Made by a program: the position numbers and the translations under genes
Shown here: positions 1 to 64,000 of the stretch, piece by piece
Position numbering within the stretch: the first letter of the stretch is position 1
Layout: every line of letters starts with the position of its first letter
Notes under the pieces: model-generated
What the model was told of the DNA's origin: nothing
The model's input: only the letters and a program-made list of their open reading frames with translations
Database searches by the model: none
Assembly: GCA_025358925.1 (NCBI GenBank)
Contig: JANYHT010000033.1
Span: forward strand, 62,001-126,000
DNA length: 64,000 nt
Direction: 5' to 3'
DNA from: Gemmatimonadaceae bacterium
Lineage (GTDB): Bacteria > Gemmatimonadota > Gemmatimonadetes > Gemmatimonadales > Gemmatimonadaceae

Positions 1-42
1 GTCGGTCCAATTGAACGAGTTCACTATGGATCAACGAACACG

Positions 43-606
43 TTACAGCCGTTGTTCGACACTATCCCACAATTCCACGTACGCGACGCCTTGCTCGACG
101 CGCTCGATCACTACGTCGGTGCCATCGGCAACGGCCGTACCATCGAGACTGCGTGTTGGCAGCAAGTATTCCCGTTGGTCGAGCGCATACCGTAATTCGC
201 CAATACCGTGCGCTGGAATTGGTCGTGTGAGTCGGCCGATCGTGCCTTGCAAAAGGAAGCGTTCATCCATCTGCTCCGCGCGCGCGCCAGGAATAGCCCA
301 CCGTGCGATGAGTACCGATTGCAGCGTCATCGCGAGCGCGCCTACCACGCCGGCCACGCCGATCTGCGCGGCCATCGGCCACGCGGTATTCCGCGTCACA
401 AGGTAGGCAGTTAAACCAAAGCCAATCGTGAACGCCGCGAACGATGCAAGATTGAACAGCGGCGACGGTTCGGCGGCTGGATCATGCTCGCTCAAACGTT
501 CGTGCGGCGCGATCACGGGACGCACACGACGCCCCGTGCCGTATAGCATCGCGAAGACGCCAAGCACAAGTCCGGACATCAGCATGACAAGCGAGATGGA
601 AAGCAC
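43..606 (-). CDS. NfeD-like membrane protein
   Basis: 187 residues. A hydrophobic N-terminal helix (about 1-22) and two further membrane segments (about 50-68 and 72-100) precede a soluble C-terminal part (about 120-187) whose glycine and short beta-strand spacing (GTIGRLTRPI...) looks like the OB-fold of NfeD proteins. NfeD proteins usually pair with SPFH/stomatin proteins in membrane microdomains. Here no SPFH gene is adjacent; the only one in the window is near 61 kb. The family call rests on topology and spacing, not on a diagnostic motif, so it could be another small OB-fold membrane protein. The gene ends 43 bases from the window edge and the 159 bases upstream, toward the hydrolase gene, show no clear promoter. 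Confidence 0.6.
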   Translation of the reverse strand: MLSISLVMLMSGLVLGVFAMLYGTGRRVRPVIAPHERLSEHDPAAEPSPLFNLASFAAFTIGFGLTAYLVTRNTAWPMAAQIGVAGVVGALAMTLQSVLIARWAIPGARAEQMDERFLLQGTIGRLTRPIPAHGIGELRYALDQREYLLPTRSLDGTAVADGTDVVIERVEQGVAYVELWDSVEQRL

Positions 607-765
607 GAGACGATACCGATAACGTCAGTCGATCACCACGTCGACGGGACGAGGCGACGCGACACTGAACGAGAAATCCCAACAGTCCTGATCGTAATTT
701 ACGTTGCCTTACGCAGCCATAGCAGCGATAAGCTGTGCTCGGTTGGTTACAATGCACTTAATAAC

Positions 766-1794
766 TCATCGAAATCGCTCCGAGAGAAATTCCGACGCGC
801 GCCATTCGCCGTAATACCACGGTTTCCATGGCCATCGTCCGGCGGTGAATCCAACGTGGCCGCCGCGCGCTGGGAACTCCACGGTGAGCGCGGCATTGTT
901 CGCGGCGACGTTTCGGACATCATCGAGCACGGCGGGCGGAAGAAACGGATCGTCAATCGCACTGAGCAGCAACAAGGGGACGGTGACACCGCGCAAAAAT
1001 GGCAGTGCGCTCGCACGCGCATAGTAATCTTTCGCACCGGTAAACCCGTGCAATGGGGCGGTGAAGTGCTCGTCGAATTCCCAAAGCGTTCGCGCATGTT
1101 TCACCGTCGCGAGTGCCGCGAGCTCGTCATGGCGCGCGATTTTGGCCAAAGCTTTCGGAATGAGCGAGCGCAAAAATGCTTGCTCGTACACCATACCAAA
1201 ACCACGGCCGATTTGTCGCGAGGCACGTGCCAGATCAAATGGGACGGACATTGCCACAGCACCGACGACTTGCGATGACATCGATGCGCCACGCTCGCCA
1301 AGCAGTTTGCACAGCACATTCCCACCAAGGGAAACACCAACAAGTCCAAGTGGCGCAGTTGGAAATTGGGCGACGATGCGGTCGATGACCAATGCCGGAT
1401 CGCTAGTCTCGCCCGAATGATAGCTGCGCGGCAAACGATTCGGTTGCGAACCGCACGTCCGAAAAAGCAGCAGATCAGCGGCCCAGCCCCGCGCCTGTGC
1501 TTCGCGAAACATTGCGCGCGCGTAGTGTGAGTGCACACCGCCCTCGAGACCGTGTAGGAGCAGGATACGAGGCGCATTCGCCGGTAGCGCGGTACTCGGT
1601 ATCAAGCGCACGATTTCCAGGAAGTCACCGTCGGGAGTGTCCCATCGCTCAACGCGCGTGTTGGCGACGGGCTCGCGTCGCCCGATCCGCCCCCAGAGCG
1701 TGGCGGTGTGCGCGTCAGGCAACCACCACGCGGGGCGATACGCGGGGCGATACGCGGATGAAGACGCCGGGCGATGTAGCGACGTGGTCATCAA
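766..1794 (-). CDS. YheT-family alpha/beta hydrolase
   Basis: 342 residues, normal for the YheT/EMB8 family of cytosolic alpha/beta hydrolases (putative esterases, substrate unknown). Visible elements are the oxyanion-side HGLEGG (about 81-86), the nucleophile elbow GVSLGGN with Ser155, a late acidic residue in AIDDPF (about 282) and the catalytic His in RGGHVGF (about 320). The family-typical phrase on aromatic Trp-Leu-Pro-Asp-x-His-x-x-Thr-Leu is present near residue 24. There is no signal peptide. The start is followed by a short repeated AYRP segment, so an internal start is possible. It stands alone on the minus strand, divergent from the small membrane protein at 1874. Confidence 0.88.
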   Translation of the reverse strand: MMTTSLHRPASSSAYRPAYRPAWWLPDAHTATLWGRIGRREPVANTRVERWDTPDGDFLEIVRLIPSTALPANAPRILLLHGLEGGVHSHYARAMFREAQARGWAADLLLFRTCGSQPNRLPRSYHSGETSDPALVIDRIVAQFPTAPLGLVGVSLGGNVLCKLLGERGASMSSQVVGAVAMSVPFDLARASRQIGRGFGMVYEQAFLRSLIPKALAKIARHDELAALATVKHARTLWEFDEHFTAPLHGFTGAKDYYARASALPFLRGVTVPLLLLSAIDDPFLPPAVLDDVRNVAANNAALTVEFPARGGHVGFTAGRWPWKPWYYGEWRASEFLSERFR

Positions 1795-1873
1795 TTGTGC
1801 GAGAGTAGATTTGCGCGGATCATCACGCAGAAGCTACCAACCAGGAGAAGTAAACGGTGCCGGTGACACGGTA

Positions 1874-2194
1874 ATGGAAACATTTGTCGCAACATTTGTC
1901 GCGGCGGCCGCAAGCGCTGTGGTGGCCGCGATCGTGGGACACGGTGTATTGCGCCCGCTGCTTGAAGCACGCGGCATTATACCGTGGACCATCCGCGACT
2001 CGATCGGAGCGCTCCCGCTCGTCCTGCTGGGAAGCGCCGCATTTGGAGCCGGAGTCGAACGTCTTTCGGGCTGGCTGTTCGGTGCGTGCGGAGTGATCAT
2101 CCCTCCCGCTGGCGCGTTCGTCGCGCTGTTGTTCATCGTGATCGGCCTGCTGATGCTGCGACTCGGCCTGCTCGCCCTTCGTAAGCTTACCTGA
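1874..2194 (+). CDS. small three-helix membrane protein
   Basis: 106 residues made almost wholly of three hydrophobic stretches (about 3-22, 35-55, 68-98) joined by short loops. The reading frame is open further upstream to 1637, but that part is antisense to the hydrolase gene and poor in hydrophobic residues, so the ATG at 1874 is preferred. An AGGAG lies about 28 bases before it, which is too far for a normal ribosome site, so the start is not certain. No family is recognised. It is followed after 48 bases by the DctA-like transporter gene and may be cotranscribed with it. Confidence 0.6.
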   Translation: METFVATFVAAAASAVVAAIVGHGVLRPLLEARGIIPWTIRDSIGALPLVLLGSAAFGAGVERLSGWLFGACGVIIPPAGAFVALLFIVIGLLMLRLGLLALRKLT

Positions 2195-2242
2195 CTCGCC
2201 GTGGCGTACGCGCCTTCGCGGCGGCGTCACACTCCGGCCACC

Positions 2243-3499
2243 ATGCTTCGACGTCTCGCTCGCAATCTGACCGTGCAAGTGCTCTTCGCTGTGATCTGCG
2301 GCGTTGTCTTGGGTGTCGTTGATCCTGGATTTGCGAAACAGCTGAAGCCCGTCGGAGACACGTTCATCAATCTGGTGAAGATGGTGATTACGCCGATCAT
2401 CTTTTTGACGATCGTGCACGGCATTGCATCCATGGCCGACTTGCGCAAACTCGGTCGTGTTGGCGGGAAGGCGTTGCTGTACTTCGAGATTGTGTCGACG
2501 ATTGCGCTGGCAATCGGGTTAGTAATTGTGAACGTGACGAAGCCCGGCGCTGGACTCGATGCCACGACGCTGGCCACCGGCGATATCTCCTCGTACACCA
2601 AGGTGGCCGCGCAGCAGAGCATGCTGGAATTCTTTTTGCACATCGTACCGAGCAATGTGGTGGCGGCATTCGCGTCTGGCGATCTACTACCGGTGGTGTT
2701 CTTCTCCGTGCTATTTGGTGTCGCGCTCACCGCAACGGGCGAAGCGGGGCGTGAAGTTGCGGATTTATTGTTGCGCGTGCAATCGGTGTTTTTTCGCATC
2801 GTTGCCATCGTGATGAAGGTCGCGCCGATCGGTGCGTTTGGCGCGATGGCGTTCACCATTGGAACGTTTGGATTGAAGACGTTATTGCCACTCGGCCGCT
2901 TGATGCTTGATGTATACCTCACGATGGCGCTCTTTGTTTTTGTCGTGCTCGGTGGCATCTGTCGACTGTACGGCTTCCGCATTTTGAGTTTGCTACGCTT
3001 TATACGCGAAGAAATTTTATTGGTACTGGGCACGTCGTCATCCGAGGCGGCACTCCCACGCATGTTGGAAAAAATGGAGCGCTACGGCTGCGCAAAACCC
3101 GTGGTAGGGTTGGTGATTCCGACAGGCTACTCGTTCAATCTTGACGGGACGAGCATCTACTTATCGATGGCCACGATTTTCATCGCGCAAGTATACCGCG
3201 TGGACCTGAGCCTCTCGCAGCAACTCACACTGCTGGGCATTCTTATGCTCACGTCGAAGGGCGCGGCGGGCGTTACCGGATCAGGCTTTATCGTGTTGGC
3301 GAGTACTCTCGCGGCAACACGCACGGTACCGGTGGAAGGCGTAGCCTTGCTGCTTGGTGTTGATCGATTCATGTCCGAAGCGCGCGCCATTACGAATCTC
3401 ATTGGCAACGGTGTGGCGACGTTAGTGATCTCACGCAGTGAAGGTGCATTTGACGATGCAAAGCGTGTGATTGCGGAGTCTACGCCGTCGATTTCGTAG
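2243..3499 (+). CDS. dctA: DctA-like C4-dicarboxylate:cation symporter
   Basis: 418 residues, the usual length for the DAACS family (DctA, GltP), which takes up dicarboxylates or acidic amino acids with protons or sodium across the inner membrane. The serine-rich hairpin segment GTSSSEAALPRM, the conserved PTGYSFNLDGTSIY and the later KGAAGVTGSGFIVLA are all present; the tyrosine-containing PTGYSFNLDG form is typical of DctA rather than glutamate carriers. About eight hydrophobic segments are seen. A GTG at 2201 would add 14 basic residues. The ATG at 2243 begins where DctA proteins usually begin (LRRLARNLTVQVL) and is preferred. No Shine-Dalgarno sequence is seen at either start. Substrate is inferred from family. 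Confidence 0.85.
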   Translation: MLRRLARNLTVQVLFAVICGVVLGVVDPGFAKQLKPVGDTFINLVKMVITPIIFLTIVHGIASMADLRKLGRVGGKALLYFEIVSTIALAIGLVIVNVTKPGAGLDATTLATGDISSYTKVAAQQSMLEFFLHIVPSNVVAAFASGDLLPVVFFSVLFGVALTATGEAGREVADLLLRVQSVFFRIVAIVMKVAPIGAFGAMAFTIGTFGLKTLLPLGRLMLDVYLTMALFVFVVLGGICRLYGFRILSLLRFIREEILLVLGTSSSEAALPRMLEKMERYGCAKPVVGLVIPTGYSFNLDGTSIYLSMATIFIAQVYRVDLSLSQQLTLLGILMLTSKGAAGVTGSGFIVLASTLAATRTVPVEGVALLLGVDRFMSEARAITNLIGNGVATLVISRSEGAFDDAKRVIAESTPSIS

Positions 3500-3520
3500 C
3501 ACGCCGATCTATTACGACGT

Positions 3521-3880
3521 ATGCCGCCCGCTGAGTTGCAGGTTCAGATATTTGGTACGAAGAAAAACGCAGAAACGCGCAAGGCGCTGCGTTTCTTTGC
3601 CGAGCGACGCGTGAAGACACATTTCGTCGATTTGCAAGAGCGTGCGGCCGCATTGGGCGAACTGCGTCGATTCGCGCAAAAATTTGGTGTCGAAAAATTG
3701 ATTGACCGCGAGTCGAAGCGATTTGCCGAGCTTGGATTGCGTACGGCGCTGTACGGTGAAGAACGATGGCTGACGATTTTAGCGGACGAACCGCTCTTGT
3801 TACGACAGCCACTCGCGCGGCTCCAGCACAAGTTGACGATTGGTATGCAGGATACGACCTGGAAGGAATGGTTGGGGTGA
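3521..3880 (+). CDS. ArsC/Spx-like thioredoxin-fold protein lacking the Cys
   Basis: 119 residues with the length and layout of ArsC/Spx-like proteins: beta strand LQVQIFGT, then a helix starting KNAETRKALRFF, then the VKTHFVDL strand. In arsenate reductases and Spx the first helix begins with a catalytic Cys (C-x-x-x-R-K-A). Here the position is Asn (N-A-E-T-R-K-A), and there is no cysteine anywhere in the protein. The Arg-Lys that follows is kept. It therefore cannot work as a thiol arsenate reductase, and a binding or regulatory role is more likely. It lies 21 bases after dctA in the same direction. Confidence 0.72.
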   Translation: MPPAELQVQIFGTKKNAETRKALRFFAERRVKTHFVDLQERAAALGELRRFAQKFGVEKLIDRESKRFAELGLRTALYGEERWLTILADEPLLLRQPLARLQHKLTIGMQDTTWKEWLG

Positions 3881-3927
3881 TACGCTGCGGATGTGCAGTC
3901 CGTGCGCGATCTCGCTAATTGTCGGTG

Positions 3928-5298
3928 ATGCTACACGCTCCAGTTCGCTGGATTGCTCGGCGCTGCCTGCGATGGTTTTATCGTGAACGGCGCTTTGTCG
4001 GACTGGAACGCATTCCTGCGCGCGGTCCCGTTTTGCTCATCGGAAATCATCCCAACGACATCCCCGATGTGTTGTGTGGGTATCTCACTACGCCACGTCG
4101 TGTGCTGTATGTGGCCACCGTTTCAGGTGCAACATCGGCGATTTCACAGGCGATGTACCGCGGACTCGGGGTTATTCCCGTGGCGCGTGTCCGCGATGCT
4201 CGAAAGTTGCGTGTACAGGGGATTGATGCAGCGGCCATGAACACAGAGGCGTTTGCGCGCGTGGTGAAACTGCTACGAGCGGGAGAGATTGTTGGGGTGT
4301 TTCCGGAGGGTGGGGTTCACGACGGACCATCGCTCGGCGCATTTCGCGCTGGTGTCGCCAAAATGGCGCTTACTTGTGGTCATAGTGGCTTAAAAAGTGA
4401 AATACAGATTGTTGCATTCGGTCAGCAATACGACGCGATGCGAACGCCGAGGAGTGACGTAACGGTTGTGGTTTCGGAACCGCTCGTACTCAGCGACTGG
4501 CTTGCGGCGCACGCCGAGTTTCACACAAACATCGCGCTGTCGCTCCGCGATGAAATGCGATCGGTGCTTCTCACGGTGACCCGAAATTCGTCAACATGGG
4601 CGTCGGCCACCGCGCGAGATCGCCTCTGCGCGGTGATCGGCGCATTGGAGTCGGGTGGCGATGCGTCTCCGCTCGTGTCGGCAGCGCGCGTGCAGGCGAT
4701 GTGCGCCACCGCGTCCGACGCTGCGGAATGGCCAGACGGCGCGCTGCGGCCGCTCGTCGATGAGATCATTGCGACCATCGGGCGCGCGGGCGGCATTGCA
4801 ACGTCGTCGCGTGACTGTGCCCGCGTATGCGCGGCCTGCGGCGTGCCGCACGTCATGTCCAGCTGGCCATCGCCATTGCTGCTGCGTCTGACGGCGCCGA
4901 TCGGATTGTGCGGACTGCTGGTTCACGGTCCGATACTCGTCGTGATCTGGAAACTGGCCAAGCGTTCGACAAAAGATCGCACCGAATGGGTGGCCCGCGC
5001 CTTTGTCCCGGGGCTGTACCTTATGTTGCTCTGGTACGCGGTGTTGGGCGGCATGTTCGCTGTGGGGCTGCACGCCTCCGCGCACTCGGCATGGTTAGCA
5101 GTTCCGGCCGTGATGCTGCTACCCCGACTTGGCGATCTCGCCGTGAGTTGGCGTGACGCGGTCAACGCCGAGCGTTTACGTCGCCGAGTGATGCGTTGGT
5201 CGGAGGCAGACCGCGCGGCCGTGTGTACAACGGCGAGCGCCCTTCGCGCCGCATGGCATTCCTATCAAACGAGTTCTGTTGTGAAGGCATCGGTATGA
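3928..5298 (+). CDS. PlsC-like acyltransferase with C-terminal membrane domain
   Basis: 456 residues. The N-terminal half is a glycerolipid acyltransferase (PlsC/LPLAT) domain: the block I motif appears as GNHPNDIPD (about 41-49) and the block III motif as VGVFPEGG (about 125-132). The C-terminal 150 residues carry two or three hydrophobic helices (about 315-335, 350-385), as in other long acyltransferases of this group. The likely role is acylation of lysophosphatidate or a related lipid at the inner membrane; the exact acceptor is unknown. A TTG (3919) and a GTG (3925) lie just upstream of the chosen ATG. The stop overlaps the next gene in an ATGA, so the two are translationally coupled. 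Confidence 0.85.
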   Translation: MLHAPVRWIARRCLRWFYRERRFVGLERIPARGPVLLIGNHPNDIPDVLCGYLTTPRRVLYVATVSGATSAISQAMYRGLGVIPVARVRDARKLRVQGIDAAAMNTEAFARVVKLLRAGEIVGVFPEGGVHDGPSLGAFRAGVAKMALTCGHSGLKSEIQIVAFGQQYDAMRTPRSDVTVVVSEPLVLSDWLAAHAEFHTNIALSLRDEMRSVLLTVTRNSSTWASATARDRLCAVIGALESGGDASPLVSAARVQAMCATASDAAEWPDGALRPLVDEIIATIGRAGGIATSSRDCARVCAACGVPHVMSSWPSPLLLRLTAPIGLCGLLVHGPILVVIWKLAKRSTKDRTEWVARAFVPGLYLMLLWYAVLGGMFAVGLHASAHSAWLAVPAVMLLPRLGDLAVSWRDAVNAERLRRRVMRWSEADRAAVCTTASALRAAWHSYQTSSVVKASV

Positions 5299-7349
5299 CA
5301 CTGCTCGCCGTGGGAAACGCGGGAGTCGATTTTGGCGCGTCGGAGATTTTCCGCGATATCACGTTCACGATTGCCGATCGTGATCGCTGGGCGATTGTTG
5401 GAAGAAACGGGACGGGCAAGACAACGCTGATCAAGCTCATCACCGGAGACCTCGTGCCCACGCGTGGTACGGTGACGCGTCAGCCTGGCCTTCGTGTGGC
5501 CCTGATGGATCAGCATCGGCGGTTTCCGGAAGACATGTCGTTGTGGGAGATCGTGGCAGGCGCGTTTGGCGAACTGCGTGACTTGGAGCATTCGCTCGCC
5601 GATCAGGCGGCCAATCTTGAGTACGACCACGGCGAACTTGCGATGGCGAAGTACGGCCGTGATTTGGAGCGTTTCGAACGCGATGGCGGCTACCAGATGG
5701 CAGCCAAGGTTGACTCGGTGCTGATGGGTGTGGGTTTCGATCCCGACGCGGCGAAGACAACGTCGATCGGCACGTTGAGTGGTGGCGAACGTGGGCGTGT
5801 TGCGCTTGCCCGTCAGCTCGCGACGCCCGCGGAACTGTTGTTGTTGGACGAACCAACGAATCACCTTGATCTTGAAACGACGGCGTGGCTCGAGAACTAT
5901 TTGCGCGAGACGGATCGCACGGTGGTGTGCATTAGTCATGATCGCGCGTTTCTCGCGGCGATGGCCGATCACGTGCTGCATTTCGAAGGTGGGACGGCGT
6001 TTGCCTACAACGGCGGGTATGCGTCGTTCATCACGCAACGCGAAGAGCGTCGGCTCACGCAGCTGCGCCAGTTTGATCAACAGTCCAAGAAAATTGCGTC
6101 AGAGTTGGAGTACATCGCGCGCAATCTCGCGGGTGTAAATACAGCGCAAGCGAAAGGTCGACGAAAGCGCTTGGAGCGCATGCCGCGTTTGTCGGCGCCC
6201 ATCGGTGCGGACGGCGTGATGGCGTTGCGACTCACGGCGGGCAATCGCAGTGGCGATCGCGTGATTGAGGCGGAACACGTGACGGTGGCGGTTGAAGGAC
6301 GCGATCTCATTCGCGATGCGAATGTGGTGCTCGAGCGCGGCGAGGTGGTGGCGTTGCTCGGGCCGAACGGTTCTGGGAAAACAACGCTGATCAAAACGCT
6401 TCTCGAGGAGCATCCTGTTGCGGCCGGTCGCGTAAAAATCGGGCCATCATCGACGGTTGCCTATTACCGACAGGATCTTGCGCATTTGCCGTTGGGCAGC
6501 GCGATCTACGATGTGATTGCGAATTTGCGACCCCTCTGGGAGCGTCGCCAAGTGCAGGGACATCTTGGACGATTCGGTTTCAGTGGCGATGAGGTACAAC
6601 GCACCGTTGGCACGTTGTCTGGTGGTGAACGGGCGCGCGTGGCGTTGGCGTTGCTCACGCTCGAAACCTCAAACCTGCTCATTCTCGACGAACCGACCAA
6701 CCATCTCGACGTCGAATCGATTGAAGCGATGGAAGACGCGATCGAGAGCTACGAGGGCAGCATGCTCATCGTGAGCCACGACCGAGCTGTGCTGCGCGGG
6801 GTCGCCACGCAGGTATGGGAAGTGCGCGACCAAAAGTTGATCGTCTTTCCTGGCAGCTTTGTTGAGTGGGAAGAGGCGCGCGCCGAAACGAAGGCAAAGG
6901 CGGAACGTGAAGCGCGCGAGCTCAGTGCGCGCGAAACCGAGCGCAACGCGAAGGCGCGAGCCCAAGCCAATGCAACGGCCAATGCGAACGCGCGCGCATC
7001 CAAACAGTCACCGGCTACACATTCGGCCAAGGGCAGCGGGAAGCACATGCACGCCGCTCCGTCCGGTGGCAAGCACACAAAAGTCGCCGATGGCGATGCA
7101 CGGAAGACTGCGCGCGTCGCAGAAAAAGCGTTGGCTGATGCGGAGCTGCGGGTGGCGGTGTTGGAAGGTCGGATTGCGGAGCTCACTCGTGCGCTCGAGG
7201 ATATGACACTCTACGACACGCCGCACGGTGTGCAGCGTGCGCAAGATCTTGGCCGCGAGTTGGACGAAGCCAAGGACGCGTTAGATGAGGCCGTTTTTGA
7301 ATGGACCGCCGCCGCAGAACGCGCACAGACGAACGCCAAATCCAGGTAG
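5295..7349 (+). CDS. ABC-F family ATPase
   Basis: 684 residues with two ABC domains and no membrane segment, the pattern of ABC-F translation factors (Uup/EttA type) that act on ribosomes. Domain 1 has Walker A GRNGTGKT (36-43), signature LSGGERGRVAL and Walker B LLLLDEPTNHLD. Domain 2 has LLGPNGSGKTT, LSGGERARVAL and LLILDEPTNHLD. A basic, Ala/Lys/Glu-rich tail from about 530 ends in a coiled coil like that of Uup. The frame is open upstream to 5196, but the ATG at 5295 forms an ATGA overlap with the acyltransferase gene and opens with the expected MTLLAVGNAGV strand. Confidence 0.92.
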   Translation: MTLLAVGNAGVDFGASEIFRDITFTIADRDRWAIVGRNGTGKTTLIKLITGDLVPTRGTVTRQPGLRVALMDQHRRFPEDMSLWEIVAGAFGELRDLEHSLADQAANLEYDHGELAMAKYGRDLERFERDGGYQMAAKVDSVLMGVGFDPDAAKTTSIGTLSGGERGRVALARQLATPAELLLLDEPTNHLDLETTAWLENYLRETDRTVVCISHDRAFLAAMADHVLHFEGGTAFAYNGGYASFITQREERRLTQLRQFDQQSKKIASELEYIARNLAGVNTAQAKGRRKRLERMPRLSAPIGADGVMALRLTAGNRSGDRVIEAEHVTVAVEGRDLIRDANVVLERGEVVALLGPNGSGKTTLIKTLLEEHPVAAGRVKIGPSSTVAYYRQDLAHLPLGSAIYDVIANLRPLWERRQVQGHLGRFGFSGDEVQRTVGTLSGGERARVALALLTLETSNLLILDEPTNHLDVESIEAMEDAIESYEGSMLIVSHDRAVLRGVATQVWEVRDQKLIVFPGSFVEWEEARAETKAKAEREARELSARETERNAKARAQANATANANARASKQSPATHSAKGSGKHMHAAPSGGKHTKVADGDARKTARVAEKALADAELRVAVLEGRIAELTRALEDMTLYDTPHGVQRAQDLGRELDEAKDALDEAVFEWTAAAERAQTNAKSR

Positions 7350-7351
7350 CG

Positions 7352-9598
7352 ATGATGTTTGCTCGACGCGCCGTTGCGACGACACTCACGTACGCAAGCC
7401 TTGTGTGTGTCCCATCATGTGTTTACGCGCAGGATGTTCGTGTAGTCACGATATCCCCAGATTCCACGCATGTGTTGTCGCGTCGTGCGTTGTCCGAATT
7501 GCTCGCCGACGCGAGTCGACGTAATGTCCTGCCAACGGATCTGCTGTCGTATCAGTCACGCGTCGAGACAGAAATTGCGGTGATCTTAAAGCGGGAAGAA
7601 GGCACCGAGGCCGTTGGCGCGGTCGAACAAGTGGCGAGTGTGTTGCGGTGGACGCGTACTGGCGTGTACAACCAGCATGTCGTTGGCTATCGTGCGCAGC
7701 AGTCGGGTGCCAATGTGTCGATGCTCACCGCGTTTCAAACGGGCTGGCTCACGCCGTCGCTTTACGGCAATCGACTGCGAGTCGTGCGTCGCACGCGCAC
7801 TGCGGATGCGGCGTTTGGCGCTGTTGCGACGGCACGTACGGACGGGAGCGATACGCTACTCGCCGTGCATCCGCTCGCGGTTGATCGTGATCAGTATTAT
7901 CGCTTTGCCGGCGGCGACACGGTCGTGACGATGCGTGTTGGTGATCGCGCAATACCCATTGTGCATGTGCGGGTGCAGCCGCGCGCGGATGTGCAGGCGC
8001 ACGTACTCTTATTTGATGGCGAGCTGGATCTGGATGCGTCACGCGGAACGCTGGTGCGCATGCGTGGCACATTTGTTCGAATGAATAGCACGCGTGGGCC
8101 TATCGCTGGTGCGCTGTTTGACGCAGTGGCGTTCATCGAATATGAAAACGCCGAGCGCATGGGTGCGTACTGGCTACCCGCGCGGCAGCGCGTCGAGTTA
8201 CAAGTCACGGCACCGTTCATTGGCGATGGTCGCGCAGTCGTTCGTATTGTGTCACGGTTTACGGATATGCAGGTGAACGATACGATGCTAGATGCACGTT
8301 CGCTCGCCGCCGCTGATTCGCTGCGCGCACGGGGCCGTCGTCGACTAACGTTTGCGACGCCCGATTCGCTTTCGCGTTTCGGCGCGTGGCGTTCGGACAT
8401 TGGCGACGTCACGGGGGGCATGCACGCGGATGACTTCGATGACATCGGACCCGATCGGTGGCGTGTAACGGGTCGTCCACGTTTTGACGTGACGGCCCCG
8501 CGCGCTTCGGACGTCTTCCATTTCAATCGCGTAGAAGGCGTATACACGGGCTTGGGCGTCAAAATCGCCATGCGTGATGTTGCGCCAGGCGTTGTGGTGC
8601 GCGCCAACGCCGGATGGGCGTGGAACGAAGGGACCACGCGCGGTCGCCTGTCGCTGGAGCGCACGCGCGGGGCATGGACGACAGAATTACGCGGTGGTCG
8701 TTCGCTTGATAACACGAATGATTTTCGCGTCCCGTTTGATTCGGGTTCGACCGTTGGTGCGCTCTTTAGCTCAGTCGATCCCTATGATTACGTGGACCGA
8801 CGTAGCGTCACGTTCGCCGTGATGCGCAGCGTAGCGGCGCGTACGTTGCTCCTTCGTGCAGAAGCTGGATATGCCGATGATCGCTATCGGCCAGCCAGGT
8901 ATCTGCGTAGTCCATTTGGCGGTGACGCGTTCCGCCCCAATCGCGGGGTTGACGCGGGTGGCTACGTGCGGTCGGCGGCATTGGTGGAGTGGCATCCCGA
9001 CGTGAACGCGGAGTTTGTACGCCCCGGTATGAGTGCGCGCGTATCGTACGAGCGCGGTGATGGTTCCATCAATTGGCAACGTTTCGAAGGTCGTGTTGTC
9101 GCACGCAAACCATTTGGACCGTTTGTAGCCATTGCGCGATCTGACATTGGCGTGGTGCTCGGCAACACCCCACCTTCGCAGCAGCTGTTCGAGCTCGGGA
9201 AGCAGCAGAACTTGCCTGGATATCTGGACAAGGAGTTCGCGGGAACGCGTGCGGCGGTATTGCGTGGGCAACTCGCGTACACGAGTCCGTGGTTGCGACA
9301 ACCCATTCGTGCACGACGATTGTTTTTACCAGCGATCGCACCCGGATTGAGTGTTGGATTGCAAGGTGGGTGGACAGAAATTCCCGATGCGGCCGCACGC
9401 GCAGCGGTGCGACGACTTGGCGCGTTGCCGGATAGTGCTGGCGTCCTTACGCCGGTTTCGCGCGCAACGGGCCGCGCGCGTGCGAGCGCGACCGCAGGAT
9501 TGCGTTTCTTTTCTGGCGGCGTCTTTGTTGGCGCAACACGCGCGATTGATCACGCCGCGCCGTGGCGCGCATTAGTTACGGTTGGGCAACAGTGGTGA
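7352..9598 (+). CDS. exported protein with C-terminal beta-barrel look
   Basis: 748 residues with an N-terminal signal peptide that ends at VYAQD (about residue 28). The first 370 residues are soluble with many short beta strands. From about residue 380 on, alternating polar and aromatic strands ending in an aromatic final residue (VTVGQQW) suggest an outer-membrane beta-barrel. I do not recognise a named family; Omp85/BamA-like surface proteins have a similar end. The start follows the ABC-F stop by two bases, so the genes probably share a transcript; a second Met follows the first. Its 3' end overlaps the convergent zinc-ribbon gene by 23 bases. Confidence 0.7.
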   Translation: MMFARRAVATTLTYASLVCVPSCVYAQDVRVVTISPDSTHVLSRRALSELLADASRRNVLPTDLLSYQSRVETEIAVILKREEGTEAVGAVEQVASVLRWTRTGVYNQHVVGYRAQQSGANVSMLTAFQTGWLTPSLYGNRLRVVRRTRTADAAFGAVATARTDGSDTLLAVHPLAVDRDQYYRFAGGDTVVTMRVGDRAIPIVHVRVQPRADVQAHVLLFDGELDLDASRGTLVRMRGTFVRMNSTRGPIAGALFDAVAFIEYENAERMGAYWLPARQRVELQVTAPFIGDGRAVVRIVSRFTDMQVNDTMLDARSLAAADSLRARGRRRLTFATPDSLSRFGAWRSDIGDVTGGMHADDFDDIGPDRWRVTGRPRFDVTAPRASDVFHFNRVEGVYTGLGVKIAMRDVAPGVVVRANAGWAWNEGTTRGRLSLERTRGAWTTELRGGRSLDNTNDFRVPFDSGSTVGALFSSVDPYDYVDRRSVTFAVMRSVAARTLLLRAEAGYADDRYRPARYLRSPFGGDAFRPNRGVDAGGYVRSAALVEWHPDVNAEFVRPGMSARVSYERGDGSINWQRFEGRVVARKPFGPFVAIARSDIGVVLGNTPPSQQLFELGKQQNLPGYLDKEFAGTRAAVLRGQLAYTSPWLRQPIRARRLFLPAIAPGLSVGLQGGWTEIPDAAARAAVRRLGALPDSAGVLTPVSRATGRARASATAGLRFFSGGVFVGATRAIDHAAPWRALVTVGQQW

Positions 9599-10667
9599 CG
9601 CGCGGTGACTGACCGAGTGCCGTGCGGTTCGCATCTGTCACCGTACCGCACGTGGGGCAGAATTGGAAAAATGCGTTCTTCGTTGTGCCGCACGATGCAC
9701 ACGCGTCAAACAAACGCAATCCACAAAAGACGCAAAAAGTCGCGGTGCTACCTGGTGATGCAGCGATTTGACGCTCACACCCCGGGCATTGGTGCACCGC
9801 CATTTTTTTGAGCGCATCTTCGAACGCCAGTGAATCGCGGCGCTCACGCTCTGACTGCTGTTCGGTGACGCGTCGCTGCGCGAGATACTGACGCATGGAT
9901 CTCACGGCGTAGCGCGCCGCAACCGCGGTGAGCACAATGCCCACGGCGTAGCGTACATATCCTCCGTAGCTCGGCAAATACGGAACGAGTTCGACGAAAA
10001 ATGTGAACGCGGCGAAGAGTACAAAACCACGGGCGAGCGGCCAATACTCACTCTTGCGTTTGCGCGCCACAAGCCAGCCCGCGACAAGCAGCAGCGGTAA
10101 AGTGATCGCAAGGCGAATCCCAAAAACACCGAGTTCTTGTCGGAAGAGCGCCCGTTGATATTGCGTTTCCACGGCGGCGCTGCGTTCCGCATCACGAGCA
10201 TCTTCGGCTTGTAGCGCCTGTGCTGCGAGCAATAAATCGGCGTCGAGCCGTTCTACCAAACGCTGTGCACCACGCGCTGCGGCTCCCAACGTATCGAGCG
10301 AACGCGTACGACGAAGCACCTCCGGATCCTGTCGCGCGTCCGTCGTGGCGGTCCGCGTTGCAATCCACGCATCAAACTCTGCACGCGCCGACGTGTACGA
10401 ATTCTGTGCAGCCGTGGCCACAAGTCGTTCGCGGTCTTGTTCAGCGGTGCGGTCCTGTTGCAGGTGGCGCAGCGAATCGCGTCGCACGCGGGCCGACGCG
10501 ACCTGCGCCGGATTCATTAACTGTTCGCGCGTCAGCGTCTGCGGTACACCTGGCAAGTCTGCGATGATACGACTGCCAAGGCCGATGAGAAAACCTGCGA
10601 GCGCAACGGACACAACCCACATCGCGATGGCATAGAGTCGTTCAGGAACGCGAAGCGTTTTCAGCAT
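9576..10667 (-). CDS. membrane protein with coiled coil and zinc ribbons
   Basis: 363 residues. A single N-terminal membrane helix (about 12-30) is followed by a long, charged, probably helical segment (about 45-170), then three hydrophobic segments (about 185-255), and a cytosolic tail with paired cysteines: CPGC, CVFC, CASC and CPTC. These eight cysteines fit two zinc-ribbon modules. The frame is open to 10781, but that would overlap murB; the ATG at 10667 gives a 34-base gap from the murB stop and begins with the hydrophobic helix. Function is unknown. It probably shares a transcript with murB. Confidence 0.75.
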   Translation of the reverse strand: MLKTLRVPERLYAIAMWVVSVALAGFLIGLGSRIIADLPGVPQTLTREQLMNPAQVASARVRRDSLRHLQQDRTAEQDRERLVATAAQNSYTSARAEFDAWIATRTATTDARQDPEVLRRTRSLDTLGAAARGAQRLVERLDADLLLAAQALQAEDARDAERSAAVETQYQRALFRQELGVFGIRLAITLPLLLVAGWLVARKRKSEYWPLARGFVLFAAFTFFVELVPYLPSYGGYVRYAVGIVLTAVAARYAVRSMRQYLAQRRVTEQQSERERRDSLAFEDALKKMAVHQCPGCERQIAASPGSTATFCVFCGLRLFDACASCGTTKNAFFQFCPTCGTVTDANRTALGQSPRVTTVAQP

Positions 10668-10701
10668 CTGGACAACCGAGTGGCAGGCATGTTGGACGCG
10701 C

Positions 10702-11643
10702 TCAAAATTCACCGATGAAGCCGATCTCTGGTTCGAGCTCGTGGCCGCAGTGCTCTTGCACGGCGTGCTGCGCATGCGCAATCACGGCGCGTACATCTGC
10801 CGCTGACGCCTGGCCCACGTTCACCATGATATTGGCGTGAATGTACGAAATTTGCGCGTCGCCAATACGAAACCCCTTCAAACCGCATTGATCGATAAGC
10901 CGTCCCGCGCCAACACCTTCAATCTTCTTGAAAATTGATCCCGCACTCGGATGTACGGCTAACCATGGATGTCGAGATCCGCGCCACGACAGATTTTCCT
11001 GCAACACTTTCTGCAATGCCGCTGGGTCAGCGCGAAGTAACTGGAACGTAGCGCTTAAAATGACGTCCCGCGTGTGATGAAAGACTGATTCGTCATAACC
11101 AAACTTGATGTAATCGGCGTTGACGGTTCGACGCGCACCATCTTCCGCGAGAATCTCGCACGAGGCAAACACCTCGGCGATAAACATGGTGCGCGCGCGC
11201 TCGGGTGCCGGCGACAAGAAGTGCAAGTTTTGCCATAGCGCCCCACCAACTGTGCTCGGAATGCCGATGTAGTGCTCAAGACCCGACCAACCGAGTCGCA
11301 CGGTATCGAGCACGAGGTCCTGCATCACGGCACCACTTTCCGACCAAAGCACTCCGTCATGGCTGATGGTGTGCGCCGCCGCGCGATTGCGGATGACCAA
11401 TCCTCGCACGCCGCGGTCGCCAACGAGAATGTTGGCGCCTAAGCCGAGGACGAACCACGGAATGTTGAGCGCGCGCGCCGCGGTAATCGCGGTGGCCAGA
11501 TCATTGCTTGACGTGGCGTCATACAGCACATCGGCTGGACCACCAACGCGAAACGTGGTGAATGGCGCGAGTGGTTCACGCACACGCAGACGCGCGGGGT
11601 GAAGGGAAGCGGCGAGTACGGCGGCGATTTCGTCGGGCGTCAT
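10702..11643 (-). CDS. murB: UDP-N-acetylenolpyruvoylglucosamine reductase MurB
   Basis: 313 residues. MurB reduces UDP-GlcNAc-enolpyruvate to UDP-MurNAc with NADPH and FAD in the cytosol, the second committed step of peptidoglycan synthesis. The FAD-binding part shows TTFRVGGPAD (about 29-38) and LGLGANILVGDRGVRG (about 66-81). The catalytic serine region is HPSAGSIFKK and the catalytic glutamate lies in ELEPEIGF at the extreme C-terminus. It is not in a division cluster here; the neighbours are a zinc-ribbon membrane protein downstream and a small exported protein gene 47 bases upstream, all on the minus strand. Confidence 0.93.
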   Translation of the reverse strand: MTPDEIAAVLAASLHPARLRVREPLAPFTTFRVGGPADVLYDATSSNDLATAITAARALNIPWFVLGLGANILVGDRGVRGLVIRNRAAAHTISHDGVLWSESGAVMQDLVLDTVRLGWSGLEHYIGIPSTVGGALWQNLHFLSPAPERARTMFIAEVFASCEILAEDGARRTVNADYIKFGYDESVFHHTRDVILSATFQLLRADPAALQKVLQENLSWRGSRHPWLAVHPSAGSIFKKIEGVGAGRLIDQCGLKGFRIGDAQISYIHANIMVNVGQASAADVRAVIAHAQHAVQEHCGHELEPEIGFIGEF

Positions 11644-11690
11644 GCGGGAAAGTAAGCGAAGCGGAGCAACGTGGCCGATTCTCGCAACCG

Positions 11691-12113
11691 TTATTTGCGC
11701 CGTGCAATCGTGATCACTTCGATCACGCCCATCTCATGTCCCGGACCTCGCATCTGGATGGCGCGGTTTTGGTCCAAGTACTTGAGCTCGACGATGAAGG
11801 ACGTTTTTACCGTCTTCAAGTCGTCGAGCGACTGCTGCCGTTTGTCGTCGATGTACACCACGACCTCTCTCGCGCCGCCGCCGTCGCCCATCATCGTTGC
11901 GGTCGAGTTACGACCATTGCGTGGCGAGAGCCATAGTGGTCGCAATGTCTGCACGACGTCGTACGCGGTATTCACGCCGCCGCTGATCTCCACAATGTCA
12001 TCTCGACTAATGCGATTGCGATCACCGCGCTGCTTTTGCGCGTGGACGGGTTGCGGAGTAAAGATCACAGCAGCGCTGGCGAACAGCACTCCGACGAGCA
12101 GGAATCGACGCAT
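11691..12113 (-). CDS. small exported protein resembling a TonB plug domain
   Basis: 140 residues with a signal peptide cleaved near PVHAQ (about 25). The mature part follows the order 'I-x-x-D-I ... AYDVVQTLRPLWL ... VVVYIDDKRQQSLDDLKTV ... VELKYLDQNRAIQMRGPGHEMGVIEV', which matches the strand-helix order of a TonB-receptor plug domain: a short name-like strand, a loop-forming LRP-x-WL, and a final GVIEV strand. No barrel follows, so it is a free-standing plug-like protein of the periplasm. The call is by pattern and its role is unknown. It lies 47 bases upstream of murB, on the same strand. Confidence 0.66.
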   Translation of the reverse strand: MRRFLLVGVLFASAAVIFTPQPVHAQKQRGDRNRISRDDIVEISGGVNTAYDVVQTLRPLWLSPRNGRNSTATMMGDGGGAREVVVYIDDKRQQSLDDLKTVKTSFIVELKYLDQNRAIQMRGPGHEMGVIEVITIARRK

Positions 12114-12174
12114 CGTGGGCCTCGGCGTGTAGGTGGGAGCTATGAGTGTACGTTCCGCCGAACGGCGCGTCTAG

Positions 12175-13524
12175 TCAGGCCGATCGTGCGACGCGCACGA
12201 TCGCCATCACGCTCAGATCAACATCGGCTGTGGTGGTGGCCCACGATGACACGCTGATGCGCATCGCCGTGCGACCTTGCCATTCCGTAATGCCAGCCCA
12301 ACACGTGCCATCGGCCTGCACCGCCTCGATGATTCGTTGTGTTGTCGCCGAATCACCAAAGGCTACGAGTACCTGATTCAGTACGACATCGTTGAGAATC
12401 TCAAAACCCGCTGCCGACAGTTGCGTGGCAAAGCGCGCTGCATGCGCACAGCAGCGTTCGACTAACTCCGCCACACCAGCGCGTCCGAGCTGTCGCAGTG
12501 CGGCCCATACCTCAACCCCACGTGCGCGACGCGATAACTCGGGCGTGAAGTCTGCCGGATTACGTTGCGAGGACGCGGTGGGCAGATACGCTGCCGTGAT
12601 CGCCATCGCCGCCTGCAATGCATGGGGATCGCGCACGATCGCGAGCCCGCTGTCGTAGGGCACGTTAAGCCATTTGTGTGCATCGGTTGCCCACGAGTCG
12701 GCGGACTCCATGCCGGATGTTAGATGCGCATACTTTGGCGAGGCAGCAGCCCACAATCCGAATGCGCCGTCGACATGCACCCATGCATCGGCGGCGCTGG
12801 CAAGATCGACAATATCAGCAATGGGATCCGCGCTACCCGTATTTACATTGCCGACTTGCGTACACACGATGGTGGGGCCGACCAGCGCAGGAAATTGATC
12901 GATACGCATGCGCCCTTGTCCGTCCACCGGAACATGCGTCACGCGCGAGCGGCCCAGTCCGAGCATGCCGAGTGCTTTCGTCACACTGGGATGTACCTCG
13001 TCACTGACGATCACGGTGATCGGCGGGGCGCCAAAGAGTCCGTCCCCTTCAACGTTCCATCCGGCACGTTCGAGCACCGCGTGTCGTGCTGCAGCAAGCG
13101 CGCTGAAATTCGCCACCGTCGCACCGGTGACAAATGCTGCACCGCACTGCGGCGGCAGCCCCAGCACGTCGAGCGTCCAACGCATGGCGGTGGCCTCGAT
13201 CTGCGCCGTGGCTGGCGTCGCGCGATAAATCGCCGAATTTTGGTCCCATGCGGTGGCAAGCCAACTGGCCGCAACGGTGACGGGCAATGCGCCGCCGATG
13301 ACGAAGCCAAAAAAGCGCGGTCCCGCCATGGCGACCGAGGCTGGCGATGCAACGTCGTCGAGCAGCGCGATCACCGCGTGTGGATCACACGGTCTTTCGG
13401 GTAACGGACCGTCGAGCAGCGTAAGTGCGGCTAACGCGGCGGCGGTTGGCGCAACGCCTCGTGCATCCAAGCCTTCGAGGTAACAGATGGCGCGATTCGC
13501 TGTGGCTTCGAGGAGTGGTCGCAT
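12175..13524 (-). CDS. PLP-dependent group II amino-acid decarboxylase
   Basis: 449 residues. This is the aromatic-L-amino-acid/glutamate decarboxylase family, cytosolic, pyridoxal-phosphate dependent. The PLP lysine is K284 in DAHKWLN, the cofactor-stacking histidine region is DEVHPSVTKA, and HVDGAFGLWA carries the Asp that binds the pyridine nitrogen. FVTGATVANFSAL matches the family motif for the phosphate-binding loop. The substrate cannot be read from the sequence. It is monocistronic as far as can be seen, with 133 bases before the M16 peptidase gene on the other strand. Confidence 0.88.
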   Translation of the reverse strand: MRPLLEATANRAICYLEGLDARGVAPTAAALAALTLLDGPLPERPCDPHAVIALLDDVASPASVAMAGPRFFGFVIGGALPVTVAASWLATAWDQNSAIYRATPATAQIEATAMRWTLDVLGLPPQCGAAFVTGATVANFSALAAARHAVLERAGWNVEGDGLFGAPPITVIVSDEVHPSVTKALGMLGLGRSRVTHVPVDGQGRMRIDQFPALVGPTIVCTQVGNVNTGSADPIADIVDLASAADAWVHVDGAFGLWAAASPKYAHLTSGMESADSWATDAHKWLNVPYDSGLAIVRDPHALQAAMAITAAYLPTASSQRNPADFTPELSRRARGVEVWAALRQLGRAGVAELVERCCAHAARFATQLSAAGFEILNDVVLNQVLVAFGDSATTQRIIEAVQADGTCWAGITEWQGRTAMRISVSSWATTTADVDLSVMAIVRVARSA

Positions 13525-13657
13525 GGTGCTCTAGTTTACGTGTAGCGGCAGCCGTCGCCAATGTGCCATCGTACGTTGTTGCTCGGACCTCTGCCTCGAA
13601 CGCTGGGGTATCGAGCCAGCAACTAGCGCCAACAATCATTCCCTCAGACGTCAACGG

Positions 13658-15112
13658 ATGCTTGCTCATCTCGGTGTCTTCGCGCCACGATTTCTGCGAC
13701 GCGCGCAGCGCCTCGCTGTTGTTGCAGCGTGTGTTGCTCTCGTGCAGCCGGCGCTCACGACACACGCGCTGCATGCACAATCGCGCGCAGAACTCGACAA
13801 AGTGCTTCGTCGCAAAGTGCTCGCGAATGGCATGGAAATAATCGTCGTGGAGAATCACGGCATTCCGCTCGCCACGCTGGAGATTGATGTGCGCAATGGC
13901 GCGTTCACACAGCCGCCAGAGTTCAACGGTCTCGCACACATGTACGAGCACATGTTTTTCAAAGCGAACAAAGATTTGCCTGACGCCGAAGCCTTCACTG
14001 ATCGTTCCGCCGAACTTGGTGCGAAGTTCAATGGCAGCACACAAGAAGAGCGTGTAAACTATTTCCTCACCCTACCGGCAGACTCCGTCGAAGGGGGATT
14101 GCGATTTCTCGCCAGTGCGTTGCGTACGCCGCTTTTTCGCGATGACGAACTCGCGCAAGAAAAAGAAGTGGTGCTCGGCGAATACGATCGTAATGAAGCG
14201 CAGCCGAGTTTTGCGTTCAATCAACGTGCCACCGAGCTCTTGTATCCCGGACAATCCAGTCGCAAGAATACCATTGGTGATCGCTCGGTGCTGAAGAACG
14301 TCACGCCAGCGCAGATGCGCGTCATTCAAGGCAAGTATTACGTACCCAATAACAGCGCGCTCATCGTTACCGGCGATGTATATGCGGACAAGATCTTTGC
14401 GTTGGCCGAGAAAGTGTATGGAGATTGGCCGCGTGGTGCTGATCCGTTTATCGCTGATCCGATTCCGCCCATTCCAGCGCTCAGTGGCAATAAAGCACTC
14501 ATCGTTGAGGAACCGATCAACGCCGTCGCGGTCCTGGTGCAGTGGCAGGGACCGAGTGTTCGCAAAGATCCGGCGTCGACTTACGCGGCCGACGTCTTTA
14601 GCGATGTGTTGAACACGCCGGGGTCGACGTTCCAAAAGCATCTGGTTGATAGCGGACTGTGGCAGGGTGTGGGTGTGAATTATTACACGCTTAATCAGGT
14701 CGGTCCAATTTCGATCAGCGGGCAAACCACACCCGAAAAATTGCGGCCCGCGCTGGCAGCGCTTGAAAAGGAGATCGCGCGCTTTACCGATCCGACATAC
14801 ATCACAACGGCGGAGCTCGAAGCTGTGAAGACGTCGCGCACGGTGACGAGCGCCTTTGGCATTGAAAAAGCGTCAGAAATTGCGCATACGATTGGCTTCT
14901 GGTGGAGCGTCGCAAACATTGACTATTTCATGGGATACACCGATCAAATGGCGCAGCAGCGGATTTCGGATCTGATGCGATACACGACAACGTACGTCGC
15001 CGGTAAACCACGGCTGACGAGTGTCTTGCTTTCACCGGATGCGCGCAAGGGTCTCGCGCTGACGGAAGCCGAGTTAATGATGCCGACCAAGACACCAACG
15101 GTGCGGCCGTGA
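13658..15112 (+). CDS. exported M16 zinc peptidase, catalytic subunit
   Basis: 484 residues. The N-terminus is basic then hydrophobic and ends at HALHAQ (about 41), so the protein is exported to the periplasm. The inverted zinc motif HxxEH is present as H94-M-Y-E97-H98, and the downstream glutamate that completes the metal site is in the expected helix (EKEVVLGEYDRNEAQ, about 165-180). The two-domain M16 length is normal. Its stop overlaps the GTG of the next M16 gene (GTGA), which lacks the zinc motif; such catalytic/non-catalytic pairs form heterodimers in M16B peptidases. Substrates are unknown, probably peptides. Confidence 0.9.
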   Translation: MLAHLGVFAPRFLRRAQRLAVVAACVALVQPALTTHALHAQSRAELDKVLRRKVLANGMEIIVVENHGIPLATLEIDVRNGAFTQPPEFNGLAHMYEHMFFKANKDLPDAEAFTDRSAELGAKFNGSTQEERVNYFLTLPADSVEGGLRFLASALRTPLFRDDELAQEKEVVLGEYDRNEAQPSFAFNQRATELLYPGQSSRKNTIGDRSVLKNVTPAQMRVIQGKYYVPNNSALIVTGDVYADKIFALAEKVYGDWPRGADPFIADPIPPIPALSGNKALIVEEPINAVAVLVQWQGPSVRKDPASTYAADVFSDVLNTPGSTFQKHLVDSGLWQGVGVNYYTLNQVGPISISGQTTPEKLRPALAALEKEIARFTDPTYITTAELEAVKTSRTVTSAFGIEKASEIAHTIGFWWSVANIDYFMGYTDQMAQQRISDLMRYTTTYVAGKPRLTSVLLSPDARKGLALTEAELMMPTKTPTVRP

Positions 15113-16494
15113 GCGCGCGTGCTGTGTGGGGCGCGCTCGCGTTGACGCTGAGTGCGTCGACAATCGCGGCGCAGGGCTCGGCGAAACGCGTGCCGTCTAT
15201 TCGCCAGGTGCTCAAGCCGGTGGCCGAGGCACCGTTGTCTCCGGCCGTGATGGGCGACGACTCGCTGACCTCGCGTTTTGATGTGAGTGGAATTCCCGTC
15301 ATTCTGCGTCGCGTGACCGCGAACAATGTTGTCGCCGCCAATTTGTATCTGCTTGGTGGTGTGCGGCAGTTTACGCCGCAAACACAGGGGACTGAATCTT
15401 TTTTACTCGAGGTCAGCGAGCGCGGCACGCAAAAATATCCTCGTGACGTACTGCGGGCGAAGATGGCGCGCTTAGGCAGCGCCATTGGTGTAAGTGCGGG
15501 CTTGGACTGGACAACAATCGCCCTGCGTTCTACGGTACCGGGTTTTGATTCGACTTGGGCGATTCTTGCCGATCGCGTGATCGCGCCACGGTTAGAGGTG
15601 GCTGACGTCGAGTTAGTTCGAGATCAATTTCTGACAGCGCTTAAGCAAAAAAATGACAGTCCCGATGCGTTGCTCGACAACCTTGCCGACAGCATCACGT
15701 TTGTTGGTCATCCGTACGCGCTTGATCCAATCGGCACGACGGAGTCGTTGACCAAACTGACGGTTGCCGATCTGCGCGCGTACCAGGCGCAACAGATGGT
15801 CACGTCGCGCATGGTGCTCGTTGTGGTGGGCAATGTCTCGCGCACGCGTGTGGAAAAGTTGGTGCGCGAATCGATCGGGCGCCTGTCGCGCGGCGCTTAC
15901 GCGTGGACGCCGCCACCGCCGCCAGCAACGTTGCCGACGGCATACGCGATTGCGAAACGCACGCTGCCCACGAACTATCTGCAAGGCTACTACAAAGGAC
16001 CACCCGCTACTTCGAAAGACTACACGGCGCTTCGGCTCGCCGCCGCAGTTCTGTCTGGCCGCTTGTTTGCCGAAGTGCGTGGCCGTCGCAACTTGTCGTA
16101 CGAAGTAAACGCGGCGTTTGTCGAGCGCGCATTTGCCTTGGGCGGGTTGTATGTGACGACGACGTCGCCGGACGACGTGTTAGCGATCATGCGACAGCAA
16201 ATTCAGGATCTCAGCAGCGGGATGATCACGACGGATGGACTTGAGCGATTGGTGCAACAGTTCATTGTGAACTATTATCTCGACAACGAAACGAACGCCG
16301 ATCAAGCTAACTTGCTCGCCCGTGCACAGTTGTATCAGGGCGATTTTCGTCGCGCCGCGCACTTTGTGGATGATCTGCGTGCAGTAACACCGGATGACAT
16401 TCGCCAAGCCGCCGCAAAGTACATGACGAATGTACGATGGGCATATGTAGGGGATCCGGCCCGGGTCACGCCGGCGAGACTCATGCGTTTTTAG
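15109..16494 (+). CDS. exported M16 peptidase-like partner without zinc motif
   Basis: 461 residues with a short exported N-terminus (ends near TIAAQG). The fold-typical segments of M16 proteins are present (SRMVLVVVGN; RRNLSYEVNAAF, which holds the Arg/Tyr pair of M16 C-terminal domains), but the zinc motif place reads LLEVSERGT with no HxxEH. This is the usual non-catalytic partner of the peptidase encoded just upstream, with which it is coupled by a GTGA overlap. The Arg/Tyr pair supports its supplying substrate-contact residues to the heterodimer. Confidence 0.88.
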   Translation: MSARAVWGALALTLSASTIAAQGSAKRVPSIRQVLKPVAEAPLSPAVMGDDSLTSRFDVSGIPVILRRVTANNVVAANLYLLGGVRQFTPQTQGTESFLLEVSERGTQKYPRDVLRAKMARLGSAIGVSAGLDWTTIALRSTVPGFDSTWAILADRVIAPRLEVADVELVRDQFLTALKQKNDSPDALLDNLADSITFVGHPYALDPIGTTESLTKLTVADLRAYQAQQMVTSRMVLVVVGNVSRTRVEKLVRESIGRLSRGAYAWTPPPPPATLPTAYAIAKRTLPTNYLQGYYKGPPATSKDYTALRLAAAVLSGRLFAEVRGRRNLSYEVNAAFVERAFALGGLYVTTTSPDDVLAIMRQQIQDLSSGMITTDGLERLVQQFIVNYYLDNETNADQANLLARAQLYQGDFRRAAHFVDDLRAVTPDDIRQAAAKYMTNVRWAYVGDPARVTPARLMRF

Positions 16495-17342
16495 TGGCGA
16501 CACTCTCCGTTGATTTGGCGTACACGCGGTACTCGGACATCGGCGTGGCGCTGTTACAGGATACGGCAACGGGCACCATCAACGCGCAACTCATCGCCGT
16601 TCCGTTCTCGGGGACGCCCACGGTCGAGGCTCTCACCACCTGGCTCAATACGACCGCACGTGCGAACGATGTGCGATGCCTGCTTATTGATGGGCCACTC
16701 GGATGGAAATCTCCAACCAGTAGTGAGTTACATTCGCGACACAGCGAACGCGCGTTACGTACGCCAGGGAAAACGGGACTACCGCCAGACGGTGTAAAGC
16801 CTACACCGTATTTGGGGTTCACGTGCTTTTCGATCGCTCTGTTTGAAATGCTGACCGCACGCGGCTGGGTATTGCCGGGCGCGGAAGATGTGGCGCATGG
16901 TGTTGCGCGTGAAAACTCACGCATGATTAGTGAGACGTTCCCCACTGCGGCATGGCGTCGACTGGGCCTTGCATCACTGTCTGGTAAGAAACGCGGCCGC
17001 GACCAACGCGTGGAGGTTGCGGAAGCACTTCGGCGGCTGCAAGAGCGTGTCGATCTCCGTGTTGACCGCACGCCGAACCACGATGAGATCCAGGCGCTGG
17101 TGGCTGGTGTCGCAGGCGTTTGGTGGGAGCGAGGCGCGTCAGCGCGTGTGAAATGGCACGGAGAACCACCATTCCGTCTCGACGGCGCGTGGCGCGAAGG
17201 TTACATCATCACGCCAGAGCAGCCCCGTCTTCTCGATGCCATCCTCCATGATCCCCCCGCTGTCGCGTCGTCGATTCTTGACTCTCAGCGCGGCCTCAGC
17301 CGCCGTCGCAGCGTGCGCGCCGCTCCGCACGCCATCACATAG
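16494..17342 (+). CDS. DUF429-type protein
   Basis: 282 residues. It begins SVDLAYTRYSDIGV, has a strand that ends in the acidic IDGPLGW, then TPYLGFTCFSIALFE and a C-terminal HDEIQALVAGVAGVWW, which is the layout of DUF429 proteins, predicted RNase H-like nucleases. The GTG at 16494 shares its G with the stop of the previous gene and is preferred to the ATG at 16437, which would run inside that gene. The last 36 codons overlap the start of the SGNH hydrolase gene in another frame. The sequence of this tail looks fortuitous ([14 protein letters not shown]), so the ancestral protein may have been shorter. Confidence 0.68.
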   Translation: MATLSVDLAYTRYSDIGVALLQDTATGTINAQLIAVPFSGTPTVEALTTWLNTTARANDVRCLLIDGPLGWKSPTSSELHSRHSERALRTPGKTGLPPDGVKPTPYLGFTCFSIALFEMLTARGWVLPGAEDVAHGVARENSRMISETFPTAAWRRLGLASLSGKKRGRDQRVEVAEALRRLQERVDLRVDRTPNHDEIQALVAGVAGVWWERGASARVKWHGEPPFRLDGAWREGYIITPEQPRLLDAILHDPPAVASSILDSQRGLSRRRSVRAAPHAIT

Positions 17343-17991
17343 CAGCCGGATGACTACACCCGAAGGTCACGTCGTCCTGTTTCAAGGCGATTCGATTACG
17401 GATGCAGGACGCAGCCGCACCAACCTCAATGTCAACGCTACAGCCGCACTCGGCAACGGTTATCCGTTACTCATTGCGGCGGCGATACTCGAATCGCAGC
17501 CAGCCATTGGATGGCAGTTTTACAATCGCGGCGTAAGCGGTAACAAAGTGCCTGATCTCGACGCGCGGTGGGCGGTGGATGCGCTGGCCATCAAGCCGCA
17601 TGTACTAAGCGTGCTAGTTGGAGTGAATGATTATTGGCACACGAAAACGAACGGCTACACGGGCACGACTGCCGACTATGAGACGCAATTTATCGCACTT
17701 CTCGCGCGAACGCGCGCGGCGTCATCGAGCGTGCGACTAGTGGTGCTTGAGCCGTTTGTGCTTCGGCTCGGTGCGGTCGACGCGAGCTGGTTTCCCGCGT
17801 TCGATGATCGTCGCGCGGCAGCTGCACGCGTTGCCGCGGCCGCAGGCGCGACGTGGGTGCCGTTGCAACAACCATTCGACGCGGCTGCGAAAACCACGGG
17901 TCCGGCGTATTGGGCTGCAGACGGCGTGCATCCCACTGCTGCTGGACATGCGCTCATTGCTGAACGCTGGCGCGTCGCGACCCGTATCTGA
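17236..17991 (+). CDS. Tat-exported SGNH/GDSL hydrolase
   Basis: 251 residues. It starts with a twin-arginine signal ([18 protein letters not shown]); the Cys after AAVAA could be a lipidation site. The catalytic blocks are clear: block [10 protein letters not shown] with the nucleophile Ser, Gly in block II (RGVSGN), block III GVND, and block [11 protein letters not shown] with the Asp-His pair. Such enzymes act on esters or acetylated sugars in the periplasm; the substrate is unknown. Two ATGs (17236 and 17248) are possible. The first 107 bases overlap the end of the DUF429 gene. The next gene, 44 bases on, is also Tat-exported and sugar-related. Confidence 0.87.
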
Positions 17992-18035
17992 CGATTCAGT
18001 TCGTTGGCCTCCCTTACTCTCCCCTCGATCAGCAC

Positions 18036-19598
18036 ATGTCCAATTCATACTCGCGTCGCGACTTCGTTGGCGACTCCACCAAGTTGGCGGCCGGTGCGAT
18101 GATTGTGCCGCGTCACATGCTTGGCGCACCGATCACACGCACACCGAAAGCAAAACTGAACATCGCTTGTGTTGGTATTGGTGGCATGGGCATGAATAAC
18201 ATGGCGATGATGACCGGCGAGAATATCGTGGCGGTATGCGATGTTGATTTTCCGTACGTCGAGCGCGGCATTTGGGGACGTATGCATCCGGCCAAAGGCG
18301 AGCCAACGGCGAGTGCAATTGCTTTGTCGGACGCGTACACGAAAGCAGCGAAGTACAATGACTTTCGCGTGATGCTCGACACGCAAAAGGATATTGACGC
18401 CGTCCTTGTGGCGACGCCCGATCACATGCACGCCACAATCGCGTATCGCGCGATGTCGCTCAAGAAACATGTCTATGTGCAAAAACCACTCACATATTCT
18501 GTCTACGAAGCGCGCTTGTTGGCAAAAACAGCGCGCGAGATGGGTGTCGTCACGCAAATGGGCAATCAGGGGCATTCGTCGGAAGGTACACGTCGCATCA
18601 ACGAGCTCATTGCATCCGGCGTGATTGGCAAAGTGCATGAGGTGCATGTGTGGACGGATCGTCCGGTTGGATATTGGGCACAAGGCATTCCGCGGCCGAC
18701 CAATCCGAATGCGCCACCAGCTGTCGTGGCGGCGCCTTCGGCTAACGCGACACCGGCGGCAGCACCGCCACGACCATGGCCCGGTCCAACCCCTCCGCGA
18801 CAGTGGAATCAACGCACGGTGGATCGTGCAACACTCGCCGCGATGGCGTCAACGCAGCAGACACCACCGCCAGGACTCGAGTGGGATCTCTATCTCGGCG
18901 CGGCGCAGGAAATTCCGTATCACCCTGCGTACCACCCGTTCAGTTGGCGCGGATGGACGGACTTCGGCGTTGGTGCGATTGGCGATATGGGTGCACACCT
19001 CATCGATCAACCGTTTTGGGCGCTCGGTCTTGACTATCCCACGAGTATTTCTGCGTCGTCGAGTCCGTGGGGTGGTAACGCGACCAATCCGTCGACGTAT
19101 CCAATGGCCACCCTCGTACAATACGAATTTGCGGCGCGTGGATCGCAACCACCGGTGAAACTGTACTGGTACGACGGTGGACTGATGCCACCGCGTCCCG
19201 CGCAGTTGCCCGACGATGTGGTGTTACCGCGTGGTGACGGCGGCGGCGGCGTGTTTATCGGCGAGAAGGGCATTCTCACGTACAGCACTTACGGCAACGA
19301 ACCAAAAGTCTATCCGGAAGCCATCGCCAAGAAGGCCGAGCACGTGCCGAAAACATTTGTGCGCGTTGATATTCCGCATGAGCACAACTGGATTGCCGCG
19401 TGCAAGGGAGAGGTACCTGTCAGTTCACCATTTGAATACGCCGCAAAACTGACCGAGACAATGTTGCTCGGCATCGTGGCGCTGAAAACTGGACAGGGTC
19501 GCAAACTGTACTACGATGGCGCCAAAATGAAGGTGACCAACATTCCGGAAGCGAATACCTATCTGACACGCGTATATCGGAAAGGGTGGGAGCTGTAG
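18036..19598 (+). CDS. Tat-exported Gfo/Idh/MocA oxidoreductase
   Basis: 520 residues. The N-terminus carries a twin-arginine motif (SRRDF) and hydrophobic stretch ending near residue 32. The Rossmann fold starts at [11 protein letters not shown] (about 42-52), followed by [10 protein letters not shown] and [16 protein letters not shown], where the lysine of the EKP-type motif is kept (here QKP). Around residues 225-285 there is a Pro/Ala-rich insertion, then the substrate domain. The family reduces or oxidises sugars and cyclitols with NAD(P); exported members often carry a bound cofactor. It opens a probable operon with the VOC and mutarotase genes. Confidence 0.9.
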
Positions 19599-19600
19599 TT

Positions 19601-19978
19601 ATGAGTACACCACACTTTCTTGGTTTGCGAACAGCAGGCTATCGCGTGCGCGATCTCGCCACGGCGAAAGCGTGGTACATCATCGCGTTAGGCATTTCGC
19701 CGTATTTCGACGAACCATTTTACGTCGGCTTCAATGTTGGTGGATACGAACTCGGACTTATTCCCGCCGACGTGATGGTGGAGCGTCGTGACGATGCGGG
19801 CGTCGCATACTGGGGCGTGAGCGACGCGGACGCGAGTCATGCGCGTTTGCTCACGCTGGGCGCAACGGAGCACGAACCAGTACAGGATGTTGGTGAAGGT
19901 ATTCGCATCGGTTCAGTGCGCGATCCATTCGGGAACGTGTTCGGTGTCCTCTTCAATCCGCATTTCGTCTTGCCATGA
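19601..19978 (+). CDS. VOC-family (glyoxalase/bleomycin-resistance fold) protein
   Basis: 125 residues, one VOC unit of the two beta-alpha-beta-beta-beta modules: GYRVRDLATAKAWYIIALGISPYF opens the first, WGVSDADASHARLLTLGATEHEPVQDVGEGIRIGSVRDPFGNVFGVLFNP gives the second. The ending DPFGNVFG matches the common VOC signature, and the glutamate that would bind metal at the end is replaced by a phenylalanine-valine strand. The ATG at 19601 follows the previous stop by two bases, with a GGTGGGAG stretch in front. Its stop overlaps the mutarotase ATG (ATGA). Function is unknown; context suggests a step in sugar or carbonyl handling. Confidence 0.84.
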   Translation: MSTPHFLGLRTAGYRVRDLATAKAWYIIALGISPYFDEPFYVGFNVGGYELGLIPADVMVERRDDAGVAYWGVSDADASHARLLTLGATEHEPVQDVGEGIRIGSVRDPFGNVFGVLFNPHFVLP

Positions 19979-20826
19979 ATGGATCACCGCTCGACGGAGG
20001 CGCGGTCGTCAATCTGACGAGTGATGACGGAGCGCGCGTGACGCTGCATCACGATGGTGCCCATGTGTCGTCGTGGATTCCGGCGGGCGAAACGGATGAT
20101 CGCCTGTTCGTGAGCGCACGGTCAACGTTTGGCCGCGGAGCGTCGATTCGAGGCGGCGTGCCGATCATCTTCCCGCAGTTCGCATCAGAAGGACCGTTGC
20201 TTAAGCATGGCTTCGCACGTACAAGCCGATGGTCGCTCCGACATGTGGAACAGCGTCACGACGGCGCGTGTGCCGAGATGGAATTGCGAGATGACGACAG
20301 GACGCGTGCGCTCTGGGCGCATGCGTTTCGCGCAGCACTCGCTGTGCGCGTGGGCGGAGCGACGCTCGACATTGGATTAACCATTGAAAACACCGACAGT
20401 GCGTCATTCGTGTTCACGGTGGCACTCCATTCGTATTTCCGAGTACGCGATGCATATCGCACCGACATCACCGGCCTCGCTGGAACGTGCTATCGTGATG
20501 CGCTGCAGCACCGCGAAGAGTACAACGAAACGAATACCGCGCTGGGAGTTTACGGCGAGATTGACCGCGTATATTTCGATGTATCAGGCCCGCTCAATTT
20601 GCGCGAGCCTGAACGAGGACTTCGAATAGAGCAACAAGGTTTTCGTGATGTGGTCGTGTGGAATCCGGGTGAAAATGGTCTACGTGGAACGACTGATTTC
20701 GTCGCTGGGGAAGAGCGACAAATGTTGTGCGTTGAATCAGCGGCGGTGCACGTTCCGATCGCGCTCGCACCGGGTGAGCAGTGGATCGGACGGCAAATAG
20801 TGACGGCTGTACCGTTAGGGCGCTAA
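19975..20826 (+). CDS. D-hexose-6-phosphate mutarotase (YeaD-like aldose epimerase)
   Basis: 283 residues, the length of YeaD-type mutarotases of the galactose-mutarotase fold. The conserved GGVPIIFPQF, KHGFARTSRW and the mid-protein HSYFRV (catalytic His) are seen, and a late glutamate lies in WNPGENG. These enzymes interconvert alpha and beta forms of hexose 6-phosphates in the cytosol. The start overlaps the VOC stop by 4 bases. Its 3' end overlaps the convergent DUF2723 gene by 12 bases. With the Gfo/Idh/MocA gene it suggests a small sugar-use operon. Confidence 0.87.
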   Translation: MNGSPLDGGAVVNLTSDDGARVTLHHDGAHVSSWIPAGETDDRLFVSARSTFGRGASIRGGVPIIFPQFASEGPLLKHGFARTSRWSLRHVEQRHDGACAEMELRDDDRTRALWAHAFRAALAVRVGGATLDIGLTIENTDSASFVFTVALHSYFRVRDAYRTDITGLAGTCYRDALQHREEYNETNTALGVYGEIDRVYFDVSGPLNLREPERGLRIEQQGFRDVVVWNPGENGLRGTTDFVAGEERQMLCVESAAVHVPIALAPGEQWIGRQIVTAVPLGR

Positions 20827-23142
20827 ACGCAGGGCGCGAGCAAGATTCTCCGCTTCAATCGTCATGGCCTTCGCTTCTTCGGCATCTCCGCGTGCCGCCA
20901 GACCGCGCGCAAGCAGCTGCGCCGTCATGACGTAGAGCGTTGGTATCGATATCGACGCGCCATCAATCCACGTCGGACCAGTGCGCAACGCCGTCGGTCC
21001 CCGATACTCCGCCCACAGCAAGCGAGATCGTTCGACATCGAGAAAACCGCCAGGAATCGCAACGAACTCCGGATGTGTCGACACCGGCGTTTCCAGTAAA
21101 CGTTGCGCTAGTCCTTGTGTGACGATGTAGTTGCCGAGCCCAAGAGCTTGCGCGTACCGACCAACCGAGAAGTAAATCGGACGTGCGGGGAACGCATCTT
21201 TGATCATCTGCAACACGAGGAATTGATCGCGCGTGACCACGCCAGCCGGAATGGTCGCGCTGATACCATTGGTGGCAAACACTTGTGGTTCCGCAAACCG
21301 CACGGCAGGTGGAATTGCGTCGGCTTCAGCGACCGAGAGCGATACCGGAGCCCCGACAGGCATTCGTTTCGCCAGTGCCGCAAAAAGCGGCAGGCCGGAT
21401 CCGTCGTACGGTCGTACCTGAATGCGAAGGAGCTGACGTACGTACCAATCGGCGCCGAGATACGGCACTAGCGTGATCGTCACATCGAGACGAACGCCTT
21501 CTACTTGTTGTGCATACCAGAGCGGAAATGAGTCGTTGTCACCATTCGTGATAATAATTCCGTATGGCTCGACGGACTGGAGCAAATCGCGAGCCCACTC
21601 ACGCGTAAAAGTGTCGCCGCGCCGCGGTGCCTGCGTACGGTTGCCGATCAATGGCACCAGTGCAAGCAGCAGAACTGGCGCGGATAATCGCCACGATTTC
21701 ACGCGCAGAGCGAATGCGCGCCACATGGACGCCAAGCCCACACCCACCCAAATACTCCACGTCGCAAAACTCCACACAAAGAAATAATCGCGGTCGCGCA
21801 CTTCCCTCGGTACACTCTCTCCGAGTTCCGGGCTTTGTGAGGATCCGTATTTAAAGTTGAGATAGTAAATGAGCGCTGGCGTAAGCGTGAAGATGAGCGG
21901 TGCAACAAACGCGAAGGATGCACGATCATTCCGCCAATGCGCAGCAGCACCGAAAAGACCAAGCGTGAGGAACAGCAACGAGAGCGCGTGTTGTAGTGCG
22001 GGATGTTCGTGAAATGCATCACGCCACCATTGCCATTGGAAATAGAGCCACCACATACCGACTTGCGCGCTCAGCGGCGCTTGTCGATCCGTGACATTGT
22101 GCCCTCCGTACTGTTCGCGCTGCATATTGGCATTCAAGCGAGCAAGCGTCACACTGCTAAACGTGCAGTCGAATCGCGGGCCGCCAACGCAGGCGGTTGG
22201 TTCACCTTCGTTAATCGCTGGATTGTGCGCCGCGCGAATGGGTTCAAACGCGAACGGTGTGACGCCAAGCAAGAGTACTACCGCGGCCGCGAGCAGCACG
22301 CGCCACCGTCGCAGCGTGAAGGGACGACGTAATACCATGAACAGTCCAAACGCTGGCAGTGGTAAGAACCCAGCGGGATGATTGGCGTATCCCAAGCCGC
22401 ACACGTATGCGAACATCAGCAGCAATGCGTCGCTGCGTCGTGATTGAGCGGGTGCATCGTACCAGCGCAGCGCGAGCCACGCCGCGATGGCCACACCGAG
22501 CATCGCGACGGTATACACTTTCTCATTTACGACGCTTTGGTTCCATACCGAGAATGCTGTTGCCCCAAGCCAAGCGGAAATCGCTCCGGCGATACGTCGC
22601 GCGGTTTGGGGTAGCCCTGCACCGCGCATCGAGCGATGTGCAACGAGGCACCACAATGCCGCTGAGACCGCACTCGTTGTCGCGGCAAGCAAATTCACTC
22701 GTGCCGCGAAGGACACGGGAATTGGCAGCAGCGCGAACGCGTGCGCAATCAAGACGAAGAGCGGATTGCCCGGCGGGTGCGGTATGCCGAGCACTCGCGC
22801 TACTGTGATGTATTCGCTGGTGTCCCACATCGCGGTGGTTGGTGCCAGCGACCACGCATACAGTGCAAGCACCACCAAAGCAACCACGCTCGCAATGCGA
22901 TACGGCGGTGGGTCGTCGTCTGGTGAGAACGTCAAGACGATTTCTGGTGGCGTCGCATCTATTGCGGCAACCGAGTACCACAACGCGCACGGTAGCAGCA
23001 ACAGGTATCCGAGTACGAGCAGCACCGATGCCACATCGGTGCCGCCGCGCCAGAGATCGATGTAGCCGACTGCAAGTACCGCGCACGTTGCGAGCACCCA
23101 GCCCACAGGGTGCTCGCGAGAAATTCGCGAGAACGCAACCAT
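20815..23142 (-). CDS. DUF2723 multi-spanning protein (glycosyltransferase-like)
   Basis: 775 residues with about ten or more hydrophobic segments in the first 480 and a soluble C-terminal third. The N-terminal WDTSEYITVARVLGIPHPPGNPLF is the hallmark of DUF2723 proteins, which share topology with GT-C protein O-mannosyltransferases; the Asp-Thr-Ser-Glu pair sits in the first large loop as in GT-C catalytic sites. The likely role is lipid-linked sugar transfer to proteins at the inner membrane, which is an inference. It is the last gene of a minus-strand group headed by an ECF sigma factor, with an 18-base gap from the CBM48-type gene. Confidence 0.85.
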   Translation of the reverse strand: MVAFSRISREHPVGWVLATCAVLAVGYIDLWRGGTDVASVLLVLGYLLLLPCALWYSVAAIDATPPEIVLTFSPDDDPPPYRIASVVALVVLALYAWSLAPTTAMWDTSEYITVARVLGIPHPPGNPLFVLIAHAFALLPIPVSFAARVNLLAATTSAVSAALWCLVAHRSMRGAGLPQTARRIAGAISAWLGATAFSVWNQSVVNEKVYTVAMLGVAIAAWLALRWYDAPAQSRRSDALLLMFAYVCGLGYANHPAGFLPLPAFGLFMVLRRPFTLRRWRVLLAAAVVLLLGVTPFAFEPIRAAHNPAINEGEPTACVGGPRFDCTFSSVTLARLNANMQREQYGGHNVTDRQAPLSAQVGMWWLYFQWQWWRDAFHEHPALQHALSLLFLTLGLFGAAAHWRNDRASFAFVAPLIFTLTPALIYYLNFKYGSSQSPELGESVPREVRDRDYFFVWSFATWSIWVGVGLASMWRAFALRVKSWRLSAPVLLLALVPLIGNRTQAPRRGDTFTREWARDLLQSVEPYGIIITNGDNDSFPLWYAQQVEGVRLDVTITLVPYLGADWYVRQLLRIQVRPYDGSGLPLFAALAKRMPVGAPVSLSVAEADAIPPAVRFAEPQVFATNGISATIPAGVVTRDQFLVLQMIKDAFPARPIYFSVGRYAQALGLGNYIVTQGLAQRLLETPVSTHPEFVAIPGGFLDVERSRLLWAEYRGPTALRTGPTWIDGASISIPTLYVMTAQLLARGLAARGDAEEAKAMTIEAENLARALRLAP

Positions 23143-23160
23143 AAATTGTGTGGCCGTGTG

Positions 23161-23778
23161 TTAAATGGAGTCCGGACTCAAACGCGAAATATTGCGCACG
23201 ACGGGAAGCGGCGCAGGAACGACCACACGCGCATTGTTGACGACATACAAAAACCGCAGCGCGTCGCGCGATACCAATGCGCGGGTACGCCACGCACCAT
23301 CGGTGTCGAGGTGCAGTGGTGACGCGCCGCGCCGCCAAGCATTGAAATCACCAACCACGACCGCAGTCTGCACTGATGGCGCGTGCAACACAAATTCAAC
23401 AACGTGCATGGTGTCAAGCCATGCGTCCGCGACGCCGTGAGAGAATGCAGCGCGGTTGCGAAGCGCGACCACCGTGTCACCGATCACGTGTGCCGCGTTT
23501 GCGAAGACTCCTGACTCGCGCTGGTCCGCCCGGTGAAGCGACAGCGTCGCCAATGCGGTCATAAAAAGCGCGAGCGCGCCAACCGGTGTGAGCAATCCAC
23601 GCCGTGACCAGCGCGACGCGTGCATCGGCGCCGAGAGTCGCTTTGGCAACGGCTCGCGATGTACTCGATCCATAATTGCGGCTCGCGCCGCAACTGTGCT
23701 GCTCGCCGGTTGTTGCAACGCACTGGCGGTCCACGACGGTAACGAGCGCGACGATTGCGGCTCAGATCGATTATGCAT
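23161..23778 (-). CDS. single-pass protein with CBM48/AMPK-type domain, probable anti-sigma partner
   Basis: 205 residues. An Arg-rich cytosolic N-terminus (about 1-60) is followed by one membrane helix (TPVGALALFMTALATLSL, about 62-80). The C-terminal 85 residues, outside the membrane, match the isoamylase-early-set/AMPK-glycogen-binding pattern: VEFVLHAPSVQTAVVVGDFNAWRRG with the key VGDFNxW, then a GAWRTRALV strand and a final RFLYVVNNARV. The ATG lies 8 bases inside the end of the sigma gene, so the two are coupled. The position and topology are those of an anti-sigma factor, but no zinc HxxxCxxC motif is present. A first Met at 23880 would run deep into the sigma gene and is rejected. 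Confidence 0.78.
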   Translation of the reverse strand: MHNRSEPQSSRSLPSWTASALQQPASSTVAARAAIMDRVHREPLPKRLSAPMHASRWSRRGLLTPVGALALFMTALATLSLHRADQRESGVFANAAHVIGDTVVALRNRAAFSHGVADAWLDTMHVVEFVLHAPSVQTAVVVGDFNAWRRGASPLHLDTDGAWRTRALVSRDALRFLYVVNNARVVVPAPLPVVRNISRLSPDSI

Positions 23779-24319
23779 GTATGTGCTCCGCGAGTATCGC
23801 GCGTAATCGGGCGCAGGCCCGTTGCACGCGCATTTTGAGAGCCGACACACCGACTCCCGTGACCGTGGACATTTCGTCAAAACTCAACTCATCGGCAAAA
23901 CGTAAGACGACGGCTTCCCGTTGTTCGGATGGTAACTGTCCAAGCGCTCGCGCAAGTTCGTCGCGTCGATCTGCTGCGGCCCCGACGGCATCCTGATCGA
24001 CCCGCTCTAGATCAAGCGCGGCCACCGATTGTTCGTCACGATACGTACTACGGCGTTCACGGGCCGACTGCGTGCGACATTGATTCAGTAAAATGCGCAT
24101 TAGCCACGCACCAAATTTTTCTTGCTCACGATATCCACCAAGGTGTCGATAGGCGCGAACGAAACTCTCCTGCACGGCATCGTCGGCTGCATCGGCATCA
24201 GCGAGCAGATGCGTGGCGACGCGTAGGCACCGCGCATGATACCGATCAACCAAAAGGGCAAACGCCTCCCGGTCTCCTGTCACCACGCGTCGCACAACTT
24301 GCGAATCCGTCTGTTGCAT
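23771..24319 (-). CDS. ECF-type RNA polymerase sigma factor
   Basis: 182 residues with sigma region 2 (LVDRYHARCLRVATHLLADADAADDAVQESFVRAYRHLGGY, about 23-65) including the DAVQESFVRAYR core, and region 4 (LGQLPSEQREAVVLRFADELSFDEMSTVTGVGVSALKMRVQRA) with its helix-turn-helix. Region 3 is absent, as in ECF sigmas. ATG at 24319 (MQQTDSQVV) is chosen; a Met 20 codons upstream gives a basic extension that ECF proteins usually lack. It overlaps the CBM48-type gene, its likely regulator. Upstream TGTGACGTTC and GTTACTGGTC could be an autoregulated promoter, which is only a guess. Confidence 0.9.
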   Translation of the reverse strand: MQQTDSQVVRRVVTGDREAFALLVDRYHARCLRVATHLLADADAADDAVQESFVRAYRHLGGYREQEKFGAWLMRILLNQCRTQSARERRSTYRDEQSVAALDLERVDQDAVGAAADRRDELARALGQLPSEQREAVVLRFADELSFDEMSTVTGVGVSALKMRVQRACARLRAILAEHIHA

Positions 24320-24385
24320 GACCAGTAACTCGACCCGCGTGCAGAACGTCACATTGAGCCGCCGAAGCGCGGCACCCATTCGGCA

Positions 24386-24409
24386 ACGTAGCCGTTTTGG
24401 CGGCTACGT
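24386..24409 (-). terminator. hairpin over the stop of the acidic-protein gene
   Basis: A 9-bp perfect inverted repeat (24386-24394 and 24401-24409) with a 6-base loop spans the stop codon of the acidic protein gene and precedes the sigma gene by 66 bases. No T run follows on the minus strand, so factor-independent termination is not supported; it could slow transcription or protect a 3' end. Confidence 0.4.
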
Positions 24410-24811
24410 GCCCGGCGCGTCGGGTGAATCGAGAAAACGCTCACCGTGTTGATCACCGTCTCGCGAGGTGGCATTCGGTCCGCGCAGGGAGTGTCCGAGG
24501 GCTGCTTCAGCTAATTCGTCCGCACTATGGGCCTCGACACCCAATCCCATTTCGCCATCGTCGGAGCGCGGCTGCCGCGCGCCGCTATCAACCGTGTCAA
24601 CCGAGTCTGCGTCGTCTGCAGATTCCAACTCCTCAATGCCGTTTGTACCAGCGGCAATACCATCAAGCAGATCTTCACCGACGAGCGCGGTGGTCGCGTC
24701 GAGCGCATCGATGCCGTCATCGCTTTTCGGGTCACCCGTGTACTCGTCGTGGAGAATACCATCGTCGGACGGAGGGGGCTCATTCGGGTGCGCTGGGCGT
24801 TTCTTAGCCAT
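24404..24811 (-). CDS. acidic low-complexity protein
   Basis: 135 residues, very rich in Asp, Glu, Gly, Ala and Ser, with no hydrophobic core, cysteine or recognisable motif; it starts MAKKRPAHPNEPP. It is probably disordered. The composition (many Asp codons) is unlike a random antisense reading of a coding gene, and no competing gene on the other strand makes sense, which supports it. No ribosome-binding site is seen before the ATG. It lies upstream of the ECF sigma gene on the same strand. Family unknown; existence as a gene is moderately supported. Confidence 0.5.
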   Translation of the reverse strand: MAKKRPAHPNEPPPSDDGILHDEYTGDPKSDDGIDALDATTALVGEDLLDGIAAGTNGIEELESADDADSVDTVDSGARQPRSDDGEMGLGVEAHSADELAEAALGHSLRGPNATSRDGDQHGERFLDSPDAPGT

Positions 24812-25242
24812 GACGTGGTGCCTTGGACGAAAGGGTGGGAAGTGCCGCGATGGGTAACATGATTGCGAGCAAGACTCGCACCGCGACCGTCATGAAATCG
24901 ATAGCAAATGCACAAACCCCCAGAGTGCCGCGTTGCGGGCCCTAGGGGACGTCTCCCGGTAGAGAGAGTGTTGCGCGGTAGGTCGAGTTCGCTTCGCTCG
25001 TGATCATTTGTCGCTACGTCTAGTAACACTCGCATGCGTCAAGCCCCGACGCTGTGACGTGTGATACTCCATAAACACGCTCATGTTCAAACACGCTCAT
25101 GTTCGCGCGGTGTGATTGACAGCACCGAACGGACGTTTAGCGACGTGTTCTTACATCGAAGGACGAAGCACCTATTTACCGATTGCCGTCATCGCAATGT
25201 CATCGTGACGCAATTTCATGCGCCAACATGCGATGCCGCGCT
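24812..25242. other. gene-free stretch between his operon end and acidic-protein gene
   Basis: About 430 bases with no convincing gene. It holds the downstream side of hisIE and the upstream side of the acidic-protein gene. A perfect 16-bp tandem repeat lies at 25073-25104. A C/G-rich part (24918-24965) can fold locally, but no terminator with a T run was found after hisIE. No tRNA or known small RNA pattern is seen. Confidence 0.6.
25073..25104. repeat. 16-bp perfect tandem repeat, two copies
   Basis: AAACACGCTCATGTTC occurs twice in direct contact (25073-25088 and 25089-25104), in non-coding DNA. No function can be read; it could be a simple duplication. Confidence 0.9.
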
Positions 25243-25860
25243 CTACAATGCGCGCGCGTCCAACGTCCTTTGTACGGCACGAAGCGAACCACCAATCGCA
25301 TGCAGCGAGACCAGCGCATGATAGAAGACGTCCGCGACTTCTTCAGTTGCACGCTCGAGGTCGCCGTCGGCACATGCCACCGCAAGCTCAACCGCCTCTT
25401 CACCCAATTTCTTTAATCGTAAATTGCGATCGCCAAAGAGACGTCGCGTGTAGCTCGCACTCGAAGCATCAGCCGTCGCGCGCTCCGCAATCGTCGCGTC
25501 GAGGGTGGCGAGCGCATCTGGCCGTAGCGCCGACTCGCGAAAACACGAAACAGCGCCGGTGTGGCACGCTGGACCGACCGGATGTACGCGTGCAAGTACT
25601 GCATCACCATCACAATCGGGAGAGAGAGAAACGACACGCTGTGTATTTCCACTCGTCGCACCTTTGTGCCAAAGTCCGCGCGTACGCGACGTGTAGTGCA
25701 TCTCACCCGTGGTGAGCGTACGCTCGAGCGCCTCGCGCGTGGCGTGCGCGACCATCAACACGGCACCCGTGATCGCGTCTTGCGCAACGACTGTAACGAA
25801 ACCATTGCTCTTGATGAAATCGAGCGCGTCTAGATCAAGCAAGAACGGTAGCGTTGTCAT
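25243..25860 (-). CDS. hisIE: HisIE: phosphoribosyl-AMP cyclohydrolase / phosphoribosyl-ATP diphosphatase
   Basis: 205 residues in two domains that carry out steps 2 and 3 of histidine synthesis. The HisI domain (about 20-105) has the hallmark HYTSRTRGLWHKGATSGN and the metal site in SPDCDGDAVL plus a later HTGAVSCF. The HisE domain (about 115-205) has RLKKLGEEAVELAVA and the helical EEVADVFYHAL. The ATG at 25860 overlaps the hisN stop by 4 bases; the open frame goes on to 26013 inside hisN and is rejected. It is the last gene of the operon. Confidence 0.95.
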   Translation of the reverse strand: MTTLPFLLDLDALDFIKSNGFVTVVAQDAITGAVLMVAHATREALERTLTTGEMHYTSRTRGLWHKGATSGNTQRVVSLSPDCDGDAVLARVHPVGPACHTGAVSCFRESALRPDALATLDATIAERATADASSASYTRRLFGDRNLRLKKLGEEAVELAVACADGDLERATEEVADVFYHALVSLHAIGGSLRAVQRTLDARAL

Positions 25861-26642
25861 GCACTCTCCGTATGCAAATAAGTCCGCGTGACGACTGCTA
25901 ACGCGGCGTTCGTCGCGATTGCACTCCCGCCGAACGCCGTTGACGCACCATCCCAGTCGGAAAACACTCCGCCTGCTTCCGCAATTATGGGTTGCATCGC
26001 GGCGATATCCCAAGCGTTCACGATGTCATCCACCATAATTTCCGCTCGTCCGGTTGCGACTAAGAGATAGCCGTAGCAATCACCCCATGTCCGCGCTACA
26101 CCCACCCGCGACGCCAGCGAACGCCACTGCGTGCTGCGCCACGACCGTTCGGCAAATCCATCATCCGTGATGAGCGCAGTGGCATTTGCTAACGTTGCGA
26201 CGGACGAGACAGATGCCCGCGCGCCGTTCCACCAACATCCTTCGCCGGGCGCCGCGACCACCAGTTCATTCACGGCGGGAAAGCAGGCGGCGCCCGCGAG
26301 CACCGTATCGCCTTCACAACACGCCACGAGCGTTCCCCACAACGGCACGCCGCGAACAAACGCCTTGGTACCGTCGATCGGATCGAGGATCCAACGGCGA
26401 CGTGCACTACCACCTTCGTCCGCAAACTCTTCCCCTTGAATACCGTCCAACGGAAAACGCGCACGCAACCACGCCCGTGCCGCCAACTCAGCTTCGCGAT
26501 CTGCGATTGTTACGGGTGATCCGTCGTCCTTCCGTTCAACATCAACGGTGCCGCCATACCATCGCATCGCGATCGACGCGGCGAACTGCGCGACCTCGGC
26601 GGCGGCCTGCATTAACGTTTGCGGCGCAATGACCTTAGTCAT
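25857..26642 (-). CDS. hisN: histidinol-phosphatase, inositol-monophosphatase type (HisN)
   Basis: 261 residues of the inositol monophosphatase family: the metal-binding GEEF (in [10 protein letters not shown]), the signature [15 protein letters not shown], and a C-terminal [12 protein letters not shown] with its Asp. Family members hydrolyse several sugar phosphates, but position inside the his operon, coupled by ATGA overlaps to hisF and hisIE, makes dephosphorylation of L-histidinol phosphate the likely job. It would replace the HAD-type phosphatase domain of enterobacterial HisB, which is absent from hisB here. Confidence 0.92.
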
Positions 26643-27415
26643 GCGGCCACCTCGAGTACTGATCGCACCGACAGGCCAGCCAATCGCATGTGCGCTTTCA
26701 GCGCGGCGACTGTCGTGACGTCATCGTGCAAAATACCGGCAACGAGTACGGCGTCAGCATGCCCCTGCGCTATTGCCTCTACGAGATGTGCCGGCAAGCC
26801 TGCACCGCCCGATGCGATCACAGGCACGTGCACGGCGTCAGCAACCGCGCGTGTGAGTGCCAGATCGTAACCAGTGCGCGCGCCATCACGATCAATGGAC
26901 GTGAGCAGAATTTCGCCAGCGCCGCGCTCGACGCATTCCTGCGCCCACGCCAGCGCGTCCAATGGCGTCTCGACACGCCCTCCTTTTACGAACACTTTCC
27001 ACGCTCCATCCGCACCGCGCTTGGCATCGATACTCGCGACGACGCACTGCGCACCAAACCGATGCGCCGCCTCGCTCAGCACCTCCGGACGGGCAACGGC
27101 TGCGGAATTGATCGCCACCTTATCCGCACCCGCACGGAGTACACGCGCCACGTCGTGGGCCGACCGCACGCCGCCGCCAATTGTCAGCGGTATAAACAGT
27201 CGCTCCGCGGTACGTTGTGCAACATCGAGCAGCGTGGCGCGCTCTTCCGCGCTGGCCGAGATGTCGAGGAAGGTGATCTCGTCGGCGCCTTCGCGCTCGT
27301 AGCGCTCAGACAATTGCACCGGATCACCGACATCACGTAACCCTTCAAACTGTACACCTTTCACGACGCGTGCGCCTTTGACGTCGAGACATACGATGAG
27401 TCGCGTGGTGAGCAT
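26639..27415 (-). CDS. hisF: imidazole glycerol phosphate synthase cyclase subunit HisF
   Basis: 258 residues, a TIM barrel. It has the N-terminal half [18 protein letters not shown] with the catalytic Asp11-type residue, DITFLDI in the second strand and the second catalytic Asp in [13 protein letters not shown], which is the mark of HisF rather than HisA. It makes imidazole glycerol phosphate and AICAR from PRFAR with ammonia from HisH. Its stop overlaps the hisN start by 4 bases; it follows hisB by 4 bases. Confidence 0.96.
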
Positions 27416-27419
27416 CTCG

Positions 27420-27962
27420 TTACGTCTCGCTCACCTGGACCTGCACGCTGCCCTTCGTACTAAACACGGCGCCTGACGCAATAAGCGCATCACGAAGCGC
27501 AAGTCCAAGCGCTTTGAACGCCGCTTCAACCACGTGATGCTTGTCGCGTCCGCGCAGCACACGCACATGCAACGTCGCTTTGGCGTTGTCGGCGAACGAC
27601 CGCATAAAGTGATCGTACAACGGCGACGGCAGCGGGCCGCGATAATACGGGCGCCCTCCGATGTCGAGCACGACCTGCACCAGGGCATCGTCCATAGAAA
27701 TCGTGCGTTCGCCGTAACGTGCGCATCCAGCGGGCGCGAACGCCGCGATCGCCTGACCGAACACAATCGCGACGTCCTCAATGAGATGGTGACGCAAATC
27801 GCCCGTGGCTTGCACGTCGAGGTCCACGCCTGCGTAACGCGCCAACGTCACCAGCATGTGATCGAGAAACGGTTCGCCTGTGCGCACGCGAGCGATGCCT
27901 GCTCCCGCCGTGACGGACAAGCGGATTTGCGTTTCCTTCGATTCCCGAACGACGACGGTCAT
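27420..27962 (-). CDS. hisB: imidazoleglycerol-phosphate dehydratase HisB
   Basis: 180 residues, monofunctional size. The two manganese-binding motifs are present: FLDHML near residue 32 and [11 protein letters not shown] near 57; the repeated half shows YDHFMRSFA and the [13 protein letters not shown] motif. It dehydrates imidazole glycerol phosphate in the cytosol. No phosphatase domain is fused, which agrees with a separate hisN. The ATG overlaps the hisA stop (ATGA). Confidence 0.96.
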
Positions 27963-28672
27963 ACTCCGTACTCCTCAGCAAGTCGACGCGCATCAAGCGC
28001 GCCCGTGTATAGGGCCATGCCCAACACCGCACCGGCTAACCCGCGATGCTCGAGCGCGCGTAAATCTTCAAACGATGACACACCACCGGAAGCGAACACC
28101 GGCCACGCACTCGCGTCGGCCACATCTTCCATGAGCGGAAGGTCGGTGCCTTCCATCTTGCCTTCTTTGTGCACGGCCGTCACAAGCACGCCGGCCAGCG
28201 GCAACACAGCCAGCTCCTGCACAAAATCAATCACATCCAGACGTGACGTTTCCGCCCATCCGCGCGTGACTACGCGACGCTCGCGCACATCCGCCGCAAT
28301 GATCAATCGTCCCGGAAACCGATGCGCCATCTCACCGCGCCAATCTTCGTCTTCAATGGCGCGCGTGCCAATCACCACCCACGACGCTCCATCGTCGAGC
28401 AGTCGCTCAATCTGTGTATCCTCACGCACCCCACCGCCAACCTGTACCGGCACGCTCGCCTCACGCAACAAATCGCGAATGACTTCGGTGTTCGCACCAC
28501 GGCTGGTCGCGGCGTCGAGGTCAACCACATGCAACCGCGAGAAGCCAATGCGTGACCAGTCGCGCGCAACCGCCAACGGATCATCCAAGCGCACGCGTTC
28601 ATCCGCATAGTCGCCTCCTACGAGCTGCACGCAGCTGCCACCGCGCAAATCCACGGCCGGAATAACGATCAT
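27959..28672 (-). CDS. hisA: phosphoribosylformimino-AICAR-phosphate isomerase HisA
   Basis: 237 residues, TIM barrel. It starts MIVIPAVDLRGGSCVQL with the first catalytic Asp, has LHVVDLDAA and the QVGGGVRED phosphate loop. The second catalytic position lies in LVTAVHKEGKMEGTD, where ordinary HisA has a Thr-Asp-x-x-x-x-Gly; here it reads Thr-Ala-Val-His, with the acid further on, so this region should be compared with homologues. The ATG at 28672 overlaps the hisH stop; the frame upstream to 28837 lies within hisH and is rejected. Confidence 0.94.
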   Translation of the reverse strand: MIVIPAVDLRGGSCVQLVGGDYADERVRLDDPLAVARDWSRIGFSRLHVVDLDAATSRGANTEVIRDLLREASVPVQVGGGVREDTQIERLLDDGASWVVIGTRAIEDEDWRGEMAHRFPGRLIIAADVRERRVVTRGWAETSRLDVIDFVQELAVLPLAGVLVTAVHKEGKMEGTDLPLMEDVADASAWPVFASGGVSSFEDLRALEHRGLAGAVLGMALYTGALDARRLAEEYGV

Positions 28673-29340
28673 CACATCTCCCCGCGTGAGGACACGGCGC
28701 GCTCGAGCGCGTCGCCGAGAAAGGCCTGCACGAAACGCACTCCAGGCGCGCTCGATTTTTCCGGATGGAACTGCACGCCGACCACATTGTACCGACGAAT
28801 CGCGGCGGGAAAACGATCCTGTCCGTGCGTGCTCCACGCGACGACGGCATCCATCGCCTCTGGCGTCGGACGACAGACAAAACTATTCGCGTAATACGCC
28901 ATGTCGAACATCGACTGCGTAATTCGCGGTTCCTGCACATCGTCTAACCGGTTCCATCCAATCTGCGGCAGGCATCGCGCAGTGAGCTTCGTCACGCGCC
29001 CAGGCACGATACCAAGACCCACGCCGGGCCCTTCGTCGCTGCCGTCAAACAAAAGTTGCATACCGAGACAAATGCCAAGACAGGGCAATCCGTCACGAAG
29101 CGCGTCGTACATCGTATCACGTCCTGATGCTAAGCGTTCGGCCGCAGGCGAGAACGCACCAACCCCCGGCAACACCAGTGCATCAGTGTGCTGCACGGCC
29201 CGCGCCGCATCCGTCTCGACACGCACGTGGGCACCGCGCAATTCGAGCGCCTTCACCAGCGAATGCAGATTGCCAGCGCCGTAATCAAACACCGTAACGC
29301 GCAGCGACTTGTGCGCCGCCGCACCGTGCGTCGTCATCAT
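28672..29340 (-). CDS. hisH: imidazole glycerol phosphate synthase glutaminase subunit HisH
   Basis: 222 residues, a class I glutaminase. The nucleophile Cys is in GICLGMQLLF, the oxyanion region in LPGVGAF, and the His-Glu pair in GVQFHPEKS. It supplies ammonia to HisF. Two Met codons in a row open the gene; the first overlaps the hisC stop. GAGNLHSLVKAL near the start is the HisH-typical glycine-rich turn. Confidence 0.95.
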   Translation of the reverse strand: MMTTHGAAAHKSLRVTVFDYGAGNLHSLVKALELRGAHVRVETDAARAVQHTDALVLPGVGAFSPAAERLASGRDTMYDALRDGLPCLGICLGMQLLFDGSDEGPGVGLGIVPGRVTKLTARCLPQIGWNRLDDVQEPRITQSMFDMAYYANSFVCRPTPEAMDAVVAWSTHGQDRFPAAIRRYNVVGVQFHPEKSSAPGVRFVQAFLGDALERAVSSRGEM

Positions 29341-30431
29341 CCGTTCACCTCACGGAGCGCTGGCGCGAGCGCACTTAGCATGCGCTCCATCAGCGGCCAC
29401 GGCCCGACGCTGATTCGCAACGCGTCACCGACATGCGGCAGCGCGGGAAATGGACGTACCGCGACACCACGCGTGCGCATCGCTTGTCCAACGGCCACGC
29501 ACTGCGCGACTGGCACGCACACAAAGTTGGCCGCCGACGGCATTGGTGCGAGTCCCATCGCGCGGAGAGCACCGGCCAGTCGTTCGCGCAAGGTCACGGC
29601 CAGCGCAACGTGCTCCGCGACCCATTCGGAATCGTATCGTAACGCTGAGAGCGCGACCCGTTCCGCCATCGCGTTGAGTTTGTACGGACCACGCGACTTC
29701 TCGACCTCCATCACGAGCGACGGCTGGCCGATCGCATACCCGAGACGTAGGCCCGCCAACCCGTATGCTTTCGACATTGTGCGAATAATCAGCACGCGCT
29801 CCGACCGTGCGACCAAATCAATGGACGAGACACCCGCGAATTCCGCATACGCTTCATCGATGAACACGACACCGCGCGCGTGTGCGATTGCGCGTTCAAT
29901 GCTCGCGCGCGCGATCAGGGCTCCGGTCGGATTATTCGGCGAGCAGAGATACAGAATTTTCGGAGTGGTCGCGAGCAACGCGTCAATATCTGGTTGATGC
30001 CCAGTGTGCTGAGCGGCCGTTGTCGACCGCTCCGAAATGCCGCGCCAGCGCAAAGCGTTCATCTGCGCAAAAATCGGAATCATTGCAAACGATGGCTCCG
30101 ATCCCGCGACAAGCTCGCCGGGTTCGCCAAACGCACGCATGGCGGAATCAAGAATGTCGTCCGAGCCGCAACCCGTGACGATCATGTCCGCTGACACACC
30201 ATGCAACAACGCCAACTCGGCCTTGAGTTCGGCGGCATACAGCGTCGGATACCGCGTCACCGCCGCGACCGGCATCTCGCGCAATGTGCGCTCAGCCGTC
30301 GGCGGAATGCCCCACAAATTTGTGTTATCTGTGAGATCAAGTTCGACGGCCGTGCGCTTGGGATCGTACAGCGCAACCGCATCGTAGGCCGCGCGCGCAA
30401 ACGCCAAACGTTCCTGCATCGGTGCGCTCAT
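29337..30431 (-). CDS. hisC: histidinol-phosphate aminotransferase HisC
   Basis: 364 residues, fold-type I PLP enzyme. CGSDDILDS, the SPNNPTG motif (LYLCSPNNPTG), DEAYAEF and the PLP lysine in TMSKAYGLAGLRLGY are all in order, ending with RISVG. It moves an amino group from glutamate to imidazole acetol phosphate. The ATG at 30431 forms an ATGA overlap with the hisD stop; an upstream Met at 30455 is inside hisD. Confidence 0.95.
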   Translation of the reverse strand: MSAPMQERLAFARAAYDAVALYDPKRTAVELDLTDNTNLWGIPPTAERTLREMPVAAVTRYPTLYAAELKAELALLHGVSADMIVTGCGSDDILDSAMRAFGEPGELVAGSEPSFAMIPIFAQMNALRWRGISERSTTAAQHTGHQPDIDALLATTPKILYLCSPNNPTGALIARASIERAIAHARGVVFIDEAYAEFAGVSSIDLVARSERVLIIRTMSKAYGLAGLRLGYAIGQPSLVMEVEKSRGPYKLNAMAERVALSALRYDSEWVAEHVALAVTLRERLAGALRAMGLAPMPSAANFVCVPVAQCVAVGQAMRTRGVAVRPFPALPHVGDALRISVGPWPLMERMLSALAPALREVNG

Positions 30432-31771
30432 GCGATCACACTGCGCGAGCGCCACGCACGCGCCGCCGCGGCGTGTCCGGGAAGCCCTTCGGCATCGGCG
30501 AAACGACCAACATCATCGGCCAAACGCGCGGCCGCGTCAGGCGATACGCGTTGCCACGTGGTCCACCGCACAAAATCCAAGGTCGATAATCCCGAGTAGC
30601 AGCGCGCCGCGCCCGCCGTCGGCAACACATGGTTTGCGCCCGTCATATAATCGCCGAAGGCAACAGAACTACTTGGCCCGACAAACACGGTGCCTGCACT
30701 ACGCAATGCGCCCAACGTTTCATCACGCACGTCATCACGGACCACCAAGAGCAGATGCTCTGCTGCCCACGCATTGGAAAAAGTGATGCCCTCTGACAAC
30801 TGCGGTGCTGTCACAATCGCCCCACGCGCCGCCAGTGCGGTGCGTACGATTTCGGCCCGCGGTGCATCGATCAGCAACGCCGCTAATGCGCGTTCTATAT
30901 CGCGCGCCATCGTGGTCGCGTCGTCACCGCACAACATGGCAATGACAGCGGCATCAGGATCATGCTCTGCTTGCGCCAGCAACTCGCGCGCAATCACGTC
31001 GGCCTCCGCACTATCGTCCGCTAACACCAACAATTCACTCGGCCCCGCTGGGGCATCGATGGCCACATCAGACACGAGCTGTAATTTTGCCGCCGCGACG
31101 TAGGCGTTGCCGGGACCAACCACGCGGTCAACGCGAGGCACGGTCTGTGTGCCTAACGCCATCGCCGCAATCGCGCCCGCACCACCAATGGCGAATACGC
31201 GATCAACATTGGCGAGTTCCGCTGCAGCAAGCACCACAGCCGACGGCATGCCATCGGGTCCGGGCGGCGAACAAACGATCACCTCACGTACACCGGCAAC
31301 GCGGGCAGGAATTGCGCCCATCAGCAGCGAACTCGGATACGACGCACGTCCACCGGGCGCGTAGACACCAACGCGCGCTAGTGGATCCGGACGTCGTCCC
31401 ACGGTAATGCCGGGTTCCGGACTGACCTCTGACGCGAACGGGCGAAACACGGCATGCACCGCACCGATATTTCTCTCCGCACGCTGCAACGCTTGCAGGA
31501 GCAACGGATCGAGCGCATCGAGTGCCCGTGACCATGCGGCACGCGGTATCTCAAGCGATTCCAACGCGACGCCATCGAATTCGCGGGCGAATGCGAAGAG
31601 CGCGGCATCGCCTTCGGTGCGCACGCGGGCAATGATACCGCGCGTCCGTTCGCGCACGATGTCGTATTGCGTCTGCGATCGATCCATCAACGCCGTACGC
31701 GTCGATGCGCTCAATGCCGACAGTGCGCCGCGCGCACGGAGCGTCACCGTCTGTACATCGTCAAGGGTCAT
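30428..31771 (-). CDS. hisD: histidinol dehydrogenase HisD
   Basis: 447 residues, zinc and NAD dependent, making the last two oxidations of the pathway. VGPGNAYVAAAK, DAPAGPSELLVLADDSA and the catalytic Glu-His region SEGITFSNAWAAEHL are seen, then the zinc-binding GANHVLPTAGAARCYSGL. Note that the enzyme's usual 'EH' pair is kept in AAEHL. It overlaps hisG by 4 bases at its start and hisC at its end. Confidence 0.96.
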   Translation of the reverse strand: MTLDDVQTVTLRARGALSALSASTRTALMDRSQTQYDIVRERTRGIIARVRTEGDAALFAFAREFDGVALESLEIPRAAWSRALDALDPLLLQALQRAERNIGAVHAVFRPFASEVSPEPGITVGRRPDPLARVGVYAPGGRASYPSSLLMGAIPARVAGVREVIVCSPPGPDGMPSAVVLAAAELANVDRVFAIGGAGAIAAMALGTQTVPRVDRVVGPGNAYVAAAKLQLVSDVAIDAPAGPSELLVLADDSAEADVIARELLAQAEHDPDAAVIAMLCGDDATTMARDIERALAALLIDAPRAEIVRTALAARGAIVTAPQLSEGITFSNAWAAEHLLLVVRDDVRDETLGALRSAGTVFVGPSSSVAFGDYMTGANHVLPTAGAARCYSGLSTLDFVRWTTWQRVSPDAAARLADDVGRFADAEGLPGHAAAARAWRSRSVIA

Positions 31772-32646
31772 GGCACGAGCCGTTCGATGCGCGTGACCAA
31801 AATGCCTTCACCTCCAAGTGCGCGCAGTTGCGAAATGGTGCGGTAGATCGTGTCCGCAGCGACGACGGCGTGGACCGCCACAAAGCGACCATGATCGGCA
31901 ATTTCAATGACCGTCGGTCCGTTCAATCCGGGCAAGACGCGGCGTACCGCATCCAACGCATCGCGTGGAACGTTGGCCATTAAATACCGCTGTCCACGAG
32001 CACGAATCACCGACCCAAGGGCCGTGACCAACTCGTCCAATGCTTGTCCACGGATTGGATCACCATTGCGAGGACCGGCACTTGCGGTGACCAAATGCGC
32101 GCTAGACTGCATGACGGTTTCGATTTCGCGTAGGCCGTTGACACGCAATGTCGATCCCGTCGACGTGAGATCGACGATGACATCCGCGATGCCCAAATGT
32201 GGCGCGATTTCCGCCGCGCCGGACACGGGAACGATCTCCACCGGCCGACCACGCTCCGCAAAGAATCGACGAGCGATGCGCGGAAAGACGGTCGCAACGC
32301 GCGCTGGTTTTTGAGTGGTGCCGATTTGCTCCACCGAAGTGATTCCCGCGTCGTCCTTGGCCGCAACGACCAACCGACAGCGACCAAATCCCAAATCAAG
32401 ATGCGACGCTAACGTGCGCTCCGACTCGCTTACCAGATCCCAACCGGTTACACCCACGTCGGCCGCGCCGTCAGCCACGAACTCCGGAATGTCTTGGGCG
32501 CGAACGAAAATCGCCTCAAATTCGCCGCCGAGCGATGCGGTTAGCGCGCGTTCGCTCGATGCGCGCACCTCGAGCCCGGCGTCGTTAAATAGCTCGCGGG
32601 TGTCTTCGCTTAATCGGCCTTTATTCGGTAATGCGATGCGCAGCAT
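31768..32646 (-). CDS. hisG: ATP phosphoribosyltransferase HisG, long form
   Basis: 292 residues, so the long form with a C-terminal ACT-like regulatory domain that allows feedback inhibition by histidine and needs no HisZ. It opens MLRIALPNKGRL, has DVGVTGWDLVSE and the PRPP-binding ADVIVDLTSTGSTLR. The last 80 residues (from about 215) are the regulatory domain. Much longer open frames reach 32862, but the ATG at 32646 is where HisG starts. It is the first gene of the operon, downstream of the predicted attenuator; only a weak ribosome site (GGAT) precedes it. Confidence 0.96.
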   Translation of the reverse strand: MLRIALPNKGRLSEDTRELFNDAGLEVRASSERALTASLGGEFEAIFVRAQDIPEFVADGAADVGVTGWDLVSESERTLASHLDLGFGRCRLVVAAKDDAGITSVEQIGTTQKPARVATVFPRIARRFFAERGRPVEIVPVSGAAEIAPHLGIADVIVDLTSTGSTLRVNGLREIETVMQSSAHLVTASAGPRNGDPIRGQALDELVTALGSVIRARGQRYLMANVPRDALDAVRRVLPGLNGPTVIEIADHGRFVAVHAVVAADTIYRTISQLRALGGEGILVTRIERLVP

Positions 32647-32667
32647 GGATCCGGATTGAAAAATCGT

Positions 32668-32691
32668 GAGAGTTATCGGGAGAGTTATCGG
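32668..32691 (-). repeat. 12-bp tandem repeat in hisG 5' leader
   Basis: GAGAGTTATCGG (plus-strand reading) occurs twice in contact, 32668-32679 and 32680-32691, between the attenuator hairpin and the hisG start. A role in translation or RNA folding cannot be judged. Confidence 0.85.
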
Positions 32692-32717
32692 GAGATCCAG
32701 GACAAACCGACACAAAC

Positions 32718-32747
32718 AAAAAAGCCCGTCCAAGAAAGAGGACAGGC
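32718..32747 (-). terminator. attenuator-type terminator before hisG
   Basis: On the minus strand an 8-bp stem (GCCTGTCC with GGACGGGC, one G-U pair; plus coordinates 32740-32747 and 32724-32731) has an 8-base loop and is followed by six T residues (32718-32723). It sits between the His-rich leader ORF and hisG. Its 5' arm can pair instead with leader codons 18-20, which would prevent hairpin formation. Confidence 0.8.
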
Positions 32748-32786
32748 CGAGGTTTGCTTTGAGCAGCCAGAGGAGCGGTGGTGCCG

Positions 32787-32870
32787 CTAGCCACGTACGC
32801 CCAGCGCATCTCGACCCGTTGGGCCGTGACGGTGGTGCGTATGATGGTGGCGAACCGTGCACAGTGACAT
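32787..32870 (-). CDS. his operon leader peptide (HisL-like)
   Basis: 27 codons, MSLCTVRHHHTHHRHGPTGRD... to a TAG. Six of the eight residues 8-15 are His (codons at 32826-32849), the classical design of a his attenuation leader, and it lies directly upstream of a U-tailed hairpin and hisG. Residues 18-20 (ACG GGT CG, plus 32812-32819) can pair over 8 bp, with two G-U wobbles, with the terminator 5' arm (32742-32749); a ribosome stalled at the first His codons would leave this segment free. No good ribosome site is seen before the ATG; a longer GTG-started version from 32969 in the same frame is possible. Confidence 0.78.
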   Translation of the reverse strand: MSLCTVRHHHTHHRHGPTGRDALGVRG

Positions 32871-32933
32871 GCAGGGAGCGTAGCGGAGCAGCAGCTCTCC
32901 GTCAAGCGCGTGCCGCGCCTGACGGGCCGGATC

Positions 32934-32945
32934 AGGTTTGCTTTG
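32934..32945. repeat. 12-bp copy of a sequence also at 32750-32761
   Basis: AGGTTTGCTTTG occurs at 32934-32945 and again at 32750-32761, flanking the His leader ORF. On the minus strand both copies are followed by a GC-rich segment, and the one after the far copy contains GCCCGTC, which is complementary to the 3' arm of the attenuator. It may be part of alternative folding or chance. Confidence 0.7.
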
Positions 32946-33049
32946 CGGGGCGCTTGTGAATAAGTTCACGAGACTCGCAGGGCCCTGCGGGGACAGGACG
33001 GTTCCTGTACATCTGTAAATTTTCGGTTAGGCTCTGGAGGCCTCTCGAC

Positions 33050-33553
33050 ATGCGGTTTCTCAGCTTTGCAGTAGTGACGAGCGCGGCGATCGTGCTCGGC
33101 GCTTGCGGTGGCGATAAGACGGCGAAGACGGATTCGGCGATGACGCCGGCGGCTACGCCCGCAGCAACAACGCCTTCGGCGGCGCCGACGGCTGGCGCGA
33201 TGGCGCCGATCACCGGTAAGACGGTGGAGATCAAGATGATTGGCGACGGTCAGGGCTATCGTTTCGAGCCGGCTGACGTGACAATCAAGCAAGGCGACGG
33301 TATCAAATTTGTGGTCGTCTCGGGCGCGCCGCACAACATCGCGTTCACGGATGCCGCCACGTTGCCGGCCGCCGCGAAGGCTGCGTTGATGGCCAATATG
33401 CCAGAACAAGCTGGTGAACTTTCCGGCAAGATGTTGATCGGTGCCAACGAAAGCTACACAGTGTCGTTCGCCGGTGTCCCAGCGGGCAAGTACAACTACA
33501 ACTGCACGCCGCACTTGGCCATGAACATGAAGGGCGTCATCACGGTTCAGTAA
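33050..33553 (+). CDS. cupredoxin (plastocyanin-like) lipoprotein
   Basis: 167 residues. A lipobox LGAC places the lipidated Cys at 19. After an Ala/Thr/Pro linker (20-55) comes one cupredoxin domain. All four type 1 copper ligands are seen: His95 in APHN, then C152-x-x-H155-x-x-x-x-M160 in NCTPHLAMNM. It is a membrane-anchored periplasmic electron carrier. A CTGGAGG ribosome site lies 11 bases before the ATG and a strong terminator follows. The gene is divergent from the his leader, and its partners cannot be read. Confidence 0.93.
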   Translation: MRFLSFAVVTSAAIVLGACGGDKTAKTDSAMTPAATPAATTPSAAPTAGAMAPITGKTVEIKMIGDGQGYRFEPADVTIKQGDGIKFVVVSGAPHNIAFTDAATLPAAAKAALMANMPEQAGELSGKMLIGANESYTVSFAGVPAGKYNYNCTPHLAMNMKGVITVQ

Positions 33554-33575
33554 GCGAATCGTTGGTGAAGCACAC

Positions 33576-33615
33576 AGCGGGGATCGACGTTACATCGTCG
33601 ATCCCCGCTTTCTTT
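33576..33615 (+). terminator. rho-independent terminator after cupredoxin gene
   Basis: A perfect 14-bp stem (33576-33589 with 33596-33609) with a 6-base loop is followed by TTTCTTT. It lies 22 bases past the cupredoxin stop. Confidence 0.9.
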
Positions 33616-33665
33616 CGCGTCCGACCGACTTTCTCGCCTCTGTGCGCACAACTACTGTCCGTGAT

Positions 33666-34100
33666 ATGTGGGCTGATACGCTGTTCGCGCTCGAACAAGG
33701 ACATCTGCTGCGACTCGCCGTGTGGGGTGGCGCCAGTGTGCTGGCGGGTTCGATAGTGTTCGCCGTTCTGGCGATGCGCGGTAGCCGCGCTGCCATGTTG
33801 CGACACTTTGCCATTCAAACAGCGGCTTGGGGTGCGATTGACTTGGGCATCGTGCTGTGGTCATGGCGGGGCTTGGTCATGCGCGATTTTGCTGGCGCGC
33901 AAACGCTGCTCAATTTCTTGTGGTTGAACACGGGACTTGATGTAGGCTACGTCGCGGTTGGTGCGACGCTCGCGATCACGGCGTGGCGATGGGGCACGCG
34001 CGCGGGGGCAATTGGCGCGGGAATCGGTGTTGTGGTGCAAGGGGCGGCGCTTTTTTTACTCGATCTTCGACTCATTCTTCTGATTGGTCCGATGCAATGA
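33666..34100 (+). CDS. small membrane protein, four predicted helices
   Basis: 144 residues with hydrophobic segments at about 15-36, 48-65, 80-105 and 112-140 and an acidic short N-terminus (MWADTLFALEQGHLL). I do not recognise a family. The frame is open to a GTG at 33642, but the ATG at 33666 is better placed. It ends with LLIGPMQ and its last bases run close to the methionine sulfoxide reductase gene, starting 41 bases later, so the two may be cotranscribed. Confidence 0.7.
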   Translation: MWADTLFALEQGHLLRLAVWGGASVLAGSIVFAVLAMRGSRAAMLRHFAIQTAAWGAIDLGIVLWSWRGLVMRDFAGAQTLLNFLWLNTGLDVGYVAVGATLAITAWRWGTRAGAIGAGIGVVVQGAALFLLDLRLILLIGPMQ

Positions 34101-34140
34101 TGCGTTGCCACCACCCGTTGCGCTGCCGAGGCTTGTCCTG

Positions 34141-34650
34141 ATGGAACCCGTCATTCCCGACCTGCGTGCACACACTCGCGCTGACGCCTACGCGGAACTG
34201 TTGCAGATGCAGACGCTCTTGCTTGACGATGCGAACGACGTCATCGCCGCGATGGCCACCACCGCCGCACTCGTGCATCACGCGTTTGGTCATTTGTGGA
34301 CCGGATTCTATCGTGTCGTGGAACCGCACGCATTACTCCGTGTTGGTCCATATCAGGGTTCGCTGGGGTGTCTCGATATCACCTTTGGGCGCGGTGTGTG
34401 CGGCATGGCGGCGGCAGACGGTCGGACAATCATTGTGGAAGATGTGCATGCGTTTCCTGGGCACATTACGTGCGATCCTCGATCACAAAGCGAAATTGTA
34501 GTACCGGTGTTTGATGCGTCAGGTGCACTCCTCGGCGTGCTTGATATCGATTCGGCGATGCCGTCGGCGTTCGGCGATGCGGATCGACACGGTCTTGAAG
34601 CCCTGGTGGCTTGCTTCGCTCGCGCAACGTATGTTCCCGTCCCTGTCTGA
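34141..34650 (+). CDS. msrC: free methionine-(R)-sulfoxide reductase (GAF type, MsrC)
   Basis: 169 residues, one GAF domain. The protein has the fRMsr signature HLWTGFYRV, GPYQGSLGC, FGRGVCGMAA, DVHAFPGHITCD and SEIVVPV. The three catalytic cysteines are C77, C87 and C111, with the same 10- and 24-residue spacing as in E. coli MsrC (C84, C94, C118). It reduces free Met-R-sulfoxide with thioredoxin-type electrons in the cytosol. The ATG at 34141 is preferred to 34084, which would overlap the previous gene. Confidence 0.93.
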   Translation: MEPVIPDLRAHTRADAYAELLQMQTLLLDDANDVIAAMATTAALVHHAFGHLWTGFYRVVEPHALLRVGPYQGSLGCLDITFGRGVCGMAAADGRTIIVEDVHAFPGHITCDPRSQSEIVVPVFDASGALLGVLDIDSAMPSAFGDADRHGLEALVACFARATYVPVPV

Positions 34651-34684
34651 ACCTTGCAGACATTCCTCGATTCCGTGTTACGGT

Positions 34685-35290
34685 ATGACCGGCTACGCTG
34701 ATCGGATCAATCACGCCTTCGCGTACGCAGCGAAGCATCATGACCAGCAAGTGCGTAAAGGCACGCGGTTACCGTACCTCACGCATCCGGCGAACGTCGC
34801 GGTCATTCTTGCGCGCTATGGGTGTGCCGAAGAAACCATCGTTGCCGGCGTGTTGCATGATGTTGTGCAGGATTGCGTCCGCGATGGTTGGACGCACGAA
34901 ATGCTCCAAGAACGCATTGGTAGTAAGTTTGGCAGCAGCGTGCTGGAAACGGTGCTGGCCGTGAGCGAACGACGATTGGATGACGACGGTGTGGAGCTTT
35001 CGTACGATGATCGGAAAAACGATTATGTCGAGCGACTCTCGCTGGCTGCTGACGATGCGCTGTGGGTGTGCGCTGCGGACAAGGTGCATAACGCCAATTC
35101 AATATTGTCCGACTTACGCCGCACGTCGTTTCCCGAAACCGTGTGGGGTCGTTTTTCGGTAGGACGCGAAGGTACCGTGCGGTGGTATCGACGAATCAGC
35201 GATCGACTACGCGAACTAGGCTTTGATGCGCCAATTGCGAATGAACTTGCCGATGTCGCAGATGCGTTAGCGCTCGTCGGTAAGGACTAG
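34685..35290 (+). CDS. small HD hydrolase of the RelA/SpoT type (SAH-like)
   Basis: 201 residues: an HD domain alone, like the small alarmone hydrolases that remove pyrophosphate from (p)ppGpp. It shows PYLTHPANVA (His34), AGVLHDVVQD (His58-Asp59), and CAADKVHNANSI (Asp132, Asn136). In SpoT/Rel hydrolases the loop reads H-D-x-x-E-D; here Glu is Gln62 (H-D-V-V-Q-D). That glutamate is needed for hydrolysis in known enzymes, so activity may be reduced or changed. The ATG at 34685 opens the domain; upstream frame to 34511 overlaps the msrC gene. It is convergent with ispG. Confidence 0.82.
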   Translation: MTGYADRINHAFAYAAKHHDQQVRKGTRLPYLTHPANVAVILARYGCAEETIVAGVLHDVVQDCVRDGWTHEMLQERIGSKFGSSVLETVLAVSERRLDDDGVELSYDDRKNDYVERLSLAADDALWVCAADKVHNANSILSDLRRTSFPETVWGRFSVGREGTVRWYRRISDRLRELGFDAPIANELADVADALALVGKD

Positions 35291-35300
35291 CGCGCGGTCG

Positions 35301-36593
35301 TTACGCTCCTTGTCGCTCGCCATACGTGCGTTCGACATACTGCTCGAGGATGACCAGAAACTCCGGTACGATATGGTCGCCCTTGAGTGTCGTGAACAAT
35401 TTGCCGTCAACGTAAACGGGCGCTTTTGGTTCTTCAGACGTGCCGGGCAACGAGATGCCGATGTTGGCGTGTTTCGATTCGCCCGGGCCGTTCACGACGC
35501 ACCCCATGACGGCGACTTTCATTTCAACAACGCCGGGCTTGCTCTCACGCCACAACGGCATCTGTTCGCGGAGATACCCTTGGATGTCTTCCGCCATATG
35601 CTGAAAAAACGTACTTGTTGTCCGACCGCATCCTGGACACGCGGTGACTTGCGGTGCAAACGAGCGCAATCCGAGCGACTGTAAAATTTGCTGCGACACG
35701 AACACTTCTTCGCGACGATCTCCATTGGGTTTGGGCGTGAGTGACACGCGAATCGTGTCACCAATGCCTTCGGACAACAAAATCGCCAACGCCGCGCTAC
35801 TTGCAACGATGCCTTTCGCGCCCATGCCCGCTTCTGTGAGGCCTAAGTGCAACGGGTAGTCGCAGCGCACAGCGAGGCGGCGATAACACTCCACGAGGTC
35901 GGGTACCACGGAGATTTTTGCGCTGACAATAATCTTGTCATGACGAAGTCCGACGTCTTCAGCAAACGCAGCAGAGCGAAGCGCGCTTTCAAGCATCGCA
36001 TCCATGTACACGTCTTTGGCGTCGCGCGGTGTGTCCGCTTTCGCATTGGCGTCCATCATCTGCGTCAGCAGATCTTGATTCAACGAGCCCCAGTTCACGC
36101 CGATGCGCACGGGCTTATCGTGATCGATCGCCGCCTGCACGATGGTGGTGAAATTCGCATCGCGATGCTTTGAACCCACGTTGCCCGGGTTGATGCGATA
36201 CTTGTCGAGTGTTGCCGCGCACGCGGGATACTTCGTGAGTAACAAATGTCCGTTGTAATGAAAGTCACCAATAAGTGGGACATCCAGTCCACGGTCATTC
36301 AAGCGTTGACGGATTTCCGGCACCGCTTGCGCCGCCTCATCATTGTTGACGGTGATGCGCACGATTTGCGAACCGGCTTCAAACAATTCTGCCACCTGAT
36401 GCGCGGTGGAAGCGGCATCAGCCGTATCGGTGTTCGTCATCGACTGCACCACAATCGGCGTGGCGGAGCCAACAGGAACGCCGCGCACCAGCACGGTAGC
36501 AGTGGATCGACGGAGGCTTGCAGGCACGATGAACCTTGAGGCGGTGAAAGGACGTAGTGGTGAGACGTAAGGTAGCGAGACTGGGTGCGTCAC
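35301..36593 (-). CDS. ispG: 4-hydroxy-3-methylbut-2-enyl-diphosphate synthase IspG
   Basis: 430 residues. IspG (GcpE) makes HMBPP from MEcPP in the non-mevalonate isoprenoid pathway with a [4Fe-4S] cluster. The N-terminal TIM barrel has [25 protein letters not shown] and YRINPGNVG; the C-terminal cluster domain has ACPGCGRTT and [12 protein letters not shown], giving the three cysteine ligands. GTG at 36593 is chosen because a GGAAG lies about 7 bases in front and the next gene, divergent, starts at 36608. A longer frame to 36749 would overlap that gene. Confidence 0.92.
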
Positions 36594-36607
36594 CCCAACT
36601 TCCGACC

Positions 36608-37093
36608 ATGTCCGATTCTTCGACTCCGCCGCGCTCAGATCGCGATCATCGACTTGATGCGACCATCGAGTCCGCCGCAATGCCTGCCACTGTGATGTCC
36701 GCTCTGCCCAAGAAGTCGTTCGCGCGGCGGCATTGGGGCAAGGTGACACTATTTATCGTTGTCGGCCTCCCAGCCATCGGTTTTGCGGTGTGGACGGCGA
36801 TCGCGTTGAACTGGAGTTATTCAGACGGCAAGCGCGACGGCTACGTGCAAAAAATGTCACGCAAAGGTTGGCTCTGTAAAACATGGGAGGGCACGCTCTA
36901 TACGGGCATCGCCAAGAGCTTTCAGTCCGACAGTTTTCAGTTCACCGTGCGCAGCGATTCCATCGCGAACGTGATTCAATCTATGCCCGGCAAAAAAGTT
37001 GCAGTGGATTACCAACAGCATGTCGGAATTCCGTCGTCGTGCTTTGGGGATACCCAATATTTCGTTACAGGAGTCCGCGCCATACCGGAGTAG
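36608..37093 (+). CDS. membrane-anchored protein of unknown function
   Basis: 161 residues. A hydrophilic N-terminus precedes one membrane helix ([20 protein letters not shown], about 40-60); the rest, outside or inside, carries [20 protein letters not shown] and an ending with [14 protein letters not shown]. Proteins of this pattern occur in several phyla and are sometimes annotated, wrongly I think, as 6-phosphogluconate dehydrogenase. Internal Met codons near 36680 and 36695 are also possible starts. Only 14 bases separate the chosen ATG from the divergent ispG start, so the true start may be later. Confidence 0.72.
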
Positions 37094-37127
37094 CCGGAGG
37101 CGGACTCATCTACCCCTGGAGGGTTTG

Positions 37128-37679
37128 ATGTTTCGTTCGCTTCGCATGCTATCCGTCGCTGTGCTGGTTGCCGCGCCAACCGTGTTGGCCGCACAGCAGA
37201 ACACACGCTCCATTCAAATCGGTGTCAGCGGCGGTTTGTCACAACCCATTGGATCTTTGGGCGATGGGGCAAAGTCCGGCTATGTCGTCGCCGGTCACTT
37301 GTATTACCAGCCGTCCGGTTTCAAGTCACTCGGTTACCGCGCCGACGTGAGCCTTGATAAGTGGAGTTCAAAGGTGGCGGGTCTCGATCTCCGTAGCCTC
37401 GGCGTCGTCGCAAACGCCGTTTTTCATCTGCCGAGTAGTACCGCTTCTACCGTGCATCCGTACGTATTGGGAGGCGTTGGCATGTTCAACAGCAAGAGTT
37501 CCGGCAAGAGCCTCGGCGTTACGTATTCGTCAACCAGTTCTGATGTTGGGGTGCAGGTTGGCGGCGGCATCGACTTCGCGCTGTCGGGCTTCTCAACGTT
37601 CGCCGAAGCGAAGTTTGTGAACGTGTTCTCTAGCGGCGGTACCAGATGGATTCCCATCTCGTTTGGTTTTCGCTTTTAG
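37128..37679 (+). CDS. small exported outer-membrane beta-barrel protein
   Basis: 183 residues. Signal peptide ends at TVLAAQ (about 22). The mature protein is a run of short amphipathic strands with Gly and aromatic residues and ends ISFGFRF, an aromatic terminal residue typical of outer-membrane barrels of about eight strands. A TGGAGGG ribosome site lies 4 bases before the ATG. The open frame upstream overlaps the preceding gene and is ignored. Similar to the barrels at 39619 and 41032 in this window in size and design, though clearly different in sequence. Confidence 0.8.
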   Translation: MFRSLRMLSVAVLVAAPTVLAAQQNTRSIQIGVSGGLSQPIGSLGDGAKSGYVVAGHLYYQPSGFKSLGYRADVSLDKWSSKVAGLDLRSLGVVANAVFHLPSSTASTVHPYVLGGVGMFNSKSSGKSLGVTYSSTSSDVGVQVGGGIDFALSGFSTFAEAKFVNVFSSGGTRWIPISFGFRF

Positions 37680-37814
37680 TGTTGGGCGGTGAACGGGAAT
37701 ACGGCCAGCCGTGAGCTCTTGACTTCCGCGCAGGTGACCGCATTTTATCGCAGCATGAGACGGGACGTCCTCGTCTCTACGTTTCGTCCGCTCAAAACTA
37801 TTTCGGGAGTGTTC

Positions 37815-38225
37815 ATGCGCCGTCAAATTTTTGCGATCATTGTAGCGTCGGGTGTAGTGGTGTCTGGCTGTTATCATGCCGTCATCGACACGGGCCGCGC
37901 TGGCGTGGGCGAACCGATTGTGACGCCATGGGCACACGCGTTCATCTACGGTTTGGTACCACCGGCGTTGACCGAGACCGCAAAAAAATGCCCGAGCGGC
38001 GTCGCAAAGGTGGAAACACAGCAGTCATTTCTGAACGGTCTCGCCGCTGCGATTACGGCAGGCATCTATACACCGATGACTATCTCGTACACATGTGCCA
38101 AGATGGGTGCCGAGCTGCCGACCACCAAGACAATCCGTGCGCAAGAGCTTGGAGACCAGGCCGCGATGCAGGCGGCAGTTGAACTTTCTCGCAAGTCGGG
38201 CGCGGCTGTGCTCGTGCAGTTTTAG
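37815..38225 (+). CDS. Bor-like lipoprotein
   Basis: 136 residues. Lipobox VSGC (Cys17 or so) after a short hydrophobic signal. The body matches the Bor/lambda-type lipoprotein family: PWAHAFIYGLVPP, CPSGVAKVETQQSFLNGL, ITAGIYTPMTISYTCA. Bor of phage lambda is an outer-membrane lipoprotein linked to serum survival; the chromosomal relatives have unknown roles. GGGAG lies about 5 bases in front of the ATG. The frame upstream to 37689 is not needed. Confidence 0.85.
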   Translation: MRRQIFAIIVASGVVVSGCYHAVIDTGRAGVGEPIVTPWAHAFIYGLVPPALTETAKKCPSGVAKVETQQSFLNGLAAAITAGIYTPMTISYTCAKMGAELPTTKTIRAQELGDQAAMQAAVELSRKSGAAVLVQF

Positions 38226-38250
38226 TTACGTCGAATCGAAACAGTCGTCG

Positions 38251-38273
38251 GCCGTTACCGTTTCGGTAGCGGC
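38251..38273 (+). terminator. hairpin after the Bor-like gene
   Basis: A 9-bp inverted repeat with one G-U pair (38251-38259 and 38265-38273) lies 26 bases past the stop. There is no T run, so it is a possible, not a proven, terminator. Confidence 0.4.
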
Positions 38274-38303
38274 TGGCGGTGTTCGCCAATGCAGACTTGA
38301 AGA

Positions 38304-39608
38304 ATGACGTTTTCGGAATCCGCCACGCCCGTTGTCATCGTCGGTGCAGGCATTGCAGGGTTGGTGTGTGCGATCGAGATACATCGCGCTGGGCGACCGG
38401 TGGTTGTGCTCGAAGCGGCGTCTGACGTTGGCGGACGCGCGCAGTCCTCCATCATTGACGGTTTTGTGCTAGACCACGGCTTTCAGGTGCTCTTCACGGC
38501 GTACCCGACATTATCGAAATATTTGGATCTCGACGCACTGGCGTTGCGCCGCTTTCTCCCTGCGGCGCGCATCGTGAAAGACGGTCACGTGTCGCTGATT
38601 GGCGACGCGCTTCGTGATCCGACGTTGCTGCTGGATACTGTCTTTGCGCGCGCCGTGTCGATCGGCGACAAACTGCGATTGCTCGCGCTTCGCCGCTTCG
38701 CACAGCAGCTCAGTGTCGACGATTGTTTCGCCGCCCGTTTCGCCGATGTGTCGACGCGCGCATTTCTCGAGTCGCGTGGTTTCACATCGCCCGTGATTGA
38801 TGGATTTTTTGCGCCATTCTACGGCGGCATCTTGCTGGATCGTACGTTATCGACCAGCGCATCGATTCTTCTGTTTACGTTCAAGATGCTGGGCGCGGGA
38901 GACACCGCGGTTCCCGCGCGTGGAATGGGAGCTATTGCGGCACAACTGACGGCGCAGTTGCCGCGCGATGCGGTGCGTGTTGGTGTTGCGGTGCGTGCAT
39001 TGAGCGTGGACGGCGGTCGCGTGTGTGGGGTCAGTCTGGCGGATGGCAGTCGGTTCGATGCGTGTGACGTGGTCCTCGCAACAGACCCACCGGCCGCGGC
39101 CGCGCTCGCGCATACAGCACATGTGGTCCTCAATGTTCCGTCCGGCGCCCACGGATGCACGACCGTGTATTACACGGCGGAGCGGACACCATTGCCGGGG
39201 AAGGCGCTGTGGCTCAACGCGGATGTTCACGCGGTGATTGGCCATGTCGTGACGATCACCGACGTTGCGCCGGAGTACAGTGACGGCCGCCCGCTCATCG
39301 CGGCGACAGCGGTCGGCGCGCCGGCGACGTTGCCGGACGATACGTTGGATGTTGCGGCGCGTCGCGACATTGCGGCGATGGCGTCGGTCGCTGGAGACAC
39401 CGGTGCTACAACGCTGACACGTCTGGCAATTTGGCGGGTACCGTATGCGCAGTTTGCCCAACCACCGGGATGGCGAAATACACGCCCCACCATCGCCTGC
39501 GGCATTCCAGGACTTTGGCGCGCGAGCGAAGTGTTGCATTCGAGTTCTCTTGAAGGTGCAGCGCGCGGCGGCCAGATGGCCGCGCGTGCGTTGCTTCAAC
39601 CACACTGA
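38304..39608 (+). CDS. FAD-dependent amine-oxidase-type oxidoreductase
   Basis: 434 residues. The dinucleotide-binding motif VVIVGAGIAGLVCAIEIHRAG (about 10-30) with VVVLEAASDVGGRAQS and a C-terminal second FAD contact (CGIPGLWRASEVLHSSSLEGAARGGQMAA) puts it in the flavin amine oxidase/protoporphyrinogen oxidase/phytoene-desaturase superfamily. The substrate is unknown. It is followed by a small barrel gene after 10 bases. No signal peptide is seen, so it acts in the cytosol or at the inner face of the membrane. Confidence 0.87.
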   Translation: MTFSESATPVVIVGAGIAGLVCAIEIHRAGRPVVVLEAASDVGGRAQSSIIDGFVLDHGFQVLFTAYPTLSKYLDLDALALRRFLPAARIVKDGHVSLIGDALRDPTLLLDTVFARAVSIGDKLRLLALRRFAQQLSVDDCFAARFADVSTRAFLESRGFTSPVIDGFFAPFYGGILLDRTLSTSASILLFTFKMLGAGDTAVPARGMGAIAAQLTAQLPRDAVRVGVAVRALSVDGGRVCGVSLADGSRFDACDVVLATDPPAAAALAHTAHVVLNVPSGAHGCTTVYYTAERTPLPGKALWLNADVHAVIGHVVTITDVAPEYSDGRPLIAATAVGAPATLPDDTLDVAARRDIAAMASVAGDTGATTLTRLAIWRVPYAQFAQPPGWRNTRPTIACGIPGLWRASEVLHSSSLEGAARGGQMAARALLQPH

Positions 39609-39618
39609 CTCTGCGACC

Positions 39619-40215
39619 ATGCGACGACTTATTTGCGCCACGGCGCTCTCGGTACTCCTTCCGCTCTCGTTGCGTGCGCAGCCGCTGCAACAGCAGACAC
39701 GCGCACTCAACGCTGATACGGTCGTCAGTCCTTCGCACATTTTGTCCGTCAATCCGTTCGTGCTGCTCTTTGGGTATTTCTCGGGCGAGTATGAGCAACG
39801 CGTCAGCCCAACGCTCTCGGTAGCCGTGGCGGGATCCTTCGTAAATTTCGACAGTGATCGATACAGCAATATCGATGTGAAGGCGCGACTGTACCCCAAC
39901 GAGGTAGCGTTGCGAGGATTCGGATTTGCTGCCTCCGTTGGCGCGTCCGCGATTCGAACGCACACATCCGATTGCTATTTGTACGATCCAGCTATCGCTG
40001 GTAACGGACCATGCACGAATACGAACAAGACTTTCTCGTCGCCCTCCGTCGCGCTTGAGTTGCAATATCAGTGGCTCCTGGGTTCGCGTCGTCGCACCGC
40101 CATTACACTCGGCGGGGGACTCAAACGTTTTCTCGGGTCGAGTGGTGATTTTACGTCGGCCGGTGTGTCGCGCTTCCTACCGACGTTTCGTTCAAGCATC
40201 GGGTACGCATTTTAG
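39619..40215 (+). CDS. small exported outer-membrane beta-barrel protein
   Basis: 198 residues with a signal peptide ending at SLRAQ (about 20). The mature part has paired amphipathic strands, two cysteines (C-YLYDPAIAGNGP-C) that may form a disulfide in one loop, and ends RSSIGYAF with an aromatic last residue, as in outer-membrane barrels. The ATG lies 10 bases after the oxidoreductase stop, so cotranscription is likely. No family name can be given. Confidence 0.78.
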   Translation: MRRLICATALSVLLPLSLRAQPLQQQTRALNADTVVSPSHILSVNPFVLLFGYFSGEYEQRVSPTLSVAVAGSFVNFDSDRYSNIDVKARLYPNEVALRGFGFAASVGASAIRTHTSDCYLYDPAIAGNGPCTNTNKTFSSPSVALELQYQWLLGSRRRTAITLGGGLKRFLGSSGDFTSAGVSRFLPTFRSSIGYAF

Positions 40216-40288
40216 GCTGTCGTCGACACGCTGAACCAATTGACCGACGACGCGCGGACGCTGCGGGACAATAGCGGTTAACGGCGTC

Positions 40289-40908
40289 CTATACAGCAAG
40301 TATGAACATGCGTACTTCCAGCGGCAGACTTAACGGTAGAACAACAAGTTTTCCTTTCTCGCGAGTTGATGAAATAGCCTGCGCTGTTCCAATCAACGTT
40401 TCGCCGATCCGATAGTTAAAAACATTCTTGAAGCAAAGAGTTGGCCGTTCGGGTTTTAACGTGCCATGGCCAGTGACATCAAACTCGTGCCGACCAAACC
40501 AACTTGTTTGCGTGTACTTGGCAATGATTTCTTCTCCAAGCGACGTTCGGAGAATGGCGGTTCGATTCCAAGTCAGGGGAAAATCAATTGTGAATGTTTT
40601 ATATTCTACTTTGATAGTGCGCTGTCTCGTTGCCATTGTGTCCAACAACCTGATTTTGAGAGTCTTTTACCACGAGACATGCGCTGGTTGCTGAGGCGTC
40701 TTGGGGGATACCGAAAAGCATTTCAGATTTTTTACAATTGAATTTTTCAACTTGCGCTGCAATGGTTTCCCATATTTGATCAGCCGCCACGAGCAAATTT
40801 TGTTGCAAGAACAATTTTCGATAATTTAGAAAGAATGGCGATGAAGACTGCAAAGCTGACAAGAACGGCGAGCAACAAGAAACCCAGGTCCGATTCGTTG
40901 GTCGTCAT
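40289..40908 (-). pseudogene. AT-rich frameshifted gene relic
   Basis: Three minus-strand pieces in different frames appear to be one broken gene. Piece 1 (40908-40780) starts MTTNESDLGF with a membrane helix and ends in a TGA. Piece 2 lies mainly at 40785-40599 (frame of DQIWETIAAQ ... NQVVGHNGNETAHYQSRI). Piece 3 (frame of IKVEYKTFTIDFPLTWNRT, about 40617-40289) continues exactly where piece 2 fails. Joined, they give a membrane-anchored protein of about 195 residues of unknown family. The region is clearly poorer in GC than its surroundings, which suggests acquired DNA. Alternatively they are separate small genes. Confidence 0.55.
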
Positions 40909-40973
40909 TTTTTAGCTGCACCCGGTTAGAAGTCGAAGCATGACGTGGGGGAAACGCTCGACAATAGCGCGTG

Positions 40974-41010
40974 AAAAACGGGAGGATAACGCATCGCGTC
41001 ATCCTCCCGT
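40974..41010 (-). terminator. rho-independent terminator for the 41032 gene
   Basis: A 10-bp perfect outer stem (40978-40987 with 41001-41010), extended inward by further pairs, is followed on the minus strand by TTTTT. It lies 22 bases beyond the stop of the barrel gene. Confidence 0.88.
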
Positions 41011-41031
41011 TTGTTGCTGCAGAAAAAACTA

Positions 41032-41580
41032 CTACTTTAGCTTGAACGTCACACCGAGGTTCAGGGTCGCTGCACCCGCGCCAACATCTGCGTAGGCCGC
41101 GACACTTGGCGTGAAGAAGTAACGACCACCGGCGCGTCCGATAAAATAAATCGCGCTGTTACCGCAGAAATTGGTTGAACCGCCAACACCAGAGTACGAG
41201 CAGTTGATGATCTGGTAGCCCAACCCAGCGCCGATAAACGGATCGAACTTCTTGTTCTCGAGCTTAAAGTGATAGTTCACCGTGGCGCCGATCGGAATGT
41301 ACTTAAAGCTGTAGTTATATCCCGTATATCCGTTGGAATACGAGTAATAGTCAGCGCTCACGCCAATGCCAAGTAGGCCACCACCGAGATCGGGAAGCAC
41401 CTTGAAGATGTGCTCAAAGCGACCGCCGAACGAAGCGCTGGCCGAACCGAGATTACCGATACCAACGACTGCACCCACGTCGGTATATCCCTTGCTAACC
41501 TGCGCGGAGACCTGCGCCGCCGAACCGGCGACCACAACAGCAGCGACGGCTACTGAACCAACAATTTTTCTCAGCATCAT
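41032..41580 (-). CDS. small exported outer-membrane beta-barrel protein
   Basis: 182 residues. Signal peptide ends near AAQVSAQ (about 25). The mature part is Gly/Tyr/Phe-rich strands (SADYYSYSNGYTGYNYSFKYIPIG), with two cysteines that may form a disulfide, and ends LNLGVTFKLK, with the amphipathic final strand of an outer-membrane barrel. Start: ATG at 41580 with GAGGAAC 4 bases in front, followed by a second Met. A strong terminator follows, so it is a single-gene unit. Confidence 0.82.
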   Translation of the reverse strand: MMLRKIVGSVAVAAVVVAGSAAQVSAQVSKGYTDVGAVVGIGNLGSASASFGGRFEHIFKVLPDLGGGLLGIGVSADYYSYSNGYTGYNYSFKYIPIGATVNYHFKLENKKFDPFIGAGLGYQIINCSYSGVGGSTNFCGNSAIYFIGRAGGRYFFTPSVAAYADVGAGAATLNLGVTFKLK

Positions 41581-41752
41581 GCGTTCCTCTGACAACGGGT
41601 GAACGAGCATCGAGCGTTGCGCTACCGACTAGTCACGCACCGCGGTAAAGCCCAGTGAAATTGCGCGTGTGTCAAACTGGTTCGCGAGACTTTATCCCCA
41701 TCGCGGATTCCCCGCAAGACGTCAGCGACCTACAACCTCGTACAACCCCTGA

Positions 41753-42412
41753 CTACTTCGACAAACCAAGCAGCGTGCCTAACAACGATAAGTGTGCAAC
41801 AACGGCGTTTGCCCCGGCGGCCTTGAGTCGGGACGCAGAAATAAGATCCGCATAGCCGATCACGGTCATCCCCGCATCCCGCGCGCTTCGCACACCTAGC
41901 GGACTATCTTCCACCACCACACAGTCGGACGCGCGCACGCCCATCGACTCGGCTGTGTGCAAAAAGAGGTCCGGCGCTGGTTTGGGACGTGTAACATCGT
42001 CGGCCGAAAAGCGACGACCCTCAAAACGTGCAAGAAGGCCCGTCGCGCCAAGCGAGGTGCGCATCTTTTCGTGCTCACCATTGGACGCGACACAGTACGG
42101 CATGTGAGCGACATCCAAGTCATCAAGCAACTTAATGATGCCATCCACGGGTTGCACCTCGCGCGCCAACGCCTCGCGCGTCAACGCGTGATAGCGTTCG
42201 ACCAAGTCGTCCGGCGGCGCAAACCCCAAACGTTCGGTCACGATCTCCTCGCAACGCGCCATCGAATTGCCAATAAAAGTCTCGACCATGTCGTCGAGCG
42301 TAAAGTACAGCCCGAGTTCAGCCAATAAGCCAGCGAACACACGACTGGAAATTCGCTCGCTATCCACGAGCACTCCGTCGCAATCAAAAATGACAAGGGA
42401 TGCGGGGCTCAC
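41753..42412 (-). CDS. HAD-family sugar-phosphate phosphatase
   Basis: 219 residues. Motif I is FDCDGVLVDSE with the nucleophile Asp, the cap domain follows (residues about 20-80), motif II is VASNG, motif III KPAPDLF, and motif IV VVEDSPLGV. This is the phosphoglycolate phosphatase/beta-phosphoglucomutase/YieH group. It overlaps the argH stop by 4 bases (ATGA), so it is translated with argH, but a tie to arginine synthesis is not evident. The substrate is unknown. Confidence 0.9.
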   Translation of the reverse strand: MSPASLVIFDCDGVLVDSERISSRVFAGLLAELGLYFTLDDMVETFIGNSMARCEEIVTERLGFAPPDDLVERYHALTREALAREVQPVDGIIKLLDDLDVAHMPYCVASNGEHEKMRTSLGATGLLARFEGRRFSADDVTRPKPAPDLFLHTAESMGVRASDCVVVEDSPLGVRSARDAGMTVIGYADLISASRLKAAGANAVVAHLSLLGTLLGLSK

Positions 42413-43794
42413 ATGGCCTGCAGACTCTGACGCGCCTGCACGAGCTGCGCTGCGACGGCGTTGGGCCCAGTACCACCCGCGATATCCCGCGCCGCGATCG
42501 ATGCCTCGGCACTGAGGGCCGCGCGTGCGTCTTCACCAAACAACGCATGCGCGGCAGCGAAGCGTTCAGCCGGTAATGCATCGAGTTCGATTCCAGCTTC
42601 TTCCGCCGCGCGCACCAGCACACCTACGGCGCCGTGCGCTTCGCGAAACGTCGCCCCACGGCGGACGAGATAATCAGCCAGGTCGGTCGCCATCATCGCG
42701 CTCGATACGGCCGCACGCATCCGCTTCGTATCGAAACGCAACTCCGCCACCGCACCAGCAACGGCCGGCAGGACGAGCAACAACATGTCGATCGCATTGA
42801 ACATGGCTCGCTTATCATCCTGCAAATCCTTGCTGTAGCCACTGGGCAACCCTTTGATCGCCCCCATGAGTGAAACGAGATCGCCCAGCACGCGAGCGCC
42901 AGACCCACGCGCGAGTTCAAATACATCTGGATTGCGTTTCTGCGGCATCATGCTCGATCCCGTCGAGAAACCGTCACCGAATTTGACGAAACCAAATTCG
43001 CTGGTGCCATAGACGATCATGTCCTCGGCCAAACGCGAGCAGTGCGCGGCGATCATTGCGCAGGCGAACAGCGTTTCGGCGACGAAGTCACGATCGCCGG
43101 TGGCATCGATGCTGTTCGGCGAGATTGACGTGAATCCAAGCGACTCGCGTAACGACTCGCGCGATACGGGGAAGGCACTGCCAGCGATCGCGCCCGAGCC
43201 CAACGGCAGCACGCCGGCACATCGTGCCGCGGCAGCGAGACGCGTGCGATCACGCGTGAGCGGCCAAAAGTGTGCGAGCAACCAATGCGTGCCGCTCACC
43301 GGCTGCGCTCGCTGCAAATGGGTGTATGCCGGCAAAATCGTGTCGACGAGCGTCTCTGCCTGTGTGAGCAATGCTGCCTGTAGCACGCGCACGGCGTCGT
43401 CGAGTTGGTGACACGCCTCCATCGTCCAAAGCCGCGATGCGGTCGCCACCTGATCATTGCGCGATCGGCCGGTATGCAACTTGGACGCGACCGATCCCGC
43501 CTCTTCGTGCAGCAGTCGATCGATCATGGTATGAATGTCCTCATCGGTCGCGACGGGTAGCGCGCCCTCGGCAAGACGTGCACCCACGCGATCAAGTCCG
43601 TGTTGCAGCGCTACCGCCTCGGCAATCGTCAGCACACCGCCCTCGCCGAGCGCGCGCGCCCACGCTTTCGAAAGGCGCACATCGTGTGGCCAGAGTCGAA
43701 AGTCGGTGCCAATCGAACGGTTGAGCGCGTCCAGCAGAGGCGACGGGCCACCGGCAAAGCGCCCGCCCCAAAGTTTATGCGTATCTGTGCTCAT
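42409..43794 (-). CDS. argH: argininosuccinate lyase ArgH
   Basis: 461 residues. It splits argininosuccinate to arginine and fumarate, the last step of arginine synthesis. The family signature GSSMMPQKRNPD is present with the catalytic-loop Ser, as are SRNDQVATA, THLQRAQPVSGTHW and DFVAETLFA. The operator-like TGCA array lies 10-34 bases in front of the ATG, and no Shine-Dalgarno sequence is seen. argG is not in the window. Confidence 0.96.
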   Translation of the reverse strand: MSTDTHKLWGGRFAGGPSPLLDALNRSIGTDFRLWPHDVRLSKAWARALGEGGVLTIAEAVALQHGLDRVGARLAEGALPVATDEDIHTMIDRLLHEEAGSVASKLHTGRSRNDQVATASRLWTMEACHQLDDAVRVLQAALLTQAETLVDTILPAYTHLQRAQPVSGTHWLLAHFWPLTRDRTRLAAAARCAGVLPLGSGAIAGSAFPVSRESLRESLGFTSISPNSIDATGDRDFVAETLFACAMIAAHCSRLAEDMIVYGTSEFGFVKFGDGFSTGSSMMPQKRNPDVFELARGSGARVLGDLVSLMGAIKGLPSGYSKDLQDDKRAMFNAIDMLLLVLPAVAGAVAELRFDTKRMRAAVSSAMMATDLADYLVRRGATFREAHGAVGVLVRAAEEAGIELDALPAERFAAAHALFGEDARAALSAEASIAARDIAGGTGPNAVAAQLVQARQSLQAM

Positions 43795-43803
43795 CTCGAA
43801 GTA

Positions 43804-43828
43804 TGCAAAAGTATGCAGTCGGCTTGCA
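43804..43828. promoter_or_regulatory. putative ArgR operator before argH
   Basis: Three TGCA tetramers at 43804-43807, 43814-43817 and 43825-43828, so start-to-start steps of 10 and 11 bp. The flanks are TATGCA, TATGCA and TTGCATA. The same spacing is found between argR and argC. Position just upstream of argH and the shared pattern suggest binding of ArgR; canonical ARG boxes are 18-bp palindromes with TGAAT-like halves. Confidence 0.6.
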
Positions 43829-43881
43829 TAAAATATTAAAGACCAACGTCACCCGAAATCACGCCGTCCCAAGAAAGAAAA

Positions 43882-44343
43882 TCAAGCGCGGAGATAGTCT
43901 TGCAGCCGGCGGAGTGCGCGCTCGCGTCCAGCCACGGAGCGGCAGATGATGAGCACCGTATTGTCGCCAGCAATGGTGCCCGCGATATCGGGCCACGCAG
44001 CGTAGTCGAGCGCTTCGGCCACGGGTTGTGCCCCCGAGGCGACGGTGCGCACGACGATCATCACCTGCACGGCCTCCACACCAACGATGAATTGCGGGAG
44101 CATCGCTTCAAGCCGCCGTGCGTCGCCGTCGCTGCTGGCCGACTCGGAGAACGTGTAGCGTGCCCGTCCCTTGTCGTCAGGGATTCGCGCTAAGCGGAGC
44201 TCGCGCAAGTCACGGGAGAGCGTCGATTGCGTCACATCCCAGCCACGCTTGGTGAGCTGCCGCCGCAACTCCTCTTGGCTTGCCACACGTTTCGCGGTGA
44301 CGATCTCTCGAATGGCGTTGTGTCGATCGGTTTTGTCGGCCAC
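43882..44343 (-). CDS. argR: arginine repressor ArgR
   Basis: 153 residues. The N-terminal winged helix-turn-helix contains SQEELRRQLTKRGWDVTQSTLSRDLRELRL, typical of ArgR/AhrC, and the C-terminal oligomerisation and arginine-binding domain contains GTIAGDNTVLIICRS, including the Asp pair region that binds arginine. GTG at 44343 (ADKTDRHNAIREIV) is chosen over the ATG at 44391 because GGAGA lies about 6 bases before it. It is divergent from argC, with the operator array between them, so it may regulate its own gene. Confidence 0.92.
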   Translation of the reverse strand: MADKTDRHNAIREIVTAKRVASQEELRRQLTKRGWDVTQSTLSRDLRELRLARIPDDKGRARYTFSESASSDGDARRLEAMLPQFIVGVEAVQVMIVVRTVASGAQPVAEALDYAAWPDIAGTIAGDNTVLIICRSVAGRERALRRLQDYLRA

Positions 44344-44361
44344 GCGATGTTCTCCGTAGTA

Positions 44362-44390
44362 TTGACAGCAACCGAATGCAAAATTATGCA
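44362..44390 (+). promoter_or_regulatory. predicted argC promoter
   Basis: A perfect -35 TTGACA (44362-44367), a 17-bp spacer and a -10 TATGCA (44385-44390). The -10 overlaps the middle TGCA of the operator array. The expected start point, about 7 bases downstream, is 44397, the first base of the GTG start of argC, so a leaderless mRNA is predicted. Confidence 0.62.
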
Positions 44391-44401
44391 TTCAGTGTGC
44401 A
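44377..44401. promoter_or_regulatory. putative ArgR operator between argR and argC
   Basis: TGCA at 44377-44380, 44387-44390 and 44398-44401, with 10- and 11-bp steps as before argH. The first two lie in a 20-bp imperfect palindrome GAATGCA-AAATTA-TGCATTC (44374-44393), close to an ARG box. The array covers the argC -10 and start codon, where a bound repressor would block argC. Confidence 0.68.
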
Positions 44402-45398
44402 TAGTATTCCTGTTGGGGTCCTCGGCGCCAGCGGCTACGCTGGTCGCGAGCTTTGTCGTCTGATTGCTGACCACCCCCAGCTTTCGCTCGCTTTTGCCAC
44501 CGCCAACGCGCAGCGTGGGACAACGCTACGCGTGCGCACGGCTGGGCGCAGCCACAATATTCCCTTGGTCGGTGCCGACGAGATCGATCTCGCGTCCGCG
44601 CAGTTGGTGTTTGCTGCACTTCCGCACGGTGCGTCTGGCGAGTGGGTGGCGAAGGCACTTGCGGCCGGGGCGCGTGTGGTGGACTTGTCGAGCGACCTGC
44701 GACCCGGACACGGCGGCGGCGGACACACATTGCCGACGAGCGTGCCGGCAGATGCCCCGTACGGATTGACCGAACTGTTTCGCGAACAAATTCGCGGGGC
44801 TCGCGTCGTCGCGAACCCAGGCTGTTACGCGACGAGTGTGCTGTTGGCGCTGGCGCCATTGGCGCGTGCTGGACTGATCGCGTCAGGTGCAACCGTCACG
44901 ATTTCGGCCGCGAGCGGAGTCAGCGGTGCCGGTGCCTCGCCCAAACTTGAGCTGCTATTCGCCGAGGTCACGGAAAACTTCCGTGCGTATAGCGCGGGCA
45001 ATACGCATCGGCATCTGCATGAGATGCGAGCCGCCATGCAACAACTTGGCGCTGATTGCGACTTGTTGTTCACGCCACATTTGCTGCCGATTGATCGCGG
45101 TATTCTGGCGACGATCACGGTGCCGCTTACCCACGCGCTTGACGATGCGATGGCGCCGTATCGGGCACTGTACGCAACCGAACCGTTTATCGAATTGACG
45201 GATTCGCTGCCGTCGCTCACCGACGTGGCGCATCGGAATGTGGCGCGCATTTGCGCCTGCGTTCCGTCGGGCCTGCGTGCGCCAACGTTATTGGCATTTT
45301 GCGCTATCGACAATCTGCAAAAGGGCGCTGCAGGCCAAGCCATGCAGAACGCCAACCTCATGCTGGGCCTTCATGAGACGGCGGGGTTGATTGCGTGA
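44397..45398 (+). CDS. argC: N-acetyl-gamma-glutamyl-phosphate reductase ArgC
   Basis: 333 residues with GTG at 44397. ArgC reduces N-acetylglutamyl phosphate with NADPH. The Rossmann motif is GVLGASGYAGRELCRL, and the catalytic Cys is in NPGCYATS. The upstream ATG at 44376 (MQNYAFSV) would add seven residues that lie within the operator and upstream of the predicted transcription start; VHSIPVGVLGASG as the true start is preferred. The stop overlaps the argB GTG (GTGA). No Shine-Dalgarno sequence precedes either start. Confidence 0.92.
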   Translation: MHSIPVGVLGASGYAGRELCRLIADHPQLSLAFATANAQRGTTLRVRTAGRSHNIPLVGADEIDLASAQLVFAALPHGASGEWVAKALAAGARVVDLSSDLRPGHGGGGHTLPTSVPADAPYGLTELFREQIRGARVVANPGCYATSVLLALAPLARAGLIASGATVTISAASGVSGAGASPKLELLFAEVTENFRAYSAGNTHRHLHEMRAAMQQLGADCDLLFTPHLLPIDRGILATITVPLTHALDDAMAPYRALYATEPFIELTDSLPSLTDVAHRNVARICACVPSGLRAPTLLAFCAIDNLQKGAAGQAMQNANLMLGLHETAGLIA

Positions 45399-46183
45399 AC
45401 GTGCCTACGCGTGGACCAATTGTCGTGAAGCTGGGCGGTCGCACACAGTCCGATCCAGCGTTACCCGCGGCACTCGTCGCGCTGTCTCGTGCAACGCGTG
45501 GCGGGGTCGTGATTGTGCACGGCGGCGGCGATCAGATTAGCCAGTTGCAACGAATGCGCGGCGAAGAACCACGCTTTGTTGGCGGACGCCGTGTGACCAC
45601 CGATACCGCGCTTGAACTCGTGCGCATGGTGTTGTCTGGATTGGCGAATAAACAGTTGGTGTCGGCACTCACCGCTGCGGGCGCTACAGCCGTTGGTATC
45701 TCCGGCGAAGACGCGTCGATGCTGCGTGCGACGCCGATTGATCGCGCAACGTTGGGACACGCCGGGTTGCCCGCGTTTGTCGACACGCGCCTTATCACGG
45801 CGCTGCTTACAGGGGGGTTTTTGCCGGTCATCTCACCAGTGGCCACACATGCCGATGCGACCATCGGCGGTGCGCTCAACGTGAACGGCGACGACGCCGC
45901 CGCCGCAATCGCCGCAGCGCTCGGTGCGGCCGAGCTGTTTTTACTCGCCGATGTAGCGGGCGTGTTTAACGCGGACAAGCAACGCATCGATATGCTCAGT
46001 ATCGATGACGCTCACGCGCTCGTGGCAGCCGGGGTGGCGGGAGGTGGTATGGCCGCGAAACTCGATGCCTGTGCTGCTGCCCTCGCTGGTGGCGTGCATC
46101 GCGTGCGCATCGGTGATCTCGCGGCGCTCACCGAACCGAATGCAGGAACCACCGTCGTTGCACCGCTGTCGATTTCTGTTTGA
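45395..46183 (+). CDS. argB: acetylglutamate kinase ArgB
   Basis: 262 residues of the amino-acid kinase family, phosphorylating N-acetylglutamate with ATP. VVKLGGRT holds the lysine, VIVHGGGDQI the glycine-rich loop, VNGDDAAAAIAAAL the nucleotide side and GGGMAAKLDA the second lysine. The N-terminal helix that makes hexameric, arginine-inhibited kinases is not apparent, so it is probably a dimer. GTG start overlaps the argC stop. Confidence 0.94.
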   Translation: MNVPTRGPIVVKLGGRTQSDPALPAALVALSRATRGGVVIVHGGGDQISQLQRMRGEEPRFVGGRRVTTDTALELVRMVLSGLANKQLVSALTAAGATAVGISGEDASMLRATPIDRATLGHAGLPAFVDTRLITALLTGGFLPVISPVATHADATIGGALNVNGDDAAAAIAAALGAAELFLLADVAGVFNADKQRIDMLSIDDAHALVAAGVAGGGMAAKLDACAAALAGGVHRVRIGDLAALTEPNAGTTVVAPLSISV

Positions 46184-46211
46184 CCCTCCATTTGATCAGG
46201 ACGCTTTTATC

Positions 46212-47459
46212 ATGACTCCGTCAACCATGTCCATGCCCGTCGTTCAAACGGCGTTCGTTCCGCCCGTTGCTGTTGCGCCGACACCGTCCGTGACGTCGCT
46301 ACCGGCTATTGTCGGCACCTATAAGCGGCAAGCGCCGGTCTTTGTGCGCGGTGAGGGCGTGTATATGTATGACGAACACGGCGCGCGCTATCTCGATTTC
46401 GTGGCGGGAATCGCCGTGAATGCACTCGGTCACGCGGATGCGGGCGTGCTACAGGCGATGCAGGAAGCGATGGCGACGGGATTGGTACACACGTCAAACC
46501 TGTATCGCACCGAGCCTGGCGAGACGCTGGCGCAATGGTTTGTCGACCACTCGTTTGCGTCGAGTGTTTTCTTCGCGAATTCTGGGGCCGAGGCAAACGA
46601 GGGTGCGTTTAAGTTTGCGCGGCGTTGGGCGCGCACCACCAATCATCAGGCAAAGCACGAGATTATCGCGCTGCGTGGTGCATTTCACGGGCGCATGCCG
46701 GGAACGCTCGCGGCCACGGATCGTCCGGCGTATCGCTTGCCGTTTCGTCCACTGATGGGCGGTGTGCGCATTGTTGAGCGCGACCTCGAAGAGCTGAAAG
46801 TGGTGCTTGATACCGAAACGGCTGCCGCCGTTATTGTCGAGCCGATTCAGGGTGAAGGTGGCGTGCGCGTTGTCGATCCCGCGTTTTTGCGTGGCCTTCG
46901 CGCGCTGACTCGTGAGCGAAACGTATTACTCATCCTCGATGAAATTCAGTGTGGCCTTGGACGGACGGGCTCATTCTTCGCGTACGAGCAGTTGGGATTT
47001 GAGCCGGACATGCTGACACTGGCCAAGCCGCTCGCCGCAGGTTTGCCGATGGGTGCAATTCTCGTCAACGAGACCGTTGCACAGTGCATTCAGCCTGGTG
47101 ATCACGGTACGACGTTTGGTGGTGGTCCGTTCATCGCGCACGTTGCCAATCACGTCGTGCAGCGTTTGTCCGATCCCGCGATGCTCGTACATGTGCGTGA
47201 GATAGGCGCGTGGTTTGGCGAACAGTTACAAGCGATGGCTGATCGCACTGGACGCGTACGCGCCATTCGCGGGACCGGGTTGATGTGGGGAATGGATGTG
47301 CACGAGTCGGCGGCGGCAATTATCCAGCGTTGCTTCAACAACGGACTACTGTTGGTCAGCGCTGGTGAACACACGTTGCGCTTCTTACCGCCACTGGTAA
47401 TCACGAAAGACGAATTGTCGCAGGGCCTCGCCATTTTGGAGACGGCCCTCGTCGGCTGA
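46212..47459 (+). CDS. argD: acetylornithine aminotransferase ArgD
   Basis: 415 residues, class III PLP aminotransferase. FANSGAEANEGAFKFAR, LRGAFHGRMPGTLAATD, ILDEIQCGLGRTG and the PLP lysine in LAKPLAAGLPMGA follow in order. The first 30 residues, rich in Pro and Val, look disordered and could begin later (the ATGs at 46212, 46227 and 46233 are in frame). It ends the argC-argB-argD run. Class III enzymes also serve succinyl-diaminopimelate, which cannot be separated by sequence. Confidence 0.93.
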   Translation: MTPSTMSMPVVQTAFVPPVAVAPTPSVTSLPAIVGTYKRQAPVFVRGEGVYMYDEHGARYLDFVAGIAVNALGHADAGVLQAMQEAMATGLVHTSNLYRTEPGETLAQWFVDHSFASSVFFANSGAEANEGAFKFARRWARTTNHQAKHEIIALRGAFHGRMPGTLAATDRPAYRLPFRPLMGGVRIVERDLEELKVVLDTETAAAVIVEPIQGEGGVRVVDPAFLRGLRALTRERNVLLILDEIQCGLGRTGSFFAYEQLGFEPDMLTLAKPLAAGLPMGAILVNETVAQCIQPGDHGTTFGGGPFIAHVANHVVQRLSDPAMLVHVREIGAWFGEQLQAMADRTGRVRAIRGTGLMWGMDVHESAAAIIQRCFNNGLLLVSAGEHTLRFLPPLVITKDELSQGLAILETALVG

Positions 47460-47471
47460 TCCGCAACGGTG

Positions 47472-47570
47472 GATGTTGGTTTTGTAGTTGTAGTTTTAGT
47501 TGTTGCAGTTCCCTAGTCCCCAATCCCTCTTCCCTCTGTATCTCCCTCCCCCATTCCGCGAACCCGATCC
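47472..47570. repeat. GT-rich then C-rich low-complexity tract before paiB
   Basis: Bases 47472-47510 are nearly all G and T. Bases 47511-47562 hold repeated runs of three to five C (CCC, CCCC, CCC, CCC, CCC, CCCCC). On the minus strand the C runs give several G-tracts with short loops, a G-quadruplex-type sequence. It spans the argD-paiB gap and the start of paiB. Confidence 0.7.
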
Positions 47571-48183
47571 CGCCGTGATGCTCGACTTCATCACGGCGCA
47601 TCCGTTCGGTGCGCTCGTGACCGGGTCGGCCGAACACGAGCTCTTCGCGACGCATTTGCCGCTGCTGCTTGATCGCACACGCGGTGTGCATGGTGTGCTG
47701 CAAGGACACATCGCACGCGCCAACTCGCACCATGCGCGCCTCTCGGATGCGTCCCCCGACGCGCTGGTGTTGTTCACCGGACCCGACGCGTATGTCAGTC
47801 CGAATTTTTATCCCACCAAGCAGCGGCATGGAAAAGTAGTGCCAACGTGGAATTACATCGCCGTGCATGTGTATGGAAAATTACGCTTTGTGGACGGCCG
47901 GGATTTCATGATGCAGCATCTCGACGCGCTTACCGATCAGCACGAAGGCAGTCAGCCGCACCCATGGGCGATGCACGATGCTCCACAAGATTTTCTCGAG
48001 CAGCTCGTGAAGTCCACCGTGGGTCTCGAAATCGAGATTACGCGACTCGAAGGAAAATGGAAGTTGAGCCAGAATCGATCGTCAGAAGACATCGACGGCG
48101 TGATTGATGGACTCGCGCAGTCGTCGTCCGCACATGAGCGTGAGATCGCGGCGCAGGTGCACGCGCATCGCCCGCAGCGATAG
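47500..48183 (+). CDS. PaiB-type FMN-binding protein
   Basis: About 215-227 residues. From LYLPPPFREPDPAVMLDFITAHPFGALVTG on it matches PaiB family proteins (FMN-binding negative regulators, split-barrel fold), with KVVPTWNYIAVHVYG and the C-terminal EGKWKLSQNRS. PaiB proteins begin MYxPPxF, so translation should begin at the CTG at 47536 or at the two TTG codons at 47500 and 47503; no ATG or GTG is available and no ribosome site is seen. The 5' part of the gene lies in a C-rich low-complexity tract. It follows argD by 40 bases. Confidence 0.85.
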   Translation: MLQFPSPQSLFPLYLPPPFREPDPAVMLDFITAHPFGALVTGSAEHELFATHLPLLLDRTRGVHGVLQGHIARANSHHARLSDASPDALVLFTGPDAYVSPNFYPTKQRHGKVVPTWNYIAVHVYGKLRFVDGRDFMMQHLDALTDQHEGSQPHPWAMHDAPQDFLEQLVKSTVGLEIEITRLEGKWKLSQNRSSEDIDGVIDGLAQSSSAHEREIAAQVHAHRPQR

Positions 48184-48482
48184 ACACGATTCATCCGCAA
48201 AAAAACTTTGCAGCATCCCTAGTGTGTTCGCGCGGAATGCACAATATTGCCGTCGCCTTCACGCGTCTCCGTGAACGGTGCGGGAACGAGACACGGCGAC
48301 GTGCGCGTGTTGGCAGCCGAGAATGTGTCGGCTCCGTGTGGCTCGCTCATCGGCGGTGTAGCACCTGTCCTGGCGCGTCGATCCGGCGGCGCGCACGAGA
48401 CCGGACAGGTGCCGCCGATTGAGTTTGTCCCACGCGTGTCACGTCTCAAATAAAGTGTTCGCGGCGCGCTAGCTTTCAATGC
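48184..48482. other. gene-free stretch with a 10-bp inverted repeat
   Basis: 299 bases between the PaiB-type gene and the phosphatase gene. It contains a perfect inverted repeat GCACCTGTCC (48361-48370) / GGACAGGTGC (48403-48412), 32 bases apart. A 68-codon frame (48247-48453) covers part of it but has no support by family or ribosome site. Confidence 0.55.
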
Positions 48483-50126
48483 ATGTCGATTCTCTCTGTG
48501 TTTCGAGTCACACGAGCTGTTGCGTACGGCATCACGTCGACGCTCGTCGTCAGCGCGTTCGTCGCGCTCCCACTGAGGGCGCAGTCGTCGAAAGCAACGC
48601 TCCCTCCAACGTTGCTCGTACAGATCACCGTCGACCAATTGCGCCCCGACTACTTCGATCGCTACGCGCCGCAACTCACCGGCGGTCTTGGTCGGCTGAT
48701 GCGCCAGGGCGCGCGTTTCACGAACGCGTATCATGATCACGCCACGACAGAAACGGCGCCCGGTCACGCGACATTGTGGTCGGGACGTTTTCCCTCGCAT
48801 ACGGGCGTGGTGCTCAACGAAATCGGAGTGGCGGACCCGCAGTCGCCGTTGCTATTTGGCCGTGGCGGCGGTGCGTCGCCGTATCGATTCCGAGGCTCGG
48901 CGTTGTTTGATTGGGTGCGCACGAACGATCAATTCAGTCGCGCCTTGTCAGTGTCGCGCAAGGATCGCGGTGCCATTCTGCCGCTCGGTCGCGCGAAGCA
49001 GGAAGTGTTTTGGTATTCGTTGGACGGACGTTTTACAACCAGTCACTACTATGCCGACACGCTGCCGAGCTGGGTGCAGCGCTTCAATGCGACCAACTTC
49101 ACGGCGAAGTATTTAGGCACGCAATGGAATACGTTGCTGCCCGCGTCTGAATATCCGGAGCGGGATAGCGTTGCCATTGAAAGCCAAGGAAAAGATTTCC
49201 TGTTTCCGCACACGCTCTCGGCCGACCAACGCGCGGGCACGTTTGACTTCACGGAGTTTCCGTGGATGGACGACGTGACGGTTGATCTGGCACTGGCTGG
49301 CGTAACGGCAATGGAGTTGGGCAAAGGGCCAACGATCGATGTGCTCGCAGTGTCCTTGTCGACCACGGACGCCGTCGGGCATCGCTACGGGCCGGACTCG
49401 CGCGAGCTGCACGATCAGGTGTTGCGCGTTGATCGTGCGTTGGGTCGACTCATCGATTCCCTGTACAAATTGCGTGACTCCACGCGCATTGTTTTCGCAC
49501 TCGGTGCCGATCATGGGGTGGCCCCATTTCCTGAATTGCATTTTGCGGGCACTGATCCTGACCGCGGGCGTGTAGACCCGCGTCCCGTGATTGATTCGGC
49601 GCGAAGTGCATTGGCCGCGCGCGGCGTGGAAGGTGATGCGCTGTTGTTGCAGTCCGGTATCATCTCGCTCGACCGCGCACGGCTTGCTATGCGCGGGGTG
49701 AATGCTGATTCGGTCGTGGAATCCGTTCGCCGTGCGATGTTGCAACGCCACGGTGTGCTGCGGGTGGATCGCGTACCGCAGCTGGCCGCGTCCGCTGCGC
49801 GCGGTGACAAAATTGCGCGACGCTGGCTGCATTCGGTGCCGCCCGATTTGCACGCGGTGCTCACGGTCACATTGGAGCCGTATTTTTATTGGTATACCAC
49901 CCGATACGCGACGCACGGCACGCCGCATGATTACGACGCGCACATTCCGATGTTGTTTATGGGACCGATGTTTGTGCCAGGCACGTATACCGGTCCGGTG
50001 CGCTCAGTCGACATCGCGCCGACGTTGGCGGCCGCAATTGGCATTGAGCCGACAGAACCCGTTGATGGTCGCGTGCTCACGGAAGCGCTGCGGAGCAAAT
50101 CTCGCCAGAAGACGTCCAAACCCTGA
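48483..50126 (+). CDS. exported alkaline phosphatase-family protein (PafA-like)
   Basis: 547 residues. Signal peptide ends at LPLRAQ (about 34). The metal-binding ITVDQLRPDYFDRY (Asp51) and the nucleophile region HATTETAPGHATL, with Thr91 at the nucleophile place, are typical of PafA-type phosphomonoesterases, which use Thr. LSTTDAVGHRYGP gives the second metal site (Asp-x-x-x-His), FALGADHGVAPFPE the third (Asp-His), and YDAHIPMLFMGP the last. It would release phosphate from esters in the periplasm. Promoter is not obvious. Confidence 0.9.
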   Translation: MSILSVFRVTRAVAYGITSTLVVSAFVALPLRAQSSKATLPPTLLVQITVDQLRPDYFDRYAPQLTGGLGRLMRQGARFTNAYHDHATTETAPGHATLWSGRFPSHTGVVLNEIGVADPQSPLLFGRGGGASPYRFRGSALFDWVRTNDQFSRALSVSRKDRGAILPLGRAKQEVFWYSLDGRFTTSHYYADTLPSWVQRFNATNFTAKYLGTQWNTLLPASEYPERDSVAIESQGKDFLFPHTLSADQRAGTFDFTEFPWMDDVTVDLALAGVTAMELGKGPTIDVLAVSLSTTDAVGHRYGPDSRELHDQVLRVDRALGRLIDSLYKLRDSTRIVFALGADHGVAPFPELHFAGTDPDRGRVDPRPVIDSARSALAARGVEGDALLLQSGIISLDRARLAMRGVNADSVVESVRRAMLQRHGVLRVDRVPQLAASAARGDKIARRWLHSVPPDLHAVLTVTLEPYFYWYTTRYATHGTPHDYDAHIPMLFMGPMFVPGTYTGPVRSVDIAPTLAAAIGIEPTEPVDGRVLTEALRSKSRQKTSKP

Positions 50127-50159
50127 CGCACCAGCGCCGTTCGCGTGCATACTTCCCCT

Positions 50160-50780
50160 ATGAGTGCGCATGACGACAAATCGCCGTCCCACTTGCATCG
50201 CGCGTTCGACGAACTGCGCTTCGGTTCGTCGCGCACGTTGAATTTGCGCGCTTTGCAACCCACGGCCATGCAAGCGACAGATCTCGCTGAGCGTTGGTTG
50301 CGCTTTCAGCAGGTGCAGGGAGCACGTGAGGCGTTGGTGATCACTGGGCGTGGCAATCGGAGCATTGAGGGCTTCTCGCCGGTGCGCGAGGCGATCGTGA
50401 AGCTGCTGCCTTCGTTGCGCCGTCGTAATGTGCTCAGCACGTTTGCCGAACATACCCCGGGCTCGTTTACGGTGACGTTCGCGTCGGTGCGGGCGCTGTT
50501 CGAAGCGCCGAAACGACGTCGTGAAAAAACGTCGCCGGAAAAACCGATCACTCCGGCATCACTCGCAGCGCTCGATCAGCAAACGCGATTTGCCCTGCAA
50601 GATGTTGCGGTGGCCATGCTCGCGTCGCTTGGCGTAGATGCACCGTCGCGAGACATGATTGATGACGAAATGTGCCGGCAGTTTGCGCAGATAAGCGCGG
50701 CGTTGCCGCCGGGACCGGATAAGGAGGCGCTGTTGCAGCAGGCTGCGCAGCGCGCGTTGGAGGAGTTCGAGTTGGGGTGA
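50160..50780 (+). CDS. Smr-domain protein
   Basis: 206 residues. Residues about 25-110 form an Smr (small MutS-related) domain: LNLRALQPTAMQATDLAERWL, then ALVITGRGNRSIEGFSPVREAI and HTPGSFTVTF. The usual LDLHG start reads LNLRA, so the His of the LDxHG motif is missing, but the GRGNxS loop is kept. Smr domains act as nucleases on branched DNA or on RNA. The C-terminal half is a helical, alanine-rich segment of unknown function. It begins 33 bases after the phosphatase stop. Confidence 0.83.
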   Translation: MSAHDDKSPSHLHRAFDELRFGSSRTLNLRALQPTAMQATDLAERWLRFQQVQGAREALVITGRGNRSIEGFSPVREAIVKLLPSLRRRNVLSTFAEHTPGSFTVTFASVRALFEAPKRRREKTSPEKPITPASLAALDQQTRFALQDVAVAMLASLGVDAPSRDMIDDEMCRQFAQISAALPPGPDKEALLQQAAQRALEEFELG

Positions 50781-50876
50781 GGGGTACGAGACGCGGGTGG
50801 GAATGCTGGGGGAACTACTTATTAAACGTGATCAAGGCGACGCAAGACGCTCACATTAAATCAGATCGACAGACGC

Positions 50877-51311
50877 ATGCAAGCAGAACTTGATAAACGG
50901 TGGGTCACCGCAGCGTTTTATGCTGTAATCGGTTGCTTCGTTGCCTCTGTGCTTTTCGTGATTCCGCAAGTGAATCGGCTTATCAGCCCGGCTGCGTCTC
51001 CGTACATCGCGACAATACTCATCGCGATACCGATCCTCACGATACTTGTGCTCGTCGTCGTGATTTGCACAGGCAAGGGACGCTTCTTTTTTCCAATGCC
51101 GTTTATGAAACCAGACAATGGACTCGCGCTGGTGCTTTTCGCCTTTGTCACGAATGAGGGCTTCGCATCAATTTTTACGGTGCGCGCTTTTCCGTGGATG
51201 CGATACATTGGAAAGAATTTGTTTTTTCCCGCACTGGCGGTGCTCACGATGTTTTTGCTGTCCTATTGGCAACGTCGCCCTAGCCGAACGATGACCGAAA
51301 ATCAGCTTTGA
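50877..51311 (+). CDS. four-helix membrane protein
   Basis: 144 residues with hydrophobic segments at about 10-32, 42-64, 78-98 and 110-130, an acidic start (MQAELDKRW) and a basic, polar C-terminus. No family recognised. It has a lower GC content and more AT-rich codons than its neighbours (many Ile and Phe codons ending in T), so it could be acquired DNA. No clear ribosome site; the ATG is the only early one. Confidence 0.6.
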   Translation: MQAELDKRWVTAAFYAVIGCFVASVLFVIPQVNRLISPAASPYIATILIAIPILTILVLVVVICTGKGRFFFPMPFMKPDNGLALVLFAFVTNEGFASIFTVRAFPWMRYIGKNLFFPALAVLTMFLLSYWQRRPSRTMTENQL

Positions 51312-51491
51312 GCGTGACGTGGCGTGGTAATAGCAGTGCGGTTCTCTCGCAGTTGAGCACACAATGCTGGAAATGAAATGCAAAAAGTGACACACCCTTG
51401 CCTAACGCACTGCTAGTCGGCAGCGTCAGCAGACCTGTACTACATCCGCGTGATTCACAGTCACGCGCCCGCCTCTTATCGCCCGTTGATC

Positions 51492-53690
51492 ATGCCATTC
51501 GCCCAAGAAAGGCGTACGTTTCTGTTCGTGCCGCGCCTCGCACTGCTCGCGGTGTTGTCAGGTGCCGTTGCCGGAGCGCAAGCGCCGAAGCCGACTGCAA
51601 CTGCATCCACCACGCAACGCAAGCTCCCCGGCTTCAGCCCAAAATCCGCCACCGAACAACGTCGTCTCGAGAAAGACGCCGTGAGCGGTCCCGAACCGCT
51701 CCGCGCCGAAGCACACTCGGCCGTCTTGTCGAAAGAGCCACACATCGCGGGTACGCCAGCGCAAGCGCGCACACGCGACTACGTCATCGATCAGATGAAA
51801 GCGATGGGCCTCGAGACCGAAGTGCGCACATACGACGTGTGGTTACCGCATGCGACGAGCGTGAAAATTACGCGCATCGGCAAACGAGACACCACGGTGC
51901 TCGATTTGTCGGAGCCGCCAATTCCAGGTGACCCCGCAACGGCGCTTCCGCAGTATCTCACCGTGAATGGGTCAAGTGGCGCGGGCGTCGGTCAAGGCGA
52001 AGTGGTGTTCGTCAACTACGGCCTCATCGAAGACTACGCCGTTCTTGATTCACTCGGTGTGTCGGTGAAAGGCAAAGTGGTGCTAGCACGATATGGTCGC
52101 AGCTTTCGCGGCATCAAAGCACGCGAGGCGGAAAAGCGCGGCGCGGTGGGCGTGCTGATTTATACGGATCCCGCTGACGACGGTTTCGCGCGCGGCGACG
52201 TGTATCCAGACGGTCCTATGCGACCGATGCGTGGCGTGCAACGCGGGAGCGTCTACAACGGCACCGGTGATCCACTCACGCCCGGATACGCAAGCAAGCC
52301 GGGCGCACCACGGCTGACGCCATCGCAAACATCGCTACCGAAAATTCCGGTGGTACCGATCAGCGCGGCGAACGCGCAATTGCTATTCGATCAAGTGCGC
52401 GGCACCAACATTCCCGTTGGCTGGCAGGGTGGCATTGGTTTGCGCTATCACGTCGGGCCGGGCCCAGCGCAAGTGAAAGTGGACGTCACCACTGATGCTG
52501 CAACCAACGGCACCAAACAAATCTTCAACACATTAGGCTATTTGCGTGGCAGTGAATTTCCCGATCAGTATGTCTACATCGGTGGACATCGAGACGGATG
52601 GGGACCAGGTGCGGCCGACAACATCAGCGGCACGGTAAGCATCCTCGAAGCTGCGCGCTCAATGTCCGATATGGCAAAAGCCGGATGGCGTCCGAAGCGC
52701 ACCATAGTGTTCGCGACGTGGGACGCGGAAGAGTGGGGTTTGGTAGGCAGCACGGAGTACGTTGAAGAAGATTCACTTCGCTTGCAAAAGGGTGCCGTCG
52801 CGTACTTCAACCAAGACGTATCCGCACAAGGCAGCGCGTTTGGTGGCGGCGGATCACCGTCGTTGCGCAGCACATTGCGCGACGTGTTGCGTGGTGTACC
52901 AGATCCAAAAACGAAGGGCACCGTGTACGACGCATGGCGCGCTGCGAGTGGCATCAAGAGCGACACGATCGAACCGAACATGGGTGATCCCGGCGGCGGC
53001 AGCGATTTTGCCGGCTTCTACAATCACTTAGGCATTCCGATCGCCGAATGGGGTTTTGGCGGCCCGGCCGGCACGTATCACTCGGCGTATGACACCCACG
53101 CGTGGATGCAAAAGTTTGGCGATCCGGGTTTCCAATATCATGCAACGTCGGCGCGCATTGTCGCCGCCATGGCGCTGCGGGTGGCGGATGCCGACATCCT
53201 CCCGTACGACTACGTCGAGTTTGCGCGCACGATGCAAAAATATCTGGCGCCGATGCAGCGAGCGTTTGCCGCGCGCAAATGGGAAGTAGCCGCAATCACC
53301 CCGTTGGCCGCTGCTATCGCGCGCCTCGAACGTGTCTCGGTGACCTTCGCGACGTCGCGCGACGTCGCGCTCAAAAGCGAGCTGTCACATGACGCACGTG
53401 AGGCGACCAATCAAGCGTTGCTCAAAGTCGAACGCGCCTTCGCGCGGCCAAGCGGGTTGAAGAGTCGGCCGTGGTACCGGTCGCTGATTTATGCGGCGGA
53501 CGTCGACAACGGGTATTCGACGATGAACTTCCCGGGAGTGAACGAGGCCGTACGCGCGGGAGACCAAGCAGGCGCGAAGGAAGAGTTGGTGGACTTGACG
53601 ATGCGCTTTGGAAAGGCGGCTGATGCCGTCGATGAAGCGCGTCGTGCGATGGTGATGTCGCCCGCGACGGGGGCTCCGAAAAAGAAGTGA
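51492..53690 (+). CDS. exported M28 metallopeptidase (PSMA/glutamate carboxypeptidase II type)
   Basis: 732 residues, similar in length and domain order to glutamate carboxypeptidase II: signal peptide (about 1-30), PA (protease-associated) domain around 150-320 (VFVNYGLIEDY, GKVVLARYGRSFRGIKAREAEKRGAVG), M28 zinc catalytic domain, and a C-terminal helical transferrin-receptor-like dimer domain (about 590-720). Zinc ligands are seen in GGHRDGWGPGAADN (His, Asp), DAEEWGLVGS (Glu pair), GDPGGGSDFAGF (Asp) and GTYHSAYDTH (His). It cleaves peptides in the periplasm. The ATG at 51492 precedes the signal peptide. Confidence 0.93.
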   Translation: MPFAQERRTFLFVPRLALLAVLSGAVAGAQAPKPTATASTTQRKLPGFSPKSATEQRRLEKDAVSGPEPLRAEAHSAVLSKEPHIAGTPAQARTRDYVIDQMKAMGLETEVRTYDVWLPHATSVKITRIGKRDTTVLDLSEPPIPGDPATALPQYLTVNGSSGAGVGQGEVVFVNYGLIEDYAVLDSLGVSVKGKVVLARYGRSFRGIKAREAEKRGAVGVLIYTDPADDGFARGDVYPDGPMRPMRGVQRGSVYNGTGDPLTPGYASKPGAPRLTPSQTSLPKIPVVPISAANAQLLFDQVRGTNIPVGWQGGIGLRYHVGPGPAQVKVDVTTDAATNGTKQIFNTLGYLRGSEFPDQYVYIGGHRDGWGPGAADNISGTVSILEAARSMSDMAKAGWRPKRTIVFATWDAEEWGLVGSTEYVEEDSLRLQKGAVAYFNQDVSAQGSAFGGGGSPSLRSTLRDVLRGVPDPKTKGTVYDAWRAASGIKSDTIEPNMGDPGGGSDFAGFYNHLGIPIAEWGFGGPAGTYHSAYDTHAWMQKFGDPGFQYHATSARIVAAMALRVADADILPYDYVEFARTMQKYLAPMQRAFAARKWEVAAITPLAAAIARLERVSVTFATSRDVALKSELSHDAREATNQALLKVERAFARPSGLKSRPWYRSLIYAADVDNGYSTMNFPGVNEAVRAGDQAGAKEELVDLTMRFGKAADAVDEARRAMVMSPATGAPKKK

Positions 53691-54799
53691 TGATTCAGGT
53701 AGACGACCCGCGATACGCGCGACAGCATGTCTTGCGAGGGTTTGGTCGCGCTGGACAAGAACGACTGGCCGCCGCGCGCGTGCTGATTGTTGGTGCGGGT
53801 GGGTTGGGTTCTCCGGCGGCGCTCTATCTCGCGGCCGCCGGAGTTGGTGCGCTTACGTTAGTAGATGCGGACGTGGTGGATCTCACCAACTTGCATCGAC
53901 AACTGTTGTACGGCACACGTGACGTGGGTCGGCCAAAGCTCGACGCCGCACGCGACCGTTTGCAGGACGTGAATCCGCAGGTGGACGTGACCACGCACCA
54001 TGTTCGCATGAATGCGAGCAACGCGTTCTCGTTGGTGCAGGGACACGATGTGGTGATTGATGCGACGGATAATTTTCCGGCGCGCTATGCGATCAACGAC
54101 GCGTGCGTCGCACTCGATACCGAATTTGTCTACGGGAGTGTGGCGCGCTTTCAAGCGCAAGTGAGTGTCTTTGCCGCAGCAACAGGTCCGTGTTATCGCT
54201 GTCTCTTTCCCGAGGCGCCAGCGCTGGGTGCTGTTCCCACATGTGCGGAAGAAGGCGTGCTGGGTGTCGTGCCCGGTATTGTCGGACTGCACCAGGCATT
54301 GGAAGCGATCAAATTGATCACAGGCATTGGCACGCCGTTGATTGGTCAACTGTTGTTGCTGGATTTGTTATCCAACGACTCGCAACGCATCGCGCTTGCA
54401 AAGCGCGACGATTGTTCTGTGTGTAGCCTGGTCGCACGTTCCGAACGCCAAACCTCTACTCTTACAACGCGCACGATGACCAGTCCGGATATCACCGTCA
54501 CAGACCTTGCTGCGCGTATGGCACGCGGTGATGCGCTGACCGTGCTCGATGTGCGTGAGCAATGGGAATACGATACCGCGCATCTCGCAGGAAGCGTACT
54601 GATCCCGCTTTCTACACTGGCCGATGCCGTGAACACGCTGAACCGCGATGCGGCGTATGTCGTGCTCTGTCATCATGGTATGCGTAGCGAGATGGCAGCG
54701 GGCTGGATGCGTGCGCACGGTTTTTCGAACGTGACGAACATGATCGGCGGCATTGATGCGTGGAGTACGTCAGTCGATACGACCGTGCCGCGCTACTAG
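53690..54799 (+). CDS. moeZ: MoeB/ThiF-type adenylyltransferase fused to rhodanese (MoeZ-like)
   Basis: 369 residues. The N-terminal 240 residues are an E1-like enzyme: VLIVGAGGLGSPAALYLAAAG (ATP), DVVDLTNLHRQ, VIDATDNFPARY, and a CxxC zinc pair in CYRCLF and CSVC. After a short linker a rhodanese domain (about 265-365) has the sulfur-carrying Cys in VVLCHHGMRS. Such fusions activate and sulfurate ubiquitin-like sulfur carriers for molybdopterin, thiamine or cysteine synthesis. GTG at 53687 and ATG at 53690 are both possible; the ATG overlaps the M28 stop by one base. Confidence 0.92.
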   Translation: MIQVDDPRYARQHVLRGFGRAGQERLAAARVLIVGAGGLGSPAALYLAAAGVGALTLVDADVVDLTNLHRQLLYGTRDVGRPKLDAARDRLQDVNPQVDVTTHHVRMNASNAFSLVQGHDVVIDATDNFPARYAINDACVALDTEFVYGSVARFQAQVSVFAAATGPCYRCLFPEAPALGAVPTCAEEGVLGVVPGIVGLHQALEAIKLITGIGTPLIGQLLLLDLLSNDSQRIALAKRDDCSVCSLVARSERQTSTLTTRTMTSPDITVTDLAARMARGDALTVLDVREQWEYDTAHLAGSVLIPLSTLADAVNTLNRDAAYVVLCHHGMRSEMAAGWMRAHGFSNVTNMIGGIDAWSTSVDTTVPRY

Positions 54800-54825
54800 A
54801 CAATCGGCATTATAAATTGGTTACC

Positions 54826-55737
54826 GTGCTGCGCGTTCTTGATCGACTGCTCTTCGCGCTCGACGACCGTTTGCCGTGGCGGCGCGCTACTCGCGAACGG
54901 TTTGAAAATGTTGACGCCGCGCGTCGACCGCACGGACCCGATGGTGTCGTGCTTGGCGCGGAGGCGATTCGGCTCGATGCGAGCGTCACGCACGCAGTGC
55001 TCTTAGTTCACGGTTTCAACGACACTCCACAGTCGATGGCCCCGCTCGCGATGGCGCTACATGCGGTTGGCTGGACGGTGCACGTACCGCGCTTGCCCGG
55101 GCACGGTTGTGCATTGCGAGCGATGGCGCAACACGCAAGCGCCACTGAATGGACGGCGTGTATACAAGATTCCTATCGCGCGCTTCGCGCAACGCATGAT
55201 GTGGTCGCAGTGTGCGGACTGTCCATGGGCGCGGCATTGTCAGCGACACTCGCGGCGCAGTATCATGACATTCCGGCCCTCGTGCTGTTGTCGCCGTACA
55301 TCGGCATGCCGCGCCCACTGCAAGCGGCGTTGATCGCGGCATGGGTCATCCAGTGTATTCGACCGTATCGACGAGGAACGGGTGGTGAGCGTTCGATTCA
55401 CGATCCAGTGGCACGAGTGAAGACACTCGGTCCGGGGATCCTGACCGCACGGATGCTGACAGAGCTGCGAACGGTCGCGCGACGGGCGCAGTCAGTATTG
55501 CCGCAACTGAGTATGCCGACGCTGTACCTGCAGTCACGCGAAGACAATCGCATAACGGCGCATGCGGCCGAGCGAAATTTCTCGGGCCTTGGCACATCCG
55601 CTGGCGCGCACATGATACGCGAGCAGCGTTGGCTATTCGGCTGTGGACACATCATCACCGTGGACTACTGCCGCGACGATGTCGCTCGGCAAGTGCTTGC
55701 GTGGATCACGACGTACGCGGGAACACCAGCAGACTGA
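54826..55737 (+). CDS. alpha/beta-hydrolase (carboxylesterase/monoacylglycerol-lipase type)
   Basis: 303 residues. LLVHGFNDTPQSM gives the oxyanion loop, VCGLSMGAALSA the nucleophile elbow Ser, LYLQSREDNRI the Asp and GCGHIITVDY the His. It acts on small esters or lipids in the cytosol; no signal peptide. A TTG at 54817 and a GTG at 54826 are both possible. An ATG at 54760 is inside the previous gene. No strong ribosome site is seen. Confidence 0.83.
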   Translation: MLRVLDRLLFALDDRLPWRRATRERFENVDAARRPHGPDGVVLGAEAIRLDASVTHAVLLVHGFNDTPQSMAPLAMALHAVGWTVHVPRLPGHGCALRAMAQHASATEWTACIQDSYRALRATHDVVAVCGLSMGAALSATLAAQYHDIPALVLLSPYIGMPRPLQAALIAAWVIQCIRPYRRGTGGERSIHDPVARVKTLGPGILTARMLTELRTVARRAQSVLPQLSMPTLYLQSREDNRITAHAAERNFSGLGTSAGAHMIREQRWLFGCGHIITVDYCRDDVARQVLAWITTYAGTPAD

Positions 55738-55783
55738 CGCCAATTACCGGACGAATCGACTGTTGGCTTTTGAGGAGACGAGC

Positions 55784-55909
55784 ATGATTTTGACGGTAGA
55801 CGATCTTCGCTGGGCACACGCCGACGTAACGCGAGAAATTATTGGCGTGTACTATGACGGGTAGAGCGCGCTTCGGTATGGATTTTCGGAGTCCGATCCA
55901 AACAGCTGA
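55784..55909 (+). pseudogene. GxxExxY gene relic
   Basis: An ATG with a good ribosome site (GAGGAGA, 5 bases away) opens MILTVDDLRWAHADVTREIIGVYYDG, which then stops (TAG at 55862-55864). The same frame goes on SALRYGFSESDP and stops at 55907-55909. Family GxxExxY proteins read roughly ...VTREIIGxFYxVYNxLGxGFLESVYE; the TAG replaces the Tyr before N/S-A-L, and the GFLESVY motif is degraded to GFSESDP. The rest of the gene is absent. GxxExxY proteins are small, often mobile and of unknown function. Confidence 0.72.
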
Positions 55910-56213
55910 GATGGGTGCTGGGAAAGCAGCAACAGCCACTACGGAAAACACGGATTACCGAACGGACACGAGCGGAAACGCACAGATACTGCAACAGCAA
56001 ATGCTTTTTTTGTGGTGCGTCGTATCCGCAGGTTATCGGTGTGATCCTGTTCGTAGCCGCGTCCTGCTGTTGCAGTTGTTATCCACATGTGTACCACCCG
56101 CTCACGCGTCGGGAACCACCACAGGGTAGCGTGCGCTGTTCATCGGGCTAGCTTTCGAGTCTTGCACCTGCCAACGGTGCAGTGCTGGCCCGTGACTCTC
56201 TGGAGTGCTGTAG
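55910..56213. other. gene-free stretch after the GxxExxY relic
   Basis: About 300 bases without a coding gene. The stretch at 55940-55985 is built of CGG and ACGG-like repeats (ACGGAAAACACGG, ACGGACACGAGCGG). A GGAGTGCTGTAG lies just before the desaturase ATG at 56214. Confidence 0.55.
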
Positions 56214-56987
56214 ATGCCCGAGTTTGGAAGTTGGGGAACGGACTGGTGGAAACCCGTGCTGTTCATCGTCATCGCCGGTCACGTCACCAACGTGTGCGTG
56301 ACGCTTTTCCTTCACCGCGCGCAGACGCATCGTGGCGTGCGCTTTCACTATATCGCCGAACTCCCAATGCGTGTGTGGTTGTGGCTGACCACGGCGACGC
56401 GCACGAAAGAATGGGTGGCTTGCCATCGCAAGCACCACGCCTTCGCTGATCGCGAGGGCGATCCGCACAGTCCATTGATGGAAGGACTGCGCAACATTCT
56501 TCTGAAGGGCGCCTTCTACTATCGCAATACAGTGCGTCAACCCGGCGTGCTCGAGAAGTACGGCAAGGGAACACCCAACGATTGGCTCGAGCGACATCTC
56601 CTCGACAAACGCAGCGGACTCGGCATCATCCTCATGCTGGCCGTCGACGTGTATTTGTTTGGCTTTTTTGTCGGCCCACTCGTGTGGGGCGTGCAGATGA
56701 TCTGGATTCCGCTGTGGGCGGCCGGAGTACTAAACGGCGTCGGTCACGCTTTTGGGTATCGCAACCACGACGTGAAAGACGAGAGCCGCAATATCACGCC
56801 CATCGCCATCTGGCTCGGTGGAGAGGAGCTGCACAACAATCATCACGCCGATCCGCACTCTGCAAAATTTGCGCACCGTTGGTTCGAGTTCGACATCGGT
56901 TGGGTGTACATCAAACTGCTGTCACTTTTTGGGCTGGCCGAAGTGAAGTACGCACGAGAAGGCGCGCATGTGCGCGTGACGGAGTAA
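56214..56987 (+). CDS. acyl-CoA/acyl-lipid delta-9-type fatty acid desaturase
   Basis: 257 residues with three histidine boxes: FLHRAQTHRG, CHRKHHAF and LHNNHHADPH, which bind the di-iron centre, and four or five hydrophobic segments. This is the stearoyl-CoA desaturase (DesC) group, which adds double bonds at the membrane and adjusts membrane fluidity. The GGAG ribosome site is 9 bases before the ATG. A short gene of the YggX group follows after 8 bases. Confidence 0.9.
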   Translation: MPEFGSWGTDWWKPVLFIVIAGHVTNVCVTLFLHRAQTHRGVRFHYIAELPMRVWLWLTTATRTKEWVACHRKHHAFADREGDPHSPLMEGLRNILLKGAFYYRNTVRQPGVLEKYGKGTPNDWLERHLLDKRSGLGIILMLAVDVYLFGFFVGPLVWGVQMIWIPLWAAGVLNGVGHAFGYRNHDVKDESRNITPIAIWLGGEELHNNHHADPHSAKFAHRWFEFDIGWVYIKLLSLFGLAEVKYAREGAHVRVTE

Positions 56988-56995
56988 GACGACGC

Positions 56996-57274
56996 ATGGC
57001 AGACGTCACGTGCGCGCGTTGCGCCCAGACACGCGAAGGTTTTGACAGGCCGCCATTTCCCGGCGCAATTGGCACACGCATCGTCAGCGATATCTGCAAG
57101 GATTGCTGGGCGCAGTGGCTTAAACAGCAAACCATGCTGATCAACCACTACGGACTAAACGTGATGGATCCGCAGGCACGGCAATTTTTGACGCGCAACA
57201 TGGATGCATTTTTGTTCAAAGCCGGTCAAACCGACGACGTGGATACGAGCAAGCAGGGCACCATCAGTCACTAA
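56996..57274 (+). CDS. YggX-like Fe(II)-trafficking protein, cysteine-rich variant
   Basis: 92 residues. PFPGAIGTRIVSDI, WAQWLKQQTMLINHYGLN, DPQARQFLTRNMDAFLF match YggX (oxidative damage protection/Fe trafficking), which has one conserved Cys near the start. Here there are four: CARC near the start and CKDC before Trp, so a metal-binding CxxC pair seems to have been added. The ATG at 56996 is 8 bases after the desaturase stop, and the two are probably one operon. A terminator follows. Confidence 0.8.
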   Translation: MADVTCARCAQTREGFDRPPFPGAIGTRIVSDICKDCWAQWLKQQTMLINHYGLNVMDPQARQFLTRNMDAFLFKAGQTDDVDTSKQGTISH

Positions 57275-57295
57275 ACGACTGCGGGTACAATGACG

Positions 57296-57332
57296 AACGC
57301 CCCGATCGGATATTCCGATCGGGGCGTTGTTT
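57296..57332. terminator. bidirectional terminator between convergent genes
   Basis: A perfect 15-bp stem (57296-57310 with 57314-57328) with a 3-base loop, followed by GTTTTG on the plus strand. It lies 22 bases after the YggX-like gene and 31 bases after the end of the convergent zinc-ribbon gene. Confidence 0.85.
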
Positions 57333-57358
57333 TGTGCGAAATCACGTCACGTGCAACC

Positions 57359-57568
57359 TCAGTTCACTCCGGCGATGTAGCGGGCCAACCGTCCACAGCT
57401 CGTGCACTTCAGCGTCACGTGCGAATTGGGCGGTGGCGGGCTCGAAACCGGATCCCGATCAATGTGTCCAGAGCAAGACGGGCAACTCAAGGGCAGACCC
57501 GTGCGATCCGCTGCGATCAGATGCAGCGCTTGCGCCGGGTTATAGGTGTTGGGTCGTGGTTTACGCAT
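57359..57568 (-). CDS. small zinc-ribbon protein
   Basis: 69 residues with two CxxC pairs, CPSC (about 29-32) and CTSC (about 55-58), separated by a Pro/Ser linker: a zinc ribbon. A textbook ribosome site AGGAGG lies 4 bases before the ATG, which strongly supports the gene. No family name can be given. It is convergent with the YggX-like gene. Confidence 0.82.
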   Translation of the reverse strand: MRKPRPNTYNPAQALHLIAADRTGLPLSCPSCSGHIDRDPVSSPPPPNSHVTLKCTSCGRLARYIAGVN

Positions 57569-57723
57569 CCCGCCTCCTCGCGAATTGTGCGCCGGACGCT
57601 TAGCGCGATCCGGAAGACAAAAAGATAAACAATTCTGAACCTCTTTGGCACTGGCTCACCCAAATTCGTAAGAACTCTCATAACCGATAAACGCGTTTAA
57701 GCTAGTTATTTATGCTGTTCCGT

Positions 57724-57756
57724 CCCTAACCCCAAACCCCTAACCCCCTAACCCTA
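57724..57756 (-). repeat. telomere-like G-rich tract at the end of the YhaM-like gene
   Basis: On the minus strand, starting within the stop codon of the YhaM-like gene, the sequence reads as five G runs (3, 5, 4, 4 and 3 G) with 3-base loops of TTA or TTT. This is a G-quadruplex-type sequence in the 3' untranslated part of the mRNA. Confidence 0.85.
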
Positions 57757-58764
57757 CTCGTCACCCCACGGTTGCGGTCGCCGCCACAACTTTCGACCCA
57801 ATCGAAATGAACGCTTCGCCGATACCTCCGCCGTACTTCCCGGCGGAAACACTTCTGGATCGGCAAATTCGTCCAGCATGTCCGTCGCCTTCGCCGACGC
57901 CTCGTCGGCCCAATGCACAATCTCCGCCTCAACCGTCATCGGCATGACTGGACTACCATGCTCCAAAGCGCCGTGATGAGACAGAATGAAGTGCAACAGC
58001 TCGTCGCGCTGCGCGACTGTTAATGCAAGTCCCGAAGCGACCAATCGACGATCAAACATCAGCGCACCGAGCGTTACGTGGCCCAGCAGCATTCCAGTTG
58101 GCGTGTGATCAAAACCCTCAGCCGTCACCGAGTATGCTTCGACCTTGCCGATGTCGTGGAGTAGAGCGCCAGCAACGACCAAGTCCGCGTTCGCCGTCCG
58201 TACAGTCCGCGCGATGTGTTTGGCAATTGATGTCACTTCGTACACATGCAGCAAGAGACCTCCTAACTGCGCATGATGCCCCTTTACCGCGCCGGGCGTT
58301 CGCTCGAAACGCACCCGAAACGCATCATCAGCGAAAAAGAGATCGACCGCATTGCGCATCGTCGTGGAGGCAATGCCCGCGCGCAGTTTGTCGATTGCAT
58401 CCCAAACCTTTTCCGTCTCCACGTCAATGCGTAATAGAAAATCCGACGCATTGAATTCGCGCGCCGGCAAGACACGTAGCGGCGCGGTCAGCTGCAATTG
58501 TCGACGCTTCGCCCCTTCGTCGCCAAACGTTCCGATATCACCAATTACTTGCACGACTTTGCCTTTGTCCGCGCCCGCGCACCAATCAAGCCGCTCGGAC
58601 CAGATCGGCGCCGTGTCGATCATACCCGTCGTATTTCCGAGTGTCAACACAACAAATGGCAGACCAGCCCGCGTCGTTCGCTCGACGCGATCGCGAACGA
58701 GAAACTCATGTTCGACGCGAGCACCAACGACAGCGGTGCGAAGATCAAATGGTGGCATATCCAT
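57754..58764 (-). CDS. YhaM-like 3'-5' exonuclease (OB-fold and HD domain)
   Basis: 336 residues. An N-terminal OB-fold (about 10-100, VLTLGNTTGMIDTAPIW and QVIGDIG) is followed by an HD domain: HHAQLGGLLLHVYEV, GALLHDIGKVEAY with the HD pair, GHVTLGALM and LSHHGALEHGSPV. This is the layout of B. subtilis YhaM/Cbf1, a metal-dependent 3'-5' exonuclease for RNA and single-stranded DNA. The ATG at 58764 is used (a second Met follows); a Met at 58794 is also possible. Its 3' end runs into a G-rich tract. Confidence 0.87.
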   Translation of the reverse strand: MDMPPFDLRTAVVGARVEHEFLVRDRVERTTRAGLPFVVLTLGNTTGMIDTAPIWSERLDWCAGADKGKVVQVIGDIGTFGDEGAKRRQLQLTAPLRVLPAREFNASDFLLRIDVETEKVWDAIDKLRAGIASTTMRNAVDLFFADDAFRVRFERTPGAVKGHHAQLGGLLLHVYEVTSIAKHIARTVRTANADLVVAGALLHDIGKVEAYSVTAEGFDHTPTGMLLGHVTLGALMFDRRLVASGLALTVAQRDELLHFILSHHGALEHGSPVMPMTVEAEIVHWADEASAKATDMLDEFADPEVFPPGSTAEVSAKRSFRLGRKLWRRPQPWGDE

Positions 58765-58891
58765 ATAGTCAAAGGTTGAGCTGGCCCTAAGCAAGGGCAG
58801 ATTGATCTCTCTTCAACCCTTGCGCTCGACCGGGGGTATGGAGAGGCTTGAGGGAGAGTTTCACGTCCGCCATCACCAGAGCGTCCACAGA

Positions 58892-59422
58892 ATGTCGAAC
58901 ACCACGCATCCAGAGACGTCCAGATCGAGTGACGGATCCGCGCATGCCGGAGTGATTGCGCCGAGATCACCGGAGTTGGAAGTCGAACAGGAAACCGCGC
59001 TTCGTCTCTGGGTCATTTTGTCGCGTGCGCATGCCGCGATTGCGTCGCACGCGCATGCGGACGTCGCGCGTAGTGGACTGACGTTAGCTGAATTTGCGAT
59101 TCTTGAAGTACTGTACCATCGCGGTCCCATGCTTTTGGGCGAAGTACAGCGGCGCATTCTTGTATCGAGTGGTGGCATCACGTTTCTGGTTGATCGTCTT
59201 ACGGCAAAAGGATTGGTGGAGCGCCGTAATTGCGATAAGGATCGCCGGGCCCGGTACGCCGCGTTAACACCGCCGGGTGAGGCTTTGGTTGCTGAACTGT
59301 TTCCTGCGCACGCGGACGCGATTACGCAGGCAATGCGAGGCCTCTCCGCCGATGATCAGCAGATGGCTGCTGAAATGCTTCGCAGATTGGGGCTCCACGC
59401 GGCTGCAAAGCCATTGCCGTAA
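58892..59422 (+). CDS. MarR-family transcriptional regulator
   Basis: 176 residues. The winged helix-turn-helix includes LTLAEFAILEVLYHRGPMLLGEVQRRILVSSGGITFLVDRLTAKGLVERRNCDKDRRARYAALT, the standard MarR core with the D-x-R wing. It lacks a redox Cys at the OhrR place. Residues 1-35 are polar. The ATG at 58892 is chosen because the upstream frame has no support. It probably regulates the YceI gene that follows and its own operon, given the palindrome in the intergenic region. Confidence 0.9.
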   Translation: MSNTTHPETSRSSDGSAHAGVIAPRSPELEVEQETALRLWVILSRAHAAIASHAHADVARSGLTLAEFAILEVLYHRGPMLLGEVQRRILVSSGGITFLVDRLTAKGLVERRNCDKDRRARYAALTPPGEALVAELFPAHADAITQAMRGLSADDQQMAAEMLRRLGLHAAAKPLP

Positions 59423-59429
59423 ATACGTC

Positions 59430-59457
59430 TTGACATCTCACTGCTTAGAGTTATATT
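59430..59457 (+). promoter_or_regulatory. promoter of the yceI gene
   Basis: A perfect -35 TTGACA (59430-59435), a 16-bp spacer and a -10 TATATT (59452-59457), about 85 bases before the yceI ATG. It lies within the MarR-type palindrome. Confidence 0.75.
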
Positions 59458-59472
59458 CCTTAGTAGTGAGAT
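59435..59472. promoter_or_regulatory. MarR-type operator palindrome
   Basis: An inverted repeat with arms ATCTCACTGCTTA (59435-59447) and TTAGTAGTGAGAT (59460-59472), 11 of 13 pairs matching and the outer eight bases perfect, covers the yceI promoter. Being directly downstream of the marR gene, it is a likely operator. Confidence 0.75.
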
Positions 59473-59542
59473 AAACTGGAGCAACCTAAGCCTTGCGTCT
59501 CCACCACGAGACTAACGCCCAGTACTGGGCAGGAGTGCGATT

Positions 59543-60058
59543 ATGAGATGGGCAATCGACCCGGCGCACAGCCAGATCCAATTCGCCGTGAAGCATTTGG
59601 GCATTTCGACCGTCCGCGGCACGTTTCAGAAATTCGGCGGCACGATAGAGGAAGAGAACGGCAAGGTGGCCGCTGTGAACGTCGACATTGACGTTAATTC
59701 GATTAATACGGGTGCTGAGCAGCGAGACGGGCACCTTAAAAGTGCGGATTTTTTTGACACTGTGGGATATCCGACAGCCTCGTTTCAGCTCACCAAGATT
59801 GATCGTGTGGGCAATGATGTGACGGCCAGCGGCGACCTGACTATTCGCGGCGCGACACATCCCATCACGTTGAAAGGGGACATCGGTGGCCCGGCAAAGG
59901 ATCCTTACGGCAACCAGAAAGTGTCAGCGACGCTTGAGACGAAGTTCTCGCGAAAGGAGTGGGGGCTCGTCTGGAACGTTGCGCTCGAAGCGGGTGGTAT
60001 GCTTGTGAGTGATGATGTGCGGATAAACATCGACATTCAGGCTGCACCTGCCGTGTAA
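59543..60058 (+). CDS. YceI-family lipid-binding protein
   Basis: 171 residues with no signal peptide, a lipocalin-like barrel: MRWAIDPAHSQIQFAVKHLGISTVRGTF, LKSADFFDTVGYPTASF, GDLTIRGATHPITL. YceI proteins bind isoprenoids or amphiphiles; cytosolic members like this one are common next to MarR regulators. AGGAG lies 8 bases before the ATG. A strong promoter and palindrome are seen upstream; the two genes form a likely regulator-target pair. Confidence 0.93.
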   Translation: MRWAIDPAHSQIQFAVKHLGISTVRGTFQKFGGTIEEENGKVAAVNVDIDVNSINTGAEQRDGHLKSADFFDTVGYPTASFQLTKIDRVGNDVTASGDLTIRGATHPITLKGDIGGPAKDPYGNQKVSATLETKFSRKEWGLVWNVALEAGGMLVSDDVRINIDIQAAPAV

Positions 60059-60079
60059 CGCCGAGTCGTGTGTGAGCGT

Positions 60080-60298
60080 TCAGTTCGCATAAACCACATC
60101 GCCATCACTGTCGATGCCAAGTTCCTGATGAACGCCGCACACGCCGCACACGAGCACCGCGTGCCACACTTCGCCTAACTCGGTGTGCAACGCGGGACTC
60201 GCTTCGCGAACACTTAACTTGCGGTATGTGTATTCGCGACATCCCACGCAGGCGTGCGCGCGGGCAATGCGTTCAGCGCGCTCGCGCGTGATGGCCAT
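60080..60298 (-). CDS. small four-cysteine zinc-ribbon-like protein
   Basis: 72 residues with CVGC (about 17-20) and CGVC (about 51-54), so a probable zinc site. The rest is short alternating charged and hydrophobic residues. No family name can be given. It lies 6 bases after the SPFH gene on the same strand. Confidence 0.72.
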   Translation of the reverse strand: MAITRERAERIARAHACVGCREYTYRKLSVREASPALHTELGEVWHAVLVCGVCGVHQELGIDSDGDVVYAN

Positions 60299-60304
60299 GT
60301 TTGC

Positions 60305-61414
60305 TCAACCGGTTGGCGGCGCGCCATCACCAATGGCTTTTGGTACGCCTGGATAGCCAAGTCCCGAGGACGCTTGACTTCGAGTACCGGGGTCACGCAC
60401 GCCGGCGGTGTCCGCATGTCGCGCTTCGCTGGTGGCATTCAACAACTCTCGCAAGCCACCGAGCGCACCCATGACCCCCGAAGCCTCTGCCGGCAGAAAA
60501 ATGGTGGTACCCTTACCCTGCGTGAGCAGCGGCAATGCTTCCAGATATTTGAGACCAAGCAAATACATCGCGCCTTGCCCTTCTGGAAGTGCGGCTGAAA
60601 TCAGCGTAATGGCTTCGGCTTCCGCATGCGCAATTGCGAGCCGTGCTTCGGCAACACCTTTCGCGCGCAACACGTTGGCATCGCGCTCACCTTCAGCTTT
60701 GCGCACCTGCGATTCGCGCTGTCCTTCCGACTCCAGAATGGCGGAACGCTTCCCCGCTTCCGCATTCGTCACAGAGGCCCGACGTTCGCGTTCGGCGCGC
60801 ATCTGCAATTCCATCGATTGCTGAATGTCACGCGGCGGTTCGATCGATTGCAATTCGACACGCGTCACATCGACGCCCCATCCGATCGAGGCTTCTTCGA
60901 TCACATCACGCATTCGCTTGTTGATCACGTCACGACTCGTGAGAGTCGCGTCAAGCTCCATGTCACCAACAATGTTGCGCAACGTCGTGCGCGTCAGCGT
61001 CTCAAGCGCGTACGGCAAATTGGTTACGGAATACGTCGCCTTCTGCGGGTCGGCGATGCGATAGTACAGCACCGCATCAATATCGATCGTCACATTGTCT
61101 TTCGTGATCACCGGCTGGCTTGGAAAGTTCAGTACCTGCTCGCGCAGATCGATGCGTGAGGTTGAACCAGCAACAAGCTTGCGTACGCCGGACACATCCG
61201 ATTCGAGATATCGCACGTCAATCGTGCGCGGTCGTTCGATGAATGGAATGAGCAGATTCAATCCCGATCGCGCGAGACGATCGAAACGTCCGAGTCGCTC
61301 GACGACCATCACTTCGGCTTGCCCAACAATTTTGACGGAGCTGATGAAGATCACGAGCACGAGTACTACAGCAATGACGAGCGGGATCATAAGTCGACCG
61401 GCAAAAGTTGACAA
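60305..61414 (-). CDS. SPFH/stomatin-like membrane protein (QmcA type)
   Basis: 369 residues. One N-terminal membrane helix (about 9-27), then the SPFH domain (VKIVGQAEVMVVERLGRF, VITKDNVTIDIDAVLYYRI) and a coiled-coil part (about 215-265, ERERRASVTNAEAGKRS...), then a flexible tail. SPFH proteins form microdomain scaffolds and control FtsH-like proteases. The start may be TTG at 61414, directly after the PD40 gene stop, or ATG at 61390. NfeD, its usual partner, is not next to it. Confidence 0.9.
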   Translation of the reverse strand: MSTFAGRLMIPLVIAVVLVLVIFISSVKIVGQAEVMVVERLGRFDRLARSGLNLLIPFIERPRTIDVRYLESDVSGVRKLVAGSTSRIDLREQVLNFPSQPVITKDNVTIDIDAVLYYRIADPQKATYSVTNLPYALETLTRTTLRNIVGDMELDATLTSRDVINKRMRDVIEEASIGWGVDVTRVELQSIEPPRDIQQSMELQMRAERERRASVTNAEAGKRSAILESEGQRESQVRKAEGERDANVLRAKGVAEARLAIAHAEAEAITLISAALPEGQGAMYLLGLKYLEALPLLTQGKGTTIFLPAEASGVMGALGGLRELLNATSEARHADTAGVRDPGTRSQASSGLGYPGVPKAIGDGAPPTG

Positions 61415-62527
61415 TCAGGGTTTCCAGTCCGCCATGAACAGATTCGTTTCGCCGGGTTTTGCGTCGAAGCGATTGGACGCCCAGATCAGGTGCTTCCCAT
61501 CGGGACTGAACATCGGGAATCCGTCGAACTCGGGATTCGTCGTCACCTGTTCGAGCTTGGTGCCGTCGAGATTCACGAGATAGAGATCGAAGTTCCGACT
61601 CTTCGGATTCTTGTGGTTCGATGAGAAGATGATGCGCGTCCCGTCTGGCGTCCACGATGGGCCAAAGTTGGCGCCGCCGAGATTGGTGATTTGTGTCTGG
61701 TTTGATCCGTCGGCGTTCATGATATACAACTCCATCCGATTGGGGCGAATCATGTGCTGTTTGAGCAAATCGCGATACAGTGCGAGCGAGTCCGGATTTG
61801 TCGGATGCCAAGCACGATACGCGATTTTTGTCCCGTCTGGTGACCACCACGGACCGCCATCGTAACCCGGTGTCGTCGTGAGTTGCTTTACATCAGACCC
61901 ATCAACGTTCATTGTGTAGATGTCGAGATCGCCACCTTTCAGCGACGTAAATACAATGCGTTTACCATTGGGCGACAGCACGCCTTCGGCAGTGTAGGTG
62001 CCGTAGTGTGTCAGGCGCCGCAAATCCTTGCCGTCGCGTCCGACGGTGTACAGGTCGAATGGATCGATGCCCCACACGTACCCTTTGGACGGATCGGGCT
62101 TGATTGGGCACACGCTGTCCGCCGCGTGGGTCGATGCAAAAAAAAGTCGATTGCTTCCGGGCAAGAACCAACCACACGTGGTTTTACCGCCGACCGAGAC
62201 TTTCGTGAGGCCGCTGCCGTCAAAGCGCATTACATATTGCTGATCACAGCTGCGCCCGTCACGCGTTGACTGAAACGTTATCCATTTGCCGTCGGCACTA
62301 AAATACGCCTCTGCATTTTCGCCGCCGTTGGTGAGCTGGCGAATGTGGGTGAGGTGCGTTTCGCCTACTTCGGAGACAATAGGTGTACTCTCTGCGCTTG
62401 TGGCACCGCGTGACGCACCCGTGGTGGCGGCGCTGCTGCACGCTTGCGCGGCGACGAAAAACAGCGGGCTTGCCGCAAACAGCGCTGCCAGAAAACGGCG
62501 CGCCTCAGATCGGTTGGAAATAGACAT
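61415..62527 (-). CDS. TolB-like/PD40 beta-propeller lipoprotein
   Basis: 370 residues. A hydrophobic signal with AQAC (about 27-30) suggests a lipoprotein. Six or so PD40 blades recur (SADGKWITF, SPNGKRIVFTS, SPDGTKIAYRA, TPDGTRIIFSS, SPDGKHLIWAS), each with the S/T-P-D-G-x-x-I turn. Such TolB-type propellers in the periplasm bind proteins or peptides; no enzyme domain is present. It is followed directly by the SPFH gene. Confidence 0.88.
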   Translation of the reverse strand: MSISNRSEARRFLAALFAASPLFFVAAQACSSAATTGASRGATSAESTPIVSEVGETHLTHIRQLTNGGENAEAYFSADGKWITFQSTRDGRSCDQQYVMRFDGSGLTKVSVGGKTTCGWFLPGSNRLFFASTHAADSVCPIKPDPSKGYVWGIDPFDLYTVGRDGKDLRRLTHYGTYTAEGVLSPNGKRIVFTSLKGGDLDIYTMNVDGSDVKQLTTTPGYDGGPWWSPDGTKIAYRAWHPTNPDSLALYRDLLKQHMIRPNRMELYIMNADGSNQTQITNLGGANFGPSWTPDGTRIIFSSNHKNPKSRNFDLYLVNLDGTKLEQVTTNPEFDGFPMFSPDGKHLIWASNRFDAKPGETNLFMADWKP

Positions 62528-62553
62528 GGCCTAACCGTAGGCGAGCCCGCAAA

Positions 62554-62597
62554 AACGGGCAATCCGGACGATTACGCAGTCGTCCGGATTGCCCGTT
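62554..62597 (-). terminator. rho-independent terminator after the S41 protease gene
   Basis: An 18-bp perfect stem (62554-62571 with 62580-62597) with an 8-base loop, followed on the minus strand by TTTTTG. It lies 19 bases past the S41 protease stop and before the PD40 gene start. Confidence 0.92.
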
Positions 62598-62616
62598 CTC
62601 TTTTGACTGCGAAGCC

Positions 62617-64000
62617 CTACTTGGACCCAGTACTTTTCGCGACGCGAGGCTTGCCGACTGGAAGTAATGCCGCTGCCGCGTACACATCTTTTTGCGTGGC
62701 GCTCTTGCGGAGCAATTCAACGGCTTTGATTAGCTGGTTGTCATCTTTGATGTTATGACGCTTTACTAAGCTATCGCCGAAGGCCGTTCGAGCGACGTAG
62801 GTTTCGACGTTGCGGTCGACATAGCCGACACCGGCGTCGTACGTTGCGCGGTCCAGCTTCACACCCTTGGCGGCCAAACGATTGAAAATGTCGTTGCGCC
62901 ATTCGTTAGTAACAACAAAGTCTGGCTTCACTTTGCCCTTCTGCGATTCGGCGAACTCGCTGAGCACGTCGGCGAATTGCTGTGATTTGGGTACGATCTC
63001 GCGACCAAGCTTGAGCTCTACGGTAGTCAGTGTGTCGGGCTGCACGTAAACGTCCGGCGTAATTGCACCACCGCCGTACAGCGTACGCCCGTTGACCAAT
63101 GACTTGTACGTGGGCTTGGCCTTTCGCATCGAGTCGGTTTCCATCGAGTCAGGAATGACTTCCAAAAACTGACCATCTGCGTTGAACTTGCGCTCCTTTT
63201 GAATGGAGCGACCCGACGGCGTGTACCACTTGCCTGTCGTGATTTTTAGGGCGTACCCACCGTCAAGGTTGTACACGCTTTGGACGAGCCCTTTGCCGTA
63301 CGACGTGGTCCCGAGCACCAACGCGCGATCGTAATCTTGCAACGCACCAGCGACAATTTCGGACGCAGACGCGGAGTAATTGTCTACGAGTACGACCAGC
63401 GGAATATCCGGAGCAAGCGGTTCGACGCTCGCGGTAAACTTCTGGAACTCCGCGCGTCCACGAACGCTCAGGAGCTCTTTCCCTTTTGGTAAAAACAAAT
63501 TCGACATAGAAAACGCTTCATCGAGGATGCCCCCCGGATTATTGCGCAGGTCGATGACGATGCCTTTTGCTCCTTTCGCTTTAAAATCTTTGATCGACTG
63601 TGCGACGTCGTGCGTGGTTTGTTCGCTAAAACGTTCTAGCAGGATGTAGCCGACACGATCATCAATCATGATTGAATAACGCACGGCCGGCACGTGAATT
63701 TCCGCGCGCTTGAAATCCAGCTTGATGGGCTGTGGCACACCAGCACGTGCAAACGTGACGGAGACGCCGGTGCCAACGGGACCAAGCAGTTTGTTCTGCG
63801 CTTGCAGATTAGTAAATCCTCGCGCGTTGAACGTGTCGATGGCGACAATTTTATCGCCGACCTGTACGCCACGAGATTCTGCCGGCGAACCAACGAAGAC
63901 TTTTTGGATCGTGACATATCCGCCAACGGGCAAAATTTCCATGCCGATGCCGGCGTACCGTCCGCTCGTGGAACGCGAAAACTCTTCTAGCTGCTTGGGT
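62617..64000 (-). CDS. S41 C-terminal processing protease (CtpA-like), partial
   Basis: At least 460 residues, cut by the window end (the 5' part is missing). A PDZ domain (about the first 80 residues, TIQKVFVGSPAESRGVQVGDKIVAID) follows a TSGRYAGIGMEI segment that is the usual link from the N-terminal lid. The peptidase domain has IDLRNNPGG, the catalytic Ser in DNYSASASEIVAGALQ and the catalytic Lys in TTSYGKGLVQS. Family members cut C-terminal tails of exported proteins. A strong terminator follows. Confidence 0.93.
   Translation of the reverse strand, partial: PKQLEEFSRSTSGRYAGIGMEILPVGGYVTIQKVFVGSPAESRGVQVGDKIVAIDTFNARGFTNLQAQNKLLGPVGTGVSVTFARAGVPQPIKLDFKRAEIHVPAVRYSIMIDDRVGYILLERFSEQTTHDVAQSIKDFKAKGAKGIVIDLRNNPGGILDEAFSMSNLFLPKGKELLSVRGRAEFQKFTASVEPLAPDIPLVVLVDNYSASASEIVAGALQDYDRALVLGTTSYGKGLVQSVYNLDGGYALKITTGKWYTPSGRSIQKERKFNADGQFLEVIPDSMETDSMRKAKPTYKSLVNGRTLYGGGAITPDVYVQPDTLTTVELKLGREIVPKSQQFADVLSEFAESQKGKVKPDFVVTNEWRNDIFNRLAAKGVKLDRATYDAGVGYVDRNVETYVARTAFGDSLVKRHNIKDDNQLIKAVELLRKSATQKDVYAAAALLPVGKPRVAKSTGSK

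Follow-up and report, generated by a model that had tools for sequence, protein, structure and literature searches.

Organization of the sigma factor locus

The window, the whole 64,000-nucleotide stretch of DNA analysed here, encodes an ECF sigma factor and a small membrane protein (the partner) whose genes overlap, followed by a gene for a large TMEM260-like protein. The features of the locus are:

24326–24353, reverse strand: promoter-like element TGTGACGTTC-N11-CGAGTTA, 6 bases before the sigma factor ATG
23771–24319, reverse strand: gene for the ECF sigma factor; translation from the ATG at 24319 gives 182 aa (Pfam Sigma70_r2 and r4_2)
23771–23778, reverse strand: 8-base overlap of the two genes (sigma reading frame ends at 23771, partner ATG at 23778)
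23161–23778, reverse strand: 205-aa single-pass membrane protein, a putative anti-sigma factor with a degenerate CBM48 domain
23599–23778, reverse strand: cytoplasmic N-terminus of the partner, residues 1–60, putative sigma-binding segment with two predicted short helices and no zinc motif
23536–23592, reverse strand: single transmembrane helix, approximately residues 63–81 (hydropathy; model helix 65–81)
23224–23418, reverse strand: outer CBM48/AMPK-beta-like beta-sandwich, residues 121–185 (structure model, Foldseek)
23335–23358, reverse strand: VVGDFNAW motif, residues 141–148, the portion of the sugar site that is kept
20815–23142, reverse strand: TMEM260-like putative protein O-mannosyltransferase, 775 aa (PF11028, E 2.4e-39), 18 bases downstream of the partner gene

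The sigma factor is a short protein in which Pfam searches identified sigma-70 region 2 (1.8e-14) and region 4 (6.3e-13) only, as expected for an ECF factor, and it scores 75.2 bits against the general sigma model TIGR02937 (cut-off 42.9). A longer reading frame opens at 24379. The start adopted in the original prediction, the ATG at 24319, is supported because the conserved promoter-like element sits 6 bases upstream of it. Overlaps of 8 bases occur in 59 and of 4 bases in 50 of the 159 sigma-linked relatives described below (109/159 for either length).

Much of the original prediction for this locus is confirmed. It had proposed an ECF sigma factor overlapping by 8 bases (23771–23778) a protein with one membrane helix and an outer domain of CBM48 type but lacking a zinc anti-sigma motif, with a DUF2723 glycosyltransferase-like gene next in line. 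The pairing and the overlap are as described, the single helix is evident from both hydropathy and the structure model (65–81), and the downstream protein matches PF11028, the family formerly called DUF2723. A histidine biosynthesis cluster (25243–30455, with names read from translations) lies next to the sigma pair and has the same orientation. No such cluster was seen adjoining any of the 15 orthologous loci tested.

Architecture of the partner protein

The partner has one hydrophobic stretch, the best 19-residue window of which begins at residue 61 (mean hydropathy 1.8) and is preceded by RWSRRG. In the N-terminus, helices are predicted at residues 16–21 and 25–41; a three-helix bundle with a fourth, sigma-contacting helix is a feature of class I anti-sigma domains, and the model gives a pair of short helices with confidence that is low to medium. 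The outer beta-sandwich is modeled with a pLDDT of about 78–92 up to residue 180, and the best Foldseek matches of the model are the CBM48 domains of GlgB branching enzymes. Model and structural matches together identify a CBM48 beta-sandwich.

The original prediction had suggested an HMM comparison of the C-terminal part. The window protein itself scores 17.3 bits against CBM_48, below the Pfam cut-off of 22.4. The profile of its relatives, which the window protein matches at E 1.2e-15, matches AMPK-beta and GlgB structures (1z0n at E 1.3e-7). A relative with an intact site (L034) superposes on the AMPK-beta1 glycogen-binding domain 1z0m with Z 13.4 and 1.4 Å over 81 residues. The genome that contains the window also encodes two near-identical GlgB-like proteins (contigs C2 and C41).

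Distribution of the family and conservation of gene order

The partner belongs to a large family that is common in Gemmatimonadota. An ECF sigma gene lies directly upstream on the same strand in 159 of 164 distinct full-length relatives; the other five comprise four that begin at the edge of a contig and one, L267, for which no sigma gene was found. Before the 164 were counted, duplicates in C-terminal sequence were dropped, as were matches below 60 bits or short of the N-terminus (GlgB, CBM48-tailed proteins and L133). One further locus (L135) gave no family reading frame. Because the arrangement is kept in 159/164 relatives, the pairing is more than chance. Absence of the arrangement in relatives had been named beforehand as grounds for rejecting the prediction, and the opposite was found.

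A protein search of the phylum matched 84 of 200 genomes and a profile search 284 of 395, a count that takes in CBM48 enzymes and is not the number of anti-sigma factors. All sigma-linked members with names are from Gemmatimonadota, which makes this phylum the very probable source of the window. A sigma gene adjoins the match in only four of 44 named loci, these being assigned to Gemmatimonadales, Gemmatimonadetes or Gemmatimonadaceae; L060 has a sigma gene elsewhere in the locus, beside a frame that matches weakly (16 bits). For 40 genomes from outside the phylum, a non-random set picked for a CBM48 motif, none of the matches listed covers the first 32 profile positions. Most of the listed matches fall within the CBM48 part, and both of those beginning before position 60 are interrupted by stop codons.

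About half of the family loci, as well as contig C25 of the genome that contains the window (L157, 5373–8611), share a four-gene order: ECF sigma factor, CBM48 anti-sigma-like protein, a secreted helical protein of about 210 aa, and a barrel-like protein with a CBM48 tail. On C25, the sigma/partner pair, the second in this genome, has an intact sugar site and is followed by genes for proteins of 224 aa and 480 aa. A further downstream gene matches the CBM48-tailed, barrel-like model in at least 77 of 143 testable loci, a lower bound given the short flanks and the loss of the CBM48 end in some loci. In 7/9 loci inspected, the intervening frame has about 210–270 codons and mostly a secreted-protein-like start. 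The CBM48-tailed protein may reside in the outer membrane; OMP_b-brl was found in one of five such proteins, below cut-off. The window operon is without a CBM48-tailed gene.

Evidence for a probable anti-sigma function

None of 160 family members has an HxxxCxxC zinc motif, and none has two or more cysteines in the first 70 residues, which agrees with the predicted absence of a zinc anti-sigma motif. No Pfam anti-sigma domain was identified in the 28 members scanned, and in the same 28 there was no match to the cytoplasmic RsgI_N domain (Pfam, E up to 5). The NCBIfam model NF052375, annotated as an anti-sigma factor, matches eight of the 28 at E up to 1 (best 8e-6), and these matches fall far under the model cut-off (at most about 25 bits, compared with 100). 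When ten members were scanned singly, five matched NF052375, over the N-terminus and transmembrane helix. The window protein itself has no NCBIfam anti-sigma match.

Pairwise distances between sigma factors correlate with those of the partner N-terminus at r 0.62 and with those of the CBM48 domain at r 0.46, although correlation between sigma factor and partner is also expected from shared descent. The largest values in 200 permutations were 0.05 (N-terminus) and 0.11 (CBM48). Resemblance of some relatives to an anti-sigma model, albeit under its cut-off, makes a membrane anti-sigma role likely for the 205-aa partner.

Loss of the sugar site in the window clade

Sugar-site residues were placed by alignment to AMPK-beta, with the roles that they have there; the site aromatics are W100 and W133 in AMPK-beta1. 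Of 159 relatives, 143 retain the first aromatic and 128 retain both. Losses are concentrated in the clade of the window protein, where the first aromatic is lost in 16 of 21 members (0/138 outside) and the second in 21 of 21 (10/138 outside). The window protein retains the first aromatic (W148) and has V in place of the second and D at the Asn position, so it does not have the two aromatics of CBM48/AMPK1_CBM domains. The clade is recovered in full in the partner tree (21/21, support 0.87), and in the sigma tree with one extra member (L013; support 0.78).

Among nine close relatives that were aligned, residues of the N-terminus, linker and strands are conserved and the GDFNxW region is variable. 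With sigma distance matched, divergence inside the clade is 0.51 for the N-terminus and 0.65 for the CBM48 domain, as against 0.68 and 0.51 outside it. Thus, because the clade has lost site residues and its CBM48 domain outpaces the N-terminus, we conclude that the window copy is probably not a glucan sensor. Retention of GDFNAW means that some sugar binding may persist. Sugar sensing by the window copy was the starting idea; it was downgraded after the site comparison, and the predicted binding of sugar is not upheld, site residues being lost across the clade.

Promoter-like element and downstream gene

Upstream of the sigma gene, the clade shares the consensus TGTGACGWTY-N11-CGRGTTA. The copy at 24326–24353 is the only match with zero or one mismatch in its own genome, and a copy with zero to two mismatches lies just before the sigma start in 14/14 genomes of the genus, all chosen for carrying the system. 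TGTGAC alone occurs upstream of 68 of 138 other family sigma genes, compared with 9.6 expected. Classical GGAAC-type ECF promoters were not enriched upstream of 159 sigma genes. At up to three mismatches, the own genome has 36 matches to the element and 26 to a reversed control; outside sigma genes, the 14 genomes have 17 and 16, respectively. We claim no wider regulon, as there is no excess of the element outside sigma genes.

The TMEM260-like gene is directly downstream of the pair in 7 of 15 orthologous loci. Four of the 15 (L145, L149, L150 and L151) have in its place a frame of about 55–60 codons whose similarity to the TMEM260-like protein is confined to membrane helices one and two; this frame could be either a remnant or a stand-alone small membrane protein. 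In one genome (G068), the TMEM260-like gene is unlinked, about 5 kb away, and an element with two mismatches lies 54 bases before its ATG (L144, 1398–1425); this case consists of one site. In another (G406), the gene is about 10 kb away and has upstream a copy with three mismatches that may be due to chance. The TMEM260-like gene is a probable member of the operon and the likeliest output of the sigma pair.

Proposed mechanism and alternatives

We consider it probable that the two genes encode a sigma/anti-sigma pair in which, within the window clade, the outer domain has lost its sugar site and either senses something else or serves as a scaffold. The short N-terminus of the partner would tether the ECF sigma factor to the inner membrane, and a change sensed by the outer beta-sandwich would free it via proteolysis or a change of shape. 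Free sigma factor would then transcribe its own operon from the TGTGAC...GAGTTA element, which is identified by conservation, as a nearly leaderless message, raising the levels of sigma factor, anti-sigma factor and the TMEM260-like putative glycosyltransferase. Most family members keep the CBM48 sugar site, and many could therefore be sensors of an alpha-glucan-like compound or another glycan. In the window clade, where the site has decayed and the sigma-side segment is conserved, the outer domain would most likely sense something else, such as a protein or a glycosylated partner, or act only as a scaffold.

The version given in the original prediction, that the outer domain binds a sugar polymer and thereby releases the sigma factor, has in its favor the CBM48 fold, the retained VVGDFNAW, the two aromatics in 128/159 relatives and the clostridial RsgI proteins, which follow such a plan. 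For the window protein we regard it as unlikely, however, since V replaces the second aromatic and D the Asn equivalent, and the site is lost across a clade in which CBM48 drifts faster than the N-terminus. It is also rather improbable that the partner is a membrane protein merely co-transcribed with the sigma gene and not an anti-sigma factor. The lack of a recognized Pfam anti-sigma domain would fit such a protein, but the near-universal coupling, gene overlap, topology, sub-threshold anti-sigma-like matches and tracking of the sigma factor by the N-terminus all argue against this reading.

It is quite possible that the outer domain docks another protein and that a change in this contact releases the sigma factor; examples would be the TMEM260-like enzyme or what it produces and, in relatives, the barrel-like protein with a CBM48 tail. 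Docking is compatible with the sigma/anti-sigma explanation and refines it. The downstream CBM48-tailed gene in 77/143 testable loci is consistent with docking, as is the state of the window clade, in which linker and strands are conserved and the sugar site is not, although the window operon has no CBM48-tailed gene.

Beyond the sigma/anti-sigma pair itself, we tentatively suggest a widespread glycan-surveillance family in Gemmatimonadota, comprising ECF sigma factor, CBM48 anti-sigma factor, secreted helical protein and CBM48-tailed outer-membrane-like protein. The sensor of the window clade may have been repurposed, with the sugar site lost, and could govern a protein-glycosylation enzyme via nearly leaderless autoregulation of a single operon. 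These loci point to a signaling family on the scale of a phylum in poorly studied bacteria, and intact and decayed sugar sites on one type of sensor provide a built-in comparison. The promoter element and probable target gene are named and open to immediate testing. A CBM-type match on a sensor should be taken to mean sugar binding only after the site has been checked.

Comparison with known systems

No description of a CBM48 anti-sigma factor came up in the literature searched; the ECF re-classification (NAR 2021) may contain one. The outer domain shares its fold with the AMPK-beta glycogen-binding domain and the CBM48 of GlgB, and differs in being membrane-anchored and sigma-linked; in the window protein, some of the binding residues are gone. 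CnrY-type (class II) anti-sigma domains have a very short, two-helix cytoplasmic segment, as is predicted for the partner, and their outer part is not known to be related. The cytoplasmic part of the partner differs from class I (ASDI) domains in having no more than some 60 residues, in which two helices are predicted. Class I proteins such as RskA and RseA share other features with the partner: membrane-bound forms are common, they are co-encoded with the sigma factor and the zinc motif is optional (PMC7406223). The same survey reports that about 44% of class I ECF anti-sigma factors are without the zinc motif, and that the majority of ECFs in Gemmatimonadetes, about 79%, have a linked class I anti-sigma factor (PMC7406223).

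Clostridial RsgI proteins are established examples of anti-sigma factors whose exterior binds carbohydrate (PMC4711584; PMC12203970), so the suggestion that the present pair represents a different signaling design is not supported. RsgI anti-sigma factors of Clostridium thermocellum carry outer carbohydrate-binding modules (PMC4711584). SigI/RsgI shares with the present system an N-terminal sigma-binding part, one membrane segment, a C-terminal outer carbohydrate-binding module and several paralogues per genome (PMC4711584). SigI, unlike the sigma factor here, is not an ECF factor; the N-terminus of RsgI is a different domain of about 165 residues; and the RsgI modules are CBM3, CBM42, PA14 or GH10 rather than the CBM48 found here, which in the window protein has a degraded sugar site.

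Follow-up and report, generated by a model that had tools for sequence, protein, structure and literature searches.

A probable histidine leader-peptide attenuator ahead of the his operon of Gemmatimonas and its relatives

Introduction

What controls the histidine operon that lies on the minus strand of a 64,000-nt stretch of Gemmatimonas DNA (hereafter the window), and does the short His-rich reading frame ahead of hisG take part in that control? Comparison of hisG upstream regions and modelling of their folding suggest that the leader is a ribosome-mediated transcription attenuator of the his operon, sensing via its His codons, a reading to which we assign a probability of about 0.92. Below we describe the locus, its conservation in relatives, the way in which it might switch, and the alternatives.

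Results

A His-rich frame and four competing arms precede hisG

The operon carries the complete his pathway in a single run, hisGDCHABFN-IE, in which HisN is a HisN-type phosphatase. As the initial annotation had claimed, this complete operon stands behind the leader: every gene from hisG to hisIE is recognised by NCBIfam, hisC, hisN and hisB at scores under the strict cut-off of the model that fits each best. The host, a soil/water bacterium, is a Gemmatimonas bin, so the initial annotation's guess of Gemmatimonadota was right. hisG is present in 23 genomes of the same genus, and its nearest relative (97%) comes from a Gemmatimonadaceae bin. A plastocyanin-like cupredoxin gene (33050-33553, plus strand) lies divergent from the his leader. 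The elements of the locus are as follows.

31768..32646, minus strand: hisG, the first gene of the operon (NCBIfam TIGR00070, 1.5e-64; Pfam HisG)
25243..31771, minus strand: hisD-hisC-hisH-hisA-hisB-hisF-hisN-hisIE, the rest of the operon, with genes that touch or overlap (NCBIfam)
32787..32870, minus strand: leader ORF, MSLCTVRHHHTHHRHGPTGRDALGVRG, 27 codons and a TAG stop (direct reading; counterparts in 169 of 206 hisG upstream regions)
32826..32849, minus strand: regulatory His codons, HHHTHHRH, which also supply the 5' strand of the lower 1:2 stem (sequence, folding, alignment)
32821..32826, minus strand: arm 1, CGGCCC, which pairs with arm 2 to form the top of the anti-antiterminator hairpin (folding, alignment)
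32810..32819, minus strand: arm 2, ACGGGTCGAG, partner of arm 1 when there is no antitermination, or of arm 3 in the antiterminator (folding, duplex calculation)
32740..32751, minus strand: arm 3, CTCGGCCTGTCC, the 5' arm of the terminator (32748-32740) and the partner of arm 2 (32751-32742) (duplex, alignment)
32717..32731, minus strand: arm 4, GGACGGGCT (32731-32723), which with the U-tract makes the intrinsic terminator (folding)

Codons 8-15 of the leader read CAC CAT CAT ACG CAC CAC CGT CAC (32849-32826), and six His thus fall within eight minus-strand codons exactly where they had first been reported. The U-tailed hairpin initially placed at 32718-32747 is recovered by folding and is correct to within one base: its arms are GGCCTGTCC (32748-32740) and the arm 4 sequence, followed by T6. 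The proposed pairing of leader codons 18-20 (ACGGGTCG, 32819-32812) with 32742-32749, 8 bp of which two are G-U, can likewise be seen in the sequence, and in a duplex calculation this arm 2-arm 3 helix spans 10 bp (32819-32810 with 32742-32751), with 3 bp more at its flank. All four arms are discernible by eye: GGCCC directly after the His run (arm 1), ACGGGTC (arm 2), GGCCCGTCC (arm 3) and GGACGGGCC followed by U's (arm 4). The arms come in duplicate: arms 1 and 3 are copies of each other, and so are arms 2 and 4. Below the 1:2 hairpin, a lower stem pairs TACGC (32841-32837) with GCGTA (32800-32796). Three hallmarks of an attenuator are present at this locus, namely a short ORF dense in codons for the amino acid that the operon behind it makes, an intrinsic terminator between the ORF and hisG, and a competing hairpin that overlaps the regulatory codons.

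The leader is conserved upstream of hisG

We gathered hisG upstream regions from 80 named records and about 130 anonymous Gemmatimonadota genomes. This yielded 206 regions with enough sequence, duplicates included, and 140 distinct leaders after deduplication; the promoter, terminator and arm tests were run on the deduplicated set. At least four His per ten codons were found in 169 of the 206 regions, compared with 12 of 206 on the reverse strand, and at least five in 160 compared with a single one. Control stretches 850-1200 nt upstream reached these levels in 9 and 2 of 99 cases, respectively. The loci with a His-rich leader belong to Gemmatimonadota, to Myxococcus and its relatives, and to bins labelled Eisenbacteria, typical peptides being MRSTLQHHHHVHHGHGPTGRG... 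in Gemmatimonas and ...HHHHAHHRLGPDGTVRHAHAW... in Myxococcus. His codon usage in the leaders is nearly even (464 CAT, 443 CAC), which indicates that conservation acts on the amino acid and not on the base. An intrinsic terminator follows the leader at 137 of the 140 distinct loci (5 in reverse complements and 9 in shuffled sequence).

In most of the regions without a leader at this position, hisG lies directly behind a hisZ-like gene (as judged from its reading frame), and hisG is therefore not the first gene there. This arrangement, with no His leader at that place, is seen in other Gemmatimonadota families, at seven loci and similar ones.

Promoter position suggests a leaderless start

A sigma70-like promoter lies immediately ahead of the leader in the window, with the elements below (sequence; scan of the window), from which +1 is predicted at the A of the ATG (32870).

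32900..32905, minus strand: -35 element, TTGACG
32877..32882, minus strand: -10 element, TACGCT, behind a 17-nt spacer and ending 6 nt before the leader ATG

The same layout recurs among the 140 distinct leaders. An exact TTGAC stands 30-46 nt ahead of the leader start codon in 119 of them (shuffles: mean 1.4, maximum 4), and the -10 box usually ends 5-10 nt ahead of that codon; in about 15% of the leaders the TTGAC element is not where it would be expected. Shine-Dalgarno-like sequence ahead of the leaders is not enriched, with 11 seen and 13.9 expected. A promoter that ends 5-10 nt before the ATG, together with no detectable Shine-Dalgarno sequence, suggests that the leader mRNA is probably leaderless, and promoter spacing predicts that most leaders start at the AUG or up to about 4 nt before it. 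Elsewhere in the window, at 44362 (plus strand), a long, argC-like ORF (VHSIPVGVLGASGYAGRELC...) begins with a GTG 5-7 nt behind a TTGAC/-10-like element and possibly has a leaderless start too.

The competing arms co-evolve

RNAalifold was given 46 diverse leaders and, unprompted, predicted the 1:2 hairpin and the terminator as well as the lower stem. In this lower stem, the central part of the His run (often CAT GCG CAT) pairs with a downstream GCGCATG-like sequence, and this use of the run accounts for the conserved non-His codon found there; in the lower helix, all four pairs (4/4) show changes on both sides. In the anti-antiterminator and terminator, 93% of cells were paired and 37 carried double changes; shuffles, which take no account of kinship, gave 10.7 double-change cells (0 of 500 shuffles as high). 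For the antiterminator, the curated 46-sequence alignment gave 86.7% paired, a level reached by no shuffle and by no slid control (at most 50%), and 14 double-change cells against 8.3 in the same kind of kinship-blind shuffle (3/500). Its fixed-register covariation in a 104-sequence alignment was not significant, with 5 double-change cells compared with 2.9 in shuffles. This double-change support is modest because the core of the antiterminator hardly varies.

A register-free test, in which arms were swapped between leaders, gave a stronger signal. Arm 2 paired with its own arm 3 at -26.4 kcal/mol, compared with -23.7 kcal/mol for swapped partners (z -11.0), while three control segments had no preference for their own partner (z +0.8, +0.5 and -0.1). 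With swaps restricted to near relatives, a partial rather than full control for kinship, the own-partner preference persisted in 85%. The antiterminator helix, whose formation would exclude the terminator, is thus conserved and co-evolving, with modest covariation in fixed register and a strong swap test. The initial annotation had expected related genomes to keep the His run and the arms and to show compensatory changes, and the leader and terminator counts, the covarying helices and the swap test bear this out.

A model for the switch

In vivo, the leader would be expected to switch as follows. RNA polymerase would start at, or a few bases from, the leader AUG, and a ribosome would initiate on the near-leaderless RNA. 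With ample His-tRNA, the ribosome would clear the His codons and allow arm 1 to pair with arm 2, the lower stem from the His codons adding to this hairpin; arm 3, left free, would then pair with arm 4, and transcription would stop ahead of hisG. With scarce His-tRNA, the ribosome would stall within the His run and hold arm 1 and the lower stem open, such that arm 2 could take arm 3 before arm 4 exists. No terminator would then form, and hisGDCHABFN-IE would be transcribed.

Folding calculations were compared with this model. With arm 4 still to be transcribed, 45% of leaders captured arm 3 when the RNA was free, compared with 90% when it was blocked through the late His codons. For the window sequence, the equilibrium model at this stage showed no difference (0.77 free, 0.76 stalled), and the switch there would therefore rest on the order of folding, in which the local 1:2 hairpin would come first. 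When the full-length RNA was folded at equilibrium, the terminator was favoured whatever the state, as a kinetic decision would lead one to expect.

The leader occurs in two phyla and may have travelled with the operon

Searched with covariance model R1, the window's genome holds a single strong copy, at hisG (1.5e-18; the next match, 0.02). Within the family the model matched 100 of 148 genomes and 31 of 35 genera, and several of the family genomes without a match also lack hisG. It matched 39 of 117 genomes sampled from the phylum of a Myxococcus xanthus record, all at about 5e-8 or better. The hisG of Corallococcus is 70% identical to that of Gemmatimonas and ranks among Gemmatimonadota sequences, which makes a transfer of operon and leader plausible: judged from sequence relationships, the his operon may have moved together with its leader switch between Gemmatimonadota and Myxococcaceae-type bacteria.

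Some individual loci merit comment. Seven Myxococcaceae-type hisG loci have up to 70% identity to Gemmatimonas and the same leader. Two records titled Comamonas sp. KCTC 72670 and Candidatus Kuenenia stuttgartiensis have his loci that are Myxococcus-like and Gemmatimonas-like, respectively, and are probably mislabelled assemblies. Bin JAICNG01 contains two different hisG loci (L064 and L070; also L249 and L250), each with its own His leader, by duplication or because the bin is mixed.

Related leaders carry codons for other amino acids

Weaker covariance-model matches in relatives proved to be leaders for other amino acids. One is a Tyr-rich leader, MSIRRRYYAYSYAYAPRPTGRDRWRMRG, ahead of a phenylalanine 4-monooxygenase gene, and others, rich in Phe and Tyr, stand ahead of a DAHP synthase gene. 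Tyr-rich leaders with the same arms were noted ahead of phenylalanine 4-monooxygenase at seven loci, in some Gemmatimonadota genomes. The 29 DAHP synthase loci examined were the top matches from a single family, an uneven sample; 25 of them had at least four Tyr/Phe per ten codons upstream, compared with 2 on the reverse strand. The TTGAC/-10/ATG leaderless layout was found in 22 of the 29 leaders and a terminator in 28 of the 29 upstream regions, and the arm-swap test gave z -4.6, compared with 0.0 for a control segment.

The window's genome itself has a Tyr-rich, probably leaderless leader, MPNQTFANSYYYTPSRMGLGEGAVRD, and a terminator before DAHP synthase (L253, 1027-1158, plus strand; contig C45, about 78432-78563). 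Simple scans of this genome revealed no Trp-rich leader upstream of trpE (PF04715) and no branched-chain-rich leader upstream of the TPP-enzyme gene taken as ilvB (PF02776), and phenylalanine hydroxylase is absent from it. In Myxococcus xanthus (L247, 1321-1428, plus strand), a Thr-rich frame (..LTTVLTTTTTTTTTPRRARVV) and a terminator precede aspartate kinase and match model R1 at 34.5 bits; this is likely a threonine attenuator.

Taken together, we consider it rather likely that Gemmatimonadota use modular, leaderless ribosome-mediated attenuators, which share one layout of promoter, leader and switch and in which the codon block alone is swapped. That block would be rich in His where the his operon follows and in Tyr/Phe where DAHP synthase follows or, in certain lineages, phenylalanine 4-monooxygenase. 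The his module, travelling with its operon, would be common to Myxococcaceae-type bacteria as well.

Alternative explanations

The closest alternative keeps the His leader-peptide attenuator but gives it an ordinary 5' untranslated region; a ribosome binding site would then have escaped recognition, and the TTGAC/-10 element would be inactive or play a secondary part. The leaders in which that element is out of place leave room for this, as does the predicted nature of the transcription start. We nevertheless regard it as unlikely, given the single distance at which TTGAC recurs, the position of the -10 box just ahead of the ATG in most leaders, the lack of Shine-Dalgarno enrichment, and the independent appearance of the leaderless layout in the DAHP synthase leaders. 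It is also conceivable that the locus yields a trans-acting small RNA or a functional His-rich (for example metal-binding) peptide, that the terminator merely ends this transcript, and that hisG has its own promoter; Sinorhizobium rnTrpL/peTrpL is an attenuator that also yields a trans-acting RNA and a peptide (PMC7298713). Strict placement upstream of hisG, with one strong copy per genome, and selective co-evolution of arms 2 and 3, which a stand-alone peptide gene would not need, make this account very improbable.

T-box or riboswitch control with an incidental His-rich ORF has a precedent in the T-box-controlled his genes of Firmicutes and Actinobacteria (PMC9413887). It is scarcely credible here, being contradicted both by the Rfam searches, in which neither the window nor 13 related loci gave any family, T-box included, at or above threshold, and by conservation of the His run at the amino-acid level. 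His runs and hairpins do arise at a low rate in GC-rich DNA, as the 12 reverse-strand frames with at least four His illustrate, but the notion that a GC-rich frame with His codons happens to lie next to an unrelated terminator is contradicted by the leader counts, the terminator counts, the arm-swap test and covariation, and we reject a chance origin as having negligible probability. The preferred reading remains a ribosome-mediated attenuator, probably with a leaderless start.

Discussion

The initial annotation had likened the locus to enteric his operons, and the hisG leader of the window and its relatives does share their logic: like hisL of E. coli and Salmonella (RF00514), it combines a run of His codons, competing hairpins and an intrinsic terminator with hisG as the first gene. 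Its anatomy differs from that of E. coli in the probably leaderless start, the mutually copied arms and the lack of a match to the Rfam family. Unlike in hisL, the promoter lies 6 nt from the ATG, arms 1 and 3 and arms 2 and 4 are near-copies, and the lower stem takes in a conserved non-His codon of the run, often GCG (Ala). RF00514 found no match in the window or 13 related loci, whereas E. coli hisL, the positive control, scored 131.6 bits (threshold 49); at E up to 10, Rfam gave on the leader only chance-level matches to sRNA terminators. Conversely, E. coli hisL matches model R1 weakly (23.2 bits).

Cys-rich leaderless ORFs of mycobacteria were reportedly described by Canestrari and colleagues in 2020. 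Beyond Proteobacteria, His leader-peptide attenuators have been proposed in Firmicutes, in the B. cereus group, Peptostreptococcaceae and Erysipelotrichales (PMC9413887), with hisS/hisZ leaders likewise proposed in that phylum (PMC2965389). These also couple a His-codon leader peptide to competing helices, but they belong to other lineages, and the two papers do not mention Gemmatimonadota or Myxococcota. Leaderless leader peptides have been reported for Sinorhizobium trpL (PMC7298713), for leuL, trpL, ilvL and thrL in Streptomyces (PMC8079986) and for mycobacterial Cys-rich ORFs (PMC4633059). The leader described here would share with these a transcript that starts at the start codon and an ORF that senses an amino acid; no His- or Tyr-type is listed among them, and for Gemmatimonas the leaderless start is predicted from promoter position alone. 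Searches of the open-access literature turned up neither a description of leaders of this kind for Gemmatimonadota or Myxococcota nor one of a Tyr-type leader for DAHP synthase.

The attenuation mechanism itself is therefore already known from enterics and some Firmicutes, and leaderless leader peptides from Actinobacteria and Sinorhizobium. New are the phyla, for which we found no description, the probably leaderless start, and the shared layout with an exchangeable codon block. Attenuation of his by a leader peptide is thereby extended to two further phyla. A leaderless start without the usual ribosome-recruiting sequence would mean that coupling of ribosome and polymerase has to be set at initiation, and the swappable codon blocks (His; Tyr/Phe) suggest a reusable cassette, which makes the repeated origin of attenuators testable by comparing modules within a genome. 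Small genes and RNA elements missed by Rfam and by gene finders are also added to what is known of poorly annotated phyla.
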